A DNA stretch of 64,000 bases from positions 186,001-250,000 of the forward strand of contig NZ_ATUK01000011.1 in assembly GCF_000420165.1 (NCBI RefSeq). The letters are read 5' to 3'. A model generated the notes under the pieces. The model did no database searches. It saw only the letters and a program-made list of their open reading frames with translations, and had not been told where the DNA came from. How positions within the stretch are numbered: position 1 is the stretch's first letter; each line of letters starts with the position of its first letter. This document shows, piece by piece, positions 1-64,000 of the stretch. A program made the position numbers and the translations under genes. Source of the stretch: Thioalkalivibrio sp. AKL19. Lineage in GTDB: Bacteria; Pseudomonadota; Gammaproteobacteria; Ectothiorhodospirales; Ectothiorhodospiraceae.

Positions 1-914
1 GGGCCTCCAGGGCTATTCTCAGCAACTTTCTGGCGAAGGGGGCGCCGGGCCTGTACGTACGGCTGACGGGGGAAACAGGGCGCGGCAAGAAGGCGGAAAC
101 GCCCCAGTCAGTTGCTGATTATTTCCGCACTTGTTTCTCGGATTATTTCGAAAAACTTGGCGTGGGAGCGGACGCTGTTGATGAATGGCTCGAGGGGAAG
201 GTGCTACTGGAATATGGACCCGGGGATGTGCCTGGTGTTGGTCTGCTAATGCTGGCCCACGGTGCCGAAAAGGTAATTTGTGTCGATCGGTTTTCGCTCA
301 ATCAGCGGACCTCATTTCAGGTGTCGGTGTTGCAGGAAATCCTCGACGGCCTGGAAGGCGAATCCCGACGACGAGCCGCCTCGTGTTTCGTGCAAGAGGG
401 TGATCCCGCCTCCGGCTTCAAGCCGGCACGTTTGGAATACCGCGTGACACGAAGCGGTTTGTCCGGCCTTTCAGAGGAGGTCGATCTGGTGTATTCACGA
501 GCGGTCCTTGAGCACGTGAATGATCTGGGTGCCACTTTTGATGATATGGCCCGTGCGCTCAAGCCGGATGGAGTCGCGATCCATCAAGTGGACCTGAAGA
601 GCCATGGCTTGCATCGGGAAAATCCGCTTGATTTTCTGACTTGGCCGGCCCTTCTGTGGCGACTCATGTACGAAGGCAAGGGCGTTCCGAATCGCTGGCG
701 TCTTAATCGTTACCGCCAGGCCCTGGGAGATAGCGGAATGGTTGCTCTAAGCATTGAGCCGACAGCGCTTGCCGAGCAGGAGGATATCAACGCCGTTCGC
801 CCGTTCCTTGCGACACCTTTCCGCGAATTGGATGACGAGACACTGCAATGTCTGGGCTTTTGGCTGGTTGCCACCAAGGATACCGACAAGGAAGTTGAAG
901 TCGGGTCGGTCTGA
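1..914 (+). CDS. Class I SAM-dependent methyltransferase, 5' end missing
   Basis: The reading frame is open from base 3 with no stop up to the left edge, so the gene begins before the window. The GTG at 162 would cut off an apparently normal N-terminal stretch. About 303 residues are visible. A Rossmann SAM-binding loop (LLEYGPGD, coded near 205-230) and a later AVLEHV segment (near 505) are typical of Methyltransf_11-like enzymes. The stop overlaps the next start (TGATG at 912-916), so it is co-transcribed with glycosyltransferases and probably methylates a sugar or glycan intermediate. The exact acceptor is unknown. Base composition is less GC-rich than the next gene, which suggests a different origin. 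Confidence 0.8.
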   Translation, partial: ASRAILSNFLAKGAPGLYVRLTGETGRGKKAETPQSVADYFRTCFSDYFEKLGVGADAVDEWLEGKVLLEYGPGDVPGVGLLMLAHGAEKVICVDRFSLNQRTSFQVSVLQEILDGLEGESRRRAASCFVQEGDPASGFKPARLEYRVTRSGLSGLSEEVDLVYSRAVLEHVNDLGATFDDMARALKPDGVAIHQVDLKSHGLHRENPLDFLTWPALLWRLMYEGKGVPNRWRLNRYRQALGDSGMVALSIEPTALAEQEDINAVRPFLATPFRELDDETLQCLGFWLVATKDTDKEVEVGSV

Positions 915-2131
915 TGAGAATCCTGCATGTCCTTGATCACTCTATCCCGCTGCACAGTGGGTATACCTTCCGCACGGCCGCCATCCTGCGCGAGCAGCAC
1001 CGGCTCGGCTGGGAGACGTTTCATTTGACCAGCCCCAAGCAGGGGGCGGTGGAGGCGGACGAGGAGGATGTCGACGGCCTGCACTTCTACCGCACGCGCT
1101 ATCGCCCCGGGACGCTGCCGGGGCTGGGCGAATGGGGGCTGATGGGCGCCCTGACCCGGCGCCTGGAGGCCGTGGCCCGGGAAGTGCAGCCGGACGTGCT
1201 GCATGCCCATTCCCCGGTTCTCAATGCCCTGCCGGCCCTGCGGGTCGGCCGGCGGCTCGGCATCCCCGTGGTCTACGAGGTGCGGGCCTTCTGGGAGGAT
1301 GCCGCGGTGGATCACGGGACCAGCCGCGAACACGGACTGCGCTACCGCATGACGCGCGGTTTCGAGTCATACGTGTTCCGCCGGGTGGACCACGTGACGA
1401 CCATCTGCGAAGGCCTGCGGCGGGACATCGTCGCCCGGGGTATCCCGCAGGACCGCGTCACCGTGATCCCGAATGCGGTGGATGCCGAGGCCTTCCGCCT
1501 GGGCGGGGCGCCGGACGTCGAGCTCAAGGCGCAGCTCGGGCTGGCCAATGCCCGGGTGCTGGGCTTTATCGGCTCGTTCTATGCCTACGAGGGGCTGGAC
1601 CTGCTGCTGGAGGCCTTTCCGCGCATCCGGGCGCAGGCCCCGGATGTACGCATCCTGCTGGTGGGTGGCGGGCCGCAGGCGGAACGCCTGCAGGAGCAGG
1701 CCCGGCGCCTGGGCATCGCCGATCAGGTCGTCTTTGCGGGTCGGGTGCCGCATGACCAGGTGCAGCGCTACTACGACCTGGTGGATCTGCTCGTCTACCC
1801 ACGGCACTCGATGCGGCTGACCGAGCTGGTGACCCCGCTCAAGCCGCTGGAGGCGATGGCCCAGGGGCGACTGCTGGTGGCCTCGGACGTCGGCGGACAC
1901 CAGGAACTGATCCGGCACGGCGAAACCGGCTGGCTGTTCCCCGCCGACGACCCGGGGGCGCTGGCGGACACGGTGCTCGACACCCTGGCCCGCGAGCCCG
2001 AATGGGATGCGGTACGCGCCGCGGGGCGCCGCTTTGTCGAGCAGGAACGCACCTGGGCGAGGAGTGTGGCCCGCTACCAGGCGATCTACGAACGTCTGCG
2101 GGGTGTCGTGGAGCCCGCCCATGCCCGGTGA
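914..2131 (+). CDS. Exosortase A-associated GT4 glycosyltransferase
   Basis: 405 residues with a GT-B fold layout. The N-terminus (MRILHVLDHSIPLHSGYTFR) is very characteristic of the glycosyltransferase subfamily found in PEP-CTERM/exosortase A loci (the Daro_2409-like family, from memory). The C-terminal nucleotide-sugar site has the E-x7-E arrangement in LTELVTPLKPLEAMAQG, followed by VASDVGGHQELI. It should act on the cytoplasmic face, adding a sugar from a nucleotide donor to the lipid-linked EPS repeat. It starts on the stop of the preceding methyltransferase and overlaps the next glycosyltransferase by 11 bp, so translation is probably coupled. The specific sugar cannot be read from sequence. 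Confidence 0.88.
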   Translation: MRILHVLDHSIPLHSGYTFRTAAILREQHRLGWETFHLTSPKQGAVEADEEDVDGLHFYRTRYRPGTLPGLGEWGLMGALTRRLEAVAREVQPDVLHAHSPVLNALPALRVGRRLGIPVVYEVRAFWEDAAVDHGTSREHGLRYRMTRGFESYVFRRVDHVTTICEGLRRDIVARGIPQDRVTVIPNAVDAEAFRLGGAPDVELKAQLGLANARVLGFIGSFYAYEGLDLLLEAFPRIRAQAPDVRILLVGGGPQAERLQEQARRLGIADQVVFAGRVPHDQVQRYYDLVDLLVYPRHSMRLTELVTPLKPLEAMAQGRLLVASDVGGHQELIRHGETGWLFPADDPGALADTVLDTLAREPEWDAVRAAGRRFVEQERTWARSVARYQAIYERLRGVVEPAHAR

Positions 2132-3380
2132 CCGGCGTCATGCTGGCCGGCGCCCGCGCCTGGTGGTGTTCACCCGCGTCTACCCCAACGCGGCGCAGCC
2201 CAACCTGGGGCTGTTCGTGCGCGAACGCATGCGGCGGGTGGCCGAACATCTGGACCTGGTCGTCGTGGCGCCGGCCCCGTGGTTCCCCTTCCAGGGGCTG
2301 CTCGGGCGTCTCCGGCCGCACTCGCGCCCGCCGCTGCCGCGCTACGAGGAGCAGGACGGCATTGCGGTTTACCACCCGCGGTTCTTCTGTTTTCCGGGCG
2401 TGCTCAAGTGGACCGACGGGTTCTTCCTGGCGCTGGGCAGTTTCTGGCTGATGCGGCGGTTGCGGCGCGATTTCCGGTTTGAGCTGATCGACGCCCACTT
2501 TGTCTATCCCGATGGCGTGGCCGCGCGCTGGCTGGCGCGCTGGTTGCGCTGCCCCTACACCATCACCCTGCGCGGCAGCCTCGTGCGCTTCGCCGGCAGC
2601 GCCCTGCATCGGCGCCAGATCAGCCGGGCGATGAGCGCGGCGGCGCGGGTGTTCTCGGTGGCGGACTCGCTGCGGCAGGATGCGATCGCCTGGGGGCAGG
2701 CCCCCGGGCATGTGCAGGTCGTCGGCAACGGCGCGGACCTGCGGCGTTTCCATCCCGAGGACCGGGCCGGGGCCCGCCAGCGCCTGGGTCTGCCGCAGGA
2801 GGGCCGCTTGCTCGTGTCGGTGGGGGGGCTGACCGAGCGCAAGGGCTTTCACCGGGTGATCGCGACCCTCCCCGAATTGCTGCGCACGCAACCCGACCTG
2901 CACCTGGTCATTGCCGGCGGCGCGACCCCCGAGGGCAACAACGAGGCCGAGTTGCGCCAGCAGGTAAGGAGCCTGGGTCTGGAAGACCGGGTCTGGTTCC
3001 TGGGGCAGGTATCGCCGGAAGACCTGCGTTTCGTCTATTCGGCTGGTGACGTGTTCGTCCTGGCCACCCGGTTCGAGGGCTGGGCGAATGTCTTCCTCGA
3101 GGCGTCGGCCTGCGCCCTGCCGATCGTGACCACCCGGGTTGGAGGCAACGCCGAGGTGGTGAATTCCGATCAGGTCGGGATCGTGGTCCCGTACGGCGAC
3201 CATGACGCGCTGCGCGACGCCCTGCTGGAGGCGCTCGAGCGCGAATGGGACCGCGAGGCCATCCTGGCCCATGCGCGGGCGAATGCCTGGGAGACGCGGA
3301 TCCCGGAGCTGGTTGCAGCCTTCGAGCAGATCGCGGCCGCGGATACCGCGACGGCCCCCGGGACCGCGCGGTCCGGCTGA
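2121..3380 (+). CDS. GT4 family glycosyltransferase
   Basis: 419 residues from the ATG at 2121. The frame is open further upstream, but that part overlaps the previous gene, and the family N-terminus begins at RLVVFTRVYPNAAQPNLGLF just after this ATG. A GT-B layout is visible: the donor half carries the conserved VSVGGLTERKGF loop, and the E-x7-E region is FEGWANVFLEASACALPIV, then TTRVGGNAEVV. It probably transfers a sugar onto the growing EPS repeat unit at the inner membrane. The 11-bp overlap with the preceding gene and the 2-bp gap to the CapK-like ligase gene indicate one operon. Confidence 0.85.
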   Translation: MPGDRRHAGRRPRLVVFTRVYPNAAQPNLGLFVRERMRRVAEHLDLVVVAPAPWFPFQGLLGRLRPHSRPPLPRYEEQDGIAVYHPRFFCFPGVLKWTDGFFLALGSFWLMRRLRRDFRFELIDAHFVYPDGVAARWLARWLRCPYTITLRGSLVRFAGSALHRRQISRAMSAAARVFSVADSLRQDAIAWGQAPGHVQVVGNGADLRRFHPEDRAGARQRLGLPQEGRLLVSVGGLTERKGFHRVIATLPELLRTQPDLHLVIAGGATPEGNNEAELRQQVRSLGLEDRVWFLGQVSPEDLRFVYSAGDVFVLATRFEGWANVFLEASACALPIVTTRVGGNAEVVNSDQVGIVVPYGDHDALRDALLEALEREWDREAILAHARANAWETRIPELVAAFEQIAAADTATAPGTARSG

Positions 3381-3382
3381 AC

Positions 3383-4756
3383 ATGGGGCTTTATACCCAA
3401 TGGGTGGCGCGCGGCCTGTTCCCGCTGCAGGAGCGGCTCAAGGGTCACCCGACGGTGGCGTGGCACAAGGCCCTGGAAGCCACTCAGTGGTGGACGCCGG
3501 AGGCCCTGCAGAGCCTGCAGCAGCAGCGGCTGCAGGGGCTTCTGGAACGTGTCGCGCGGCAGGTGCCGTTCTACCGGGAATGGTTTGCGCAACAGGCCTG
3601 GTCGCCTGCGGCGTTCTCCGGCATCGCGGACCTTCAGCGCCTCCCGGTCATCGACAAGGCACTGATCCGCGAACAGGGCGCGGCCTGGCGCGCGGAGGGC
3701 GCGAGGAACCTCGAAGAGCAGCACACCAGCGGGTCGTCCGGCGAGCCTCTGAGGTTCTGGCTGGGCGCGGATCGCATCGGCATGGATATCGCCGCAAAGT
3801 GGCGGGCAACCCGCTGGTGGGGCGTGGACGTGGGCGACCGCGAACTGGTCCTGTGGGGATCCGCCGTCGAGAACGAGGCCCAGAACGGCCTGCGTGCCTG
3901 GCGCGATCGCCTGTTCCGTTCGTATCTGGTGCCGGCCCGCGACCTGAATCCGGCGCGGCTCGACCGCATCATCGAGCAGATCCGCCAGCGGCGTCCGCGC
4001 ATGCTGTTCGGGTATCCGTCGGCATTGTCCCGCGTGGCATGGCGGGCGCGCGAGCGAGGGCAGCGGCTGGATGATCTCGGGATTCGTGTCGCCTTCACAA
4101 CCTCCGAGGTGTTGCGCCCGGAGTGGCGCGCGGTGATCGGCGAGGTGATGGGCTGTGGGGTCGCCAACGAATACGGCGCGCGCGACGCCGGGTTCATCGC
4201 CCGCGAATGTCCGGCGGGGGGCATGCACATCACGCCCGAGGCCCTGATCGTCGAGATCCTGGATGCGGAGGATCGACCGGTGCCGCCCGGCGCGACCGGA
4301 AACATCGTCATCACCAACCTGGTGGGCCCGGAATTCCCGTTCATCCGCTATCGCACTGGGGACCGGGGTGCACTGGACCCGCGTCCCTGCCCCTGCGGGC
4401 GCGGCCTGCCGCTGCTGCGCGACATCGACGGCCGTGCCAACGACGGCCTGATCACGACGGACGGTTCCTGGATCCACGGCAGCCGCTTCAACTACCTGAT
4501 GCGCGACCTGCCCGGGCTGCGCGCCTACAAGGTCATCCAGCACGACCGACACCACGTCGAGGTGCTGCTGAGCCTGGTCGCCGCACTGCCGGCGGCCGCC
4601 GAGGGGCGCCTGCGCCGTGCATTGGTCGACGCGCTGGGGCAGGCGGTCCAGGTGGATGTGCGGGCGGTGGATGCCATCCCGCCGGAGCCCAACGGCAAGC
4701 ACCGCCATGTTGTCTGCCGCGTTCCCGATACCGATCAGCCAGCCCGGAACGCCTGA
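3383..4756 (+). CDS. CapK/PaaK-like adenylate-forming enzyme
   Basis: 457 residues from the ATG at 3383, two bases after the previous stop. The fold is that of phenylacetate-CoA-ligase-like (CapK) proteins of capsule loci. Visible motifs are the nucleotide-binding loop TSGSSGEPLRFW, the acyl-site segment YGARDAGF, RYRTGDRG, a cysteine pair in PRPCPCGRG, and a C-terminal PNGKHRHV tail like the NGK-x(2)-R region of the superfamily. Family members activate a carboxylic acid as an acyl-adenylate, and many then load CoA. In EPS loci the substrate is usually unknown; an acyl decoration of the polysaccharide is a reasonable inference. It is the last gene of the left operon and is followed by a repeat half-element. 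Confidence 0.82.
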   Translation: MGLYTQWVARGLFPLQERLKGHPTVAWHKALEATQWWTPEALQSLQQQRLQGLLERVARQVPFYREWFAQQAWSPAAFSGIADLQRLPVIDKALIREQGAAWRAEGARNLEEQHTSGSSGEPLRFWLGADRIGMDIAAKWRATRWWGVDVGDRELVLWGSAVENEAQNGLRAWRDRLFRSYLVPARDLNPARLDRIIEQIRQRRPRMLFGYPSALSRVAWRARERGQRLDDLGIRVAFTTSEVLRPEWRAVIGEVMGCGVANEYGARDAGFIARECPAGGMHITPEALIVEILDAEDRPVPPGATGNIVITNLVGPEFPFIRYRTGDRGALDPRPCPCGRGLPLLRDIDGRANDGLITTDGSWIHGSRFNYLMRDLPGLRAYKVIQHDRHHVEVLLSLVAALPAAAEGRLRRALVDALGQAVQVDVRAVDAIPPEPNGKHRHVVCRVPDTDQPARNA

Positions 4757-4761
4757 GTACT

Positions 4762-4830
4762 CACCACGAAGCGCACGAAGATACGAAGAAGGGCTAGTTA
4801 ACAGGAAGTGGGGAAAACGGGAAGATTCGT
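4762..4830 (+). repeat. Left half of dispersed CACGAAG inverted-repeat element
   Basis: Begins five bases after the CapK-like gene stop. It has three spaced ACGAAG units, then a GGGC spacer and an ACAGGAAG...GGGAAGA block. The same order (CACGAAG units, GGGC, ACAGGAAG, GGAAG) opens the copies at 56732 and 57705. The matching right half lies inverted at 5831-5890, so higBA and a short palindrome lie between the halves. Other copies have only about 70-110 bp between halves; here there are about 1 kb. Confidence 0.7.
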
Positions 4831-4986
4831 GATGGTGGTGCCGAGGCGTGCCGGGTGATCATGATAGCCCCCAGCGCGGCGCGTGCAGGTGAACCGGGAA
4901 GCCGGTGTCTCGTGCGTGGGCGTGGTTGGAGGCCGAGATGCGTTTCGCTGCGCTCAACACATCCTACCCGCTACTGGGAACCCGGC

Positions 4987-5304
4987 TCAGGCAGTTTGCT
5001 TACACGAACGGAATTCCCGGATCTGTTTCAGGTCCGCCTGTTCCGATTGCTCCGCCTTGAACAAATCCCAGCGTACCTGAAGGTTCAACCAGAAATCGGG
5101 CGACATGCCGAAAAAGCGTGCCAGACGCAGCGACGTACTTGGCGTAATGCCGCGCTTCTGGTTCACGAGCTCGTTGATGCGCTGATACGGAACATGGAGC
5201 GCGTCCGCCAACTGGCGCTGGGAGATATGCATCGGCTCCAGGAACTCTTTCGCCAGCATTTCACCGGGGTGGGTCGGCTGTCGGTGGGTAGGGATGCGGA
5301 CCAT
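4987..5304 (-). CDS. higA: HigA-type antitoxin, XRE-family regulator
   Basis: 105 residues. The sequence follows the HigA/VapI pattern closely: THPGEMLAKEFLEPMHIS, a helix-turn-helix over SQRQLADALHVPYQRINELV, then the hallmark ITPSTSLRLARFFGMSPDFW. It should bind and neutralise the HigB mRNA-cleaving toxin and, alone or with HigB, repress the shared promoter. It lies 9 bp downstream of higB. Toxin-before-antitoxin order is typical for higBA. The pair lies between the convergent CapK-like and asparagine-synthase-like genes and inside two halves of a dispersed repeat, so it may have been acquired as a unit. Confidence 0.92.
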   Translation of the reverse strand: MVRIPTHRQPTHPGEMLAKEFLEPMHISQRQLADALHVPYQRINELVNQKRGITPSTSLRLARFFGMSPDFWLNLQVRWDLFKAEQSEQADLKQIREFRSCKQTA

Positions 5305-5313
5305 GATTGTGCC

Positions 5314-5607
5314 TCAGTGGTAATCCGTGATTTCGACCTGGTCGGGCCCGGAGTCTGTCCAGGCGAAGCAGATCCGATATTGCTCGTTGATTCGAATGCT
5401 GTGTTGGCCTTTTCGCTCTCCCGCCAGGGCCTCCAGTCGGTTACCCGGCGGGACTCTCAGCTCCTCAACGTTCATGGCCGAATCCAGCAATTCCAGCTTT
5501 CTTGCGGCAACCCGCCATACAGATTGTGGGCAGACCTTGCGAGCAGCCTTCGACGAAAGCCCGTTGAAGATATCCTCAGTGCCTCGATCCTTGAAGCATA
5601 CAATCAT
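5314..5607 (-). CDS. higB: HigB-type toxin, RelE/ParE fold
   Basis: 97 residues, normal length for HigB. It starts MIVCFKDRGTEDIF and carries the conserved basic core RLEALAGERKGQHSIRINEQ followed by YRICFAW, the region holding the RNase active-site residues in the family. It is expected to cleave mRNA on the ribosome unless bound by HigA, encoded 9 bp downstream. An inverted repeat directly upstream (5608-5630) could be the HigA operator. Both genes look intact, with no stops or frameshifts. Confidence 0.92.
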   Translation of the reverse strand: MIVCFKDRGTEDIFNGLSSKAARKVCPQSVWRVAARKLELLDSAMNVEELRVPPGNRLEALAGERKGQHSIRINEQYRICFAWTDSGPDQVEITDYH

Positions 5608-5630
5608 GGAAACACGGTATCACGGGTTCC
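5608..5630 (-). promoter_or_regulatory. Possible HigA operator, inverted repeat
   Basis: Immediately upstream of the higB start is an imperfect inverted repeat, GGAAAC and GGTTCC arms around an 11-base centre that includes GTATCAC. Placement over the expected promoter of a self-repressing higBA operon supports an operator role. No convincing -35/-10 pair with correct spacing was found. Confidence 0.35.
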
Positions 5631-5691
5631 ATGCTATTCCAAAACCTGAAAAGGGCGGGGCGAAGGGCGGCGTGGGTGTCACGGCCTGGAG

Positions 5692-5723
5692 ATCCCGGCT
5701 CTCCGCTTCGCTGCGGCCGGGAT
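5692..5723. repeat. REP-like palindrome
   Basis: ATCCCGGC and GCCGGGAT form a perfect 8-bp stem around a centre that can itself fold (CGC-TTCG-CTGCG). It resembles the short GC-rich palindromes (ATCCCGG...CCGGGAT) scattered between genes in many gammaproteobacteria. A partial second copy of one arm (GCGGCCCGGATGACG) follows near 5738-5754. It lies between higB and the right repeat half. Confidence 0.5.
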
Positions 5724-5830
5724 GACGATGGTGGTGTGCTGCGGCCCGGATGACGGGGATATGGAAACCGTTGCAGTCGGGAGCCCCAAGCGGTCGATCG
5801 CGGGCCATTTCGTCCAGAGCGTTCGCGCGT

Positions 5831-5890
5831 TTCCCGCCTTCCTGTGACCCGCCCTTGCGTCGTGTCTTCGTGCTTTTCGTGCTCTTCGTG
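5831..5890 (-). repeat. Right half of dispersed CACGAAG element
   Basis: Read on the minus strand this gives CACGAAG units, a GGGCGGG spacer, then TCACAGGAAGGCGGGAA: the same order as the forward half at 4762-4830. It runs up to the stop codon of the asparagine-synthase-like gene (5893-5895). Together the two halves bracket higBA in inverted orientation. Confidence 0.68.
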
Positions 5891-5892
5891 AC

Positions 5893-7722
5893 TCATGCCA
5901 GGCGGGCGGCGGGGTGCGATTCGAGCCAGAGGTCGAGCATCATCAGGATCCAGACGAAATCGCCGTAATAGGCTGCGTGGCCCTCGCGGTGCAGTCGGAT
6001 CAGCTCGTCGATGAAGTCGTCGCGGAGGAAATTGCGGCCCTTCAGTCGCAGCAGGCTGTCGTATGCCAGCTCCCGCAGCGGCGCGTGCTCCTGCATCCAG
6101 ACGCCGAACGGCAGGCCGAAGCCGTGTTTTTTCTTGTCGATGATGGCGTCGGGCAGGAAACCGGTAAACGCCTCCTTGTAGAAGTGGCGCAGGCGGCCCT
6201 TCTTTAGTTTGAGGTCCGACGGCACGCGGCACGAGAACTCGACCAGATCGTCGTCCAGCATCGGGAAGGCGACATCGACGCCGGCCAGCTGGCACATCCC
6301 GGTCACCTTGCGCAGGTCGTTGTCGGCCAGGGTTTGCTGCCAGTCCAGGTACATCATGCGGTTGAGGGACGACGCCGATTGGGGCTGCGCGTAGATCCCG
6401 CGCATCAACTCCCAGGGGGCCTCGCGGTCCACCGCCGCGAGAAACTCCGGTGCGAACATCGTCTCCGGCGCCAGGCGGTGCAGGTAGTTGTAGGTCTGCA
6501 GTCGATCCGGCAGCGGGATACGCGCCTGTTCCACGTAGCTGCGGGCCTTGCCGGCCAGCGGCAGGCCGCGCGGCAGGCGGGTGAACAGCGGATCCAGCAG
6601 GTGGTGGCGCAGCGGCGCGGGGATCCGGCCCCAGTGTTCGAATACGCCCTGCTTGGCGTAGCGCGCATTCCCCGCGAACAGCTCGTCGCCGCCATCCCCG
6701 GCCAGTAGCCGGGTGATGCCGGCGTCGGCCGCCATGCGGGCGCAGAAATAGGCCGGCAGGGCCGACGAATTACCGAAGGGCTCGTCGTAGCTGCCGGCGA
6801 TCCGGGGCACGGCGTCGACGACGTCCTCCGGCGTCACGTAGTACTCGTGCGCCTGGGTCCCGAAGTGCCGCGAGGCGATGCGCGCGTACTCCATCTCGTC
6901 GTATCCGGGCGCATCAAAGCCGATGCTGAAGCTGTCGGCCCCGGGGTGCATGCCGGCGAGCATCCCGGCCACCGTCGAGCTGTCCAGGCCGCCGCTCAGA
7001 AAGGCGCCGGGGCGGGGGGAGTCCGCACGTCGTTCCACCGCTGCTTGCGCGTGTTCGTGCAGGGCATGTTCCAGGGCCTCGGGCGTGGCCGCACTGTCTT
7101 CCTCGAAGCGCGGGCGCCAGTAGCGGGACACCTCGGCCCGGTCGCCGTTGTGGGTCAGGCGGTGGGCGCCCGGCAGTTTCTCCAGCCCGGAGAACAGGCT
7201 GACCGGGGCCGGAAGCATGTGAAAGAAACAGTAGTGGTAGAGCCCCTCGCGGGTCACCTCGGTGGCAACCGCCGGGTGTGCGGCCACGCATCCGGCACTG
7301 GTGCCGAAGGCCACGCCGCCATCCAGGTGCGCAAAGTGAAGCGGTGTCTGGCCCAGGCGGTCGATGCCGGCCACCAGGCGGCCGTGCCCGGAATCCACGA
7401 TGGCCAGTGCATAGTCGCCGCCAACCTGCTCGAAGAGGCCGATGCCGTGCTGCCGCCAGGCCTCCAGCAGGGCTTGCGCCGGGTCGTGCTCTCGCGCCCG
7501 TCGGGCCAGGGCAGGGTCCCGCCATTGCGGATGGCCAGTGATGGCGGCAATGACGTCGGCATCCTGCGCGATCCAGCCGCCCCGGACCCGGCAGCCGCCC
7601 AGGCGGTTCGTGCATTGGGCGTCAGGCGCCCCGGAGAGCCCCGGGAGCGCCTGCCCCTGGGCCTCAAGGGCGCCGGCCGGTGATGCGGCATTCACCGCGA
7701 ACCATCCACAAAGTCCCGCCAT
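5893..7722 (-). CDS. Asparagine synthase-like protein, degenerate glutaminase half
   Basis: 609 residues from the ATG at 7722 (MAGLCGWF); a longer frame upstream has no family resemblance. The C-terminal ATP-binding half looks functional: the PP-loop is SGGLDSS (residues 243-249), followed by a normal synthetase domain. The N-terminal glutaminase half still has GGDYALAIVD and DRLGQTPLHF but lacks the catalytic cysteine at position 2 (Ala here, with a Cys at position 5) and has no recognisable HRGPDG motif. It may therefore use ammonia or another amine rather than glutamine. Asparagine synthase-like genes are regular members of exosortase EPS loci. Likely role: ATP-dependent amide formation on a sugar or carrier; the substrate is unknown. 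Confidence 0.85.
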   Translation of the reverse strand: MAGLCGWFAVNAASPAGALEAQGQALPGLSGAPDAQCTNRLGGCRVRGGWIAQDADVIAAITGHPQWRDPALARRAREHDPAQALLEAWRQHGIGLFEQVGGDYALAIVDSGHGRLVAGIDRLGQTPLHFAHLDGGVAFGTSAGCVAAHPAVATEVTREGLYHYCFFHMLPAPVSLFSGLEKLPGAHRLTHNGDRAEVSRYWRPRFEEDSAATPEALEHALHEHAQAAVERRADSPRPGAFLSGGLDSSTVAGMLAGMHPGADSFSIGFDAPGYDEMEYARIASRHFGTQAHEYYVTPEDVVDAVPRIAGSYDEPFGNSSALPAYFCARMAADAGITRLLAGDGGDELFAGNARYAKQGVFEHWGRIPAPLRHHLLDPLFTRLPRGLPLAGKARSYVEQARIPLPDRLQTYNYLHRLAPETMFAPEFLAAVDREAPWELMRGIYAQPQSASSLNRMMYLDWQQTLADNDLRKVTGMCQLAGVDVAFPMLDDDLVEFSCRVPSDLKLKKGRLRHFYKEAFTGFLPDAIIDKKKHGFGLPFGVWMQEHAPLRELAYDSLLRLKGRNFLRDDFIDELIRLHREGHAAYYGDFVWILMMLDLWLESHPAARLA

Positions 7723-8051
7723 CCGTCCGCCTGTTGCCTGGTCGGGCCAGGGAAACGTTGATTGATGTATGCGTTCGCGCTCGAGTCGTTGTTGCTTGCT
7801 GACAAGGCGCGGGATGCGCGGGGCGAGGCCGCGCGCACTGCTCGCGAGCACGGATCCGTGCCGTGCTGGACCTCATTCTACGTGCGGGTCCGGGTGCGCG
7901 AGGTGGTCCGAGGCCCAGGGCTTTAACGAGCCGATCACGCAGGGGGCGCGGTCTGCCGGCACCGATCTGGACAGCCCGTGCAGATGCGGTAACCTGCCGG
8001 ATAACCCGCATCCCCGGCCGGGCACGGATACCCGACTTCAGGAACCTTGAT
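7723..8051. other. Divergent intergenic region with two adjacent palindromes
   Basis: 329 bp between the asparagine-synthase-like gene (leftward) and the ACP operon (rightward), so it must hold both promoters. Two perfect palindromes sit side by side: GCTCGCGAGC at 7840-7849 and GCACGGATCCGTGC at 7848-7861, possible regulator sites. No clear sigma-70 or sigma-54 promoter was found; one GG/GC pair near 7970-7985 has the wrong spacing (9 instead of 10). Nothing else is recognised. Confidence 0.4.
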
Positions 8052-8303
8052 ATGTCGACGCTCGATCACACCCGGAATCTGCTGGACAGTGCCCTGAGTC
8101 TGAATGGACGCGCTCAGCACTTCGATCGCAACACCACGCTGTTGGGTGGCGTACCGGAGCTGGACTCGATGGCGGTCGTTTCGCTGATCACCTCGATCGA
8201 GAGCCATTTCGACATCGTGATCGATGATGACGATGTCAGCGCCGAGACCTTCGAGACGCTCGGCACTCTGGTCGATTTCATCGACTCCAAGCTCGACCGC
8301 TAG
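8052..8303 (+). CDS. Acyl carrier protein, exosortase-locus type
   Basis: 83 residues from the ATG at 8052, with AGGA about nine bases upstream. The phosphopantetheine attachment motif is PELDSMAVVSLI, with Ser39 as the attachment serine. Helix II and the acidic IDDDDVSAETFETLGTLVDFI region match ACP structure. It is the first gene of a run that continues with the two exosortase-associated hydrolases, the arrangement known from exosortase A loci. It probably carries an acyl group made or moved by the acyl-CoA ligase at 24964 or the adenylation protein at 11968, for modification of EPS. Confidence 0.9.
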   Translation: MSTLDHTRNLLDSALSLNGRAQHFDRNTTLLGGVPELDSMAVVSLITSIESHFDIVIDDDDVSAETFETLGTLVDFIDSKLDR

Positions 8304-8312
8304 GCGCGCGGC

Positions 8313-9116
8313 ATGGAAGCCGGGTTCCTGGAGGGCAAGGCCGGGCCGGTATTCCATGTGCTCCATCTGCCGGATGGTCCCTCCATCCGGGGTGCCGTCC
8401 TGTTTGTCCCGCCCCTGGCCGAGGAGCTCAACAAGTCCCGTCGCATGGTGAGCCTGCAGGCGCGCCGCCTGGCGCAGGCGGGCTACGCCGTGTTGATCCC
8501 GGACCTCTACGGGTGCGGCGACAGCGGCGGCGACTTTGGCGACGCGGACTGGGATCTCTGGCTGGACGACCTCGCACGCTGCAGTGAACACCTCGAGACG
8601 CGTTGCCCGGCGCCGTTCATGGTCTGGGGGTTGCGGGCGGGTTGCCTGCTCGCGGGTGATTTTCTGGCCATGCGTGCGCAGCCGGCCGCCGCCGCGATCT
8701 ACTGGGCGCCCGTGACGAATGGCGAACAGCACCTGACCCAGTTCCTGCGCCTGCGCATGGCCGCCGGGCTGATGGGTGGGCAGAAGGAAGGTACCGCCCA
8801 GCTGCGGGCCCAACTGGATGCGGGAGAGCCGCTGGAAGTCGCCGGGTATACCCTGGCACCCGGGCTGGCCGCGCGCCTGGCGGCGGCCCGTCTGCGGCGG
8901 CCGCATGCGGAGGCGGTCGAATGGTTCGAGGTGGCCGCGCAGGACACCGCACCGCTGCCGCCGGCGAGCGAACGCCTGATCGAGCGCTGGCGAGAGGAGG
9001 GCGCCGCGGTCACCGCGACGGTCGTTGCTGGCGATGCCTTCTGGTCCACCCAGGACATCGTCGAGGTGCCGCAATTGCTGGAGGCGACCATGCAACGCCT
9101 GGAGGCTCTCCCATGA
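8313..9116 (+). CDS. Alpha/beta hydrolase, exosortase A-associated type 2
   Basis: 267 residues. AVLFVPPLAEELNKSRRM near the N-terminus is diagnostic of the hydrolase 2 family of exosortase A loci (TIGR03101, from memory). The strand-turn-helix that normally carries the GxSxG nucleophile reads WGLRAGCLLAG, so no serine occupies the usual place; as far as I recall this is true of the family. It may not be a simple esterase. It lies between the ACP and hydrolase 1 genes, 9 bp after the ACP stop, and overlaps hydrolase 1 by ATGA. A role in acyl transfer or release with the ACP is an inference. Confidence 0.88.
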   Translation: MEAGFLEGKAGPVFHVLHLPDGPSIRGAVLFVPPLAEELNKSRRMVSLQARRLAQAGYAVLIPDLYGCGDSGGDFGDADWDLWLDDLARCSEHLETRCPAPFMVWGLRAGCLLAGDFLAMRAQPAAAAIYWAPVTNGEQHLTQFLRLRMAAGLMGGQKEGTAQLRAQLDAGEPLEVAGYTLAPGLAARLAAARLRRPHAEAVEWFEVAAQDTAPLPPASERLIERWREEGAAVTATVVAGDAFWSTQDIVEVPQLLEATMQRLEALP

Positions 9117-10000
9117 GCGAGCGCGCCGTCGTCTTCCAGGTGGGGGAGGACGAACTCCTGGGGATCCTGCATCCCGGCGCGGAGGGCGCCCGGCGTGGCG
9201 TGCTGATCGCCGTGGGTGGGCCGCAGTACCGGGTAGGCAGCCACCGCCAGTTCCTGCTCCTGGCCCGACATCTCGCGGCGCAGGGGATACCCGTTTTCCG
9301 CTTCGATTTCCGCGGCATGGGCGATTCTTCCGGTGCCCAGCGAACGTTCCACGACGTGCACGACGACCTGCATGCGGCCGTCGATACCTTTGCAGGCGAG
9401 GTGCCGGGGATGCACGAGGTGACCCTGTGGGGTCTGTGTGGCGCGGCCTCTGCGGCGTTGTTCTATGCCTGGCGCGACCCCCGTGTGACAGGCCTGGTGC
9501 TGGTCAACCCCTGGGCCCGCACCGAGGAAGGGCTGGCTCGGGCCTACCTGAAGACCTACTACCTCCAGCGCCTGTTCTCGCGCGATTTCTGGTCCGGGGC
9601 CCTCAAGGGGCGTTTTAACCCCTGGGTGTCCCTGCGCTCCCTGGGGCGCATGGTCGGCACTGCGGTGGGTTCCGGTTCCGGTGGGGCCTCCGGCGAGCCC
9701 GACAACACAAGCCCGGATCGCATCGACAAAGGCCCCCTGCCGGATCGGATGGCCGAGGGCTGGCGGCGCTTCCAGGGGCCCGTCCTGGTGATCCTGAGCG
9801 GCGATGACCTGACCGCGGCCGAGTTTCGCGATGTGGCGACGAACGCGCCGGCATGGAGTGGATTGCTGCAGGAGCCGCGCGTGACCTTGCGCGAACTGCC
9901 CGGTGCCAACCACACCTTTTCTCGCCGCGTGTGGCGCGACCAGGTGGCGCTGTGGACGCATGACTGGCTACAGACATTGCCGGAACGAGGGCGGGAGTGA
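9113..10000 (+). CDS. Alpha/beta hydrolase, exosortase A-associated type 1
   Basis: 295 residues from the ATG at 9113, chosen because it overlaps the previous stop (ATGA) and begins with the family N-terminus (MSERAVVFQVGEDELLGILH). GVLIAVGGPQYRVGSHRQF and FRFDFRGMGDSSG mark the exosortase-associated hydrolase 1 family (TIGR03100, from memory). The nucleophile elbow reads WGLCGAASA, placing a cysteine where serine is usual. The predicted role is a thioesterase- or transferase-like step on the acyl-ACP or a glycan ester. The next glycosyltransferase starts on its stop codon. Confidence 0.88.
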   Translation: MSERAVVFQVGEDELLGILHPGAEGARRGVLIAVGGPQYRVGSHRQFLLLARHLAAQGIPVFRFDFRGMGDSSGAQRTFHDVHDDLHAAVDTFAGEVPGMHEVTLWGLCGAASAALFYAWRDPRVTGLVLVNPWARTEEGLARAYLKTYYLQRLFSRDFWSGALKGRFNPWVSLRSLGRMVGTAVGSGSGGASGEPDNTSPDRIDKGPLPDRMAEGWRRFQGPVLVILSGDDLTAAEFRDVATNAPAWSGLLQEPRVTLRELPGANHTFSRRVWRDQVALWTHDWLQTLPERGRE

Positions 10001-11019
10001 TGTCGTCCGTGGAGCAAGCCCGGACGAGCAGCAGGGCCCCGGCCGCGCCGGAGGGTCGTGACCGCAAGCCCCTGGTCTCGGTGATCATGCCGGCCTACAA
10101 CACGGCCGCATATATTGCCGAGTCCGTCGACAGTGTTCTGGATCAGGACTACCCGGGCATCGAGCTGATCGTGGTAGACGACGGCTCGACCGACGGGACG
10201 CTCGACATCCTGCGCGGATATGGTGACCGCCTGACACTGCTGACCCAGCAGAACCAGGGGGCGGCCGTGGCCCGCAATGCCGGCGTCGCGAGGGCAGGCG
10301 GTGACTACATCGCCTTTATCGACTCCGACGATGTCTGGCTGCCGGGAAAGGTCGCGGCTCAGGTGGACTACATGGACCAGCATCCCGGGATCGGGATGAC
10401 CTTTACCGCCTGGGCCACATGGAAGCCCGATCCGTCCGGCACGTTCCTGAAACCCGATGCGGCCAAGGGCGCGTACCCGATGAACCCTGACGGCAAACCG
10501 CTCGTGGATCGTGGGTCCGGGTGGCTTTACAACCGTCTGCTCTTCGGCTCGCTGCCTCACACCATCACGGTGATGATGCGACGCGACCTGGTGGGACGTG
10601 TCGGACAGTTCGACCCTGATCTCAAAAGGGGGCAGGACTACGATTACTGGTTGCGCGCGTCGCGCTTGACCGAGATCCACCAGCTGAACCTCGTGACGGC
10701 TCTCTACCGGCTTCATGGCGAGGGCTGCATCACCAAGTACCCCGACACGAACTATGAATACGAGGTCGTCCGCAAGGCGCTCGGCCGCTGGGGTCGGGTT
10801 GGCCCGGGCGGAGAGCAGACGTCACGCGGCGCGATTCGCAGGCGCCTTGCCGAGACCTGCTTCAGTTTCGGCTATCACCATTACTGGGAGGGGGACCCGA
10901 GGCTGGCGGCACGATCGTTCCTGCAGTCGACGCTTCGGGACCCCTGGTCCGTGTCCACCTGGGCCTACCTGGTCCTGAGTGCCGGGAAGAGTGTGGCAGG
11001 GAGACGCAAGGCGCGGTGA
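10000..11019 (+). CDS. GT2 family glycosyltransferase
   Basis: 339 residues from the ATG at 10000, which shares its A with the previous stop (TGATG); a GTG three bases earlier is also possible. Typical GT-A signatures: VSVIMPAYNTAAYIAESV, VVDDGSTDGTL, ARNAGVARAGGDYIAFIDSDD (the DxD-like metal site), and later RGQDYDYWLRAS. Such enzymes add one sugar from a nucleotide donor to the lipid-linked repeat unit at the inner membrane. It ends the ACP-hydrolase operon. The 80 bp to the next gene contains a weak CCCGG/CCGGG stem. Confidence 0.88.
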   Translation: MSSVEQARTSSRAPAAPEGRDRKPLVSVIMPAYNTAAYIAESVDSVLDQDYPGIELIVVDDGSTDGTLDILRGYGDRLTLLTQQNQGAAVARNAGVARAGGDYIAFIDSDDVWLPGKVAAQVDYMDQHPGIGMTFTAWATWKPDPSGTFLKPDAAKGAYPMNPDGKPLVDRGSGWLYNRLLFGSLPHTITVMMRRDLVGRVGQFDPDLKRGQDYDYWLRASRLTEIHQLNLVTALYRLHGEGCITKYPDTNYEYEVVRKALGRWGRVGPGGEQTSRGAIRRRLAETCFSFGYHHYWEGDPRLAARSFLQSTLRDPWSVSTWAYLVLSAGKSVAGRRKAR

Positions 11020-11099
11020 GGCATTGGGTCGGACCCGGCATCGTCCGGGCTGATTAAGGGCCCTCGGCAAGACCCAAGCCGGAGACAGGAGGAGGTACC

Positions 11100-11924
11100 A
11101 TGACTGAAGATCCATCTTCCGCCCAGGCCGAGCGGGTCGAGGCCGAGGCCTACGAGAGCATGATGCAGCTGGCCGAAAGCGCGGGCATCCCGGGCTTTCG
11201 AGCGGTCCGCAGCGGGACGCATGTTGCCCTGATCGCCCCGGGCCTGAAGAAGATGCTGGTCTTTAACCGGGTGCTGGGATTGGGCGTTTCAGACCCGGCA
11301 ACCGAGGGCCATATTGATGAACTAGCGGCCCTGTACGCCGAGCATGACCTTCCCTGGGCAATCGAGCTCAGCCCTCATGCCCGCCCGGAGTCCGTTCTCC
11401 AATGGCTACGCGATCGCAGGATTCGCCGGGGGGCGGCATCTGCGGTCCTGATGCGGGCCAGCAGCGACGTCCCCGAGGGGAAGAGCGATCTCGAGATCCG
11501 CCCCTGGCGGCCAGAAGACGAAGATGCTGGCGCCGCGCTGGCGGTCGATGCGTTCTCCGTGCCGCAGGAGGCAAAGGCCCTTCTGGCGGAACTGCCGCGA
11601 TCATCCAAATGGCGTCAGTGGCTGGCGCTCGACGATGGAACGGTGGTGGCAACCGGCCTGTTGTATCTCGGGGACGGGGTGGCCTGGGCCGGGTGGGAAG
11701 CAACCCGCCCGGACTACCGTGGACGTGGCCTGCATGGGGCGCTCATCTCCGCTTGCCTCAGGGACGCGTCGCTGCATGGGTGTACGTCGGTGATCACGGA
11801 TACCGCCGTGGGGACACCGGACAGACCGGACCCGTCCTATCAAAACCACCTCCGCAAGGGGTTCGAGGTATTGCATCTCCGGCATACGTACCTGGCTGTC
11901 CCTGGAGTGGTCGCGCCGGCGTAG
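11100..11924 (+). CDS. GNAT family N-acetyltransferase
   Basis: 274 residues. The start is supported by a strong ribosome site (AGGAGGAGG, a few bases before ATG). The C-terminal half is the GNAT domain: LEIRPWRPEDEDAGAAL starts it, and the acetyl-CoA loop is RPDYRGRGLHGALI, followed by an FEVLHLRHTYL strand. The first ~130 residues are a second, degenerate GNAT-like or linker region. It stands alone on the plus strand, convergent with the adenylation gene. It probably N-acetylates a small molecule or amino sugar; the substrate is unknown. Confidence 0.8.
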   Translation: MTEDPSSAQAERVEAEAYESMMQLAESAGIPGFRAVRSGTHVALIAPGLKKMLVFNRVLGLGVSDPATEGHIDELAALYAEHDLPWAIELSPHARPESVLQWLRDRRIRRGAASAVLMRASSDVPEGKSDLEIRPWRPEDEDAGAALAVDAFSVPQEAKALLAELPRSSKWRQWLALDDGTVVATGLLYLGDGVAWAGWEATRPDYRGRGLHGALISACLRDASLHGCTSVITDTAVGTPDRPDPSYQNHLRKGFEVLHLRHTYLAVPGVVAPA

Positions 11925-11945
11925 CCTGGAAACAGACGTTGGCCA

Positions 11946-11963
11946 GAGGCTCGGCGCAGCCTC
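11946..11963. terminator. Hairpin between convergent genes
   Basis: GAGGCT-CGGCGC-AGCCTC, a perfect 6-bp stem in the 43-bp gap between the convergent acetyltransferase and adenylation genes. There is no T-tract on either side, so termination is suggested only by position. Confidence 0.35.
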
Positions 11964-11967
11964 GTGG

Positions 11968-13575
11968 TTACGGGGTCGCCGTCTCTTCCAGGGTCGAGAT
12001 CAGTGCCTTTCGGTCGGCCTTGCCATTGGCGTTGAGCGGCAGGTTGTCCAGCGAGTGGATGGCCCGGGGCACCATCACCGTGGGCAGTCGCTGGCGGAGT
12101 CGGTCGCGTATGGCCGATTCGTCCATATCTTCCGCGACCACGAAGGCCACGATCCCCGAGGCGCCGCTTTCCGTTCGTGGCCATCCGACGGCCACGGCCT
12201 GGTCCGTACCGGCGGCCTCGCGCAGTGCGGCCTCGACCTCGCCGAGCTCGATCCGCACCCCGCCAATCTTGATCTGGTGATCCAGGCGCCCGAGAAAGAT
12301 GATCGGTTCGCCCGCGGCCGGCCGGCGCACCAGGTCCCCCGTGCGGTAGTGCACGCGCCCATCGTCTTGGTGCACAAAGGCCTTCGCCGTGCGTTCGGGG
12401 TCCTTCCAGTAGCCGGGCGTCACCTGCGGGCCACTGATCAGCAGTTCGCCCTCGGCCCCGACCGGCACCTCCCGCAGGGCCTCGTCCGCCACGCGCAGGC
12501 CGACCTGGTTGCCCGGATAGCCGATCGGGACCATGCCGTGCTCGCATTCCGCCGGCGAGCGCTCCCCGTCCCAGCGGTAGTAGCAGGCATCCACCGTGCA
12601 TTCGGTGGGCCCGTAGGCATTGTCGACAATGGCATTGGGGGCGGCGGCCGCCATCGCCTCGGCCAGCTCCGCTGACAGGGCCTCCCCGCCAAAGCGGCAC
12701 AGGCGCAGATCCGGGAACCGTCCCGGCGCCCAGCCGTTGCGGCGATTCATCCCGTGCCCGGCCGAGGGGGTGATGTCGATTACCGTGAGCGCCTTGTCCG
12801 CGATGTAGCGGTTGGGGTTGAACCACTCCTTGGCGGAGGGGCAACACAGGCAGGCGCCAAAGGCCCACGACACGTACAGGTCGAACATCGAGGAATCGAA
12901 GGTGATGTCGTAGAACTGCGAAAAGCGGTCCGTCTCGCTAATGCCGAACTCGCGGTAGCGCTCCTGAGACATCTCCACGAAACGGGCTGCGTTGCGCTGC
13001 AGAACGCCCACGCCCTTGGGCTTGCCCGTGCTGCCGGAGGTGAAGAACAGGCAGGCCAGGTCATCCGGGGATACGGCTGCCGGCGCCCAGTCCGCGGGCC
13101 GATGGGAATCGCCGGCCACCCGGAAGTCGTGTCGGGGCCAGCGCGTTTGCAGGTCCTCCAGTCGCTGCGTATCGGGTAGCAGGATCAGGAACGGCCGGGA
13201 GAATGCCTGCAGGAGTTCATCGAGCCGCTCAAGACCCTGGGCATCCACCAGCAACGCTGACAGATCGGCCTGTTCGGCCATGGCCACCGTACGTTCCGTG
13301 GGAAACCCCGGGTTCAGCGGAACCAGAGCTTGGCCGGCCATCAGGGTGCCCAGAATCCCGCGGTACATCGCGAGCGAGCGCTGGGCCAGCACACCGACCC
13401 GGCGGGGCCCGGTCGGGCTCTGCTGTAGCGTGTGCGCAATGTCCGCGCCGGCTGCGAACAGCTCCTCGTAGCTCAGGACGCGACCCTCGACATCCAGGGC
13501 GGGGCGTTCCGGGAAGCGTTCGACGGAGCGCAGGAAGCCGGTCAGTAAACCCTTCGTTATCCTGGCGTTTGGCAT
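11968..13575 (-). CDS. Stand-alone amino-acid-adenylation (NRPS A-domain-like) protein
   Basis: 535 residues from the ATG at 13575, with AGGA eight bases upstream on the minus strand; the longer frame upstream shows no homology. Core adenylation motifs are all present: FFTSGSTGKPKGV (A3), FGGEALSAEL, NAYGPTECTVD (A5), GELLISGPQVTPGYW, YRTGDLVRR (A7), GRLDHQIKIGGVRIELGEVE (A8) and NANGKADRKAL (A10, catalytic Lys). No carrier or condensation domain is fused. It should activate an amino or other carboxylic acid as an AMP ester, perhaps for loading the locus ACP (8052). The order next to GNAT and ABC-transporter genes suggests acyl or aminoacyl decoration of the glycan. The substrate cannot be predicted by eye. 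Confidence 0.85.
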   Translation of the reverse strand: MPNARITKGLLTGFLRSVERFPERPALDVEGRVLSYEELFAAGADIAHTLQQSPTGPRRVGVLAQRSLAMYRGILGTLMAGQALVPLNPGFPTERTVAMAEQADLSALLVDAQGLERLDELLQAFSRPFLILLPDTQRLEDLQTRWPRHDFRVAGDSHRPADWAPAAVSPDDLACLFFTSGSTGKPKGVGVLQRNAARFVEMSQERYREFGISETDRFSQFYDITFDSSMFDLYVSWAFGACLCCPSAKEWFNPNRYIADKALTVIDITPSAGHGMNRRNGWAPGRFPDLRLCRFGGEALSAELAEAMAAAAPNAIVDNAYGPTECTVDACYYRWDGERSPAECEHGMVPIGYPGNQVGLRVADEALREVPVGAEGELLISGPQVTPGYWKDPERTAKAFVHQDDGRVHYRTGDLVRRPAAGEPIIFLGRLDHQIKIGGVRIELGEVEAALREAAGTDQAVAVGWPRTESGASGIVAFVVAEDMDESAIRDRLRQRLPTVMVPRAIHSLDNLPLNANGKADRKALISTLEETATP

Positions 13576-13788
13576 GGGTGCAGTCCTCGCTCTCCTCGGG
13601 AACCCTTTACTGCTGCGGCTCTCGGGGGTTTTTGGGTCGGCCCGGACTGGCGGTCCATCTGGCCAGTCGTACCCAGGCACGTCCACGGTGCCTTCAGCGC
13701 AGCATCCGCGAACGCCCCATCTCGTACAATCCAGACGAGAAGCCGGCCGCCAGGCCTGGCTAACGGCCGCCTGATGGCGGTTGTCTAC

Positions 13789-13807
13789 GGGGCCGCGACA
13801 AGGCCCC
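13789..13807 (+). other. Stem-loop in leader of ABC transporter gene
   Basis: GGGGCC and GGCCCC arms around a 7-base loop, about 30 bp before the transporter ATG, in the 262-bp divergent region. It could affect translation or be incidental in GC-rich DNA. I could not place a convincing promoter for either gene in this region. Confidence 0.25.
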
Positions 13808-13837
13808 TCGTGCGAAGGATCCCGATTCGGCGAAACC

Positions 13838-15640
13838 ATGCTGCAAACTCTGCACAAGCTGAATGCCCTGCTCGACCCCCGCGATCGCGGCAAGGTTGGC
13901 CTGCTGGTGATCCTGATGATCGTCACGGCCTTCATGCAGACCGCGGGCATCGCCTCGGTCATGCCGTTTCTGGCGGTGCTCTCCGACCCCAACATGGTCC
14001 ACGACAACGAAATACTTCGTCTCGCATACGAGTGGCTCGGATTCCAGTCCACGGGGGGCTTTCTCTACTTCCTGGGTGTGGCGGCGTTCGTACTCTTTGT
14101 CACCGGCACTGCGCTCCAGGCGCTGAACCAGTGGGCCATCACACGGTTTACCCACATGCAGCAGTACGAGCTGTCGCGGCGCCTGATGGGGGACTACCTC
14201 AGCCGTCCGTTCACGTTCTTCCTAAACCGGAATTCCGGGGACCTTGCCAAGACGGTCCTGCAGGAGACCACTCAGGCGATCAACGGGGCCCTGATGCCAG
14301 TCCTCCGGCTAGTCAGCCAAGGACTGCTGGCGATGTTCATCATCGCATTGCTGATCGTAGCCCAGCCCTGGCTGGCCCTGATCGTCGCGTTTTCTCTGGG
14401 GGGTATCTATGGAGCCATCTACGTTCTCGCGCGCACGTGGCTGAACCGCATCGGGCAGGATCGCGTGGAGGCGAACCGCCAGCGCTTCACCGCGGCGGCG
14501 GAGGCCTTTGCCGGCGCAAAGGAGATCCGCCTGCTGGGACGGGAGCGCGACTATCTGGAGCGCTACCGCCACCCGTCCAAGCGCTTTGCCAGCCACCAGG
14601 CGAATGCGGTTTTGCTCCAGAGCCTTCCGCAATACGCGATCGAGGCCATCGCCTTTGGGGGGGTCCTGGTGTTGGTGCTCTACCTGATGGCGGGCGACGG
14701 GGGGCTGGCCCAGGCGCTACCGCTGATCGGTCTGTATGCGCTTGCCGGGCGACAATTGATCCCGGCCTTCCAGAAAATCTTCCAACAGGTTGCCTCGTTG
14801 CGCTTCAGCACGGCAGCGGTGGACAACATTCTGAAAGACCTGGGCAACCGCCCGGAAAGCACGCCGATGCTCGCGCGCAATGACCGGCCTGAGCCCTTCG
14901 TCCCAACCCGATCCATCGAGGTGAGCGGTCTGACTTACCGGTACCCAGGGCTCGAACGCCCCGCCCTTGAAGACGTCACGCTGGAGATACCGGCTCGCAA
15001 GACGGTTGGTTTTGTTGGTTCATCCGGCGCCGGCAAGAGCACCCTGGTAGATCTTCTGCTGGGCCTTTTGGAGCCCCAGCAAGGCACCATCCGAATCGAT
15101 GGCGAACCCCTCACGCGGGAGAACGTCCGCCGCTGGCAGGCCACCCTGGGTTACGTGCCACAGCACATCTTTCTGGCGGACCAGAGCGTGGCAGCAAATA
15201 TCGCCCTGGGTGTACCGGAAGAGAAAATCGACCATAAGGCCGTGGAGAAGGCGGCCCGCCTGGCCAACCTGCACGAGTTTGTCATGCGGGATCTGCCCGA
15301 CGGGTATGCCACCGTCATTGGTGAGCGCGGCACCCGCCTTTCGGGTGGACAAAGACAACGAATTGGCATCGCCCGGGCGCTATACCGGGACCCCGCTGTG
15401 CTCTTTTTCGATGAAGCCACGAGTGCGCTGGACAACGCCACCGAGCGCGCTGTGATGGAAGCGCTACACAACCTATCCGGAGATAAGACCATCATTCTGG
15501 TCGCCCATCGGCTGAGCACTGTCCAGCCCAGCGACCAGATCTTTGTCATGAAAGATGGACGCATCGCCGACCAGGGAAACTGGTCAGAACTTTCCGAGTG
15601 CAGCGAACCATTCCGGCGCCTCGCGGCAGGTGTCCTGTAG
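13838..15640 (+). CDS. ABC transporter, fused permease and ATPase (MsbA-like)
   Basis: 600 residues from the ATG at 13838; an upstream TTG at 13781 would add an unrelated tail. The N-terminal ~330 residues form six hydrophobic segments. The ATPase half begins near IEVSGLTYRYPGLERPALEDV and has Walker A GSSGAGKST, Q-loop YVPQHIFL, signature LSGGQRQR, Walker B VLFFDEATSALD and the H-loop VAHRLS. Such homodimeric exporters flip lipid-linked oligosaccharides or export lipids across the inner membrane. In this locus it probably flips a glycolipid intermediate. It is divergent from the adenylation gene and followed by the phosphotransferase-like gene. Confidence 0.9.
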   Translation: MLQTLHKLNALLDPRDRGKVGLLVILMIVTAFMQTAGIASVMPFLAVLSDPNMVHDNEILRLAYEWLGFQSTGGFLYFLGVAAFVLFVTGTALQALNQWAITRFTHMQQYELSRRLMGDYLSRPFTFFLNRNSGDLAKTVLQETTQAINGALMPVLRLVSQGLLAMFIIALLIVAQPWLALIVAFSLGGIYGAIYVLARTWLNRIGQDRVEANRQRFTAAAEAFAGAKEIRLLGRERDYLERYRHPSKRFASHQANAVLLQSLPQYAIEAIAFGGVLVLVLYLMAGDGGLAQALPLIGLYALAGRQLIPAFQKIFQQVASLRFSTAAVDNILKDLGNRPESTPMLARNDRPEPFVPTRSIEVSGLTYRYPGLERPALEDVTLEIPARKTVGFVGSSGAGKSTLVDLLLGLLEPQQGTIRIDGEPLTRENVRRWQATLGYVPQHIFLADQSVAANIALGVPEEKIDHKAVEKAARLANLHEFVMRDLPDGYATVIGERGTRLSGGQRQRIGIARALYRDPAVLFFDEATSALDNATERAVMEALHNLSGDKTIILVAHRLSTVQPSDQIFVMKDGRIADQGNWSELSECSEPFRRLAAGVL

Positions 15641-15781
15641 CGTTGGAATCTCAATGCAGAGAAGGAAATACCGCCAAATGACATCAGGTGCAGAACAGGT
15701 AATAGTCCAGCCCCACGCGGTTCGCCGTCGTGCCCTGTCCATCGGCACCAATCCAAAAGTGCTTGCTCGCTGCGTTTGCCC

Positions 15782-16858
15782 ATGAAACCCACACCTTTCA
15801 GCTGTGGCCCTGCCGGGCCGGATGCGCACCTTCTGGATCGCATCCGTTGCCGTCTGGAGGAGCGCTTAAATCAAAAGATCCGCGCTTGCGATTGTGTCCG
15901 GTCGACCGTCCGTCAAAGTTCGTCCGTGTACCAGGTGCGGATCGACCTTGAAACGGATTCACTGCTTGCCTGGATCAAGATCCTCCATGGCCCGGACGGC
16001 GTCGATTCCCGGAAAGCAAGCCAGACCCTCAGAGACGCTGATCTGACCGAATTTCTCTTCAGGCACGAACGTGCGAGCCGTGCCTTCGGTGTGCCGGAGA
16101 TGCTCCTCACGATTCCGGATGCCGGTGTGATGGTTACCCGGCACGCCCCCGGTGAGCGCGTTCAGAACCTGCTTGAGGCTATTCCCAGAATGACCTGGGG
16201 ACCGCGAAACATCGATCAACTCGCAGATGTGTCCCATCGCTGCGGGAAATGGCTACTAGAATTTCAAAGCCTGACTCAGGGTTTCTGCCCCGCTCAGGGG
16301 ACAGAGGCAGAACCGCCCTACCAGAAGAACCTTGACTCTATGGTTGACCAGGCTTCCGGCCGATTGACCGAGGCTCAGGCGGCCGGCACTCTGGTTTTTT
16401 CCCGCGAGGAGCTCGATGGATTCAAGGGTCAGCTTGCCCGGCTCTCTGCGCAGTCCAGCGGAGAAGCACCATTTTGTGCAGTTCATGCCGATTTCTTTGC
16501 AGGTAACCTGCTCGCATCGCCGGACAAAATAACCGGTATCGATTTCTCCAGCAGTACGTACGGATCCCCGCTTTTTGATCCTGGCTACTTTATCTTCCAG
16601 ACAGAGACCCTGTTTAAAAATAAGCTTGTTCCGAAAGCGACACCGAACGTGATCATTCAGGCCTTTCTCGATGGCTATGGATTTTCCCGAAGCCCTGGGG
16701 AGTTCTGGTCGGCAAGCCCCGGCCACAAGATCGTCCGGTTCTCGTTAAATGCATCCAGAATTGTAAGTTGCAGCAATATTAATGGCATGAGCATGCCACG
16801 CCGTTTTATCCGGCTTCGGCATGCTCGCAAGCTGCTTGAGGAGCTGAAGTCCATATAG
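15782..16858 (+). CDS. Phosphotransferase with protein-kinase-like (APH/choline kinase) fold
   Basis: 358 residues from the ATG at 15782 (a TTG lies two codons earlier). The catalytic loop VHADFFAGNLL is an H-x-D-x4-N Brenner motif and IDFSSSTYGSPLFDPGYF gives the metal-binding Asp, as in aminoglycoside and choline kinases. Sugar or small-molecule phosphorylation is the likely activity; in EPS and LPS loci such enzymes often phosphorylate heptose or other sugars (KdkA/WaaP-like). The coding sequence is less GC-rich than the transporter before it, and an IS follows at once, marking the edge of an apparently acquired segment. Confidence 0.75.
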   Translation: MKPTPFSCGPAGPDAHLLDRIRCRLEERLNQKIRACDCVRSTVRQSSSVYQVRIDLETDSLLAWIKILHGPDGVDSRKASQTLRDADLTEFLFRHERASRAFGVPEMLLTIPDAGVMVTRHAPGERVQNLLEAIPRMTWGPRNIDQLADVSHRCGKWLLEFQSLTQGFCPAQGTEAEPPYQKNLDSMVDQASGRLTEAQAAGTLVFSREELDGFKGQLARLSAQSSGEAPFCAVHADFFAGNLLASPDKITGIDFSSSTYGSPLFDPGYFIFQTETLFKNKLVPKATPNVIIQAFLDGYGFSRSPGEFWSASPGHKIVRFSLNASRIVSCSNINGMSMPRRFIRLRHARKLLEELKSI

Positions 16859-17011
16859 TGTTGGGTATATGCACATCTGTCAGCCCACGCCATGTTTAAC
16901 GAGTCTGGCGCTCAGGGCGTCTAAGGAAACACTGATCAATGGGCCTGCATCCGGCTCGGTGCCCCGCCGAAGCGTTTTGGAAGGGCACTGGGGCCATTAC
17001 GGCCGGCCTGG

Positions 17012-17047
17012 GCCCCTGTAACCGCCGTTTTTGGCGGTTACAGGGGC
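17012..17047 (-). terminator. Perfect 15-bp hairpin downstream of transposase
   Basis: GCCCCTGTAACCGCC and its exact complement enclose a 6-base GTTTTT loop, 22 bp beyond the transposase stop and inside the left end of the IS. The stem is strong, but the T-run is in the loop rather than after the stem. It could stop transcription leaving or entering the element, or be a structural element of the IS end. Confidence 0.5.
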
Positions 17048-17069
17048 GATTTCCGGTCCTGCGGACACA

Positions 17070-18024
17070 CTACCCCTGCGGCAGGAGTCCCCATCGTCGC
17101 GCACGGTACAGGTTCGCCAGGGCGAACAGGCTGTGCAGCTGCGCGGTGTTCTTCTTGAGGCCCCGGTAACGCACCTTGCGATACCCGAACAGGTTCTTCA
17201 GCACATGGAACGGATGCTCCACGATCGAACGCAACTGGGCCTTCTGTCGTTCATCGGCCCGCACCTGATCGCGTTCCGGGCCGTCTTGCATTGCGCGTAC
17301 CGTGCCGCGCTTGCGCGCGATGTGCGTCTCCGGACGATGCCCGTTCAGGCGTTTCTCCGCACCGATGTAACCGGCATCGCCATGCAGGCTGGCTTCCTCG
17401 CCGTGGAGCAGTTCCGGCACCTGCGATACATCGGAGACGTTCGCCGCCGTGCCCTTCACGGTGTGAACCAGGCCGGTGACGACATCGGCCCCGATATGCG
17501 CCTTCATCCCGAAGTACCACTGGTTGCCCTTCTTCGCTTGGTGCATCTCCGGATCGCGGGCCTTCTTCTCGTTCTTGGTCGAGGGCGAGGCCGCGATCAG
17601 GGTGGCATCCACCACCGTGCCCTCGCGCAGCATCAGTCCCCGCTGCTGCAGATGGGCGTTGATCCGGTCGAAGATTACCTGGGTCAGGTTGTGCTGCTCC
17701 AGAAGCCGGCGGAACTGCAGCAGGGTCGTAGCATCCGGGGCGTCTTCGCGGCTCAGGTCGATCCCGACAAAGCTCCGGATCGCCCGACTGTCATAGACCG
17801 AATCTTCGATCCTTCCGTCCGACAGGCTGAAGCACTGATCCGCCACATACATCCGCAGCAACCGTTCCAGACCCATCGGCGGACGGCCCCGCTTCCCCTT
17901 CGGGTAGTGCGGTTCGATCGCCTCCACCACCGCCGCCCAAGGCGTGATCGCATAGAAACCGGTCCCACCGCGTCTGCTTGCGCTTGGCGGAATACTCAAG
18001 ATCGGAACGGCTGCGCTGGGGCAT
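17070..18024 (-). pseudogene. IS5-family transposase, frameshifted
   Basis: The expected N-terminus (MPQRSRSDLEYSAKRKQTRW, from the ATG at 18024) runs in one frame to about 17960, while the rest (AITPWAAVVEAIEPHYPKG onward) continues in another. Only 13 bases separate the codons for the Phe of DRF and the Pro of PWA, where I would expect roughly eight codons, so a short out-of-frame deletion of around 11 bases is likely. The catalytic part is otherwise intact: VVDATLIAAS (first Asp), LHGDAGYIGAEKR (second Asp) and RSIVEHPFHVLK (Glu region). An upstream out-of-frame start gives a longer fused ORF (to 18098) with an alien N-terminus. Probably inactive. Confidence 0.75.
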
Positions 18025-18281
18025 CGGTCGTCACCTCGGGCAGAACGCCTGGCGCCATTATCCCAAACCCGTTCGTCGGGCGGGAGCGGCGGCGGCATAA
18101 ATCAATGTTTCCCTACGTGCTCGTGTGCGCAGCTGATAGCGAGCTAACTGGTTCTTGCATGTTGACTCTTGCGCGGTGGTGTGGGGATCGGTTCCAGTCG
18201 CAGGAGTATGGTTCAAGTACTATATGACCCGTGCGCCCTTGTCCCACGGTAATTCCTGAGGAACGAATTCATGACGCCTGG

Positions 18282-19481
18282 CTACCCCCGTTCGCCCCAG
18301 GCAGACCGTATCGTGTTCCGATACAGCTTCCGTAATTGACGAATCTTGTATCGTAGCTCTGGAGTTCTGGCGCTGGCTGCGATTCGCGCCTTCAAGGGGG
18401 CGCGGAATCGGTACAGCTTCATCGCCTCCTGTAATTCTTTATCGTATGTTCTTCGTCCTCGAGTGGTTTCAGCAATATATCGAATTCGGTGCTTGTTATA
18501 GATGTCGAGATTGAAGGCTTCGGTGAATTTGTCCAGGGTTCCTATTATTTCCAGGCAAAGGAGTGTCCTGAGGCATTTCTCACAGCGCGAGCAGTTCTCC
18601 CCCTTTTCATTGGTTACGCATACGTCCAAGCCCTTTCGCGCGGTTCGGTTCTCTCCGATTGCCACTGTCTTCTGAACCCGGTTGAGCTCGCCACCCACGG
18701 GAAGTATCTCGATGGATTCAGTTCCTAGGATGGGCAGCAAGACAGGGTCTGTGTGCGCGATCGAGCCCGTTTGTCCAACAAATGTACTCGCATACGGATA
18801 GGCTGAAGAGTACAAGAATCGGGACGTTCTCTCCTGAAAGAGAAGTGCTGTCGCGCTGTTCCTTACCGAATGCGTCTGTACAAAGTCAATTTCTTTCGAT
18901 ACGTGGAAGAAGTCGTCCATATTTGAGTCAATCGGAACCAGTTCGAACCCCTCCTGGGATGCTTTTTGTTTTAGGTTTTCATATCGCTCGATGAACTCAT
19001 TCGTATTGGATCGTTTTTGCGACCCTACATTGTGGTAGGTCAAAAAGGAGAGCCCAAACCCCTGCGGCGCATTGTCAGGATGGTATTGCGTCAGAGTGCA
19101 GAAGGAGTCCACCCCAGCGGAAAAGCCTGTCGCAACTAGCCCGTCTCCATGGTGCGGAGGACGTGGCGCGGGGGTTGCTTTGACCTTAACCTGTGTGAGG
19201 TAGGGCGCAATAGCCAGAAGGATCGTTTGAATTGGGCCGTTAAGGTTTCGGAGAAGCTTTTCGGATACGGTGGTGGAGAGATGGATATCTTCGCCTAAGG
19301 CCATGGCGGGGATGATAAGGGCGAGCGCGGCTGCGTCCGATGCTTCGGATATCATTTCGGCGTAACGGTGGAGCGTGCGGAAATATAGGGTGCCGGGCAG
19401 TCGTGGATGGTGAACCGTGGTTTCGAAAACGGCCCAGCCATCTTCTTCGCGTTTTTCCATTTGGGCGACGTGGATGGTCAT
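18282..19481 (-). CDS. QueC-like PP-loop ATPase of unknown function
   Basis: 399 residues. Two features stand out. ATGFSAGVDSFCTL carries a PP-loop (SAGVDS, residues 121-126) as in ATP-pyrophosphatases. C288-x8-C297-x2-C300-x2-C303 (through GENCSRCEKC) matches the zinc-binding spacing of QueC, the preQ0 synthase. The first ~110 residues are an extra domain not seen in QueC. QueC adenylates a carboxylate and amidates it; by analogy this enzyme may amidate or otherwise activate a carboxylate on a sugar. It starts on the stop of the pyruvyltransferase gene (4-bp overlap), so the two act together. Base composition is clearly lower in GC than the surrounding core. No queuosine genes are nearby. 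Confidence 0.7.
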   Translation of the reverse strand: MTIHVAQMEKREEDGWAVFETTVHHPRLPGTLYFRTLHRYAEMISEASDAAALALIIPAMALGEDIHLSTTVSEKLLRNLNGPIQTILLAIAPYLTQVKVKATPAPRPPHHGDGLVATGFSAGVDSFCTLTQYHPDNAPQGFGLSFLTYHNVGSQKRSNTNEFIERYENLKQKASQEGFELVPIDSNMDDFFHVSKEIDFVQTHSVRNSATALLFQERTSRFLYSSAYPYASTFVGQTGSIAHTDPVLLPILGTESIEILPVGGELNRVQKTVAIGENRTARKGLDVCVTNEKGENCSRCEKCLRTLLCLEIIGTLDKFTEAFNLDIYNKHRIRYIAETTRGRRTYDKELQEAMKLYRFRAPLKARIAASARTPELRYKIRQLRKLYRNTIRSAWGERG

Positions 19482-20356
19482 GAAACTGTTCCGTAGTGGT
19501 GGTTTCCGGTTTCGCTATGTGATCTGGAGTTGAATTCGTCGATCTTTTTTTCTATGCGTCTAACACGGTCCTGAAGAATGCCTTCGCTACTGAGTTGGAA
19601 AGACCCTTTCTGCGAGAGCTGTTGCAGCTTTCGAGAGAAGGTATAAGCCTTAATGCGTGCAAGCAGCCAGCCATGGGGTGACCGGTGGGCGTGAGACCAT
19701 ATCGTTGGCAGCTTGTGGAAGCGGATGTCAGTCTGAATACTGGCGGACCAGTCGTACCACTTGCTCAGTAACATTTGTCGGTTTGTAATCACGGGAAGCC
19801 ACGGTACGCGAAGTGCGTCGGCGGTGATCGCGCCGTGCATGGCGGAGCAGATGAGCTTGCGGGATCGTCCGATCTGATCGATTACGCTGTCGCAAGGGGC
19901 TTCCGGGTGAATGAAATGAACGCCGGCCTGCTCGCAAAGCTGGCTCATTCGTTTGGAGAAAAGGGCGTGATGCGGCATGAAGGCGCAGTCGATATCCTTT
20001 TTGCGGTTGAGGTCTTCGGTGCGGTGGAGGAGGATGCCGGGATCAGAGATGGCGAGTTTCGGGTCCAGGTTCAGGGAGGCGGCGGTCAAGGGACCCCGTA
20101 CGAAGTGGACCGTCCAGCGCGCGATGGCTTCTGCAGGGACCGTTCCATAACCGAGGCCGCTGCCGAAGATGTGGAGAGTGCCCGAGGTGGGCAGGCGTTC
20201 GTTGAGCAAGGTGCCAATGCCGACAAACACCTCGTCGGATCCCGGCTCAGTCTCCAGTGGCGTATCGATGAAGCGTGGCCAGAGGTAGTCGTTAAGAGCG
20301 TCCCCAAAGTTGGGGTGTTTACGATAGCTGTAGAGATACATCTCTGGCTCCAGCAC
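19478..20356 (-). CDS. Polysaccharide pyruvyl transferase family protein
   Basis: 292 residues; an internal ATG at 20341 (MYLYSYRKHPNFGD) is an equally good start. Family markers (PF04230): HPNFGDALNDYLWP, GSGLGYGTVP, FVRGPLTAASL, and the C-terminal SAMHGAITADALRVPW. These enzymes transfer a pyruvate ketal from phosphoenolpyruvate to a sugar, adding a negative charge to the polysaccharide. It overlaps the QueC-like gene downstream by ATGA. Together with the divergent glycosyltransferase at 20451 it forms a small GC-poor cassette, likely gained by transfer. Confidence 0.85.
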   Translation of the reverse strand: MLEPEMYLYSYRKHPNFGDALNDYLWPRFIDTPLETEPGSDEVFVGIGTLLNERLPTSGTLHIFGSGLGYGTVPAEAIARWTVHFVRGPLTAASLNLDPKLAISDPGILLHRTEDLNRKKDIDCAFMPHHALFSKRMSQLCEQAGVHFIHPEAPCDSVIDQIGRSRKLICSAMHGAITADALRVPWLPVITNRQMLLSKWYDWSASIQTDIRFHKLPTIWSHAHRSPHGWLLARIKAYTFSRKLQQLSQKGSFQLSSEGILQDRVRRIEKKIDEFNSRSHSETGNHHYGTVS

Positions 20357-20450
20357 AATCCGGTGGAATGCCTCCCGGATGTTGGGTTTGCATGAAATGG
20401 CGGTGAGCGCGACGTGCTAGCCGCTTGATCCCCATGATGGAGTAGTCGCC

Positions 20451-21461
20451 TTGTCCGAGAATCCTTTGAAGGTCGCTGTGGTTATCCCGTACTTTCAGCG
20501 AGAGCGCGGTCTTTTGCGCCGTTGTGTCCAATCGGTGCTCGATTGGCGGGCTGGACTTTCGATATGCGTGATTGTGGTTGACGATGGTTCGCCCTTGCCG
20601 GCTGACCAAGAGATCGGGGACCTCCTGGATGATGGAGAGATCGTGATCGTCCGAAAGGAAAATGGCGGACCGGGTGCGGCAAGAAACACCGGTCTGGATC
20701 ATGTGCCTCGCGACACACCGTTTGTGGCATTTCTCGATTCGGATGATCAGTGGATTGGGCCGTTTCTGGGAGATGCGGTTCGCGCGCTCGGCCGGGGCTT
20801 CGACCTGTTTATTGGCGATACGCAACGAACAGGGATTTCCAGAACGCGTTTCCAATGGGCGGATTCCCGGGAAGACAATATTCACCCGGAGGACCATCCA
20901 CTGATCGATGCGGAGCATGAGCTTTACGAGTTTTCTGGCGACTTTTTCGATCTCCTGGTACGTCGAAGCAGCATCATTAGTGCGAATGCCATGGCATATC
21001 GACTGGATCGTTTTTCCAGGAACCGGTTTCCAGAGGGTCTGATGCAGGGCGAGGATCGGTTCTTCAAGCTGCAACTGGGGCAATCGCTGCGACGCGTAGC
21101 ATTTTCGCCCCGTATTTATGCCGACGAAGGCGAGGGCGTGAATGTCTTCGACAAGTCGGGCTGGAAGACGGAAGGCTATCTTCGCCTGACATCCAACTAC
21201 ATTGCGCTCTCCCGCATGGTTCTTGAAGAGATTCGGCTGGATGAGAAGCAGCGGGCATTTGTGCGGGGACAGCTGGCGGACTCGCGGCGTTCTTTCGTCG
21301 CGGCCGTCTTGCACCAGCTGAGGCACCGTAAACCCCTGGACTGGTCTTTGGTGAGGGCGACGCTGCGTCGAGATCCGCTGGGGGCGGTCCTGTTCTTGCC
21401 GAACATCCTGGGCCTGGCCCTCGGACGCCTTGGACAAAAGGGTGGACGGCCAACGGCGTAA
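20451..21461 (+). CDS. GT2 family glycosyltransferase with TTG start
   Basis: 336 residues. The start is a TTG at 20451, supported by GGAG about nine bases upstream; the nearby ATGs at 20434 and 20437 are out of frame. VAVVIPYFQRERGLLRRCV, IVVDDGSPLP, GGPGAARNTGLD and FVAFLDSDDQW are standard GT-A signatures, and a later GEDRFFKLQLG corresponds to the acidic acceptor-site motif. It is transcribed away from the pyruvyltransferase pair and shares their lower GC content. It converges with the next gene, with only 14 bp between stops. Likely role: one sugar addition in a strain-variable glycan. Confidence 0.85.
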   Translation: MSENPLKVAVVIPYFQRERGLLRRCVQSVLDWRAGLSICVIVVDDGSPLPADQEIGDLLDDGEIVIVRKENGGPGAARNTGLDHVPRDTPFVAFLDSDDQWIGPFLGDAVRALGRGFDLFIGDTQRTGISRTRFQWADSREDNIHPEDHPLIDAEHELYEFSGDFFDLLVRRSSIISANAMAYRLDRFSRNRFPEGLMQGEDRFFKLQLGQSLRRVAFSPRIYADEGEGVNVFDKSGWKTEGYLRLTSNYIALSRMVLEEIRLDEKQRAFVRGQLADSRRSFVAAVLHQLRHRKPLDWSLVRATLRRDPLGAVLFLPNILGLALGRLGQKGGRPTA

Positions 21462-21475
21462 GCGATGTTGGGCGG

Positions 21476-23302
21476 CTAGCATGGCGCGTCCCGGTGCCGA
21501 CTGGGCCATTCGAGTGTCAGTTCGGACATGTAAGTGCCTCTCAGGATGCTTTCGGGGCTCTGGCAAAACGCCATGCCACCGGCAATGGCGGAGGGCAAGG
21601 GCGTCTCGTGCCAGTCGCCAGATGAGTAATCGTGCTGGGCTCCGTTTACGGCTTGTCTGAACCCGCGATTCACCCGTCGCGTGTCGGTGACAGCGTGTCC
21701 GCCTGGGTTCAGGAGGGTGAGACCCTGCCGACCGCCGTATTCGAGGTTCAGCCGTTGCACGATGCAAGGCTTCTTCAGGGAAATGATCAGGGTGACAGTG
21801 CCGACGACGTCCCGGTATGTTGCTCTCCGCAGGGCGGCGCGCCGGCCTAATGCGCCATCCAGCAACCGCCAGTCGAGTGCTGCCAGGGTTCGCGCCGGTA
21901 GGCTTGTGTCGGCAAGGCGAAGCAAAGGGCGCGGGTGTCCCGAGAGCGTTACTCGCAAGCGTTCTTCCGAAGCCTCGCTTTCACACTGTTCGAAGTCCGT
22001 GAGTCCGAACAGGCGGTCGTCGATCAGGAACACGGGCGTCCAGCCCGCCAGGGCGGGAGCGTGCAGCAGGGCTTTTGCGGGTATTCGGGCAGGCGCGGGA
22101 CAAAGCACGTTCCCTTGCCAGGTCACGTGCAATGGCACGCCACCGGCATAGCGCAGCTCCACGGTGTCGCGGCTGAAGGCCTGTGGAGGCTGCCCGTGCG
22201 TAGCGACCAGGGCAAGGGTGGCAGACGGTGTCCCGGCCCGGAGAAGCTCGGTCCCGATGTGGGCTGGCTGTGCGGCCTCGAGCGCATCGAGGTGGACGGC
22301 ATGCTTGCGATCAGGGCGGTTCGTGCGACAGCGCGCCCATGCGACTATGGCCGCGGCCCAGGCGTTGTAGACCGACAGATGCATGTAGGGGTCCCAGCCT
22401 GTGCCCGAAATGGCGGTATCGGCGGGGTTCAGTGCCAGGAAGCCATCGGGTCGAATCTGGTCGGACCAGCGCCCAAGAAGGCCGCTCAACATCCGTCCGG
22501 ATGCGGTGTCCTGGTGTGCGTCAGTTGCGGCCCCGAGCAGTAGCAGGCTCGCTACCAGACAGGCATCTCCAAAGAGCGCATGGCTGCTCCGGCCGAGGCC
22601 GCCAGCATGGCCGTGGCCGTCCCACACGTAGAGGCTCCATCGCAGCAGGCGCTCGATGGTGGGCCGCCATGCTTCCGGTTCGCCAAGCTCCGCGGCCATG
22701 ACCGCCACGAATAACGCTTTGTGATGATAGGCCGCGGGTGTGGCCCCGCGTGCCGGTGTGCCGGGGCGGGCCGGGTAATCAACGAAGGCGCCTGAAGGGG
22801 TTGTCCAGCGGTCAACGAGTCCGCGCAGGCGCGCATGCGCCCGGGGTTCGGCCTTGCCGTTGGCCTCCTGCAGTTCGCACAGCCGGGCCAGCAAGGTCCA
22901 ATTGTTGGATGGATAACGGCGCGCCAACTTGCAGCCTTGAGCCAATGCCCGGCTGTGCGCCACTTCGCTTGCCGGTGCCCCGGATCGCTCGAGGTGCTCC
23001 GCGAGCAGGTTCAGCAGGAAGCGGTTGAACGGGGCGTGCCCGGTCTGTTGCGCGGGCAGGGTCTCCCATGCCTCCAGGGGGTGCCGCCACATCCGCGAGT
23101 CGGGCCCATCCAGGATTGCAAGCGCGAGAGCGGCACCGGTTTGGCCGTAGTGATCTGCGGGTGTGGGGGCTTCATCGACTGGATCGTGCAAGCCACAGCC
23201 GGGCCGGATGTGTGTGCGTAATGCAGCGGCGAGCGTGTCGAGACAAAGGTCCAACCCGGGTACTACCGGGTTGGAGGGAGGGATGATCGGTATGGCCCCC
23301 AT
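21476..23302 (-). CDS. Putative alpha-toroid polysaccharide-processing protein, unknown
   Basis: 608 residues, not confidently recognised. The first ~350 residues are helical with aromatic repeats (NNWTLLARLCEL, YHHKALFVAVMAAELG, YMHLSVYNAWAAAIV), resembling the (alpha/alpha)6 toroid of polysaccharide lyases and unsaturated-glycan hydrolases. The rest looks beta-rich, as in the C-terminal sandwich of heparinase II/III-like proteins. No signal peptide is evident, so it may be cytoplasmic. It lies 22 bp upstream of the O-antigen-ligase-like gene's stop on the same strand, so the two may be one transcript. Function in glycan trimming is only a suggestion. Confidence 0.55.
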   Translation of the reverse strand: MGAIPIIPPSNPVVPGLDLCLDTLAAALRTHIRPGCGLHDPVDEAPTPADHYGQTGAALALAILDGPDSRMWRHPLEAWETLPAQQTGHAPFNRFLLNLLAEHLERSGAPASEVAHSRALAQGCKLARRYPSNNWTLLARLCELQEANGKAEPRAHARLRGLVDRWTTPSGAFVDYPARPGTPARGATPAAYHHKALFVAVMAAELGEPEAWRPTIERLLRWSLYVWDGHGHAGGLGRSSHALFGDACLVASLLLLGAATDAHQDTASGRMLSGLLGRWSDQIRPDGFLALNPADTAISGTGWDPYMHLSVYNAWAAAIVAWARCRTNRPDRKHAVHLDALEAAQPAHIGTELLRAGTPSATLALVATHGQPPQAFSRDTVELRYAGGVPLHVTWQGNVLCPAPARIPAKALLHAPALAGWTPVFLIDDRLFGLTDFEQCESEASEERLRVTLSGHPRPLLRLADTSLPARTLAALDWRLLDGALGRRAALRRATYRDVVGTVTLIISLKKPCIVQRLNLEYGGRQGLTLLNPGGHAVTDTRRVNRGFRQAVNGAQHDYSSGDWHETPLPSAIAGGMAFCQSPESILRGTYMSELTLEWPSRHRDAPC

Positions 23303-23324
23303 CAGGTCTGCATCCGCAATCGAG

Positions 23325-24758
23325 TCAGCCCCTGGACGATGACGGCCCCATCAGGGTGCCGGACATCACCGTGTCCTTGTCTGCGCGGACTGGGTTGGGT
23401 TCGGGATCCGGACCCGAGGCTGGTTCCGGCTCCATGGGCCGACTGGCTGCCGGGGCCGTGGCCGCTTGTGGGGCCTGTTCCAGTTCCCTGCGCATGATGA
23501 CGGCCAGGGCGACAAAGGCATATAGCAGGTTGAAGTAGGCGACATCCAGGAAGATGCCGGATATCAGATAGCCCACGAGCCCAATCTGCAGGGCCCATGC
23601 GTATTCCGAAAGCCAGACTTCTCCCGTTTGTTGGCGCGCCGATCGCCGGATCCGATTGAAGGTCTGAAACGTGAAGGCGATCAGTAGCAGGAATACGGCC
23701 AGGCCGCCGAATCCGTGCTGCCCCAGTATCCCGAAGTACACGCTGTGGGGGGACAGTACGTGGCGCCAGCCACCCTCGAAATTGGCATAACTAATCCACC
23801 ACTCATAACCTAGCGCTGTGTTGCGGAAGCCCATGCCAGTGAGCGGTCGTTCCAGCGCCATGTTCCAGGCCACGCCCCAGGACTGGATGCGTTGCATGGC
23901 GGATGTGTCTTCCTCGTAGGTCTCGATCGTCTGCCAGCGCTCGACCAGTGGCTCCGGTGCAGTGACGCCGACCACCGCTATCAGGAAAAAGCCGACGCCG
24001 ACCATCAGCCATTTTTTCTGCATGTGCCAGAAGAGCAGGGGCACGATCGCGAGCAGGCCGACAAACGCCCCGCGCGAGTGGGTGGCGAGGATCGCGATTG
24101 CGGTGAGCCAGAAGACGCCGTACAGGAACCAGCTAATGGGGCGCGAGAATCGACGGAGCAGGTCGAATCCCAGGTCGACCCACTGGTGATGGAACATGCG
24201 CGCGCTTGCCAGGATGAGTGGCAGCACCATGAGCATGGCCAGGCCGATGTAGGTATTGCCGGAAAGGTAGGAGCCAACGGGCCCAAGGACCATGTGAGCC
24301 CCGCCCGTCTGGATGGCGAAGATGCCGCCCTTGAATCCGTAGAAGGCGAGCGAGGCGGTGATCACCAGCAGCAGCCAGACAATGCGGCGCTCGCCGTAGA
24401 TCAGCAGGGGGGTGATGAAGGTGATCAGCAGGATCTTCATGAAGTGGATCCAGAAGTCCCAGGCGCCACTGGAATTCACCGCGAAGTGGCTGGTCATCGC
24501 GAAATACGCCGCCAGCGCGAACAGCATCACCGTCTCGCGGGTGAACGGAAACGGCTTGCGATCCTTTGCCAGGAACAGTGCGACCAGGGTCGCCCCGCCA
24601 AGGTAGGTGGCGAGGGGGGCCCCGCGCATGAAGGTCCACGCATGCCACTGGGGCGCAAAGAGCCCGACCCAGAACCAGGCCAGGATGCCGATCCACGCGT
24701 AGCGCACGATCAGGGGCACGAGCACGACGACGATCAGGGCGAGCAGGTAATCACGCAT
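23325..24758 (-). CDS. Putative O-glycosylation ligase, exosortase A-associated
   Basis: 477 residues, with about ten membrane segments. MRDYLLALIVVVLVPLIV, the N-terminal FWVGLFAPQWHAWTFMRG and FGGLAVFLLLIAF near the end match the O-antigen-ligase-like family specific to exosortase A loci (TIGR03097, from memory). The central Wzy_C region (TETYEEDTSAMQRIQSW-type loop, GMGFRNTALGYEW, SPHSVYFGILGQHG) includes the conserved His in the periplasmic loop. The last ~50 residues are a Pro/Glu-rich cytoplasmic tail. It probably joins polysaccharide to a lipid or protein acceptor on the periplasmic face. Confidence 0.88.
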   Translation of the reverse strand: MRDYLLALIVVVLVPLIVRYAWIGILAWFWVGLFAPQWHAWTFMRGAPLATYLGGATLVALFLAKDRKPFPFTRETVMLFALAAYFAMTSHFAVNSSGAWDFWIHFMKILLITFITPLLIYGERRIVWLLLVITASLAFYGFKGGIFAIQTGGAHMVLGPVGSYLSGNTYIGLAMLMVLPLILASARMFHHQWVDLGFDLLRRFSRPISWFLYGVFWLTAIAILATHSRGAFVGLLAIVPLLFWHMQKKWLMVGVGFFLIAVVGVTAPEPLVERWQTIETYEEDTSAMQRIQSWGVAWNMALERPLTGMGFRNTALGYEWWISYANFEGGWRHVLSPHSVYFGILGQHGFGGLAVFLLLIAFTFQTFNRIRRSARQQTGEVWLSEYAWALQIGLVGYLISGIFLDVAYFNLLYAFVALAVIMRRELEQAPQAATAPAASRPMEPEPASGPDPEPNPVRADKDTVMSGTLMGPSSSRG

Positions 24759-24963
24759 GCAGTTCGAACCTCGCGCCGCTATGGCCGGGACGGACGGAAA
24801 AGGGATGGCTCATGGCGCGTCTTTTCGGATGTTACACGCGGCGAGAGGCATTTAAGGCCGGGCCGACGAACGGACTACTAACGCTGCGGCCGGGTCGCGG
24901 CCAGCGGTGCAAAGTGCGTGGGGTATGATCGACCCGTCAGTCTCCGAGATCCCTTGGCGCCGA

Positions 24964-26577
24964 ATGTCCTTTCTCCTGCACGATTCCGTATTGATGCAAG
25001 CCGAGCGCTCGGCGGCCGTGCCGGCCCTGCGCCATCGGGGTGCCGTCGAGGACTATGCGACGCTGGCGGCCAGTATCGGGCGCGCCGCGGCGCGCCTTAT
25101 GGGGCGCGGCCTGGAGCGTCAGGAACGGGTGGCGGTCTACCTCGACAAGCGGCCGGAGACGGTGCACGCCCTGTTCGGTGCGGCTCGCGCCGGCGGTGTC
25201 TTCGTTCCGGTTAACCCGCTACTCAAGGCGGAACAGGTGGCGCACATCCTGCGCGACTGCAATGTGCGCATCCTGGTGACCTCCGCGGACCGCCTGGCGG
25301 CACTGCGTGCGGCACTCGCCGGGTGCCCCGACCTGCACACGGTGCTGGTGGTGGGGCAGGAGTCGAGCCAGGACTCGGGTCAGGACTCGGGCGATGCCGG
25401 GGGCGGGCATGTGCGAGTGGACGCCTGGGATGCCGAGCCGGATCGCGATGGATTGAGCGGGCACCGGGTGATCGATACCGACATGGCCGCGATCCTTTAC
25501 ACCTCGGGGAGTACCGGACGCCCCAAGGGGGTTGTGCTTTCGCACCGCAACATGGTCGCGGGCGCACAGAGCGTGTCGACCTACCTGGACAACCGGCCGG
25601 AGGATCGCATCCTCGCGGTGCTCCCCTTCAGTTTTGACTATGGCCTGAGCCAGCTGACCACCGCCTTCCGGATCGGGGCCGAGGCCGTGTTGCTGAATTA
25701 CCTGCTGCCGCGCGACGTGATCCGGGCCGTGGAGCGCGACGGCATCACCGGCCTTGCGGCCGTCCCGCCTCTGTGGATCCAGCTCGCCCGCCTGGAATGG
25801 CCGGAAGCGGCACGCGCCTCCCTGCGCTATATCACCAACTCCGGCGGTGCGATGCCGAAGGAGACACTCGCGGCCCTGCGTGAACAACTTCCTCGCACCG
25901 ATTGCTACCTGATGTACGGATTGACCGAGGCATTTCGCTCTACCTATCTCCCACCGGCCGAGCTGGACAAGCGTCCCGGCTCCATGGGCCGGGCGATCCC
26001 CAATGCGGAGATCCAGGTGGTCCGCGAGGACGGCAGCCCCTGCGCCCCCGGCGAGCCGGGCGAGCTGGTGCATCGCGGTGCGCTGGTCGCCATGGGGTAC
26101 TGGAACGATCCGGAACGCACGGCGGAGCGTTTCCGCCCCGCGCCGGGCCAACCGCCCGGTGCGCCCCTGACCGAGATGGCGGTGTGGTCCGGCGATACGG
26201 TACGCATGGATGCGGATGGGTTCCTCTATTTCGTCGGGCGCCGTGACGAGATGATCAAGACTTCCGGGTACCGCGTGAGCCCCAACGAGGTGGAAGAAGC
26301 GGTCTATGCCACAGGGCTGGTGGCGGAGGCCGCCGCGCTGGGGGTGGAACACCCGGGCCTGGGGCAAGCGATCGTGCTTGTGGCCCTGCCGCAGGCCCCG
26401 GGGCTGCGGGCGGATGACCTGGTCGACGCGCTGCGCCCCCATTTGCCGGGCTTCATGCTGCCGGCGCATGTCGGTTTATGCACCGAGCCGCTGCCGCGCA
26501 ACGCCAACGGAAAGATCGACCGCAAGGCGCTTGCCAGCGAGTTTGGCGACCTGTTCCGGGAAGGGGTGCCGGCGTGA
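24964..26577 (+). CDS. Acyl-CoA ligase (AMP-forming), exosortase A-associated
   Basis: 537 residues from the ATG at 24964; the GTG at 24907 and ATG at 24925 are in frame, but the family N-terminus (FLLHDSVLMQAERSA) follows this ATG. Motifs: YTSGSTGRPKGVVLSH (P-loop), YGLTEAFRSTYLP, GDTVRMDADGFLYFVGRRDE, and catalytic Lys in NANGKIDRKAL. It belongs to the ligase family of exosortase A loci (TIGR03098, from memory). It overlaps the decarboxylase gene downstream (GTGA). It activates an unknown acid as acyl-CoA or acyl-ACP. Three 12-bp units at 25357-25392 add a Ser/Asp/Gln-rich insert. Confidence 0.9.
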   Translation: MSFLLHDSVLMQAERSAAVPALRHRGAVEDYATLAASIGRAAARLMGRGLERQERVAVYLDKRPETVHALFGAARAGGVFVPVNPLLKAEQVAHILRDCNVRILVTSADRLAALRAALAGCPDLHTVLVVGQESSQDSGQDSGDAGGGHVRVDAWDAEPDRDGLSGHRVIDTDMAAILYTSGSTGRPKGVVLSHRNMVAGAQSVSTYLDNRPEDRILAVLPFSFDYGLSQLTTAFRIGAEAVLLNYLLPRDVIRAVERDGITGLAAVPPLWIQLARLEWPEAARASLRYITNSGGAMPKETLAALREQLPRTDCYLMYGLTEAFRSTYLPPAELDKRPGSMGRAIPNAEIQVVREDGSPCAPGEPGELVHRGALVAMGYWNDPERTAERFRPAPGQPPGAPLTEMAVWSGDTVRMDADGFLYFVGRRDEMIKTSGYRVSPNEVEEAVYATGLVAEAAALGVEHPGLGQAIVLVALPQAPGLRADDLVDALRPHLPGFMLPAHVGLCTEPLPRNANGKIDRKALASEFGDLFREGVPA

Positions 26578-27809
26578 ACGATACCCGCCCCGACCACTGC
26601 CCGATGGACCAGTTCAGCGTGGTGGACGACTGCCTCCAGCTTGGAGGGCAGTCGCTCGTAGATCTGGCCGCGCGTATCGGACAGACTCCCTTTTATGCCT
26701 ATGACCGGGACGCAATGACCCGCCGGGTCGCGCTGCTGCGTCGCAGCCTGCCGGATGGCCTCTCGCTGCATTACGCGATCAAGGCCAACCCGATGCCGGC
26801 GGTCGTACAACACATGGCCGGGCAGGTGGACGGGCTCGATGTGGCCTCGCAGCGCGAGATGCAGGTGGCGCTCGATACCGGGACCCGTCCGGATGACATC
26901 AGCTTTGCCGGACCGGGCAAGTCGGTGCCGGAGCTGGAGGCCGCCGTCGCGGCCGGGATCACCATCAACCTGGAATCTCCCACCGAACTCGAGCGGGTCG
27001 GCGCGATTGCCGCGCGTACCGGCTATCAGGCCCGTGTCGCGGTCCGGGTGAATCCCGATTTCGAGCTGAAGAGCTCCGGCATGCGCATGAGTGGCGGCCC
27101 CAAGGCCTTCGGGATCGATGCCGAACGGGTCCCCGACCTGCTGGCCCGCATTGGCGAACTCGGGCTGCATTTTCGCGGTTTCCATATCTTCTCCGGCTCG
27201 CAGAACCTGCGACCAGAGACCTTGGTCGAGGCGCAGGGGCAGACGTTCGAGCTTGCCCTGCGTTTGGCCGAGTCCGCCCCGGGGCCGGTCGAGATGCTGA
27301 ACATCGGCGGCGGCTTCGGTATCCCCTATTTCCCGGGCGATCAACCGCTGGATCTCGGGCCGGTCGCGGAGCACCTGGAAGGCCGTCTGCCTGCGGTGCG
27401 GGATGTGCTCCCGGATGCAGAGATCATTCTCGAACTGGGGCGCTACCTGGTGGGCGAGGCCGGCATTTATGTGGCCGAGGTCCTGGACCGCAAGGAGTCG
27501 CGCGGCCAGGTGTTCCTGGTCACCAATGGCGGCCTGCATCACCACCTGGCCGCTTCCGGCAACTTTGGCCAGGTGATCCGCAAGAACTATCCGGTGGTGG
27601 TGGGCAATCGCGTGCGCGGTACCGAGCGCGAGGTCGTGAACGTGGTGGGCCCTTTGTGCACGCCGCTGGATGTGCTGGCCCAGCAGATGGAACTGGCACG
27701 CGCCGACGTGGGCGACCTGATCGTGGTCTTCCAGTCGGGTGCTTACGGCTACACCGCGAGCCCCACGCGCTTCCTCAGTCATCCAGAACCCGTGGAGATC
27801 CTGGTGTGA
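26574..27809 (+). CDS. PLP-dependent decarboxylase, exosortase A-associated
   Basis: 411 residues from the GTG at 26574, which overlaps the ligase stop (GTGA); an ATG at 26604 is an alternative. It is a fold-III decarboxylase like DapDC/LysA: the PLP lysine is in HYAIKANPMPAV, the phosphate loop is LNIGGGFGIPYF, and the substrate-side motif is GPLCTPLDVL with SGAYGYTASPTRFLSH at the end. It is the exosortase A-locus family TIGR03099 (from memory). It probably decarboxylates an amino acid to an amine used with the ligase product; the substrate is unknown. It overlaps the FemAB/BioF2-like gene downstream. Confidence 0.9.
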   Translation: MNDTRPDHCPMDQFSVVDDCLQLGGQSLVDLAARIGQTPFYAYDRDAMTRRVALLRRSLPDGLSLHYAIKANPMPAVVQHMAGQVDGLDVASQREMQVALDTGTRPDDISFAGPGKSVPELEAAVAAGITINLESPTELERVGAIAARTGYQARVAVRVNPDFELKSSGMRMSGGPKAFGIDAERVPDLLARIGELGLHFRGFHIFSGSQNLRPETLVEAQGQTFELALRLAESAPGPVEMLNIGGGFGIPYFPGDQPLDLGPVAEHLEGRLPAVRDVLPDAEIILELGRYLVGEAGIYVAEVLDRKESRGQVFLVTNGGLHHHLAASGNFGQVIRKNYPVVVGNRVRGTEREVVNVVGPLCTPLDVLAQQMELARADVGDLIVVFQSGAYGYTASPTRFLSHPEPVEILV

Positions 27810-28774
27810 ACGGCGCCGTTGCCGTGCCCCCGGAAAGCCCGGCCCTGCCGCTGGCGCGCCAGACGGTGTATCTGCCTTTCCGCTTCGGGTATCGCACCCT
27901 GGCGGAGCCGGTGCGCACGATGCAGGTGCTGCAGCTTCCGTTTACCCGGATTCGTGCCGAGCATGCCGAAGAGATCCTGACGGCCGCACCGGACGAGGAC
28001 TGCCTGATCCGCTCCATGCCGGTGGAGGCGCCCCTGCCCCGCGTCTCGCGGTTTCGGGGGCGATTGCGCTTCGTGCCACGCCAATACCAGCGCCATTTCA
28101 TCGATTTGACCACCGGGTGGGACGCCTATCAGGGACGGTTCAGCGCGAAGACGCGCGCGAGCATGCGCCGCAAGGTGCGCAAGCTGGCGGAGGCCTCCGG
28201 CGGCGCGGTCGACTGGCGTCAATACGACACGCCGGAGGGGATCCAGGAGTTTCATCAACTCGCCCGCGAGGTGTCGGCCCGGACCTATCAGGAGCGCTTG
28301 CTGGATGCCGGTCTGCCCGGGGGCAAGGCGTTCGTCGAGCAACTGGTGGAACGTGCTCGCGAGGGGCGGGTGCGCGGGTACCTGCTGTTTCTGCAGGGGC
28401 AGCCCATTGCCTATCTGTACTGTCCGATCGACGACGGGATTCTGCGTTACGCATTCCTCGGCTACTTGCAGGAGCATGCCGACCTGTCCCCCGGCACGGT
28501 CCTGCAGTGGCTGGTGCTGGAGGCGCTGTTCCACGAGGAGCGATTTGCCCTGTTCGATTTCAGCCCGGGGGAAGGCGCGCACAAGTCGCTGTTCGGGAAG
28601 GACTCCCGCTATTGCGCCGACGTGTACCTGTTGCGCCCGTCCTGGCGTAACCGCGCCCTGGTGTACTCGTATCTGGCGGTCACGGACCTTTCGCGTCTGG
28701 CCAGTGATGTCCTGAGCCGCTTGCAGCTCAAGGGCCGGGCCAAGCGTCGTGCCCGGGCGGCCGCGGCAGGCTGA
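27806..28774 (+). CDS. BioF2/FemAB-like GNAT acyltransferase
   Basis: 322 residues from the GTG at 27806, overlapping the decarboxylase stop by four bases. The C-terminal part (FSAKTRASMRRKVRKL; GYLLFLQGQPIAYLYCPIDD; GTVLQWLVLEALF; FDFSPGEGAHKSLFG) follows the PF13480-type acetyltransferase fold shared with FemAB proteins, which transfer acyl or aminoacyl groups. Placement directly after an acyl-CoA ligase and a decarboxylase suggests it joins an activated acid to an amine or sugar. This is the first of three acyltransferase genes in a row. Confidence 0.78.
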   Translation: MNGAVAVPPESPALPLARQTVYLPFRFGYRTLAEPVRTMQVLQLPFTRIRAEHAEEILTAAPDEDCLIRSMPVEAPLPRVSRFRGRLRFVPRQYQRHFIDLTTGWDAYQGRFSAKTRASMRRKVRKLAEASGGAVDWRQYDTPEGIQEFHQLAREVSARTYQERLLDAGLPGGKAFVEQLVERAREGRVRGYLLFLQGQPIAYLYCPIDDGILRYAFLGYLQEHADLSPGTVLQWLVLEALFHEERFALFDFSPGEGAHKSLFGKDSRYCADVYLLRPSWRNRALVYSYLAVTDLSRLASDVLSRLQLKGRAKRRARAAAAG

Positions 28775-28787
28775 GGGGCGATCGCTC

Positions 28788-29462
28788 GTGCGCCGACTGC
28801 GCCTGTCACCGATGACGTTCGAGGCATCCGCCCTGTGGCTGCTCAAGCGACTGACCGGTCTCCAGGTCCACTGGCTCTACGAACTGCGCGCGGCCGCCAC
28901 GGACGGCGGGAGTCCGCACGGGGGGGCACCGGAAGTGTGCTACCACCAGTTTCGTGATGTGGCGGGGTTCGACGGTCTGCCCGAGGATCAGGCCCGGTCG
29001 ATCGCGGGACACACCGGCCGCTCACCGCGGCGCCTGTTGCGCGAGGGCGGGCGCATCCATGCGCTGGAGGCGGGCGGACGAATCGTGTCGCAGCTGAACG
29101 TGCAGTTCGGCGCATTCGATGTCTCCACGCCGATTCCGTTGCGGTTCTCCCTGCCGGCCGAGGCGTTCTTTGTCTCCTTCCTGTACACGCCCGAATCCGA
29201 GCGCGGGCGGGGGCACGCCCAGGCACTGGTGCGGCATGCCTGCGAGACGCTGTTTCGGGAAGGCTACGGGCGCGCGTACTGCCACGTCCGCTCCACCAAC
29301 ATTGCCTCTCGCCGGGCATTCCGGCGCGCAGGCTGGCGGCCGGCGGGGATCATTGTCGCGACCACGTCCGGACGCCTTGTCGCCACCCCCGGTACCCGCC
29401 GGCGGGGCTTCGGCGTCACGCGCCTCAAACCCGCCGCAGAACCCTCCGGATCCGGTCCTTGA
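28788..29462 (+). CDS. GNAT family N-acetyltransferase
   Basis: 224 residues from the GTG at 28788; an ATG at 28812 (MTFEASALWL) is a possible alternative. The acetyl-CoA loop is ESERGRGHAQALV and the downstream strand-helix is STNIASRRAFRRAGWRP, typical for GNAT. It lies 13 bp after the BioF2-like gene and is likely co-transcribed. Its last 38 bp overlap, antisense, the 3' end of the next acyltransferase gene (29425-30588). The substrate is unknown; a sugar or lipid amino group is plausible in this context. Confidence 0.75.
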   Translation: MRRLRLSPMTFEASALWLLKRLTGLQVHWLYELRAAATDGGSPHGGAPEVCYHQFRDVAGFDGLPEDQARSIAGHTGRSPRRLLREGGRIHALEAGGRIVSQLNVQFGAFDVSTPIPLRFSLPAEAFFVSFLYTPESERGRGHAQALVRHACETLFREGYGRAYCHVRSTNIASRRAFRRAGWRPAGIIVATTSGRLVATPGTRRRGFGVTRLKPAAEPSGSGP

Positions 29463-30588
29463 ATTTCAGACGTGCGGCGAGGGCAGAGAGGGTGTCAGAG
29501 AGCCTGTTGAAGCTACCCAGCGAGGTGTAGAGGAGGGTCCCCCGCACGTTTCGGGGGAACAGGTAGAACTTGCCTTCGCGGCGCGACTGGTTCGAGAGTT
29601 TGCGTTTCGCCGCGTTGTCCCCATGCAGCATGTCGACACGCTGGACGGTCGGTGACAGCGAACAGAGGTCCTGGAGGGTCCGTGCTTGCAGCACAATGCC
29701 CGGATGCCATTCGGACCAGTCCGGGTCGTAGCCGATGTGGTGGCTGAAATAGGTGCCCTGAAAGACAAAGCCGACTCTCCAGGCGACCAGCTTCTGGTCC
29801 ACAAACAAGCCGTAACATCGCGCGTAGCCGCGTTCGGCGGCGGCCTGCAGCATGCGCTCAATCCAGTGCCCCCGCTTCACCCCCAGTCCGAGCAGGCGGC
29901 TTTGGTAGGTGCGGGCCGATACGGGCTCGACGGTATCAAGAAACGCCGTGATCTCTTCCGGTCGGGAGAAGACATCCAGGCGTGCGCTTTGGCCGAAGTG
30001 TTCGTTGAATCGACGTTCACTGCGGCGGATGTCCTGGCGGGCCTTGCGTGGCAACGAGCCGAGATAGGCATCGAAGGTGCCTGGCAGGTCCGCCAGACGC
30101 CGCGTGTCTGTCTCGCCGCTTTGCAGTACGTGGTAGTGACGGCGGAGCTCGGCCGATTGCAGCGCCTGCCAAAGCGGTTCGCCTTCGACCACGCCGATCA
30201 GGAACACCACGCCGCGCCGGTCCAGGTGGCCTTTCAGCTCGCCGAGGACGGCCGTCAGGTCATCCTGCGACCAGTCGGGCAGGTTGCCGGTGAGTACATG
30301 GCGGCGGATCTCGATGCGCCTCAGGGCCATGCCACCGAGGACGAAGCTGAGGGCCCCGTCGTGGACATAGATGGGTAACTGGCGGGAGTCCCGCTCGGCC
30401 AGCAGCACGCTGCCGTGGCCGGGATGCCGCATGGCGAGCAGCCACTCCGGGTCATGCTCCATCATCGTGCCCGGCGCCGGGGGCGTGAAGGTCTCGCCCG
30501 GCGAGGCCTGGCGCAGGACCCAGTTCGCTGCGCGGGCACGATCGTTCTGGTGGGTCGCGGCGGCGCTGGGGGAGCGGGCCATGCTCAC
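29425..30588 (-). CDS. BioF2/FemAB-like GNAT acyltransferase
   Basis: 387 residues (an ATG two codons in is also possible). It has the same architecture as the 27806 product: LPRKARQDIRRSERRF, SARTYQSRLLGLG, CYGLFVDQKLVAWRVGFVF, HPGIVLQARTLQDLC and DMLHGDNAAKRKLSN. It overlaps the deacetylase gene upstream by ATGA and heads the distal part of a leftward operon that includes two deacetylases and wecB. The 3' end overlaps 38 bp with the convergent acetyltransferase. Likely role: acylation of a glycan precursor. Confidence 0.75.
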   Translation of the reverse strand: MSMARSPSAAATHQNDRARAANWVLRQASPGETFTPPAPGTMMEHDPEWLLAMRHPGHGSVLLAERDSRQLPIYVHDGALSFVLGGMALRRIEIRRHVLTGNLPDWSQDDLTAVLGELKGHLDRRGVVFLIGVVEGEPLWQALQSAELRRHYHVLQSGETDTRRLADLPGTFDAYLGSLPRKARQDIRRSERRFNEHFGQSARLDVFSRPEEITAFLDTVEPVSARTYQSRLLGLGVKRGHWIERMLQAAAERGYARCYGLFVDQKLVAWRVGFVFQGTYFSHHIGYDPDWSEWHPGIVLQARTLQDLCSLSPTVQRVDMLHGDNAAKRKLSNQSRREGKFYLFPRNVRGTLLYTSLGSFNRLSDTLSALAARLKFKDRIRRVLRRV

Positions 30589-31580
30589 ACCCCGACCGAG
30601 GCGTGGTTGAGGCGGTTGACGAGGATGCGCCCCAGGGCTCGATAGGCGGGGACATCAAGCGTGTCGTCATGGGGTGCTGCCGGCTCGTTTCCGAGTGTGC
30701 TCATGCAGGCCGCCTCCAGACCGGGCTGTTCCGCGACGAATTTGCACAGTCGCTTCAGGCGGTGGCGATTGACGCGATCAAGGGTCGGCGACCGGGCGGC
30801 GTCGCCCCGGTGCTTCACGAACTCGAATGGGTGGGTGAGGACCACGACATCCGATACGCCCTGTTCGCGGGCCTTTTTCAGGACGGTCCGGGTCTCCGGC
30901 CAGGAGCATCCCGTGATCGTGAGGGTCTTGTAGTGGCGTTCGCCCCGCAGGCAAAAGTCCGTGTAGGTGGTGACCGGGAACTCGCGTATGCCGTCGATAT
31001 CGTGATGTCCGGCGAATAAGTGCAGCTCGGGCTCGCGCGGGCGGTAGATCGCCAGGCCGATGTTCGAGGCGATCCCCATGCCGCAGCGGCGCATCGCCGC
31101 GTAGACGCCAAGCCCGACCTTGAGCCCGCCGGTACGCAGGACCGTGGGCGCGGGCAGGCCCCAGCGGGTGAAGGTGTCCTGGCCCATCCGGATCAGCCGA
31201 ACCTGCTCGTCCTCGCTGCGGCGGGTGATGTCATCGTTCGGCGGATTCGTCTGCAGCTGTTGAGACCAGTTCGGCTGTTCGAAGTACGTCCAGCAGGGGT
31301 GCAGGTGGAGTTGCACGTCATGCCCCCGCGCGGCGATCTCGCGCGCGATGCCCCCCATGAGCTCGTCTCCGAAATAGCAGGTGTTCAGGGTCTCGACAAA
31401 GAAGGTGCCGCGAATGCCGTACTGCTCCAGGGTCTCCAGAAGATAGCCCAGACCTTCCGAGCGACCATGGCGCTCGCAGTAGACGGACGGCGGGCCGATC
31501 GGCCGCCGGCCCTGCGGGTCGGCAAAGGCCCCGCCGATGCTGAATTCGGTGTCGACCGTGATGTGGACACGGGTGGTCAT
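30585..31580 (-). CDS. Polysaccharide deacetylase-like protein (NodB fold, WalW-type)
   Basis: 331 residues from the ATG at 31580, which overlaps the stop of the next deacetylase upstream (ATGA). HITVDTEFSIGG contains the DTE metal Asp, GHDVQLHLHPCW the His pair, and GIREFPVTTYTDFC and VVVLTHPFEF complete the NodB-like barrel. Such enzymes remove N- or O-acetyl groups from sugars. No signal peptide is visible, so it may act in the cytoplasm. It is part of the wecB-deacetylase-deacetylase-acyltransferase operon. Confidence 0.75.
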   Translation of the reverse strand: MTTRVHITVDTEFSIGGAFADPQGRRPIGPPSVYCERHGRSEGLGYLLETLEQYGIRGTFFVETLNTCYFGDELMGGIAREIAARGHDVQLHLHPCWTYFEQPNWSQQLQTNPPNDDITRRSEDEQVRLIRMGQDTFTRWGLPAPTVLRTGGLKVGLGVYAAMRRCGMGIASNIGLAIYRPREPELHLFAGHHDIDGIREFPVTTYTDFCLRGERHYKTLTITGCSWPETRTVLKKAREQGVSDVVVLTHPFEFVKHRGDAARSPTLDRVNRHRLKRLCKFVAEQPGLEAACMSTLGNEPAAPHDDTLDVPAYRALGRILVNRLNHASVGV

Positions 31581-32542
31581 GCGGCGCGGCGTTCCAGGGG
31601 TCCGGCGAGGTTGCGGGCCAGGCGCAGGCCGAAGCGCAGGGGCGTGCGGTCCCAGGGGGTAAAGCGCGGGAGCTGGAACGGATCGGAAGCCGCGCGCGCG
31701 GCGCCGGCGGCGGTGGAGACGGCGGCATCGAAGCCGCACTCGCGCGCGATCTGCACGTGCGCGGCGGCGTAGTCGCGGTCCGGGCGGCCGTTGGGGTAGG
31801 CGAACAGGCGCAGCGGGCGGTCCAGCAGCGTTTCCAGATCGGCCTTGCCGCGCTGGATCTCGGCGCGCGCGGTCGTGGCGTCCACCTCGGTGAGGATCGG
31901 GTGGGTGGCCGTATGCCCGCCGATCCCCATGCCCGCTGCCACCAGTTCGCGGACCTGCGCGCGGGTCATCATCAGGTCGTCTGGCAGCTCCAGCCCGAAG
32001 CGCCGGGCAAGCGCCTCGGTGCCGGCTGTGCGCTGCTCCGCGGGCTGGTACTTGAACCGGCCGATCAGTTCGCGGATCAACTCCCGCCGGTCGGCGACCG
32101 TGTCCAGCTGCCGCTGTCCCAGCCCCTCCGGCGTCAGATCGATGGGTCCTGCTGGCAGGCGGCGTACGGTCTCGATCAGGGTATCGTTGAACATGCGCCC
32201 GCCGTCGAGATACCCGGTAGCGATGAAGAACGTGGCCGGCACGCCCGCCTCGCGCAGGATCGGCAGGGCGACCTCGGCGTTGTCGGCGTAGCCGTCGTCG
32301 AAGGTCACGCTGACCGCGCGGGCGGGCAGGGTGCCGGCCTGCAGGCGGTCCACGGCTTCGTCCAGTGGCAAGGGGTTCATGGAGCGGGCCAGCAGGCGCA
32401 TCTGCCAGCGAAACTCATCGGCGTGCGGATCGCCGGGCAACAGCGGGTCGGGTGCGGGCAGGACGCGGTGGTAGATCAGGATGGACAGCCGCGCGCGGGA
32501 GCCGCCGGGCGACATCAGGGACAGCAGCGAGCGCAGCAGCAT
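31577..32542 (-). CDS. Polysaccharide deacetylase (NodB family)
   Basis: 321 residues from the ATG at 32542, five bases after the wecB stop. Classical NodB motifs: VSVTFDDGYADNAEVALPIL (TFDDGY), ATFFIATGYLDGG, GGHTATHPIL (H-x3-H) and RLFAYPNGRPDRDY. Metal-dependent hydrolysis of acetamido groups is expected, possibly on the N-acetylated sugar made by wecB. It overlaps the second deacetylase by ATGA. The N-terminus is hydrophobic but short, so export is uncertain. Confidence 0.85.
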   Translation of the reverse strand: MLLRSLLSLMSPGGSRARLSILIYHRVLPAPDPLLPGDPHADEFRWQMRLLARSMNPLPLDEAVDRLQAGTLPARAVSVTFDDGYADNAEVALPILREAGVPATFFIATGYLDGGRMFNDTLIETVRRLPAGPIDLTPEGLGQRQLDTVADRRELIRELIGRFKYQPAEQRTAGTEALARRFGLELPDDLMMTRAQVRELVAAGMGIGGHTATHPILTEVDATTARAEIQRGKADLETLLDRPLRLFAYPNGRPDRDYAAAHVQIARECGFDAAVSTAAGAARAASDPFQLPRFTPWDRTPLRFGLRLARNLAGPLERRAA

Positions 32543-32547
32543 GCGGG

Positions 32548-33702
32548 TCAGCCCGTGGCGCGCGCGCGCGGCTCGTGCCCCAGCCATTGGGCGATGACGG
32601 AGGCAATGCGCTCGCCGGCGCGGCCATCCCAGTATTGCGGGGCGCGGCCCTGTTTGCCGCCATGGTCCATGACGTCGCGGAAGGCGGCCTGCAGACGCTT
32701 CGGGTCGTGTCCGACCAGGACATTGGTGCCCTCGTCGATGGTGATGGGCCGTTCGGTATTCTCCCGCAGGGTGATGCAGGGTACGCCCAGGGCCGTGGTT
32801 TCTTCCTGCATGCCGCCGGAGTCGGTGAGCACGACTCGTGCGTCCTTCATCAGGCCCAGCATTTCCAGATAGCCGGCCGGCGGCAGGACCGCGATGGGCG
32901 CCTCGCTCAGGTGGTGGTCCAGCCCGGAGGCCTGCAGCCGGTCGCGGGTGCGGGGGTGCAGCGGGAAGACCAGGGGCAGTTCGCGGGCGATGGTCGCGAG
33001 AGTGGCGATGAGGCGTTCCAGGATCGCCGGGTCGTCGACATTGGAGGGACGGTGCAGGGTCAGCACGCCGTAGGCACCCTCCGGGGCGAAGCGCGCCGGG
33101 TCGATACCCGCGGATTGCAGGGATTCGTCCCAGGGCACGGCCCGGTCCAGGTTGTGGAGCTGGGTGTCGATCATCACGTTGCCGACGAAGTGGACGCGTT
33201 CGTGTTCGATCCCCTCGCGGGCGAGGTTGTCGATCGCATGCCCTTCGGTGGTGAACAGAAGATCGGAGATCTGGTCGGTCAGGACCCGGTTGATCTCCTC
33301 CGGCATGCGACGATCGTAGCTGCGCAGTCCGGCCTCGACGTGGATCACGCCGATCCCCTTCTTGGCCGCGACCAGGGCACAGGCGATGGTGGAGTTCACA
33401 TCGCCCACCACCAGCACGGCCTGTGGGTTCAGGCTGTCCAGTACCGGTTCGAAGCGGCTCATGACTTCGGCGGTCTGGATCGCGTGGGAGGAGGAGCCGA
33501 CTTCCAGGTTGATGTCCGGGTACGGGATGTTCAGATCGGTGAAGAAGCGCTCGTTCATCGCCGGATCGTAGTGCTGGCCGGTATGCACGAGCTGCGCGGT
33601 GATGCCAGCGTTCGCCAGCGCGCGCATCACCGGGCCGATCTTCATGAAATTCGGCCGTGCGCCAACGACGCACACGATGTCGCATTGCTGATGGCTTGTC
33701 AT
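32548..33702 (-). CDS. wecB: UDP-N-acetylglucosamine 2-epimerase, non-hydrolysing
   Basis: 384 residues from the ATG at 33702. CVVGARPNFMKIGPVMRAL, GQHYDPAMNERFF, VVGDVNSTIACAL, VEAGLRSYDRRMPEE and LTDSGGMQEETTALGVPC are all hallmark segments of the WecB/MnaA family. It interconverts UDP-GlcNAc and UDP-ManNAc in the cytoplasm. With the nucleotide-sugar dehydrogenase at 35480 it could supply ManNAc- or GlcNAc-uronic acid for EPS. It heads a leftward operon with two deacetylases and an acyltransferase; the region upstream to 33982 is divergent. Confidence 0.93.
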   Translation of the reverse strand: MTSHQQCDIVCVVGARPNFMKIGPVMRALANAGITAQLVHTGQHYDPAMNERFFTDLNIPYPDINLEVGSSSHAIQTAEVMSRFEPVLDSLNPQAVLVVGDVNSTIACALVAAKKGIGVIHVEAGLRSYDRRMPEEINRVLTDQISDLLFTTEGHAIDNLAREGIEHERVHFVGNVMIDTQLHNLDRAVPWDESLQSAGIDPARFAPEGAYGVLTLHRPSNVDDPAILERLIATLATIARELPLVFPLHPRTRDRLQASGLDHHLSEAPIAVLPPAGYLEMLGLMKDARVVLTDSGGMQEETTALGVPCITLRENTERPITIDEGTNVLVGHDPKRLQAAFRDVMDHGGKQGRAPQYWDGRAGERIASVIAQWLGHEPRARATG

Positions 33703-33981
33703 GGGCTGTCGAGACGTCCTGTGGGCGCATGGGCGTGCCCGTTCGCGACGACGCCAACGGGCGCGGCTCGGCATCCTCGGCGGGTTCACGGCCCGGTCCG
33801 GATACCTGTGGAATCACTTTATCGTGTCGACAGAAACACGCTGCGCCATTCGTGAATGGCTCGTTAGGTCCGGAGTGCTTGCTGGTGCGTGACAACCGGA
33901 TGGGAGGCGCTCATCGTTGGGTCTTGCAGACGGGTGCGACAGGGACTGCGTGGATCCGCATTCCGGCGCAGAGGTGCGGTG

Positions 33982-35388
33982 ATGGGGTGTTTCGAGCGCG
34001 GATTGCATCAGGGGTCTTGCCTAACGCTTGCAGCGTGCGTCTGGCTGATCGCTGCCATTTCCGCCGCTTCGTCGGCTCCGGGAAGTCCTGGCGTTGGTCT
34101 GCCGGATGGGGGCTGGAATGTCGTGCGGGCCGGGCCGGAGGATTACCGGGCAGTAGTGGCAGCGCTGGAGCCCGGCGACTGGCTGCAGCTGGCACCGGGC
34201 GACTACCCCCGGGCCCTGCGACTGCATGGCGTGCGCGGAACGCCGGAGCAACCCATCGTGATCAGTGGCCCGGTCGACGGCGAGCCCGCCATCCTGCGTG
34301 GACGCCGCGGGGCGAACACGATCAGCCTGGTGGACGCCGAGCATGTCGTGATCCGGCACCTGACCCTGGATGGTGGTGGCGAACCCGTGGCCGGGGTGGT
34401 CGCCGAGGCGCGCGGTGATGGGGTCCATCACGTGACCCTGGAACACCTGACCATCCGTCATTACGACCATTCGCAGGGCAACGCCGGGATCACCACGCGG
34501 GCGCCCGCCCGGGACTGGGTGATCCGGCACAACGAGATCCACGATGTGGGGACCGGGATGTATCTGGGACAGCCGGACGGGACCAGCCCGTTTGTCGCTG
34601 GCGTGATCGAGCACAATCACGTTCACCGCACCCTGGGGTACAACATCCAGATCAAGCACCAGACGGACCGCGACGGGATCCCGGGGATGCCGGCGGAGCC
34701 GCGGGAGACCCGCATTCGGTACAACCTGCTGAGCAAGGCGGAGCGGGCGACCGACGGGGGACGGGCGCGGCCCAACCTGCTGGTGGGGCATTTCCCGCCT
34801 GCCGGGCCGGGGGCGGAGGACCGCTATCGCATCGCGGGGAACCTGTTCTATCAGAATCCGCACGAGCGTCTGTTTCAGGGCGAGGGGAATATCGAGCTGC
34901 ACGACAACCTGTTCCTGAACGATACGGGCGACGCGGTACTCGTGCGGCCGCACAACCACCGGCCACGCGAGATCCGGATCGTGAACAACACGATCCTGGC
35001 TGCCGGGTTCGGCATCCGGGTGGACGCGCCGGATCGGGCCTATGACCAGGTGGTGGCCGGCAATGCCGTTTTTGCCCGGGAGCCGCTGCAGCTCGCTGAG
35101 GGGATCGCGGGCAACGACAATTTCACTGCGTCGCGCGAGGACGCGGCCCGGTATCTGAGGGCGCCCGATGCCGGGCTGGATGCGCTGGATCTCTATCCCC
35201 GGGAGGGCGCGCTGCACGAGCGTTCTGACAGCGTGAGTTCGGCCCCGGTCGCGGGTGCGGATCGCGACTACAATGGCCGTTTGCGCGAGCAGGCGGTCTG
35301 GGGTGCCTATGCCGGGCCGCCGGGGCCCAACCCCGGACGAGTGGACGTTATCGGACCGCGTGTCCCGGGCTGTGCGCCCTGCCGGTGA
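33982..35388 (+). CDS. Exported right-handed parallel beta-helix protein
   Basis: 468 residues from the ATG at 33982 (GTG at 33979 is adjacent; GAGGTG lies just upstream). The first ~35 residues are a signal peptide with the hydrophobic stretch [19 protein letters not shown]. The rest is a series of short beta-helix coils rich in the N/D-x-I pattern ([69 protein letters not shown]), like pectate-lyase and NosD-type folds. It probably binds or cuts polysaccharide in the periplasm, such as an EPS lyase or epimerase. No PEP-CTERM tail is present (it ends GCAPCR). Confidence 0.8.
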
Positions 35389-35479
35389 CGCGGTTGCGAG
35401 CGCCGGTGTCGCACACGAAAACGGAGAGGTACCCGGCCCGACGCCCTCCATTACGATTGGCAAAGAGAACGGACATCTT

Positions 35480-36769
35480 ATGCATACGCTTCCCGAGCTG
35501 GATGAAGTCACCATCGGAGTAGTCGGTCTGGGGTACGTCGGCCTGCCACTGGCCGTGGAATTCGGCCATCAATGGCCCACCCGCGGGTTCGATATCGACC
35601 CGGAGCGGGTGCGGCAGCTGCAGGCTGGAATGGATCGCACGCGCGAGGTAGAGCCGGAGAAGCTCGCCGCGACCCCGCAGCTGACGTACACCGCCGATCT
35701 CGAGACCATGCGCGAATGCAACGTGTTTGTGGTAACCGTCCCGACGCCGATCGACCTGCACAAGCGTCCCGATCTCGGCCCGCTTCTGGGGGCCAGTCGC
35801 AGTGTGGGGCAGGTCCTCAAGCCGGGCGACACGGTGATATTTGAGTCCACCGTTTACCCGGGCGCGACCGAGGAGGATTGCGTGCCGATCCTCGAGGCGC
35901 AGTCCGGGCTGGTGCATAACCGGGACTTCTTCACCGGCTACAGCCCCGAGCGCATCAATCCGGGCGACAAGGAGCACGGGGTCACCTCCATCATGAAGGT
36001 CACCTCGGGCTCCACCCCGGAGGTGGCCGACTTCGTGGACGGGCTGTATGCGCGGGTGATCACCGCCGGGACGCACAAGGCCGAGAGCATCCGCGTGGCC
36101 GAGGCCGCCAAGGTGATCGAGAACACCCAGCGCGACGTGAACATCGCGCTGATCAACGAGCTGGCCCTGCTGTTCGAGCGCCTGGGCCTGGATACCGAGG
36201 CGGTACTGAAGGCGGCCGGGACCAAGTGGAATTTCCTGCCCTTCCGGCCGGGCCTGGTGGGTGGACACTGCATTGGCGTGGATCCCTACTACCTGACGCA
36301 CAAGGCACAGGCGGTGGGCCATCACCCGGAGATGATCCTGGCCGGGCGGCGCGTGAACGATGCCATGGGCGCGCACATCGCGGACAACACGGTGCGCGCC
36401 CTGGTGCGCAAGGGCATCAATCCGGTGGGGGCGCGGATCCTGGTGATGGGGCTAACCTTCAAGGAGAACTGCCCGGACCTGCGCAACACCCGGGTGATCG
36501 ACATCCACGCCACCCTGGCTGGCTACAACGCCGAGGTGACGGTCTTCGACCCCTGGGTGGACCCGGCCGAGGCCGAGCACGAGTACGGCATTACGCCGGT
36601 GACCGAGACGCCGGCACCGGGGCAGTTCGATGCAATCATCGTGGCCGTGCCGCACCGCGAATTCCTGCAGATGGGGATCGAGGCCATCCGCGAACTGGCA
36701 CGGCCCGAGTCGGTAATCTTCGACGTGAAATCGGTATTCCCCCGTACTGCCACGGATCTCCGCCTGTAA
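35480..36769 (+). CDS. UDP-N-acetylhexosamine 6-dehydrogenase, TviB/WbpO type
   Basis: 429 residues. The start ([20 protein letters not shown]) leads straight into the GxGxxG NAD site; an upstream frame extension is unlikely. [31 protein letters not shown], the central [19 protein letters not shown] and the catalytic-cysteine loop [17 protein letters not shown] mark the TviB/WbpO subgroup, which oxidises UDP-GlcNAc or UDP-GalNAc at C6 to the uronic acid using two NAD+. It provides acidic sugars for the EPS, whose carboxylates could be targets for the PP-loop enzymes nearby. Confidence 0.92.
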
Positions 36770-37085
36770 GGGGGGCCGAGCCCATCAGCGTTCGCGTTGA
36801 TGCCCCCCCAGGTTCCTGATGGGGAAGCTTCGGGACCTGGCGCGGCGCGCACCGTTCCCCTGGGCCCCGGCGCGGCGCACGGATGGTGAACGCCACGCCC
36901 GCATAACGCCCGCGCTGTTCATGGGCGCGGCCGGAGCTACAGTGGCGGGACGCTTTCGTCCCGGGAGACGCTGAACCGTGTGTCCGTCCGCGTTGTTGCC
37001 CCATGGTTTCCGACGTGCCGCCTGATTGCAGGGGCGTCGCTGCGCCCCATGTGCATTCGGGCGTGACGCGCGCCCGCACCGATTC
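36770..37085 (+). other. Intergenic region with two hairpins
   Basis: 316 bp with no credible gene. Directly after the dehydrogenase stop is a bulged hairpin: six G at 36770-36775 pair with the C-run at 36803-36809, with CATCA/TGATG inside, probably ending the EPS operon. A second perfect stem, GGGACG-CTTT-CGTCCC, lies at 36947-36962. No clear promoter for the next gene was seen. Confidence 0.4.
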
Positions 37086-40000
37086 ATGGATCGGCGCTTC
37101 CCTGGCCCTTCGATGAGCCGGCCGCGCGCCGGTTCGGAACCGCTGTCGCTGCGTACCTGCGCGCTGTGGGCCTGGCTGTCGCTGGGCGCTGCGGTCTACC
37201 TGACGCTGCTGCCGTTCGAGTTCGGCTCGATGAGCCTGGAGCGTGCCTGGGAGATCTACCGTGGCATGAGCCTGACCGGCCCCGGGACCAGTGGCCGCCA
37301 GCAGTTCATGGCCAATGCCCTGATGTTCCTGCCGCTAGGGTTCTTCTGGACCGCATGGCTGACTCATGGTCGCCGCAACCGGCTGCTTGCGATCGGCGCG
37401 TTCGTCTTCGTGGCCGCCCTGGGCCTGGCGGTTACGGCCGGCGTGGAGTTCTTGCAGGTGTGGTTGCCGTACCGGCATCCGGCGGCGGCCGATATCGCCG
37501 GAAACTTTTCCGGGGCAGTGGCCGGCTCGCTCGCCTGGCTGGCGTTGCGCGACCCGTTGGCGCGCTGGCGTCGGGTGCTGGAGGGTGCGGGTGCGCAGGC
37601 CCTGACCGCCGGGCTGGTGATCTATGCCGCCGCCTATGTGATGGTCGGCTTCGTCCCCTTTGACCTGGTGCTCGCCATGGACGAGCTGCGGGCTCGCCTG
37701 GCATCCGATGCCTGGGGCTGGTGGGTCGCTGCCGGGGCCTGCACCAGCGGGATTCGCTGTATCAGCTGGCTGACGCTGGAGGTGGTCGCCAGTATCCCGG
37801 TGGGGCTGCTCCTGGCATTGTGGCTGCACCGGCGCGGCGCCTCGCTGCTGGGGGCCGGACTCCCGCTGGCCCTGCTTCTTGCGGGGCTGCTGGAACTGTT
37901 GAATCTCGCCACCCTGTCGGGCATCGCCGAGGGGCGGTCCGTGCTGCTGCGGGCCCTGGGGATGAGCATCGGCCTGGCTATGTTCCGGCACCTGCCGGCA
38001 CATCCCCATGGCGTCATCCGTGCGTTGCAGCAGTTCGCCGCGCCGATCCTCGTGGTCGGTGGCCTGTCCTACGCACTGTTGCTGGTTGCGCTGAACCATG
38101 GCTTCGGCCCGTTTCATGCCGATCTGGAGGCGGCGCGGGCGCAGTGGGACGACCTGAACCTGTGGCCGTTCTACTACCACTATCACGTGGACGAGATTCA
38201 CGCCCTGCGCAGTACGGCGCTGCATCTGGCCATGTATGCACCGCTGGGGTTCCTGGTCTGGTTGTGGCAGCTGCGCCGTCCCCTGCAGCCGTCGGCGCTG
38301 AACCTGCTGGCCGTCGTGGCAGGGGTTGTCCTGGCGCTGCTGGTCGAGGCCGCCAAGCTCTTCGTGGACGGCGCGCGCCCGGACCCGGCCAGCCTGGTGC
38401 TTGCCGGCCTGGCCGCCTGGGCGATGGCCGCGCTGCTGCAATGGCTGGGTCGTGCCAGTGCCGTGGGGGGCGTACCCGCAGAACGGGCTGCGGCTGAGCC
38501 ACGCGGTCCTCACCCGGAGCCGGCTGGGCCGGGCCCGAATCCGCGCGGTTTTCAGCGCCTGCGCCAGGCGCTTGCCGGCCTGCTGGCGCTGGCGACTCTG
38601 TTGCTGGCGGTGACCTGGCCGGTCGTGCCAGTGGCACTGAGCGCCGGGTTGCTGGCCTATGCCGCATTGCTGGCGTGGCGGCCGCAGGGCTGGCTGTTCG
38701 TGATCCCCGTGCTGCTGGCCACCCTGGACCTGACGCTCTACCACGGGCGCCTTTTCGTCTCCGAGCTGGACCTGTTCCTGTTGATGACCCTGGCCATGGC
38801 CCTCTGGCTCGGGCCGCATGCGCTGCATGCGGGGGCATCGTTGTTGCCGCGCGGCATTCGTTGGGCGCTGGGTCTCCTGGTGGCCTCGACGCTGATCAGC
38901 CTGGCGGTTGCCCTGTTCCCGCCCGGCACCTGGAACCCCGGCGAGGCGGTGCATTTTGCCCACCAGTGGAATGCCCTGCGGGTGGCCAAGGGCCTGCTGT
39001 GGGCGGTTGTCCTGCTGGCGATGCTGAGGGTTGCGCCTGTCCCGGTGCCGGAGCAGGTGACGCGCTGGTTTCTCCCCGGGGTGGCGCTGGCCCTGCTGGC
39101 GCAACTGGCGTTCGTGGTGCGCGAGCGGGTTACCTATCCCGGGCTGCTGAACTTCGATAGTGGCTATCGGCTGTCAGGGCTGTTTTCGGAGATGCAGGCG
39201 GGAGGGCCCAGCATCGAGACCTTTCTGGTGCTGGCCTTTCCCCTGGCCCTGATCTGGTGCTGGCGCCAGCGCCTCGGCCTGATGCTCGCCGGCTCGGCCC
39301 TGCTGGCGGTCGGGACGGCATACGCCGTGGCGATGACCTATTCGCGCGGCGGGTATCTGGGGTTGGCGGTGGCTGTGGTCGTGCTCGCGGTCGGGGTGCT
39401 GCTGGCGGCGTTGCATGGGCGCATGCAGGCTCGGCAGGGGGCACTGGTCGGTGTGCTGTTGCCCGTGGTGGCGATTGCCCTGGTTGCGGGCACCACGTTG
39501 GGCGGGTTTGCCGAGCAGCGGATGAGCCACATCGAACGTGACTTCGGAGTCCGCATGGATCACTGGCAGGCCGCCCTCGAACTGCCGGGCGGCGGGCCGC
39601 TTTCACCTCTGTTTGGGCGGGGTGTCGGCAGTTTTCCGGAGCACTACCGGACCGGAAACCGGGACGGGCGCCTGCCCGGCAATCTGGCCTTCACCCGCGC
39701 GGAGGGTGAGCCGCGCCTGCAAATCGGCGGTGGCGATTCGTTGTTCGTGAATCAGCGGGTGAGCCTGCCCCGCGACGGTCTCTATACCTTGACCGTGGAG
39801 GCCGCCAGTGCCCAGCCCACGGGATTTCGAGTCTTCATCTGCGAGAAGCCCATCCGCCATTCCTTCGTTTGTCGCAGCGAAGGCATGCGTCTGGAAGACG
39901 GCGGACGTCAGACCTTCCAGTGGACCTTCGATCTGGATCCGATGGAGACACGCCCCTGGCCCATTCAGCGCGGCCTGGTGTTGTCGCTGGGGGTCGATGC

Positions 40001-40442
40001 GCGCCAGCGGTCTGTCACCGAATTTTACAGCGTGCAGATCCGGGATGCGGCCGGTCGCGAGTACGTGGCCAACGGCGACTTCGCGCATCTGGGCCGTTAC
40101 TGGTATTTCACCACGGACCATCTGTCGCCCTGGCGCGTCGAGAATCAATGGCTGGAGCTCTATTTCGATCAGGGCTGGCTGGGCGTGGTCGCCTTTGTCT
40201 GGCTGACGCTGGTCGCGCTCATCGTCCTGTTGCGGCAGGGGCTGAGGGGTGACGTGGTGGCGCTGGCCTCGGCGGCCGCTTTGGCCGGGGCATTGTCGAT
40301 CGGCCTGTTCAGCACGTTGTTTTTCTCGCCGCGGAGCGCCCTGTTGTTCTATCTCGTCCTGTTGCTGGGCGCGGCGGCGACCACGGCGCCAACGAGCCGT
40401 GTCGCCCGACGAACCGACGGCCCCGGAAGTCTTTCCTCGTGA
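37086..40442 (+). CDS. Giant membrane protein: three VanZ-like units fused to an O-antigen-ligase domain
   Basis: 1118 residues from the ATG at 37086; the ATG at 37113 is an equally likely start, and neither has a good ribosome site. Residues ~25-455 contain three VanZ-like modules, each with an N-x(3)-F/A-x-PLGF-type helix (MANALMFLPLGF 75-86; VVASIPVGLLLALW 233-246; LAMYAPLGFLVWL 381-393) and an E-x2-Q/N/K helix plus loop (EFLQVWLPYRHPAAADIAGN 121-140; ELLNLATLSGIAEG 270-283; EAAKLFVDGARPDPASL 421-437). A Pro-rich linker follows (~465-488). From ~490 comes a polytopic O-antigen-ligase/polymerase domain with a Wzy_C-type periplasmic loop (GRGVGSFPEHYR; later ENQWLELYFDQGWLG) interrupted by a ~110-residue beta-rich insert (LPRDGLYTLTVEAAS to SVQIRDAAGREY). 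Probable polymer ligase or polymerase; the VanZ part is of unknown function. Confidence 0.8.
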   Translation: MDRRFPGPSMSRPRAGSEPLSLRTCALWAWLSLGAAVYLTLLPFEFGSMSLERAWEIYRGMSLTGPGTSGRQQFMANALMFLPLGFFWTAWLTHGRRNRLLAIGAFVFVAALGLAVTAGVEFLQVWLPYRHPAAADIAGNFSGAVAGSLAWLALRDPLARWRRVLEGAGAQALTAGLVIYAAAYVMVGFVPFDLVLAMDELRARLASDAWGWWVAAGACTSGIRCISWLTLEVVASIPVGLLLALWLHRRGASLLGAGLPLALLLAGLLELLNLATLSGIAEGRSVLLRALGMSIGLAMFRHLPAHPHGVIRALQQFAAPILVVGGLSYALLLVALNHGFGPFHADLEAARAQWDDLNLWPFYYHYHVDEIHALRSTALHLAMYAPLGFLVWLWQLRRPLQPSALNLLAVVAGVVLALLVEAAKLFVDGARPDPASLVLAGLAAWAMAALLQWLGRASAVGGVPAERAAAEPRGPHPEPAGPGPNPRGFQRLRQALAGLLALATLLLAVTWPVVPVALSAGLLAYAALLAWRPQGWLFVIPVLLATLDLTLYHGRLFVSELDLFLLMTLAMALWLGPHALHAGASLLPRGIRWALGLLVASTLISLAVALFPPGTWNPGEAVHFAHQWNALRVAKGLLWAVVLLAMLRVAPVPVPEQVTRWFLPGVALALLAQLAFVVRERVTYPGLLNFDSGYRLSGLFSEMQAGGPSIETFLVLAFPLALIWCWRQRLGLMLAGSALLAVGTAYAVAMTYSRGGYLGLAVAVVVLAVGVLLAALHGRMQARQGALVGVLLPVVAIALVAGTTLGGFAEQRMSHIERDFGVRMDHWQAALELPGGGPLSPLFGRGVGSFPEHYRTGNRDGRLPGNLAFTRAEGEPRLQIGGGDSLFVNQRVSLPRDGLYTLTVEAASAQPTGFRVFICEKPIRHSFVCRSEGMRLEDGGRQTFQWTFDLDPMETRPWPIQRGLVLSLGVDARQRSVTEFYSVQIRDAAGREYVANGDFAHLGRYWYFTTDHLSPWRVENQWLELYFDQGWLGVVAFVWLTLVALIVLLRQGLRGDVVALASAAALAGALSIGLFSTLFFSPRSALLFYLVLLLGAAATTAPTSRVARRTDGPGSLSS

Positions 40443-40574
40443 TTGGCGCCGGCCGGGCGGTCGGCGGCGTTAGGGGCCGTTCGGGCCGGCCGGGCGCATG
40501 GCTAACGCTGCTCCCATCCCGGCGCGGGCCGGGCTGCTAATCTCGCGGGAAGAAACCGCCGTGGGGCCGGGGAG

Positions 40575-41297
40575 ATGGGCGAGGCCTTTGATGCATTCGA
40601 CGAGCGGCTGATGGAGCTGGCTCATTTTGTGGAGGAGGCCGAATCCCTGGAAAAGGGTTTGCTCGGGCTGGCCACGCTGGTGAGTTACGCCATGGAGTGC
40701 GAGCGCTGTTCGATCATGCTGCTGAAGCCGGACCCGGATGGGGGTGAGGCGCGCCTGCGTGTCCAGGCGCATTACGGGTATCTGCCCGATCAGGCCTATG
40801 ACGTGAGCCAACCCCTCGGTGCGGGGATTTCGGGGCGGGTGGCGAGTGCGCGCAAGGGGCTTCTGATTCGCGACCTGCATGCCTCCGATCTTGCTGCCGA
40901 GGCCCGGCGCGCCGCCGGCGCGGACCCGGTCGACGTGATTGCGGTGCCGGTCATTCTGGAGGGCGACTTGCTGGGCGTGATCAACATCGACAGCCCCCGG
41001 GGACGCGACCGGCTCACAGGGGAAGACCTGCGCCGCGCGTTGATCCTGGCCCTGGTAGTGGCCAAGTCGGTCCTCATCCATCGCCTAAAGGGACTGTTGC
41101 GCACCAGCTTCATGCAGCTGGCGCTGGCGCGTCAGCCGGGGGCGGCCACGGGCCCCATTACCCACGCCCCGGAGCGCGTGGCGCGGTTGCTGGCGCGCAC
41201 GCTCTACGACGAGATGAGCCGTGCCGGGTTTTCTCGCGATCATGTATTAATTGCCGCGACCGAGCTCATTGGTCAGGTGAGCGAGGACCGGGAATGA
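40575..41297 (+). CDS. GAF domain protein
   Basis: 240 residues. A GAF domain spans roughly residues 25-165: LVSYAMECERCSIMLLKPDP, QPLGAGISGRVASARKGLLIRD, VIAVPVILEGDLLGVINID. The C-terminal ~65 residues are helical (ERVARLLARTLYDEMSRAG) with no output domain I can name. It may sense a small ligand or redox state and act by protein contact. The start ATG at 40575 follows a GGGGA ribosome site. The methyltransferase gene lies 40 bp downstream. The region upstream (40443-40574) is GC-rich with no clear promoter. Confidence 0.75.
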   Translation: MGEAFDAFDERLMELAHFVEEAESLEKGLLGLATLVSYAMECERCSIMLLKPDPDGGEARLRVQAHYGYLPDQAYDVSQPLGAGISGRVASARKGLLIRDLHASDLAAEARRAAGADPVDVIAVPVILEGDLLGVINIDSPRGRDRLTGEDLRRALILALVVAKSVLIHRLKGLLRTSFMQLALARQPGAATGPITHAPERVARLLARTLYDEMSRAGFSRDHVLIAATELIGQVSEDRE

Positions 41298-41337
41298 CGG
41301 CGCGCGCGCGCGGGACGCTGACGTTTGGGGTGGCGCC

Positions 41338-42072
41338 ATGAAAGATGCCGGCTTCGAGCGCCGCTGGCGCCAGCGCTTCCTCCAGCGCGGTGCAAGCCTG
41401 GAGGACGATGCCGACATCGCGGGGTGGACGCGTAGCGGCCTGAGCAGCCGTGTGCGGCAGTTCGACGACCTTTGGCGACGTGCCGGAATGGCGCCCGGGC
41501 GCTGGCTGGATATCGGCTGTGGCGCGGGTACCTACACGCGGATGCTGCAGGCACAGGGTCACACGGTCTGGGGGCTCGACTATTCAACCCCTTCCCTGCA
41601 GAAGGCGCGGGATCGAAGTGACCCGGCGATTCCCTGGCTGGCGGCGGATATCAATTACCTCCCGCTGGCGGACGCCGCGTTCGACGGGGTGCTCTGCTTC
41701 GGCGTCATGCAGGCCTTGTCGGACCCCAAGCCGGCACTGGCCGAGATTCGGCGCGTACTGCGCCCCGGGGGCGAGGCCTGGATCGATGCGCTGAATCTGC
41801 GTTGCCTCCCCACGGCGGTTCGCGAATGGCGCCGGTGCCGGCGAGGGCGCCCGCTGCATCTGCGCTACGACGACCCTCAAGGTTTTCGCGCGGCAGCGGA
41901 GGCCGTCGGTCTGCGGCCCGAGGCGTTGTACTGGCTCCCTTTGGCCCCCGGCCGCCTGGCGCGCCTGCAGCCGCTCCTGGAGAACCGGGGCACCCGGGGG
42001 GTCCTGCAGGCGGTGCCGGTCGCCGGGGCGTGGCTGAGTCATTCGTTCATTCTGCGGGCGCGGCGGGTGTGA
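41338..42072 (+). CDS. Class I SAM-dependent methyltransferase
   Basis: 244 residues. Motif I is LDIGCGAGTYTRML, motif II/post-I is VWGLDYSTPSL, and the later AFDGVLCFGVMQALSDPKPALAEIRRVLRPGGEAWID follows the Methyltransf_11 pattern. It uses SAM to methylate a small molecule; which one cannot be told. It lies 40 bp after the GAF gene on the same strand. The sigma-54 promoter region of the Cys-rich gene begins 20 bp after its stop, so it belongs to a separate transcript from that cassette. Confidence 0.82.
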   Translation: MKDAGFERRWRQRFLQRGASLEDDADIAGWTRSGLSSRVRQFDDLWRRAGMAPGRWLDIGCGAGTYTRMLQAQGHTVWGLDYSTPSLQKARDRSDPAIPWLAADINYLPLADAAFDGVLCFGVMQALSDPKPALAEIRRVLRPGGEAWIDALNLRCLPTAVREWRRCRRGRPLHLRYDDPQGFRAAAEAVGLRPEALYWLPLAPGRLARLQPLLENRGTRGVLQAVPVAGAWLSHSFILRARRV

Positions 42073-42091
42073 AAGGCGGGCCGAGCGGGGC

Positions 42092-42108
42092 TGTCGGAAA
42101 ACTTTCCA
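42092..42108 (+). promoter_or_regulatory. Possible enhancer site for a sigma-54 activator
   Basis: TGTCGGAAAACTTTCCA contains a perfect inverted repeat (GGAAA-AC-TTTCC) about 100 bp upstream of the sigma-54 promoter, the usual place for an activator site. Recalled from work on PEP-CTERM loci: their genes tend to have RpoN promoters controlled by PrsK/PrsR. Assignment of this site to PrsR is an inference. Confidence 0.5.
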
Positions 42109-42193
42109 CTCGGCCCCCCGGGGTGCGCTGCGGGCTTTGTTCCGTCGCGCGAGGAAGTCTTGATATCAGTGAGTTACCCGTTATTCAGAAGGA

Positions 42194-42210
42194 TGGCACT
42201 TCGCTTGCTA
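42194..42210 (+). promoter_or_regulatory. Sigma-54 promoter (-24/-12)
   Basis: TGGCACTTCGCTTGCTA: GG at 42195-42196 and GC at 42207-42208 with exactly 10 bases between, and TGGCAC/TTGC matching the RpoN consensus. Transcription should start near 42220, giving a leader of about 108 bases to the ATG at 42329. It drives the Cys-rich protein gene and probably the whole PqqD-kinase-nucleotidyltransferase cassette. Confidence 0.75.
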
Positions 42211-42328
42211 CGTACCAAGAGAAAGCGTCTGATTGCAGTGTACCCCCCGGATCGAAGCCCATTGCGGCGTGGCCGGGTGCCCTTGCCCGGACGGCGAAAT
42301 GGCGAGGATTGACCTGGAGCAGGCACGA

Positions 42329-43099
42329 ATGAGTGATGAACACGAGCACAACGGAAATCATGGCGCCGAAGACGTAGGCGACGGCAAGCCCGGCACCCCC
42401 GTCGACCGCGGCTTGGGTTCTTCCGCCCCCCGCAGCCGGAGCCGGCGCCGCCTGACCGCGGCCGGCCTGGGTGGGGTGATGCTGGTGTCGCTCCCGGCCA
42501 AGTCGGTCTGGGGCGCTCAGGGGCAGTGCTCGCTGTCGGGCAATATCTTCTCCGCCAACGTCTCCAATATTGACCACGAGTGCACCGCGGGCGATGGCTG
42601 TACCTCGGCGTTCTGGAAGGACAACTGGGGTGCCTGGGACTGCACCGGGTATTCCCCGGGTTCCTGCATTCAGACCAGCGGGACCGACACCAATTGCCAG
42701 CGTTTTGACGCCACGGTGAGTACAGGCGGCGCGACCTCCTTCGAGGAGGTATTCGGTTACAGGCCGGAATGCCTGACCGGCACACCCTCGCTGATGGAGG
42801 TGCTCCAGGCCTGGGGCGTATGCAGGGGGTCGCTCGACTGGCATGCAGTGGGCGCCGTTCTGAACGCAGCGTGTACCTCGATCGACTTCGGCGCCTCGGT
42901 CGACGACGTGATCAAGGCCTATTCGATGGCCCGCGAGGATGTAAGCAAGCACTCGGCGGTGTCGAACGTCTTCGCCTATATGAACGAGCGCTTCTGCCCG
43001 GTCAACGGCCTCGGTGACTGTGGCGACGGTTATACGCGCAACGAGGCGGGCGAGTGCGTGGAGGTGCGGACCAACTCGACCGGCACTCTCAATCGTTGA
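42329..43099 (+). CDS. Cys-rich exported protein of unknown function, possible cassette substrate
   Basis: 256 residues from the ATG at 42329 (GGAG 11 bases upstream; an ATG ten codons earlier is weaker). Residues 1-36 are hydrophilic and Gly/Asp/His-rich. A Tat-like signal follows (SRRRLTAAGLGG, then a hydrophobic stretch, ending near residue 63, WGA-Q). The mature part has twelve cysteines (67, 85, 91, 105, 113, 123, 148, 165, 182, 223, 231, 243). GCTSAFWKDNWGAWDC plus a later SLMEVLQAW...HAVGAVLNA segment resembles the widespread secreted CTPGFWK-type domain. It is the first gene after the sigma-54 promoter, and the PqqD-like gene follows 56 bp downstream. It lacks a PEP-CTERM tail. Confidence 0.7.
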   Translation: MSDEHEHNGNHGAEDVGDGKPGTPVDRGLGSSAPRSRSRRRLTAAGLGGVMLVSLPAKSVWGAQGQCSLSGNIFSANVSNIDHECTAGDGCTSAFWKDNWGAWDCTGYSPGSCIQTSGTDTNCQRFDATVSTGGATSFEEVFGYRPECLTGTPSLMEVLQAWGVCRGSLDWHAVGAVLNAACTSIDFGASVDDVIKAYSMAREDVSKHSAVSNVFAYMNERFCPVNGLGDCGDGYTRNEAGECVEVRTNSTGTLNR

Positions 43100-43155
43100 T
43101 ATCCCGGGGCGCTGCCCACCAGCGCTCCCGGACCGGTCGGTACACGAGGCCCCCC

Positions 43156-43458
43156 TTGTCCGTTTCTGAAGAATCCTTTGCGCTGATCCCGCTGCCCGCC
43201 GCTCACGTGCGGGCATGGGACGAATCCGTGGTTGTCTATGACCAGCGCTGTGGCGAGACGCACGTGCTGCAGCCGCCTCTGATCGACATCTTCCAGGCCC
43301 TGCAAGCGGGACCGATGACGCCGGCCACCCTGTTCGAGTACCTTGAACAGCGATATGACGCCACGGAAGGGGACCTGGAGGATGCGATGCAGGCCGGCTT
43401 GAGCCAGTTGCGGCAGCATGATCTGATCCGTGTCTCCCCGGAGTCGCGGGACGCGTGA
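43156..43458 (+). CDS. PqqD-like peptide-binding protein (HPr-rel-A type)
   Basis: 100 residues from a TTG at 43156 with GAGG six bases upstream; a longer upstream frame has no homology. It shows the PqqD/RRE pattern: DESVVVYDQRCGETHVLQPPLIDIFQAL, then an acidic-helix region ATEGDLEDAMQAGLSQLRQHDLI. PqqD-like domains bind leader peptides or other polypeptides and present them to modifying enzymes. It overlaps the HprK-related kinase gene by four bases (GTGA). This is the pairing I recall under the name HPr-rel-A system, in which no substrate has been established. Confidence 0.8.
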   Translation: MSVSEESFALIPLPAAHVRAWDESVVVYDQRCGETHVLQPPLIDIFQALQAGPMTPATLFEYLEQRYDATEGDLEDAMQAGLSQLRQHDLIRVSPESRDA

Positions 43459-44360
43459 TTGCCCATGAAGACCTGAAGGCGAGGTTGCGGGACGCCGGCC
43501 TTGCCATCCAGGTGGGTCCCTTTGTGGTGCGGTTGCGGTCGCAGCTGGACCGAATCGAACGTTCCGTGGCCCTGTTCTACGACCGGCAGCTGCTGCCGGT
43601 CGATGGCGCCCCGTTCGCTGATTTTCACGTCACCCTTGCGCGTTCGTCCGGCCTGCGCACGGTCTGGCGGCCGCAGGCGCGTTTCTTTCTCGATGGCCGC
43701 TCGCCCTTTCGTCCCCTGCCACTGGCTCATGCCTATCCGCTGTTCGAGTGGGGCCTGAACTGGTGCATCGCCCAGCATGCCCATGACTACCTGATGGTCC
43801 ACGCGGCGGTGCTGGAACGCGACGGCCGCGCGCTGGTGATGCCGGGCGAGCCCGGATCGGGCAAGAGCACCCTCACCGCGGCCCTGGCTCTGTCGGGCTG
43901 GCGGTTGTTGTCGGACGAATTCGCCCTGCTTTCGCTGGAGACCGGCAAGCTGGTGGCGCTGCCGCGTCCGGTCAGTCTGAAGAATGCCGCCATCGACCTG
44001 ATCCGCGAGCGCCATCCGCGGGCGATCATCGGGCCCGCCTCCCACGACACCAGCAAGGGGACCGTGGCACATCTGAAGCCACCGGATTCGAGCATCGACC
44101 GGATGCACCAGCAGGCCGGGCCGGCCTGGCTGGTCTTCCCGCGTTTTTCTGCTGGAGGGAGCGACCGGCTGCAGCCGCTGGACCGGGCCGAGGCATTGCT
44201 GAAGCTGGTTGGCTCGTCCTTTAATTACAGCGTGGTGGGCGGTGCCGGTTTCGAGGCAGCGGCCAACCTGATCGAGCAAAGCGAATGCCTGACCCTGGAG
44301 TACGCGGACCTGGATGCCTCCCTGGGGTTGTTGAACGCGGTGGCCGGGGGCCCCGCATGA
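43455..44360 (+). CDS. HprK-related kinase A
   Basis: 301 residues from the GTG at 43455, overlapping the PqqD-like gene stop. The P-loop is GEPGSGKSTL (131-140), preceded by the conserved MVHAAVLER and followed by LLSDEFALL, the arrangement of HPr kinase/phosphorylase C-terminal domains; the N-terminal HprK domain is absent. In lasso-peptide clusters, HprK-like enzymes phosphorylate the peptide, always next to PqqD-like (B1) proteins. Here it may phosphorylate a peptide or protein bound by the PqqD-like partner. The nucleotidyltransferase gene overlaps its stop by ATGA. Confidence 0.85.
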   Translation: MIAHEDLKARLRDAGLAIQVGPFVVRLRSQLDRIERSVALFYDRQLLPVDGAPFADFHVTLARSSGLRTVWRPQARFFLDGRSPFRPLPLAHAYPLFEWGLNWCIAQHAHDYLMVHAAVLERDGRALVMPGEPGSGKSTLTAALALSGWRLLSDEFALLSLETGKLVALPRPVSLKNAAIDLIRERHPRAIIGPASHDTSKGTVAHLKPPDSSIDRMHQQAGPAWLVFPRFSAGGSDRLQPLDRAEALLKLVGSSFNYSVVGGAGFEAAANLIEQSECLTLEYADLDASLGLLNAVAGGPA

Positions 44361-45463
44361 CGCGCCCCGCGCTTGCGCAGCTGGTCGCGGTCCTGGTCCG
44401 GCCGGCAGCCGCTCGCGAGCTTTCGCTGGCGGACTGGGACTTGCTGGTCCGGGTCGCGCGGGTCGCCTCCCTGGAGGGCCGCTTGCAGGCCACGATCGAG
44501 GATGCCGGGATGTTGCCGGATGTGCCTCCGGCTCCCCGGCGACACCTGCACGCCGCGCGGGTCCTGGCGGATCGCCAGCACGCCATGGTGCGCTGGGAGG
44601 TGGCACGGATTCACGAGGCCCTGGCGCCGGAAGCGATCCCGGTGATGCTCCTGAAGGGTGCAGCCTACGTGATGGCCGGGCTGCCCAGTGCGCCGGGCCG
44701 GCAGTTCTCCGACGTGGACATCCTGGTCCCGCAGGCACGGATCCAGGAGGCGGAACAGCACCTGTTCGTTCAGGGGTGGGTCTGCGAGGGCTACGATGCC
44801 TATGATCAAAGGTATTACCGCCAGTGGATGCACGAGCTGCCGCCGCTGACGCACATGCGGCGCAAAAGCGTGCTGGATGTGCACCACACGATCCTGCCGC
44901 CAACGGCGCGGCTGCACCCCGATCCGGCTCTCCTGTGGAAGGCGGCCGTGCCGCTGGACGGCTTTCCCGGAATGTACGTTCCGGGGCCGGCCGACATGGT
45001 CCTGCACAGTGCGACCCACCTGTTTCACGACGGCGAACTGGAGAACGGCTTGCGGGACCTCGCCGACCTGGATGCCTTGCTGCGCCATTTTGCGGCGGAC
45101 GATCCACATTTCTGGGAACACCTGACCGCGCGTTCCTTCGAGATGGATCTGGCGCGCCCGCTCTACTACGCGTTGCGCTATGGCAACGAACTCCTGCAGA
45201 TCCCCGTCCCCGACTCGGCATTCCGCGCATTGGCCGTGGCGCGTCCGGCGTCGCCTCTGCGCGGACTGATGGATGGCCTTTTCCGGCGCGGGCTGAAACC
45301 GCATCACTGGAGTTGCGATGGCCGCCTGTCCGGCGCCGCTCGCTGGCTGCTGTATGTGCGTTCACACTACCTGCGCATGCCCCTGCACCTGCTGGCTCCT
45401 CACTTGATGCGCAAGGCTATCAAGGACCATCGCAAAGCCAAACGGGAAAAGTCGGAGCCCTGA
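44357..45463 (+). CDS. Nucleotidyltransferase family protein (NTP_transf_5-like)
   Basis: 368 residues from the ATG at 44357 (ATGA overlap). VMLLKGAAYVMAGLPSAPGR then QFSDVDILV carries the DxD metal site (Asp119, Asp121) of the nucleotidyltransferase superfamily; LHSATHLFHDGE follows. The family commonly occurs beside PqqD-like and HprK-like proteins, including in some lasso-peptide clusters, where it is thought to add a nucleotidyl group to a modified peptide. It is the last gene of the sigma-54-linked cassette and converges on the MaoC-like gene. The substrate here is unknown. Confidence 0.82.
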   Translation: MTRPALAQLVAVLVRPAAARELSLADWDLLVRVARVASLEGRLQATIEDAGMLPDVPPAPRRHLHAARVLADRQHAMVRWEVARIHEALAPEAIPVMLLKGAAYVMAGLPSAPGRQFSDVDILVPQARIQEAEQHLFVQGWVCEGYDAYDQRYYRQWMHELPPLTHMRRKSVLDVHHTILPPTARLHPDPALLWKAAVPLDGFPGMYVPGPADMVLHSATHLFHDGELENGLRDLADLDALLRHFAADDPHFWEHLTARSFEMDLARPLYYALRYGNELLQIPVPDSAFRALAVARPASPLRGLMDGLFRRGLKPHHWSCDGRLSGAARWLLYVRSHYLRMPLHLLAPHLMRKAIKDHRKAKREKSEP

Positions 45464-45540
45464 CCGGACCGCCCGGGAATGTCCGCCGCGTTGCCCGTGT
45501 CGGCGTTCACCAGCCGGCGCGCCTGCGCGTGCCCTTCGGC

Positions 45541-46488
45541 CTATCGAGTGCCGTTGCCGGGGCCGGCAAGGGGTGCGAGAACCAGTTCCGCCCGGAACAG
45601 GATCCGCGCGCCCGTAATCAGTCCGATGCAGCGATAGCGCAGCTGTTCCGTGCCGGATCCAGACAGGCCGCGAACCGCGGTCGGCACAGGCTCCGCGGGG
45701 CTTACCAGGATATGCAGGGTGTCGGCGCTGCGCAGGGCGCGTGCCAGCCGCTGGTCCACGCTGATGTGGTGCGCGGCGTAGACCATGGGGTCGTGGTAGA
45801 AATCGTGACCGTCCGTACCGGCCTTTTCGAGCAGGGCGCAGGAGATCAGCGCGGCGGGAAACATGTCTGGAAAGTTGATCCGGTCCTCCAGCTCGTCGAA
45901 GTAGTCCGCCTGGCGTACGAGTGACCCCGACAGCAGGTTCTTGGCATTGCTGTTGGACATGAACTTGCGTTTGTGGAACCACCCGTTGTCCGCGAGCACG
46001 CAGCGATCCTCGAGCTGTTCGAGCTTCACATCCGCGGGCAGCGGCAATGGCTCGTCGGGCAACGCCTGGGGCGTCAGGGAGTCGCGCACATGGCCGAGCA
46101 GCACCAGCCCGCTGTCTTTGCGCATCGCGATGCGATTGGACATCTGCGCCTGTCCGGCCGTGTCCGTACCCCGTATGGTGGGCTTCACCACGGCGGTGAA
46201 GGCCTCGTCCGCGCCGAGGGCGCCGGCAAACGTGAACTGGTAGTTGCGGAACGGGAGTTGCGAGATGTTTCCGGCATCGCCCTCGGCGATGCGCATCCGG
46301 GTTACCAGGGCCTCGGCGAGGCACTCCTGTTGAAAGCCCAGCACGATCGGCCCGCCAAACGGGTTGCCGCGGATGCGCATCCATTTGTCGCCGTCGTGGA
46401 ACGGGTTGAAGTCGTCCGTGGCGTTGCGGGCCACGTCGATGTGGATCTGGCGGTAGACGCAGGTGCCATCGGACGCGACCGCTGCCAT
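45541..46488 (-). CDS. MaoC-like (hot-dog fold) dehydratase-like protein
   Basis: 315 residues, probably two hot-dog domains. DDFNPFHDGDKWMRIRGNPFGGPIVLGFQ resembles the D-x(4)-H hydratase motif region of MaoC enzymes, here stretched over DDFNPFHD and GGPIVLGFQ. The second half has YAAHHISVDQRLARAL and no clear motif. Possible enoyl-CoA/ACP hydratase or acyl-binding role. It converges on the nucleotidyltransferase gene and is 55 bp downstream of the protease gene's stop on the same strand. Function remains uncertain. Confidence 0.6.
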   Translation of the reverse strand: MAAVASDGTCVYRQIHIDVARNATDDFNPFHDGDKWMRIRGNPFGGPIVLGFQQECLAEALVTRMRIAEGDAGNISQLPFRNYQFTFAGALGADEAFTAVVKPTIRGTDTAGQAQMSNRIAMRKDSGLVLLGHVRDSLTPQALPDEPLPLPADVKLEQLEDRCVLADNGWFHKRKFMSNSNAKNLLSGSLVRQADYFDELEDRINFPDMFPAALISCALLEKAGTDGHDFYHDPMVYAAHHISVDQRLARALRSADTLHILVSPAEPVPTAVRGLSGSGTEQLRYRCIGLITGARILFRAELVLAPLAGPGNGTR

Positions 46489-46543
46489 GGCGCTGCCTTC
46501 TTCCGGACGGGGCGGGTAGCGGGGGTTGGGCGTGCGGATCGGC

Positions 46544-47398
46544 CTACTCCCGGTAGCTTGCGAGTAGCGGACGGATCCGATCCGCCGGCACGGCGTAACT
46601 GATCCCGCTGGGGTGGCCGACCGCCGCCTCGCGGCCGCCCTGGACGAAGACCTGGTTGATCACGCCGACGACTTCGCCGCTTTCGATGCGATAGACGGGG
46701 CTTCCGCTGTTCCCGGGGTACGCGGTGGCATCCAGCTGAAACACCATCGGCGCACCCGCGCGCAATTGCCGGATACGGGCCTCACTCAGTTCGCTCGCGC
46801 GGCGCGCGGTAATGGCCATGGGCGTGTGCGCGGCCACTGTGGCCCGGTGGGTTGCCGGGTAGGTGCCCAGGACCATGCCGATCGGGTAGCCGGTAAAGGC
46901 CAGCTGCTCGCCCTCGCGCACGGTGTCCGACGAACCCAGTCGCAAGGCGGGTAGTGCGGGGCCGGCGATGCGCAAAAGCGCAAGATCGTCATTCTCCGAA
47001 TGGGCCACAAGCTCCGCGCTGTGGATGGACGTGTCGCGCCCTTCACCGCTGACCACCACAAGTTGCTCGCGGTTCGCGTGATCCAGTGACGCCGGGATCA
47101 CATGGTGATTGGTCACGACCAACCGCCCGTCGCCGACCACGAAGCCGGTCGCCAGGTACTTGGCCCGCGGGCTGCGCGATGGCTGATGGGTCGCGATGCT
47201 CACCACCGAGGGCTTGATGCGTTCAATGGTGTCAGGGAGGCCGTCGGCAGTGGCCGGCGGGCTGGAGACCAGCAGGGCTAGCAGGGTCAGCAGGCTCGCG
47301 GCAGCCAGTGCCTTGAGCGTCTTGCGTGCGCGGTCATGTGCGCCTGCCGACAGCCCGCGCAAGAAGGGGCTGGGTCGCTTGCTCGTGGTGCTGTCCAT
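46544..47398 (-). CDS. Exported trypsin-like serine protease
   Basis: 284 residues. A signal sequence or signal anchor lies at residues ~28-52 (LKALAAASLLTLLALLVSS). Catalytic triad: His99 in VVTNHHVIP, Asp138 in NDDLALLRI, Ser231 in YPGNSGSPVY. No PDZ domain follows, unlike DegP/DegS. It probably acts in the periplasm. Upstream (47399-47516) there is no obvious promoter. It might process exported proteins from the neighbouring cassette, but only adjacency suggests this. Confidence 0.83.
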   Translation of the reverse strand: MDSTTSKRPSPFLRGLSAGAHDRARKTLKALAAASLLTLLALLVSSPPATADGLPDTIERIKPSVVSIATHQPSRSPRAKYLATGFVVGDGRLVVTNHHVIPASLDHANREQLVVVSGEGRDTSIHSAELVAHSENDDLALLRIAGPALPALRLGSSDTVREGEQLAFTGYPIGMVLGTYPATHRATVAAHTPMAITARRASELSEARIRQLRAGAPMVFQLDATAYPGNSGSPVYRIESGEVVGVINQVFVQGGREAAVGHPSGISYAVPADRIRPLLASYRE

Positions 47399-47516
47399 GG
47401 GTCATCCCCGCCAGTCGATGATTCGAGTCTAGGTCAGGAGATAACAGCCGTGGTGTTGCAGCGTTAGGCGAAGGAGGGGGTGGCCGGCGACCGCGTTAAC
47501 GCAGTGGGGCGCCCCG

Positions 47517-48371
47517 TCAGTTGAAGACGATGGTCTTGTTGCCGTGAGTGAGGACGCGGCCCTCGAGGTGGTAGCGCAGGCCGCGGGCGAGGACCCAGCG
47601 TTCGACGTCGCGGCCCTTGCGGATCAGGTCCTGCACGCCGTCGTCGTGACGGATGCGGGTCACGTCCTGCTCGATGATCGGGCCGGCGTCGAGATCCTCG
47701 GTGACGTAGTGGCAGGTGGCACCGATCAGCTTTACACCGCGCGCGAAGGCCTGGTGGTAGGGGCGGGCGCCGACGAACGATGGCAGGAAGCTGTGGTGGA
47801 TGTTCAGGATGCGCTCGGGGTATTCGTCGCAGAGCGTGGGCGGCAGGATCTGCATGTAGCGCGCCAGCACGATGGCGTCGGGCGCGAGTTCGGCCAGGCG
47901 ATCCTGCAGGGTGGCGAACGCCGCCTCGCGCTCCTCGCGCGGCACCGGGATGTGTTCGAACGGGATGCCGTAGCACTTGGCCAGCGGTTCCAGATCGCGG
48001 TGGTTGGAGAGGATTGCCGGGATTTCCATCGGCAGTTCGCGGCTGCTCCAGCGCGCCAGCAGGTCGCTGAGACAGTGCGGTTCGCGCGAGACCATCAGCA
48101 CCACGCGCGGCCGTGTGTCGGCCCCCGCCAGCCACCAGTCCATGCCGAGATCGAGGGCCAGTTCGTCCAGGCGTTCACGCAGGGCGGGCTCGGCATCCAC
48201 GGGCAGCGAGAAGACCCAGCGCATGAAGAACCAGCCGGCCTCGGCATCGGTGTGCTGGGCCGCTTCGGTGATCCAGCCATCGGTATTCGCGATTGCGTTG
48301 GCAATGCGCGCGACAATCCCGTGCTGATCAGGGCAGCGAATGCTCAGCCGAAACCGGGGTCGATCATCCAT
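47517..48371 (-). CDS. purU: Formyltetrahydrofolate deformylase
   Basis: 284 residues. An N-terminal ACT domain (LSIRCPDQHGIVARIANAI, residues 9-27, onward) precedes a formyltransferase-fold catalytic domain with LSNHRDLEPLAKCYGIPFEH, NIHHSFLPSFVGARPYHQAF and YVTEDLDAGPIIEQD (catalytic Asn-His-Asp). It hydrolyses 10-formyl-THF to THF and formate, supplying formate and THF in one-carbon metabolism. Family length is about 280-290, so the gene is complete. Downstream of it the gap to the protease shows nothing; upstream lies a dispersed repeat. Confidence 0.95.
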   Translation of the reverse strand: MDDRPRFRLSIRCPDQHGIVARIANAIANTDGWITEAAQHTDAEAGWFFMRWVFSLPVDAEPALRERLDELALDLGMDWWLAGADTRPRVVLMVSREPHCLSDLLARWSSRELPMEIPAILSNHRDLEPLAKCYGIPFEHIPVPREEREAAFATLQDRLAELAPDAIVLARYMQILPPTLCDEYPERILNIHHSFLPSFVGARPYHQAFARGVKLIGATCHYVTEDLDAGPIIEQDVTRIRHDDGVQDLIRKGRDVERWVLARGLRYHLEGRVLTHGNKTIVFN

Positions 48372-48392
48372 CGGGTCTGGTGTCCTGGGTCA

Positions 48393-48551
48393 GGTCAAGG
48401 GCGGTTAACAGGAAGATCGGAAGACAGGGAGGTTTTTGGGGTGAGGGCCCTGGTTTGGGGCTTGGGGTATGCCCCGAACCCTTGTCATGTCCTGGGCGCC
48501 ATCACCCAATCCCTTCTTCCGATCTTCGCGTCTTCCTGTAGACCGTCCTTT
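48393..48551. repeat. Dispersed inverted-repeat element, copy 2
   Basis: Left arm GGTCAAGGGCGGTTAACAGG then AAGATCGGAAGA; right arm, read on the minus strand, has CTACAGGAAGACGCG then AAGATCGGAAGA. It lacks the outer CACGAAG units seen in copies at 57705 and 56732. Centre contains a GGGGTATGCCCC palindrome. The right end touches the ispH stop codon at 48552. Confidence 0.7.
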
Positions 48552-49502
48552 TCAGGCGGATTCGCGGCGCAGGCCGGTGGGGATGGAGAAGGTAATGGTC
48601 TCCTCGCGGCCGGCGAGTTCGGAGATGGCGTCGACGCCGTGCTCGCGCAGGAAATCGAGTACCTCGTTGACCAGGATCTCCGGGGCCGAGGCGCCGGCGG
48701 TGACGCCGATGCGGCTCTTGCCCTCAAGCCACGCCGGGTCGATGTCGGCGGCGCCGTCCACCAGATAGGACTCCACGCCCATGCGGGCACCGATCTCGCT
48801 GAGGCGATTGGAGTTCGAGCTGTTCTTCGAGCCGACCACCAACAGCAGGTCGCATTGCTTCGCCAGGTCCTTCACCGCGTCCTGGCGGTTCTGCGTGGCG
48901 TAGCAGATGTCCATCTTGCGCGGGCCTTCGATCTTCGGGAAGCGCGTGGTGAGGGCGTCGATGATCCCGGCGGTGTCGTCCATCGACAGCGTGGTCTGGG
49001 AGACGAAGGCCAGACGGTCGGGATTCGCCACCTCCAGGTTCTCGACGTCGGCGATGGTCTCCACCAGCATCATGCAACCACCCTGCGAGTCATCGAACTG
49101 TCCCATGGTGCCCTCGACCTCCGGGTGCCCGGCGTGGCCGATCAGCACCACCTCGCGGCCCTCGCGGGCATAGCGTCCCACCTCCAGGTGCACCTTGGTG
49201 ACCAGCGGGCAGGTCGCGTCGAATACCGTCAGGCCACGCTGCTCGGCCTCCTGCTGGACGCGCTTCGGCACGCCGTGCGCGGAGAAGATCACCACTTGCC
49301 CGTCGGGGACCTCGTCGAGCTCCTCGACGAACTTCACGCCGGCCTCTTCCAGTCGGCCGACCACGTGGCGGTTGTGCACCACCTCGTGGCGGACATACAG
49401 CGGCGCGCCGTAGATCTCCAGGGCGCGCTCCACGATCTCGATGGCGCGTTCCACCCCGGCGCAGAAACCGCGTGGATTGGCGAGCTGGGCCTGCATGCTC
49501 AT
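48552..49502 (-). CDS. ispH: 4-hydroxy-3-methylbut-2-enyl diphosphate reductase
   Basis: 316 residues. The three cysteines that hold the 4Fe-4S cluster are in [21 protein letters not shown] and [11 protein letters not shown]; the HVE-like VVHNRHVV and [12 protein letters not shown] substrate motifs are present. It makes IPP and DMAPP at the end of the MEP pathway. The position downstream of fkpB and lspA is the usual gammaproteobacterial arrangement. Start ATG at 49502, with an alternative ATG two codons in. Confidence 0.96.
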
Positions 49503-49528
49503 GGTGTTCTCCTGCCGTCTGTCGCGGC

Positions 49529-49963
49529 CTACTGTGGTTCCCGTACGGATACCACATCCACCTCGAAGGTGAAGTGCTGCCCCGCCAGGGGGTGGTTGAA
49601 GTCCACCGTTACAGTGTCGTCCTCCATCGCCTCGATGCGTCCTGGAACGGCATCTCCCGCGGGGCTGTTGAACTCGTAGATGTAGTCCACTTCCAGCGGC
49701 AGGTCGTCCGGGAACTGCGAACGCGGCATCTGCTGCACGGCCGCCTGATCCCGGAACGGGAACATGACGCCGGCCTCGATCGCAAATTCCCGGTGGTCAC
49801 CGGCCTCCAGCCCGACCAGAAGGTCTTCCAGTCCGGGCAGGATCTCGCCGGAGCCGATCTCCAGGGTGATGGGTTCCTCGCCCGTCCCGTCCACGACAAA
49901 GCCGTTGTCCAGGATCAGGCGGTAGTGCATCTCGATGTGCGCGCCCTTGGTGGCCGTGGTCAT
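49529..49963 (-). CDS. fkpB: FKBP-type peptidyl-prolyl isomerase (SlpA/FkpB)
   Basis: 144 residues. [17 protein letters not shown] starts the FKBP fold; an inserted flap follows [19 protein letters not shown], and the C-terminal [21 protein letters not shown] is typical of SlyD/SlpA proteins. It catalyses proline isomerisation and chaperoning in the cytoplasm. It lies between lspA and ispH, as in many gammaproteobacteria, which supports the FkpB assignment over SlyD; there is no His-rich tail. Confidence 0.92.
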
Positions 49964-49977
49964 GCGTGCTCCCGTGT

Positions 49978-50481
49978 TCAGTGTTTGTCTTCGGTGTGGC
50001 TGCGATCACCCTCGATGAAGGTTGCCACGATCAGCGTGACCGCCCCCACCACGATGGCCATGTCCGCCACGTTGAAGGCCGGCCAGTGATAGCCCGCCCA
50101 GTGAAAGTCGAGAAAATCCACCACCGCGCCGTAGCGCACGCGGTCGATCAGGTTGCCGATGGCCCCACCCAGCACCAGGCCGAGGGCGGTGACCGACCAC
50201 CAGGCCTGGCGCGGCAGGCGGGCCAGCCAGAAGGCGATCAGCAGCCCGATGACCACGGCGATGCCGGTCAGCAGCCAGCGGCCCCAGTCCCCGGCCCCGG
50301 CCAGAAAGCTGAAGGCCGCGCCGGGGTTGTACACCAGCGACAGGTTGAAAAAGCCCGTCACCTCGACTGGCGCGAACTGCGTCAGGGCATGTTCCGCCCA
50401 GACCTTGGTGACCTGGTCCGCGGCCACGATCAGGGTCGCGATCAGCAGCCCGGGGCCCAGGCCGGAACCCCGCAAGCCCAT
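49978..50481 (-). CDS. lspA: Lipoprotein signal peptidase
   Basis: 167 residues from the ATG at 50481, which shares a base with the ileS stop (TGATG). Four membrane segments; catalytic Asp in GGAIGNLIDRVRYGAVVDFL and FNVADMAIVVG, with the conserved LVYNPGAAFSFL. It removes the signal peptide from prolipoproteins in the inner membrane. Family length is about 160-170. Confidence 0.95.
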   Translation of the reverse strand: MGLRGSGLGPGLLIATLIVAADQVTKVWAEHALTQFAPVEVTGFFNLSLVYNPGAAFSFLAGAGDWGRWLLTGIAVVIGLLIAFWLARLPRQAWWSVTALGLVLGGAIGNLIDRVRYGAVVDFLDFHWAGYHWPAFNVADMAIVVGAVTLIVATFIEGDRSHTEDKH

Positions 50482-53327
50482 CAGGCGAGACGCCGGGTTT
50501 CGCCCGGGCCGTCCACGTTGCTGACACAGCGGCCGCACAGCTCTGGGTGCTGCGCGTGCTCGCCGACATCCGGGCGCCGGTGCCAGCAGCGCACGCACTT
50601 GGGCTGTTCGCTCTTGTGCACCACCACGCCCAGCGCCGTGCCGTCGTTCAACTCGGCGCCATGCGCGCCCTCCGGGGTGGCGCCCGAGGCCAGGCGCGCC
50701 TCGGAGGTGATCAGCACGAATCGCAGTTCATCCCCGAGGCGCTCGAGCAGGGAGCGGATGGACGAGTCGGGCGGCAGGTGCAGGTCGATCTCGGCATTCA
50801 GCGAGGCGCCGATGCCCTGCTCGTTGCGCGCCAGCTCCAGCGCGCGGGCGACATGGGTGCGCACCTCCAGGATGCGGTCCCAGTCGCCGTCGGAGAACGT
50901 CGCGTCCTCCGGAAGCGGGGCCAGCCCCTCGTACCAGGTGGCGAACAGCACGCTGTCCGGGCGCTCGCCCGGCAGCAGCTCCCAGATCTCCTCGGCGGTG
51001 AAGGTCAGGATCGGGGCGACCCAGCGCGTCAGGGCCTCCGCCACGTGGTACAGCGCGGTCTGTGCCGAGCGCCGGGCGTGCGAATCCGCCTGCGTGGTGT
51101 ACTGGCGGTCCTTGATCACGTCCAGGTAGAAGCTCCCCAGTTCCACCGAACAGAAGTTGTGCACGCGCTGGTAGATCTGGTGGAACAGGTAGTCGTCGTA
51201 GGCCTTCGTCACCTGGCCCTGCACCTGCAGCGCGCGGGCGACGATCCAGCGATCCAGCGGCAGCAGCTCGTCCAGGGGCAGGGCGTGCTCGGCCGGCTCG
51301 AAGCCGTTCAGGTTGCCCAGCAGAAAGCGCGTGGTGTTGCGGATGCGGCGGTAGGCGTCGGCGGTGCGGTCGAGGATGTCCTTCGAGATCGCCATCTCGC
51401 CGGAGAAGTCGGTCGCCGCGACCCACAGGCGCAGGATGTCCGCGCCCAGGGTGGAGACGACCTCCTGCGGCGCGACCACGTTGCCGCGCGACTTGGACAT
51501 CTTCTCGCCCTTCTCGTCCACGGTGAAGCCGTGGGTCAGCACCGCCCGGTAGGGTGCCTCGCCGCGCATGGCTACGCTGGTCAGCAGGCTGGACTGGAAC
51601 CAGCCGCGGTGCTGGTCGGAGCCCTCCAGGAACAGGTCTACCGGCAGCTCGCCCAGCTCCGGGCGCTTCTCCACGACCGTGGAGTGCAGCACGCCGGAGT
51701 CGAACCAGACGTCGAGGGTGTCGTTCAGCTTCACGTAGTCATCGGCCTTGTCGCCCAGCAACTCCTTCGGATCCAGCTGAAACCAGGCCTCGATCCCGTC
51801 GCGCTCGATGCGCTGGGCGATGGTCTCGATCAGCTCCGCGGTATGCGGATGCAGGCGGTTGGTCTCCTTGTGCACGAAGAAGGGGATCGGCACGCCCCAG
51901 TTGCGCTGGCGCGAGATGCACCAGTCCGGGCGGTTGACCACCATGCCGTGGATACGCGCCTGGCCCCAGCTCGGCATCCATTGGGTATCGGCGATCGCCT
52001 TCAGCGCATCGGCGCGCAGCTCCGCGCGATCCATGCTGATGAACCACTGCGGGGTGGCGCGGAAGATGATCGGGGTCTTGTGGCGCCAGCAATGCGGGTA
52101 GCTGTGCTCGAACTTCACCGCCACGATCAGCGCGCCGTGTTCCTTCAGCACGTCGATCACGTGGCCGTTGGCCTGGTGCACGTTCTCGCCGGCGAAGTGC
52201 GGGGTGTCCGGCAGGAAGTGGCCATCCGGGCCCACTGGGTTTTCCACTGGCAGGCTGTACTGCAATCCAACCGCGTAGTCCTCCTGGCCGTGGCCGGGGG
52301 CGGTGTGCACCGCCCCGGTCCCGGTCTCGGTGGTCACGTGATCGCCCAGGATCAGCGGAACGTCGCGCTCCAGGAACGGGTGGCGCAGCATCAGGCCTTC
52401 CAGCGCCTGGCCCTTGGCCCGGGCGACGATCTTGCCTTCGCCCAGGGAGTAGCGTGCGAGGCAGTCCTCTACCAGGTCCTCCGCCAGCAGGATGCGCTCG
52501 TGTTCCAACTCCACCAGCGCGTAGTCCAGTTCCGGGTGCAGGGCCACCGCCTGGTTGGCCGGCAGGGTCCACGGCGTGGTGGTCCAGATCACCACGCTGA
52601 TCGGGCCGCGCGAGCCGTCGATGCCGTCGAAGCGGCGCAGGAAGTCGATGTCGTCGACCACGCGGAAGCGCACGTCGATCGCCTGCGAGATCTTGTCCTC
52701 GTACTCCACCTCCGCCTCGGCCAGGGCCGAGCCGCAGTCCACGCACCAGTGCACCGGCTTCTCGCCCATCTGCACGTGGCCGCGCTTGAAGATGGTCCCC
52801 AGCGCGCGGACGGTGTCTGCCTCCACCTGATAGTTCATGGTCAGGTAGGGGTTGTCCCAGTCGCCCAGCACCCCCAGGCGCTGGAAGTCCGCGCTCTGGC
52901 CGTCCACCTGCTCCTGGGCGTATTCGCGGCAGGCCTTGCGGAAGGTCGCGGCGTCCACGTCGCGCCCGGCTTTGCCCAGCTTCTGCTCGACCTTCAGCTC
53001 GATCGGCAGGCCGTGGCAGTCCCAGCCCGGCACGTAGGGCGCGTCGAAGCCCGCCAGCGTGCGGCTTTTCACGATCACGTCCTTGAGGATCTTGTTGACC
53101 GCGTGGCCGACGTGGATCGAGCCGTTGGCATACGGTGGACCGTCGGCCAGCACGAAGCGCGGCCGCCCGGCGCAGTGCTCGCGCAGGCGCTGGTAGCGAT
53201 CCTCGGCCTTCCAGGCCTCCAGCCACTCCGGCTCCCGGGTTGCCAGGCCGGCGCGCATCGGGAGCGCCGTCTCGGGCAGGTTGAGGGTGTCCTTGTAGGG
53301 ATTCGGCGGTGCCGGTTTGCGTGCCAT
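50481..53327 (-). CDS. ileS: Isoleucyl-tRNA synthetase
   Basis: 948 residues. HIGH motif in [24 protein letters not shown] motif in [14 protein letters not shown], a CP1 editing domain in between, and C-terminal zinc cysteines (CVRCWHRRP and LCGRCVSNV). It charges tRNA-Ile in the cytoplasm. Start is the first ATG of the frame, 33 bp after the ribF stop. It is translationally coupled to lspA. Confidence 0.97.
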
Positions 53328-53360
53328 GAGCGAGTTCCGGATTGGCCCTGCGGGCCGGTT

Positions 53361-54323
53361 TCAGTCGATTTCGGAGAGTTGCATGCGGGCCGTGCCGACG
53401 TCGCGCGCGATCTGTGCGCGCAGCGCTTCCAGGCCCTCGAAGCGTTGTTCGCCGCGCACCTGCGCGACCGGCTCGAAACAGATGGCCTCGCCGTACAGGT
53501 CGGGCTGGCCCTCGAGTACGTGGGCCTCCAGGCGCTGCTCGGTGCCGTCCACGGTGGGACGCCAGCCGATGTTGGCGACCGCCGGCAGGGTCTCGCCGGA
53601 GGCGCGGCGCAGCCAGCCCGAATACACCCCCCGCAGTGCCAGCGGCCAGGGCCCCAGACGCAGGTTCGCGGTCGGGAAGCCGATGGTCCGCCCGCGCTTG
53701 TCGCCATGCGCCACCCGGCCGTGCAGGCGGTAGGGCCGGCCGAGCAGTTCCGTCACCCGGGCGAAGTCCCCCGCGACGGCGGCGGCGCGCACCCGCGTGC
53801 TGCTGATGCGACCTTCGGCATCGCGCACCGTCGGGGTGGATTCCACGGTGAAGCCCAGGCGCCGGCCGGCCGTTTGCAGGGCGGCCTGATCGCCCTCGCG
53901 CCCGCGGCCGAAGCGGAAGTCGTCGCCGACCAGCACATGCCGGGCACCCAGCCGCCGGTAGAGGACCTCTTCCATGAAGGTATCGGCCGAAAGCCCGGCC
54001 AGATGGGCGTCGAAGCGCAGGATCCAGGCGGCGTCCAGGGCGCTGTCGCTCAGGGCCACCAGACGGTCGCGCAGACGCTGGAGGCGCCCGGGGGCCGCCG
54101 GGGCCTGCGTGTGCGCGCCGAAATACTCGCGCGGCAGCGGCTCGAAGGTCATCAGGAGCGCCGGCGCCTGGTGATCCTGCGCCGCCTCGAGCAGGCGCCC
54201 CAGAACAGCCTGATGGCCACGATGCAGACCATCAAAGTTGCCAATGGTCACCACCGCGCCGTGCAGGCCGGCCGCCTCGAACGCCTTGCTGTCGGCCGGC
54301 CCCAGGCCGCGTATCAGCCGCAT
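53361..54323 (-). CDS. ribF: Bifunctional riboflavin kinase / FAD synthetase
   Basis: 320 residues from the ATG at 54323 (an ATG six codons earlier is possible; MRLIRGLGPAD is the family N-terminus). The FAD synthetase half has VTIGNFDGLHRGHQAVL and VGDDFRFGRGREGD; the kinase half has RVAHGDKRGRTIGFPTANL and the riboflavin site PAVANIGWRPT. It converts riboflavin to FMN and FAD. It is followed by ileS, as in E. coli. Confidence 0.95.
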   Translation of the reverse strand: MRLIRGLGPADSKAFEAAGLHGAVVTIGNFDGLHRGHQAVLGRLLEAAQDHQAPALLMTFEPLPREYFGAHTQAPAAPGRLQRLRDRLVALSDSALDAAWILRFDAHLAGLSADTFMEEVLYRRLGARHVLVGDDFRFGRGREGDQAALQTAGRRLGFTVESTPTVRDAEGRISSTRVRAAAVAGDFARVTELLGRPYRLHGRVAHGDKRGRTIGFPTANLRLGPWPLALRGVYSGWLRRASGETLPAVANIGWRPTVDGTEQRLEAHVLEGQPDLYGEAICFEPVAQVRGEQRFEGLEALRAQIARDVGTARMQLSEID

Positions 54324-54377
54324 TGCCCCGATCCCGCGCAAAACCGCGAGTATAACCCGCCGTGGCCATCCCGGACA

Positions 54378-55958
54378 TCATTGATCCGCGTGATCCGCGG
54401 ACTCGCGCAGCAGCAGGTGGTGCGGCCGCAGCCCGGCCAGCCAAAGCGTCGCGGCCAGCGTCGCGGTTCCGGCGAGGATCAACCCCGCGAGCGCCTGCAG
54501 GCGCGTATCGATGGACCACTCGGTCCACTGCCCGAACTCCGGCGAGAGCCAGACCAGCACGCCGATCATCGCGGCCAGGCCCAGCGGCAGCCCCAGGCGC
54601 AGTCGCCGCAGGCCCGGCCCGGGCTGGTAGATGCCCTCGCGGATCAGCCCGCGGTAGAGCAGCCCGGCGTTGATATAGGCGGAGGCCGCGGTGGCGAGGG
54701 CCAGCCCGGCGTGCGCCCCCGGGGTGCCGGAGAGATACCACGGCAGCACGAAGGCGCCGTTCAGCACCATGTTCCAGAGCATGGCGATGATCGCGATCTT
54801 GACCGGGGTCTTCGTGTCCTGGCGGGCGAAGAAGCCGGGCGCCAGCACCTTGATCAGGATGAACCCGGGCAGGCCCAGGGCGTAGGCCGCCAGTGCCATC
54901 GCGGTCATGTAGGTGTCGAACTGGGTGAAGGCCTGGTACTGGATCAGGGTGGCGAGGATCGGGACCGCCAGCACGACCAGCCCGACCATCGACGGCAGCG
55001 CGACCAGCATCGCCAGGCGCAGGGCCCAGTCCAGGGTACGGTTGAAGGCCGCCGGGTCCGCCAGGTTGTACTGCCGCGCCAGGCGCGGAAGGATCACTGT
55101 GCCGATGGCGATACCGAACAGGGCCAGTGGGAGCTCCACGAAGCGGTCGCCGAAGTACAGCCAGGAGATCGAGCCGGCGACAAGGAACGACGCGATCAGG
55201 GTGTCCACCAGCAGGTTGATCTGGACCACCGAGGTCCCGAGGATCGCTGGCAGCATCAGTTTCACGATCCGGCGCACGCCCTCGTGCGCCCGCCGAAAGC
55301 GGGGGCGGGGCAGCAGTCCCGCGCGCAACAGGAACGGGATCTGGAAGGCGAGCTGCAACGCCCCGGCGATGAATACGCCCCAGGCCAGAGCCATGATCGG
55401 TTCCTCGAACATCGGCGCCAGCCACAGCGCGGCCCCGATCAGGGCCAGGTTCAGGAACACCGGGGTAAACGCCGGCACCGCGAAGCGCCCGATGCTGTTG
55501 AGGATGCCGGCCGCCATTGCGGTCAGCGAGATGAACAGCAGGTAGGGGAAGGTGATCCGCAGCATGGTGGCGGCCAGGTCCTCGCGGCCGGCCTCCTGGG
55601 TGCCCAGACCCGGGGCGAATACCCAGATCAGCGCCGGCGCGGCCAGGACCCCGATCAGCGTCACCACAGTGACCACGGTCATCAGGGTGCCGGCGGTGTG
55701 ATCCAGCAGATCCCGCAGGGCCTCGCGCCCGCGCTTCTCGCGAAACTCCGCGAACACCGGCACGAAGGCCTGGTTGAATGCCCCCTCGGCGAACAGCCGG
55801 CGCAGGAAATTGGGGATGCGAAAGGCGACGAAAAAGGCGTCGGTCGCCGGCCCGGCGCCGAAGGTGACCGCCAGCACCATGTCGCGCAGATAGCCCATGA
55901 TCCGGGAGATCATGGTCATACCACTGACGACGGCGGTGGAGCGAAACAGGCGGTTCAT
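54378..55958 (-). CDS. murJ: Lipid II flippase
   Basis: 526 residues, with about 14 membrane helices (MOP superfamily). N-terminal LFRSTAVVSGMTMISRIMGYLRDMV and DAFFVAFRIPNFLRRLFAEGAFNQAFVPVF are very well conserved in MurJ. It flips lipid II to the periplasm for peptidoglycan synthesis. It lies upstream of ribF with a 54-bp gap. Upstream is a repeat copy; rpsT, usually nearby on the other side, is not present before the cold-shock gene. Confidence 0.95.
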   Translation of the reverse strand: MNRLFRSTAVVSGMTMISRIMGYLRDMVLAVTFGAGPATDAFFVAFRIPNFLRRLFAEGAFNQAFVPVFAEFREKRGREALRDLLDHTAGTLMTVVTVVTLIGVLAAPALIWVFAPGLGTQEAGREDLAATMLRITFPYLLFISLTAMAAGILNSIGRFAVPAFTPVFLNLALIGAALWLAPMFEEPIMALAWGVFIAGALQLAFQIPFLLRAGLLPRPRFRRAHEGVRRIVKLMLPAILGTSVVQINLLVDTLIASFLVAGSISWLYFGDRFVELPLALFGIAIGTVILPRLARQYNLADPAAFNRTLDWALRLAMLVALPSMVGLVVLAVPILATLIQYQAFTQFDTYMTAMALAAYALGLPGFILIKVLAPGFFARQDTKTPVKIAIIAMLWNMVLNGAFVLPWYLSGTPGAHAGLALATAASAYINAGLLYRGLIREGIYQPGPGLRRLRLGLPLGLAAMIGVLVWLSPEFGQWTEWSIDTRLQALAGLILAGTATLAATLWLAGLRPHHLLLRESADHADQ

Positions 55959-56044
55959 CGCGTGCGTGGGCAGCCTACGGGAAAGCCCCGCAGTGTACTT
56001 GAATCATTCCCGTTGAACCCCTGCTCCACCACGAACAAGGGCCA

Positions 56045-56213
56045 GGTCAAAATCGATTCACAGGAAGACGCGAAGATGGGAAGACAGGAAGGGTTATTGG
56101 GTGCGGGCACTGGCTGAGAGCCCGTGGCATGCCCGGACCGTCAGCCCTACCCTGTACGCCCCACCCCAATCCCTCTTCCAACCTTCGCGTCTTCCTGTAA
56201 ATCGCTTTTGACC
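56045..56213. repeat. Dispersed inverted-repeat element, copy 3
   Basis: The clearest copy: 40-base arms at 56045-56084 and 56174-56213 are inverted and nearly identical, each reading GGTCAAAA, then CGATT, ACAGGAAGACGCGAAG and GGAAGA. The outer CACGAAG units are missing. The centre contains GGGTGCGGGC. It lies between the cold-shock gene terminator and murJ, upstream of murJ. Confidence 0.78.
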
Positions 56214-56245
56214 TTCTTCGTAGTGGATGCAGAACGCCGGACACG

Positions 56246-56272
56246 AAAAAGGCCGCCCGGAGGCGGCCTTTT
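56246..56272 (-). terminator. Intrinsic terminator of cold-shock gene
   Basis: On the minus strand: GGCCGCC-TCCG-GGCGGCC (perfect 7-bp stem, 4-base loop), preceded by four A and followed by five T. It lies 43 bp after the cold-shock gene stop, which makes it the transcript end. Confidence 0.85.
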
Positions 56273-56315
56273 CGGACGGTCCAACGAAGGAGCCGTCAGC
56301 CTTGGGAGTGGCGCC

Positions 56316-56519
56316 TTAGATGGCGGTCACTTCCCCGGCGGCCAGGCCCTTGGCGGTTTCCTGGATTTCAAAGGAGACCTTCTGACCTTCGGCCAGGGTC
56401 TTGAAACCCGAACCGTTGATCGCGGAGAAATGGACGAACACGTCCTTGCCGCCATCATCGGGGGTGATGAAACCGAAACCCTTGCTCTCGTTGAACCACT
56501 TCACAACACCAGTATTCAC
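56316..56519 (-). CDS. Cold-shock protein, CspA family
   Basis: 67 residues from a GTG at 56519, chosen because AAGAGG lies nine bases upstream and it gives the normal family length and start ([22 protein letters not shown]). The upstream ATG at 56537 would add six residues without a ribosome site. RNP1 is KGFGFI and RNP2 is DVFVHF. It binds single-stranded RNA/DNA as an RNA chaperone. It has a clear promoter, an unusually long leader and a strong terminator, so it is a single-gene transcript. Confidence 0.92.
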
Positions 56520-56645
56520 AACTTGTAACCTCTTCATGTAACTAACAAATGTGTTCGCGGCATGCTGCCAACAGATCAACGGGAGCACTGGTTCAGAAAC
56601 TAGAAACTTCCTAGTGTTGTCGCTCAACCACGAATCACGCTTTCG

Positions 56646-56675
56646 ACTATACGCCCCATCCCGGGCAAAATCCAA
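56646..56675 (-). promoter_or_regulatory. Sigma-70 promoter of cold-shock gene, long leader
   Basis: On the minus strand, -35 TTGGAT (56675-56670), 18-base spacer, -10 TATAGT (56651-56646). The expected start of transcription is near 56639, giving a leader of about 120 bases before the GTG at 56519. Long 5' leaders that refold in the cold are typical of cspA-type mRNAs. Confidence 0.6.
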
Positions 56676-56731
56676 CGCCCCTCCGTGAAGTTTTTTTGGT
56701 GCTGCGCCGCGGATTTTCCGCACGCCGGGGG

Positions 56732-56917
56732 CACCACGAACCGCACGCAGAAGGGGCAGGGCGGTTCACAGGAAGTCGGGAAGGCCGGAAGGTCGGTTGT
56801 TTATGGGTGCGGGCAGAGGTCTGGGTGTCGGGACATGCATTGCCCGTCAGCCCCACCCCCTGTGTTCCAGCCCGATCCCCCTTCGAATCTTCCCGTCTTC
56901 CTGTTGCCCGCCCTTGA
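56732..56917. repeat. Dispersed inverted-repeat element, copy 4
   Basis: Left half begins with CACCACGAAC, then GGGCGGTTCACAGGAAG and GGAAGG; the right half, read on the minus strand, has CAAGGGCGGGCAACAGG then AAGACGGGAAGATTC. The outer repeat units are degenerate on the left. It lies between the cold-shock promoter and the 3' end of the SDR gene (28 bp away). Confidence 0.72.
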
Positions 56918-56945
56918 ACTGTTGGGTGGCCGGGACGGCTCTGCG

Positions 56946-57665
56946 TCAGAGCTGGCGGATGTCGACGAAGCTGCCGCGGGTGGTGTGGTGTAGGCGCGGC
57001 AGGACGTCGAGGATGGCGCGGGCGGCGCTTTCCGGGTCGGGCATGTCCTGGGTGCCCCGGGCGGCCTTCAGGCGCTGGAGGACCGGGAAGCTCTCGCGGT
57101 CGGCCTCTTCGCACAGGTAGTCCTGCATCGCGGTGTCGACCAGGCCCGGAGCGAAGGCGTTGATCGCGGTCTCCTCGGGGAATTCGTGCGCGTAGAGCTG
57201 CATCATCATGTTCAGCGCCGCCTTGGACAGTGAGTAGCCGCTCCAGCCGGCGTGCCCGGAGACCGAGGCGCCGGAGGAGATCGCGATAATCTGGCCGACG
57301 CGCACCTCGTGCTTCAGCAACGCGTCGAGGATCACCTTGTTGGCAAAGGTGTTCACGTCCATCAGCAGGCGCAACTCGTCCATCGGCGCGTCCTGCATGC
57401 GCTGCATGTGGCCCAGCAGCCCGGCGTTGAGTACCACCAGGTCCAGCGACTCCACGCCTTGCAGCAGGCGTTCCATCGCGTCCTCGGCGGCACCGAAATC
57501 GCTCAGGTCGACCTGTTCGTCGCCGCTCACCCCGGCCTCGGGGCAGCCGCGCCGGCTGATGCCGTAGACGCGGGCGCCCTGTTCCAGCAACACCCGGGTC
57601 ATCCCCAGACCCAGACCACTGGAATTGCCGGTGACGAGTGCTGAACCAAAACGGCCGTTCTGCAT
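56946..57665 (-). CDS. SDR family oxidoreductase
   Basis: 239 residues from the ATG at 57665, with AAGGAGA eight bases upstream; the longer frame upstream runs through a repeat copy and is not coding. TGNSSGLGLG is the nucleotide-binding glycine motif, VLNAGLLGH the NAG motif, and SGYSLSKAALN the catalytic Tyr-x3-Lys. It reduces or oxidises an unknown small molecule with NAD(P). It is flanked by repeat copies on both sides. Confidence 0.88.
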   Translation of the reverse strand: MQNGRFGSALVTGNSSGLGLGMTRVLLEQGARVYGISRRGCPEAGVSGDEQVDLSDFGAAEDAMERLLQGVESLDLVVLNAGLLGHMQRMQDAPMDELRLLMDVNTFANKVILDALLKHEVRVGQIIAISSGASVSGHAGWSGYSLSKAALNMMMQLYAHEFPEETAINAFAPGLVDTAMQDYLCEEADRESFPVLQRLKAARGTQDMPDPESAARAILDVLPRLHHTTRGSFVDIRQL

Positions 57666-57704
57666 AGCGCTCTCCTTATGAGATTCTGAATGTCCGGATT
57701 GTCT

Positions 57705-57926
57705 ACCACGAAGCCCACGAAGACACGAAGAAGGGCAAGGGCGGTTCACAGGAAGACGGGAAGTCTGGAGGGATTTTGGTGGGTACTGGATGGGCGTCCG
57801 AGGCATACCCGAGAAGTCCGGCATAGCACTCGCGCTTCATCCCATATCCCTCTTCCGGTCTTCGTATCTTCCTGTGCAAATGCTCTTGATCTGGCCCTGC
57901 TTCGTGCCTTCGTGTGCTTCGTGGTG
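57705..57926. repeat. Dispersed inverted-repeat element, copy 5 (full length)
   Basis: The fullest copy: both ends carry tandem ACGAAG units (57705-57734 and 57901-57926), followed inward by GGGC, then an A-C-A-G-G-A-A-G block and GGAAG. The arms are inverted and share about 60 bases with small differences. It lies between the SDR start and the 3' end of the EAL gene; the right end is 13 bp from that stop. Confidence 0.78.
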
Positions 57927-57938
57927 GAATAAAGCGAT

Positions 57939-60098
57939 CTACCCCGGCGTACGGGCGCGTTCGCGCCAATCGCGTTCGAGGTCGGCGGCCGGCATCGGGC
58001 GGCCGAGCAGGAAGCCCTGGACTTCGTCGCAGCCCATCTCGCGCAGGAAGCTGTGCTGCTGCTCGGTCTCCACGCCCTCGGCCAGCACCCGCAGCTTCAG
58101 GGTCCTGGCCAGGCCGATGATGGCGCGGGTGATGGCCTCGTCGTCCGGGTCGTTGCCGATGCCCCAGGTAAATTCGCGGTCGATCTTCAGCGTGGTCAGG
58201 GGCAGGCGGCGCAGGTAACGCAGGGAGGACTGTCCGGTGCCGAAGTCGTCGATGGCCACGGATACCCCCAGGTGCACCAGTCGCTGGAGCATTTCGGCCG
58301 CCGCGTCGATGTCCTCCACCAGGACGCTCTCGGTGATCTCCACCTCCAGGCGTTCGGGCGCGAGCCCGGCCGCCTGGAGGGTCTCCAGAATGCGTTCGGG
58401 CAGGTTCGGGTCGGCGAACTGCCGGGCGGAGAGGTTGACCGCCAGGCGCAGTGGCGGCAGGCCCTGATGGTCCCACTGTGCCAGCTGCCGGGTGGCGGTG
58501 CGCAGGACCCAGTCGCCGATGGGCACGATCAGCCCGGTTCTCTCCGCCAGCGGGATGAATTCGCCCGGCGAAACCATGCCGCGCTCCGGGTGGCGCCAGC
58601 GGATCAGGGCCTCGACGCCGACCATGTCGCCACGAATCAGCCCGGTCTGCGGTTGATAGTGCAGTTCGAACTCGTTCTGGCGCAGCGCCGCGCGCAGGCC
58701 CTGCTCCAGTTCCAGCTGGGCGCGCGCCTGGGCGTTCAGCTCCCGGGTGTAGAAGCGCAGGGTGTTCCCCCCGGCATTCTTGGCCTCGTGCAGGGCGCTG
58801 GTGGCATGGCGCAACAGGTCGTCCTTGCCGCGCGCATCCTGCGGAAACAGGCTGACGCCGACACTGCTGGTCGCGACATGCTGGCCGCCGTCCAGGGCAA
58901 AGGGCTCTGCACAATGCTGGAGGATGGTCTGGGCACGTTCGCGGGCCTGGGGCAGACCCTTGATCCCGGTCAGGATCACCGCGAATTCGTCGGCCGCCAG
59001 GCGGGCGAGGGCGTCGCGGGGCTGCAGGAGGTTCTGCAGGCGTCCCGCCAGGGCGTTCAGCAGGGCGTCCCCGGTGTCATGGCCCAGGGTGCTGTTGAGC
59101 GAGGTGAAGCGGTCGATGTCCAGCAGCAGGACCGCCAGGGATTCCCCATGACGCTCGGCCTCGTCCAGGGTTGTCCGCAAACGGGTGCGCAGCCCCGTCC
59201 GGTTGGGCAGGCCCGTCAGGGCATCAAAGTTCACCAGCCTGAACAGGGCCTGCTCGGTCTTCTCGCGCTCGGTCAGGTCCTGGTGGATGCCGAGGATGCG
59301 CGCGGGGGCGTCGTCCGCGCGTTCACCCTCGGCCAGCATGTAGCGTTCTTCGCCGCCCGGCAGCAGCAGGCGATGGCGGATGGAGAAGCGTTGGGTCTCG
59401 CCATTGGCCAGGCGGAGCAGGGCAAATGCCAGCGCGGCGCGATCATCCGGATGGGTTAATTCCACGAGGGCCTCGCGGGTTATGCTCCGGGGGCGTTCGT
59501 CCTGTCCGAACAGCGCGCTTGCCTCCGGCGAGAGCAGGAGGGCGCCGGTCTCGAGATCCAGGTCCCAGTGGCCGATGCGGGCCACGCGCTGCGCGGCCAG
59601 CAGACGCTGGTGGCTGTCCCGCAGGGCCTGCTCGGCGCGCATGCGCTCCTGTACCTGGCGAGTCAGCAGGTCGATCGCCTCGCGCAGGTGCTCGGCCTGT
59701 TCCGGGGTTTCGTCGCGGTGATCCGGACGCCGTTCGCGCAGGACCACGAACTGCAGCGGATCCCGGGCGTGCTGGCAGGTGCCGATATCCAGCAGCGCGG
59801 GCCGGGTCTGGCCGTCCTCGCAGAGCAGGTCAACCGGCTCCCGACGCGGGATCCAGCCCTCTGCCCGGTTGGCCTCGCGCAACCGGTTGTGCAGGTCGAA
59901 GGCCGGATCCCGGGACGCGATCAGGCGAGTGAGGTCGCGCCCGTCCAGGCTGTGGGCGGTCGTGCCGAACAGGCGTTCCGCCGCCGGATTGGCGTAGCGC
60001 ACGGCGCCATCGGCCGCGACGAACACGACCGCCTCGCTGAGGGCATTCACCAGGTCGAGCGGGACGGGTACTGGGTGGGACTCCAGGGCGTAGGTCAT
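57939..60098 (-). CDS. PAS-GGDEF-EAL protein, probable c-di-GMP phosphodiesterase
   Basis: 719 residues from the ATG at 60098, which overlaps the stop of the response regulator gene (ATGA). Two PAS-like domains ([41 protein letters not shown]) precede a GGDEF domain whose signature reads LAADEFAV, so the two glycines are lost and cyclase activity is doubtful. The EAL domain is intact: [51 protein letters not shown]. It should break down c-di-GMP, perhaps with GTP binding as control. It lies at the end of a partner-switching operon. Confidence 0.88.
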
Positions 60099-61879
60099 GG
60101 CGCCTTGCCGCCTCTGCGGTTGGCATCGTGGACGGTGTTCCAGCGGTAGTCCGCTTCCACCAGGTTGCCGCTGCCGAGATAGCGCACCTGCGCGCAGAGC
60201 TGGCGCACCAGCGTCAGTCCACGCCCCCACAGACGCCGGTCACCGCGACCCTCCAGGGCGTCCTGGACCTGGTGGTGGTCGAAGCCCGGTCCGCTGTCGC
60301 GCACCCGGATGCGGATGCAGTTCTGGCCATCCAGTGGACGGTAACGCAGGGAGATCCCGATCCGGCCGCGGATGTCGCGCAGGGCCTCGCTGCGCTGACG
60401 GTAATACTGCTCGAAGCCCTCCACCGTGGCCTTCATGCCGGAATCCAGGCGCAGCACGCCATGCTCGAAGGCGTTGTTGCACAGCTCCGCGATGACGGTC
60501 TGCAGGGCCTCGGCATGACCGCCTCCCATGTCTGGCAGCCATTCCAGCAGCTGGGTGCGGGCGGCACCGACCAGGTCGACCTCGGCCAGGCGCTGGTCGC
60601 TGGCCTCCAGCGACCAGCGCAGGGTGCCCCGTCGCTCGCGGCTCTGTGGACGCCCGCTCTCGGTCACCACGGCGGGGCTGCAGTCGATGGTGACCAGGGT
60701 CATGTCGTCGGCGGGTGTCTGGTCCCCGCAATGCACATCCAGCGCTTCGCGGATGCTGTCGAAGACGGTCCCGGCCGACTCGCTGGCCTGGCAATGGCGA
60801 AAGACGGTGGCCTCGCCGAAGGCCGTCCCGGCAATATCGGTGGCCTCCAGCACGCCGTCGCTCACCAGCGTCAGCCAGTCGCCGTCGTCGAGTTCGTAAC
60901 AACGCGCGCCCGTATCCGGGTCCAGGCGGTCGAGGATGCCCAGCGGCATGGCCCGGGACTGGACGCGCCGGACCCGGTCCTGACCCGTGTTGCAAAGCCA
61001 TGCGTCCGGCATGCCGCCGTTCCACAGGCGAACCCGCCGCCCGTCTGCGGAGAAGGTGGCGAGCAGGGCGCCCATGAACATCGACGCGGGCAGGAAGTCG
61101 TGGAGCACGTGGTTCAGTTCGTGCAGCAGTTCCTGATCGTCCACGCCCTGCTGGGTCAGGGTGTGGAAGGTCTCGCTGACCGGGTAGGTCCCGATGGCCG
61201 CGCTCAGGCCGTGGCCGGTGAAGTCGCCCACCAGCACGCGCAGGGCGCCATCGGGCGTGTAACCGGAGAGCACCACGTCACCACTGAACGTGGCGGCGGC
61301 GCGACGATACAGCTGCAGCCGGTCCAGGCCGCGATTGCGACGGGTGATGGCGCGCGAGAACAGGCCTTCGGCGGTTTCTTCCTCCCAGTCCTGGCGCGCG
61401 CGGGCGCGCAGCAGGGCCTCGTTGCGGTTTCGCAGCCCCGCGTGCAGGTTGCGCAGGCGTTCCATCGCATGGATCTTGGCTTTCAGGATCGCGAGGTTCA
61501 GGGGCTTGCTGAGAAAGTCGTCGCCGCCCGATTCGATCGCGCGCAACAGGGCGTCTTCGTCGTCCAGTGCGGTCAGGAAGATCACGGGGATGAAGTGATC
61601 GCCCATCTCGGCCTTGATCCGGCGGGTGGCCTGGTAGCCGTCCATCTCCGGCATCATTACGTCCATCAGGATCAGGCCCGGTACCTCTTCCCGGCAGGCC
61701 TCCAGTGCGGCCCGGCCATCCGCGGCCTCGCGCACGTCGTAGCCGGCACCCAGCAGCATCATTCGCAGCAGGCGCCGGTTGTGCGGATCGTCGTCGGCGA
61801 CCAGCACCACGCCCTTGCCGGAGATCAGTTCACCGGGCGAGGTCGGCCTGGATTTCGGGGCGATGGCGGGTTCCTCCAC
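60095..61879 (-). CDS. Response regulator with PP2C phosphatase and HATPase domains
   Basis: 594 residues in three parts. Receiver (1-140): acidic ADDDPH and phosphorylated Asp73 in [13 protein letters not shown], Lys in LSKPLN. PP2C/SpoIIE phosphatase (~190-400): [52 protein letters not shown]-terminal HATPase (~430-580): [16 protein letters not shown]-like N-box and [11 protein letters not shown]1 box. This is a one-protein partner-switching module (HsbR/RsbU-like): the phosphatase should dephosphorylate and the kinase phosphorylate a STAS antagonist, encoded next to it. It overlaps the EAL gene. Confidence 0.88.
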
Positions 61880-61888
61880 AGGAATGCC

Positions 61889-62194
61889 TTACTGGATGCG
61901 GAAGAGGCGGCCGAAATTGGCGATATCGAGCACCTTGCGTACCCCTTCGGAGGTGCCGCTGATGGTGACGTCCGAGAATTCGCCACCGGCATGCTCGCGC
62001 AGCAGGAGCAGCATGCCGAGTGCGGAGCTGTCCATGTACTCGGTCTGCGAGAGGTCCACGGTATAGCGCACGCCGGCCCCGGCGGTGTCGCGGTAGGCGG
62101 CACGAAAGTCCTGGTGCTGCTCGAAGTCGAACCGGCCCTTGACCCGGATGCGGACTTCCTTGCCGTCGTCGGAGGTGTGCTGCTCGATACTCAT
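61889..62194 (-). CDS. STAS domain anti-sigma factor antagonist
   Basis: 101 residues, the size of a single STAS domain. GRFDFEQHQDFRAAY and YTVDLSQTEYMDSSALGMLLLLREH place the phosphorylatable serine at 56/57, as in SpoIIAA/RsbV. It is likely the substrate of the PP2C/HATPase protein encoded 10 bp downstream, switching partners between it and a target such as an anti-sigma factor or a cyclase/phosphodiesterase. Confidence 0.92.
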   Translation of the reverse strand: MSIEQHTSDDGKEVRIRVKGRFDFEQHQDFRAAYRDTAGAGVRYTVDLSQTEYMDSSALGMLLLLREHAGGEFSDVTISGTSEGVRKVLDIANFGRLFRIQ

Positions 62195-62291
62195 GTGCGG
62201 TTCCTGGCGCTGTGACGGGCCTCATGCCCGGTTGAATTTGGATGCGTGCCCCTGTCGAAGAAGGGGGTAGCGTGGTTTCGACGGAAAAGCC

Positions 62292-63491
62292 TCAAAACAA
62301 TTCCACGTCGCCCGTGCCCATGTTCTGCTGATCTACTGCGCGGTGGTAGTTCTCCTGGCGGCGGTCGCGCCACTCGCGCACACGGGCGGCCATGGCGTGG
62401 GCGTCCTCGGTGGCGCGGGCCTCGTGCAGGATCCCCTGCAGCTCCTGCAGGTGCGCCACGGCCTCCTCGGCGGTGCCGAGTGATTGCCGGGCGATGTCCT
62501 CGAACTGCAGGGAGCGGACGGCGGTGGCAACCGCGCTGTTCATGCGTTCGCTCAGCTCGGCTTCCTCGCAAATGCGTGCGTCCAGCTCGTCCGTGGCGCG
62601 CTTCGCGTAGTCGAACAGCCGGCCGATGCGCTCTTTCTCGCCCATGCTTTGGTTCATGTCGCGCGACGCCATGTCGTGCACCGTGCCGTGCACCTTGCCA
62701 ATCGACTCGCGGGCCTGGTCAATCTGCTTGCGGATGTCGTCGTGGAAGGTCGCGGAGCGCTGCGACAGCGAGCGCACCTCGTCGGCCACTACCGAGAACC
62801 CGCGGCCGGCCTCGCCGGCCCGCGCTGCCTCGATGCTGGCGTTGAGCGCCAGCAGGTTGGTCTGCCCGGCGATCGCGCCGGCGCTGTCCAGCAGCTTGAA
62901 CACCCCGTCCATGTGCTGGCTCATGTCCTCCATATGGTGGGCGCTCTCCACGCTCTGGCGGCTGATCTGCACAAGTGTGTCGATGAACATCTGCAGGGTC
63001 TCGTCGGACTTGCGGGTCAGTTCGGTGATGACCTCGGCATGCGTCATGTCCTCGCCATCCTCGCCGTCGGCGGCGGTTCTGCGGGTCATCAGCTCCATCT
63101 GGCGTCCCGCGATCTCGTGCATCTCGTTGAAGCTGGAACCCAGCTCCTGCACGGCGTCGGCGATCAGCCCGCGCTGGCGGCCGATCTCGCCCTCCAGCTG
63201 TTCCAGTTCGAAGCGCATGGCCTGGTCCAGTTCGTCGGAAAGCTCGCCGCCGCCGGTGGGCTGGTCCGCCCCATCGGTCTCGCCCGGCGCATTCTCCCGA
63301 GTGTCCCCACGCTGATGGATGCCCTGGGTCAGCAGCGCCGCCAGCCCGGCCAGGATCGCCGCGCCCAGCGCGAGCCACCCGGCACCGTTCAGACCGGCGA
63401 GGATCGCCGCGACCAGCAGCAGAGTGGTGAGTGCCAGCGCCATCCCCTTGTGGGTGGTGTCACGCGTCAGCCAGTGCATGCGGTTGTCCAT
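62292..63491 (-). CDS. Methyl-accepting chemotaxis protein without periplasmic sensor
   Basis: 399 residues. Two close hydrophobic segments (~14-55, split by a short turn) leave almost no periplasmic domain, so it senses inside the cell or at the membrane. No HAMP domain is recognised. The signalling tip is standard: [20 protein letters not shown] and [19 protein letters not shown]. The C-terminus (GDVELF) is not a CheR tether of the NWETF type. It lies 11 bp downstream of cheB's stop. Confidence 0.88.
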
Positions 63492-63502
63492 TCCGGTGGC
63501 TC

Positions 63503-64000
63503 CTATTCGCCGGCGGCGGCGTTGCGATGGTCGCGGATCAGCGCGGCGGCAATGCCGCCCAGCGGCAGGACCTGGGCGGCGGCGTCGAGCTTGACGGCCT
63601 CGCCGGGCATGCCCCAGACCAGGCTGGTGTTCTCGTCCTGCGCAATGGTGTGGGCCCCGACCTCGCGCAGGGCCTTCAGGCCGCGCGCCCCGTCGTCGCC
63701 CATGCCGGTCAGCAGGGCGGCCACAACATTGGCGCCGGCCTGTTCCGCGGCCGAGTGGAACAGCACATCCACGCTGGGTCGATGGCGGTTCACCGGACCG
63801 CTGCGGTCCAGGCGGCAGACGTAGCGGGCGCCGTCGCGCGCCAGGCGCAGGTGATAGTCGGTGCCGGGGGCCACATAGGCGTGTCCCGGCATCACGATAT
63901 CGCCGTCCTCGGCTTCTTTCACGCCGAGAGCGGTGCTGCGGTCCATGCGTTCAGCGAAGGCGCGGCTGAAGCCGGAGGGGATGTGCTGGGTGATCAGGAT
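63503..64000 (-). CDS. cheB: CheB-type methylesterase, N-terminal part missing
   Basis: The frame is open to the right edge ([21 protein letters not shown] continues upstream of the ATG at 63946), so the gene starts outside the window. The visible ~165 residues are the C-terminal methylesterase domain: [31 protein letters not shown], the [14 protein letters not shown] active-site Asp loop and VWGMPGEA. It removes methyl groups from chemoreceptor glutamates; the adjacent receptor is the obvious target. A receiver domain may lie beyond the edge. Confidence 0.9.

Follow-up and report, generated by a model that had tools for sequence, protein, structure and literature searches.

A Tat-leader protein family as the candidate substrate of the HPr-rel-A kinase cassette of Thioalkalivibrio sp. 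AKL19

A four-gene set in the sulfur bacterium Thioalkalivibrio sp. AKL19 raises the question of what a PqqD-like protein, an HprK-like kinase and a nucleotidyltransferase encoded side by side (hereafter the trio) act upon. NCBIfam models for such an "HPr-rel-A system" already existed, but our literature search found neither a substrate nor a function for it and no paper that names the system, and the NCBIfam library held no model for an exported substrate, a leader or a serine motif.

Composition of the cassette

The initial annotation placed the four genes behind one RpoN promoter, and all of them are present on the forward strand of the window, by which we mean the whole 64-kb stretch of DNA analyzed. 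The first gene (42329..43099) encodes the proposed substrate, an exported Cys-rich protein of 256 aa with a hydrophilic N-terminus, a twin-arginine signal peptide, a serine motif and a folded GxWK domain, which belongs to no Pfam or NCBIfam family. Downstream lie the genes for a PqqD-like RiPP recognition element (RRE; 100 aa, 43156..43458, with a TTG start codon and a GTG at 43207 as a possible alternative), an HprK-related kinase A (301 aa, 43455..44360) and an NTP_transf_5 nucleotidyltransferase-fold protein (NTase; 368 aa, 44357..45463), and these three do overlap, sharing 4 bases at each junction.

All three enzymes score well above the cut-offs of their families, with 61.9 bits for the PqqD-like protein (TIGR04353, PqqD_rel; cut-off 35), 391.7 bits for the kinase (TIGR04352, HprK_rel_A; cut-off 200) and 204.6 bits for the NTase (PF14907; cut-off 31.2), so that the window holds every part by which an HPr-rel-A system is recognized: an HprK_rel_A kinase, an adjacent PqqD_rel protein and an adjacent NTP_transf_5 protein. 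Alignment of the kinase to the HprK structure 1jb1 places its motifs at H116, the Walker A sequence GSGKST (K137) and D154-E155, where lasso kinases have D-D, and these motifs are conserved in almost all of 96 homologues. The NTase, with an SDVD metal-binding motif, is kept at 92 of 96 trio loci, and DxD was found in 77 of these 92 homologues, a lower bound given that the regular-expression scan missed the other 15.

The four genes encode no protease, cyclase or short precursor, as had been noted from the sequence. An asparagine-synthetase-like cyclase and a B2 protease are absent from the cassette and the neighboring ORFs scanned, and neither a SipW-like signal peptidase nor an MsbA-like exporter was found among the four genes or the flanking ORFs scanned.

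An exported protein family tied to the trio

Two targets had been proposed for the trio, the first gene's own product or something outside the window, and a search of gene neighborhoods had been suggested, in which the Cys-rich family should occur almost only beside the trio. This was the case in 9 of 9 genomes and at 94 of 96 trio loci, where the homologue is encoded 5′ of pqqD or just 3′ of the NTase gene, at some loci as two tandem copies. In a sample of 370 genomes of class-mates, 40 of 51 profile matches lay no more than 3 kb from an HprK-like kinase; the remaining 11 comprised seven domain-only proteins without the leader and four leader-bearing proteins in genomes with the kinase elsewhere. 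Every leader-bearing homologue in this sample came from a genome with an HprK-like kinase, and matches in kinase-free genomes had the C-terminal domain only. The family is thus near-exclusively linked to these kinases, and this co-occurrence of sequences strongly favors the first gene's product as the predicted substrate of the trio over a target outside the window.

Two parts of the family do not vary: the signal peptide with its twin arginine and, in the N-terminal part of the mature protein, the motif C-x2-S-G-x(2-3)-S-G-N-x-S. The cargo is variable. The signal peptide (residues 39-62, 42443..42514) has its twin arginine ahead of a hydrophobic segment, and the arginine pair is invariant in 96/96 homologues, in line with the predicted export of the product by the Tat route; among 54 family members, just 1 was recognized by the Pfam TAT_signal model. 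The serine motif (C-S-L-S-G-N-I-F-S-A-N-V-S, residues 67-79, 42527..42565) includes the proposed modification sites S70 and S75, near-invariant residues that rank, after the arginine pair, among the most invariant of all (C in 94, S70 in 93, S75 in 94 and S79 in 85 of the 96). The segment has low confidence in the AlphaFold model and is probably disordered. Between close relatives the motif site is 100% identical, and their cargo is 75% identical. Trios that lack a full homologue (L154-L157, L167 and L173) have an RR-x-F-L-K...LPAxxTL leader on unrelated cargo; the C-x2-S-G motif is absent from these other-cargo substrates, which have nearby serines only.

The cargo domain of the window's protein (residues 88-225, 42590..43003, GCTSAFWK...HAVGAVLNA...) is modeled confidently between residues 91 and 220 (pLDDT for the most part above 80), and it is common to some unrelated large proteins. 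Foldseek found no fold match for it in the PDB, and nothing informative came from searching Pfam, NCBIfam and the PDB sequences with either the substrate or a set of 54 homologues. We rejected the "GYWK" domain as a hallmark of the system, as it is found alone in proteins far from any trio and is missing from some trios. The Cys near the cleavage site does not make the protein a lipoprotein, as it lies a few residues past the predicted cut without a lipobox.

The comparison with a lasso-peptide tailoring trio made in the initial annotation was apt, since the best PDB matches of the PqqD-like model are the lasso B1-leader complexes 5v1v, 6jx3 and 5v1u. Leaders of lasso peptides and of linear polyphosphorylated peptides (LPP) share the RRE motif [Y/W]xxPx[L/V/I/A/F/Y] (PMC13381572), and YxxPx[VIA] is present exactly in the leaders of seven small precursors encoded beside weaker HprK-like kinases or sharing a genome with one. 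The window's leader lacks the proline (GLGGVMLVSL); the counts of the P-motif restricted to the leader were 43/96, 6/6 and 7/7, the first being that of the main family. An earlier count of 85/112 leaders was discarded because it included a later ASRPV segment. In a mirror-tree comparison, leader divergence followed that of PqqD no more closely than it followed the divergence of the trio as a whole (partial r 0.12), so any co-evolution of RRE and leader is conjectural.

Promoter and exopolysaccharide context

The sigma-54 (RpoN) -24/-12 promoter TGGCACTTCGCTTGC (42194..42208, forward strand) is the sole exact match to TGGCAC-N5-TTGC in the window. With one mismatch allowed, 5 matches were found against 5.7 expected, so the window's site, taken singly, would be weak evidence. 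Its position is conserved in homologous cassettes, and a strong -24/-12 site was present in 50 of 79 of their upstream regions, against 2.5 expected from shuffles. At 42092..42108 on the same strand, 85 nt before the sigma-54 box, lies a candidate activator site resembling the PEP-CTERM-box, TGTCGGAAAACTTTCCA, which is one mismatch from TGTC-N7-TTTACA. This sequence was exact in 39 of 67 homologous promoters and present with at most one mismatch in 54 of 67 (0.94 expected); the gap was 7 nt in every case, and the distance to the -24 box was 77±11 nt. The published PEP-CTERM-box is a 17-nt motif 1 ending in TTTACA, about 63 nt (32-92) before the -24/-12 site (PMC1569441), and the window and its homologues share this PEP-CTERM-box/sigma-54 arrangement, the window's copy with one mismatch and an 85-nt spacer. 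PrsR is encoded in the same genome.

In promoter architecture, genomes and loci, the cassette resembles the PEP-CTERM/exosortase A system with its PrsK/PrsR/RpoN regulation (PMC1569441, PMC9850573). Exosortase A (XrtA) occurred in 38 of 42 trio genomes against 38 of 328 others (Fisher p=5e-26), and the window cassette lies within an exosortase-A exopolysaccharide locus. Unlike exosortase A substrates, the exported protein has no PEP-CTERM tail: its C-terminus EVRTNSTGTLNR (...RTNSTGTLNR) lacks the C-terminal PEP motif, transmembrane helix and basic tail, and PEP-CTERM models did not match it. Within the PEP-CTERM regulon it would represent another class of exported protein, one marked at its N-terminus.

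Proposed mechanism and alternatives

We consider it fairly probable that the cassette is a self-contained unit for protein modification and export. PrsR-type activation and RpoN would, judging from the promoter, bring it into expression along with the exosortase-A exopolysaccharide. The exported protein would be made with its long hydrophilic N-terminus and twin-arginine signal peptide, which would hold it in the cytoplasm. The stand-alone RRE would engage this leader in the manner of lasso B1 proteins with their own leaders. The kinase could then phosphorylate at least one serine of the motif just past the cleavage site, and the NTase may add a nucleotide or sugar onto the phosphate. The marked protein would leave through Tat, lose its leader and, decorated at its N-terminus, act in or on the exopolysaccharide.

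The best explanation is that the cassette is a proteobacterial relative, in its inferred mechanism and chemistry, of the LPP systems (LppA/LppK/LppB/LppN/LppS/LppD), which were described in 2026 and only from Bacillota (PMC13381572). Both combine a stand-alone RRE, an HprK-like kinase and an NTP transferase with substrates of conserved N-terminus and variable C-terminus; in both, leader removal appears signal-peptidase-like, and LPP clusters are often in capsule loci. LppK polyphosphorylates core Ser3, just past the cut (PMC13381572), and here a conserved serine, the predicted target, is present at the matching place. LPP systems make short peptides and have a SipW-like peptidase and an MsbA-like exporter of their own; the cassette instead has a twin-arginine leader, a folded exported domain and PEP-CTERM-box regulation and lacks a dedicated peptidase or exporter; the LPP leader motif YxxPxVLxHQxIxFETxxS does not occur in the window's leader, RRLTAAGLGGVMLVSLPAKSVWG. 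Deletion of lppN left the detectable LPP products unchanged (PMC13381572), so the contribution of the NTase may be silent or of another kind. Lasso systems of the paeninodin/pseudomycoidin type offer a further parallel, with an RRE B1, an HprK-like kinase (PadeK, PsmK) acting on a precursor serine and an NTase homologue, PsmN, that then adds a hexose to the phospho-Ser (PMC9266682), but there the serine is C-terminal in a small core and a lasso cyclase and B2 protease take part, both absent here.

An unlikely alternative is that the target of the trio is a small molecule or a polysaccharide, the exported protein being merely co-transcribed, for example as carrier or receptor. The exopolysaccharide locus would suit such a target, as would the NTase fold, which often acts on small molecules or sugars, but a PqqD-like RRE of lasso-B1 fold has peptide-binding precedents only, the constant element across trios is the leader and not the cargo, and leader-bearing orphans are present in genomes that have a kinase on another contig. 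We also give little credence to the leader-bearing proteins being true RiPPs, modified and then cut further to a short N-terminal peptide with the large domain as follower or carrier. Beside weaker HprK-like kinases there are indeed small precursors, 57-87 aa long, that have this type of leader (L158, L160 and L161), and LPP precursors span 35-200 aa; against this, the main family keeps a confidently folded 130-residue domain in the AlphaFold model, and the cassette has no protease or peptide exporter. The kinase could instead be a regulator or quality-control switch that phosphorylates the signal region simply to hold back Tat export until the protein has folded, leaving no lasting decoration. 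A kinase, an RRE and a Tat leader would suit this role, and the Lpp leader is cleaved inefficiently when phosphorylation is missing (PMC13381572), but the most conserved serines are located beyond the signal peptide, within the mature protein, and the NTase is retained at 92 of 96 loci, which makes such a checkpoint improbable.

The conserved leader with exchangeable cargo, the serine motif, the PEP-CTERM-box regulation, the exosortase link and the LPP precedent were missing from the initial annotation. With them, the HPr-rel-A system can be assigned a partner found at nearly every locus, candidates for the leader and for two or three modified serines, and also a regulator and a setting in the cell. 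As the trio and its exported protein adjoin slime-polysaccharide genes in many bacteria, an enzyme set without a known job gains a testable target and a job. More tentatively, and with rather less confidence than for the cassette itself, we suggest a general proteobacterial system that writes a phosphate-linked nucleotide or sugar on folded proteins exported by Tat, at their mature N-terminus. Its address would be an RRE-binding motif within the signal peptide. Such a system would run in parallel to C-terminal sorting by exosortase A, as part of one PrsR/RpoN regulon, and would attach the exported proteins to the exopolysaccharide or adapt them to it. If the proposed modification is true, RiPP-style recognition by an RRE and a leader would extend to exported proteins that are whole and folded, the leader being a Tat signal peptide. 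Alongside the PEP-CTERM proteins, the regulon of the exosortase-A exopolysaccharide would then include another class of exported protein that carries a mark.

The cassette and its co-occurrence with the exported protein

The four-gene cassette proposed in the initial annotation was confirmed when its coordinates were checked, including the overlap of its last three genes. The cys gene (42329-43099), whose exported Cys-rich product is the proposed substrate, matched no family in Pfam or NCBIfam, and is followed by a trio consisting of pqqD (43156-43458; TIGR04353) and hprK (43455-44360; TIGR04352), both over the curated cut-offs, and a nucleotidyltransferase gene, NTase (44357-45463; PF14907), with consecutive overlaps of four bases each.

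The same annotation proposed testing whether the cys family is found almost only beside the trio, and the result was positive. Of 58 relatives searched, 9 had the cys protein, in each case no more than about 1.5 kb from the trio, and 20 had HprK_rel_A; in the remaining 11, the same position is taken by a divergent relative or a leader-bearing protein. A genome-wide scan added 80 loci from Thiobacillus, Massilia, Duganella, Noviherbaspirillum, Methylococcaceae, Sulfuricella, Malonomonas, and others, giving 96 loci once duplicates were removed. An exported-protein gene is present in 94/96, pqqD in 94/96, and NTase in 92/96. The exported-protein gene lies 5′ of pqqD in most loci and directly 3′ of NTase in the remainder, with two tandem copies at some. 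One of the two loci without it (L105) has a contig end close by; at the other (L118), the trio is present and no exported gene was recognizable.

A profile built from 54 members and run on 370 genomes of the class gave 51 matches, 40 of them lying 3 kb or less from an HprK-like kinase; a further 7 were the C-terminal domain alone inside other proteins, and 4 were leader-bearing, with the kinase on a different contig of the same genome. Of 42 HprK_rel_A genomes, 36 had an adjacent match. In two of the other six (G398 and G265), the kinase sits at the edge of its contig, and the remaining four (G154, G226, G116, and G303) have the leader on a protein whose cargo is unrelated. In genome G296, a second leader-bearing GYWK protein (L163, C20:42069-42596) is distant from the trio, which suggests substrates in trans.

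Conserved leader and serine motif, variable cargo

Across 96 members, the twin arginine of the signal peptide (the leader) is invariant, followed in conservation by C67 (94/96), S75 (94/96), S70 (93/96), and S79 (85/96), all at the beginning of the mature protein. Between close Thioalkalivibrio relatives, this Ser motif is 100% identical and the cargo 75%. The cargo domain is predicted to fold with high confidence, unlike the leader and the Ser motif, and it had no fold match in the PDB. As leaders of the RR-x-F-L-K-G-...-L-P-A-x-x-T-L type also occur on unrelated proteins at some trios (L154-L157, L167, L173), the leader is the defining part of the system and the cargo is exchangeable. Precursors of 57-87 amino acids with YxAPxV leaders adjoin, or share a genome with, weaker HprK-like kinases (L158-L161).

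These small precursors (L158:3446-3709, L160:4976-5203, L161:4576-4749 and 6212-6391) and orphan leader-bearing proteins (L159:4140-4346 and 4792-5016, L162:4583-4810) share that length, a twin-arginine leader with exactly YxAPx[VI], and GS shortly after the cut; most adjoin HprK-like kinases scoring under the TIGR04352 cut-off. They resemble precursors of the linear polyphosphorylated peptide (LPP) type, outside Bacillota. A sister cassette in the same genus (L059:3948-4880, genome G015) has the order exported protein, NTase, PqqD-like, and divergent HprK (95 bits, under the cut-off), and its exported protein differs in both signal and cargo. The "GCTPGYWKN...HAVAALLNA" domain, not covered by any Pfam family, is also present without the leader toward the C-terminal end of larger proteins whose surroundings lack a trio (L164:2226-3653, L165:1585-2466, L166:2690-4582).

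The PqqD-like protein, a RiPP recognition element (RRE), is predicted to adopt a beta-sheet-plus-three-helix fold, and the PDB entries matching this model best are leader-peptide complexes of lasso B1 proteins (5v1v, 6jx3, 5v1u), followed by PqqD (5sxy). The proline of the RRE motif is absent from the window's own leader and from 53/96 leaders overall, and co-evolution of leader with RRE was not demonstrable. Of the HprK residues, the His, the Walker A Lys, and the first Asp are retained in the kinase, with Glu in place of the second Asp; the NTase DxD motif is kept in at least 77/92.

Promoter and exopolysaccharide setting

A strong -24/-12 site lies within 330 bases 5′ of the exported gene in 50/79 loci (2.5 expected), and TGTC-N7-TTTACA, with at most one mismatch, lies 5′ of that site in 54/67 (0.94 expected), with a gap of 7 bases in every case and a distance of 77±11 bases. 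This arrangement is the same as that before PEP-CTERM genes, where a 17-nt "motif 1" and a sigma-54 "motif 2" were assigned to PrsR (PMC1569441); experiments have shown that a PEP-CTERM gene depends on RpoN (PMC9850573). At the spacing used, the double motif occurs at only two sites in the window's genome, this cassette and the exosortase A (XrtA) locus, where it heads a unit including exosortase-associated acyltransferase genes. PrsR is encoded in this genome (718 bits; cut-off, 502.6).

The window region is an exosortase-A exopolysaccharide locus, with TIGR03097, TIGR03098, and TIGR03099 genes at 23.3-27.8 kb and XrtA on the same contig (C11:181198-181971), 4.0 kb before the window start (186001). 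XrtA was over the cut-off in 38/42 trio genomes vs 38/328 others. The window's genome falls in the Thioalkalivibrio group, its nearest named relatives being T. versutus and Thioalkalivibrio sp. ALMg11. The window also holds two AMP-forming ligases (11968-14052 and 24907-26577), one an NRPS-like adenylation protein (TIGR01733) and one an XrtA-associated acyl-CoA ligase (TIGR03098). A GAF-domain protein and a methyltransferase lie directly 5′ of the cassette (40575-41297 and 41338-42072), and since Thioalkalivibrio genomes with the other trio type also have the methyltransferase in front of it (L040-L043, L046), the neighborhood predates the divergence of the two types of substrate.

Proposed chemistry

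The HprK-like kinase LppK, which is accompanied by a stand-alone RRE and an NTP transferase, polyphosphorylates core Ser3, directly past a signal-peptidase-like cut (PMC13381572). For lasso peptides, PadeK phosphorylates a precursor Ser, and the nucleotidyltransferase homologue PsmN is required for hexose addition to phospho-Ser (PMC9266682). The cassette has the same three activities, a leader on its substrate, and near-invariant serines right after the cut, which suggests by analogy that its chemistry likely follows the same order of events. A Tat-type signal would permit modification in the cytoplasm and then export. LPP and paeninodin clusters tend toward capsule loci, and the cassette likewise lies in an exopolysaccharide setting; we conjecture that the mark may act outside the cell, in polysaccharide attachment or floc formation.
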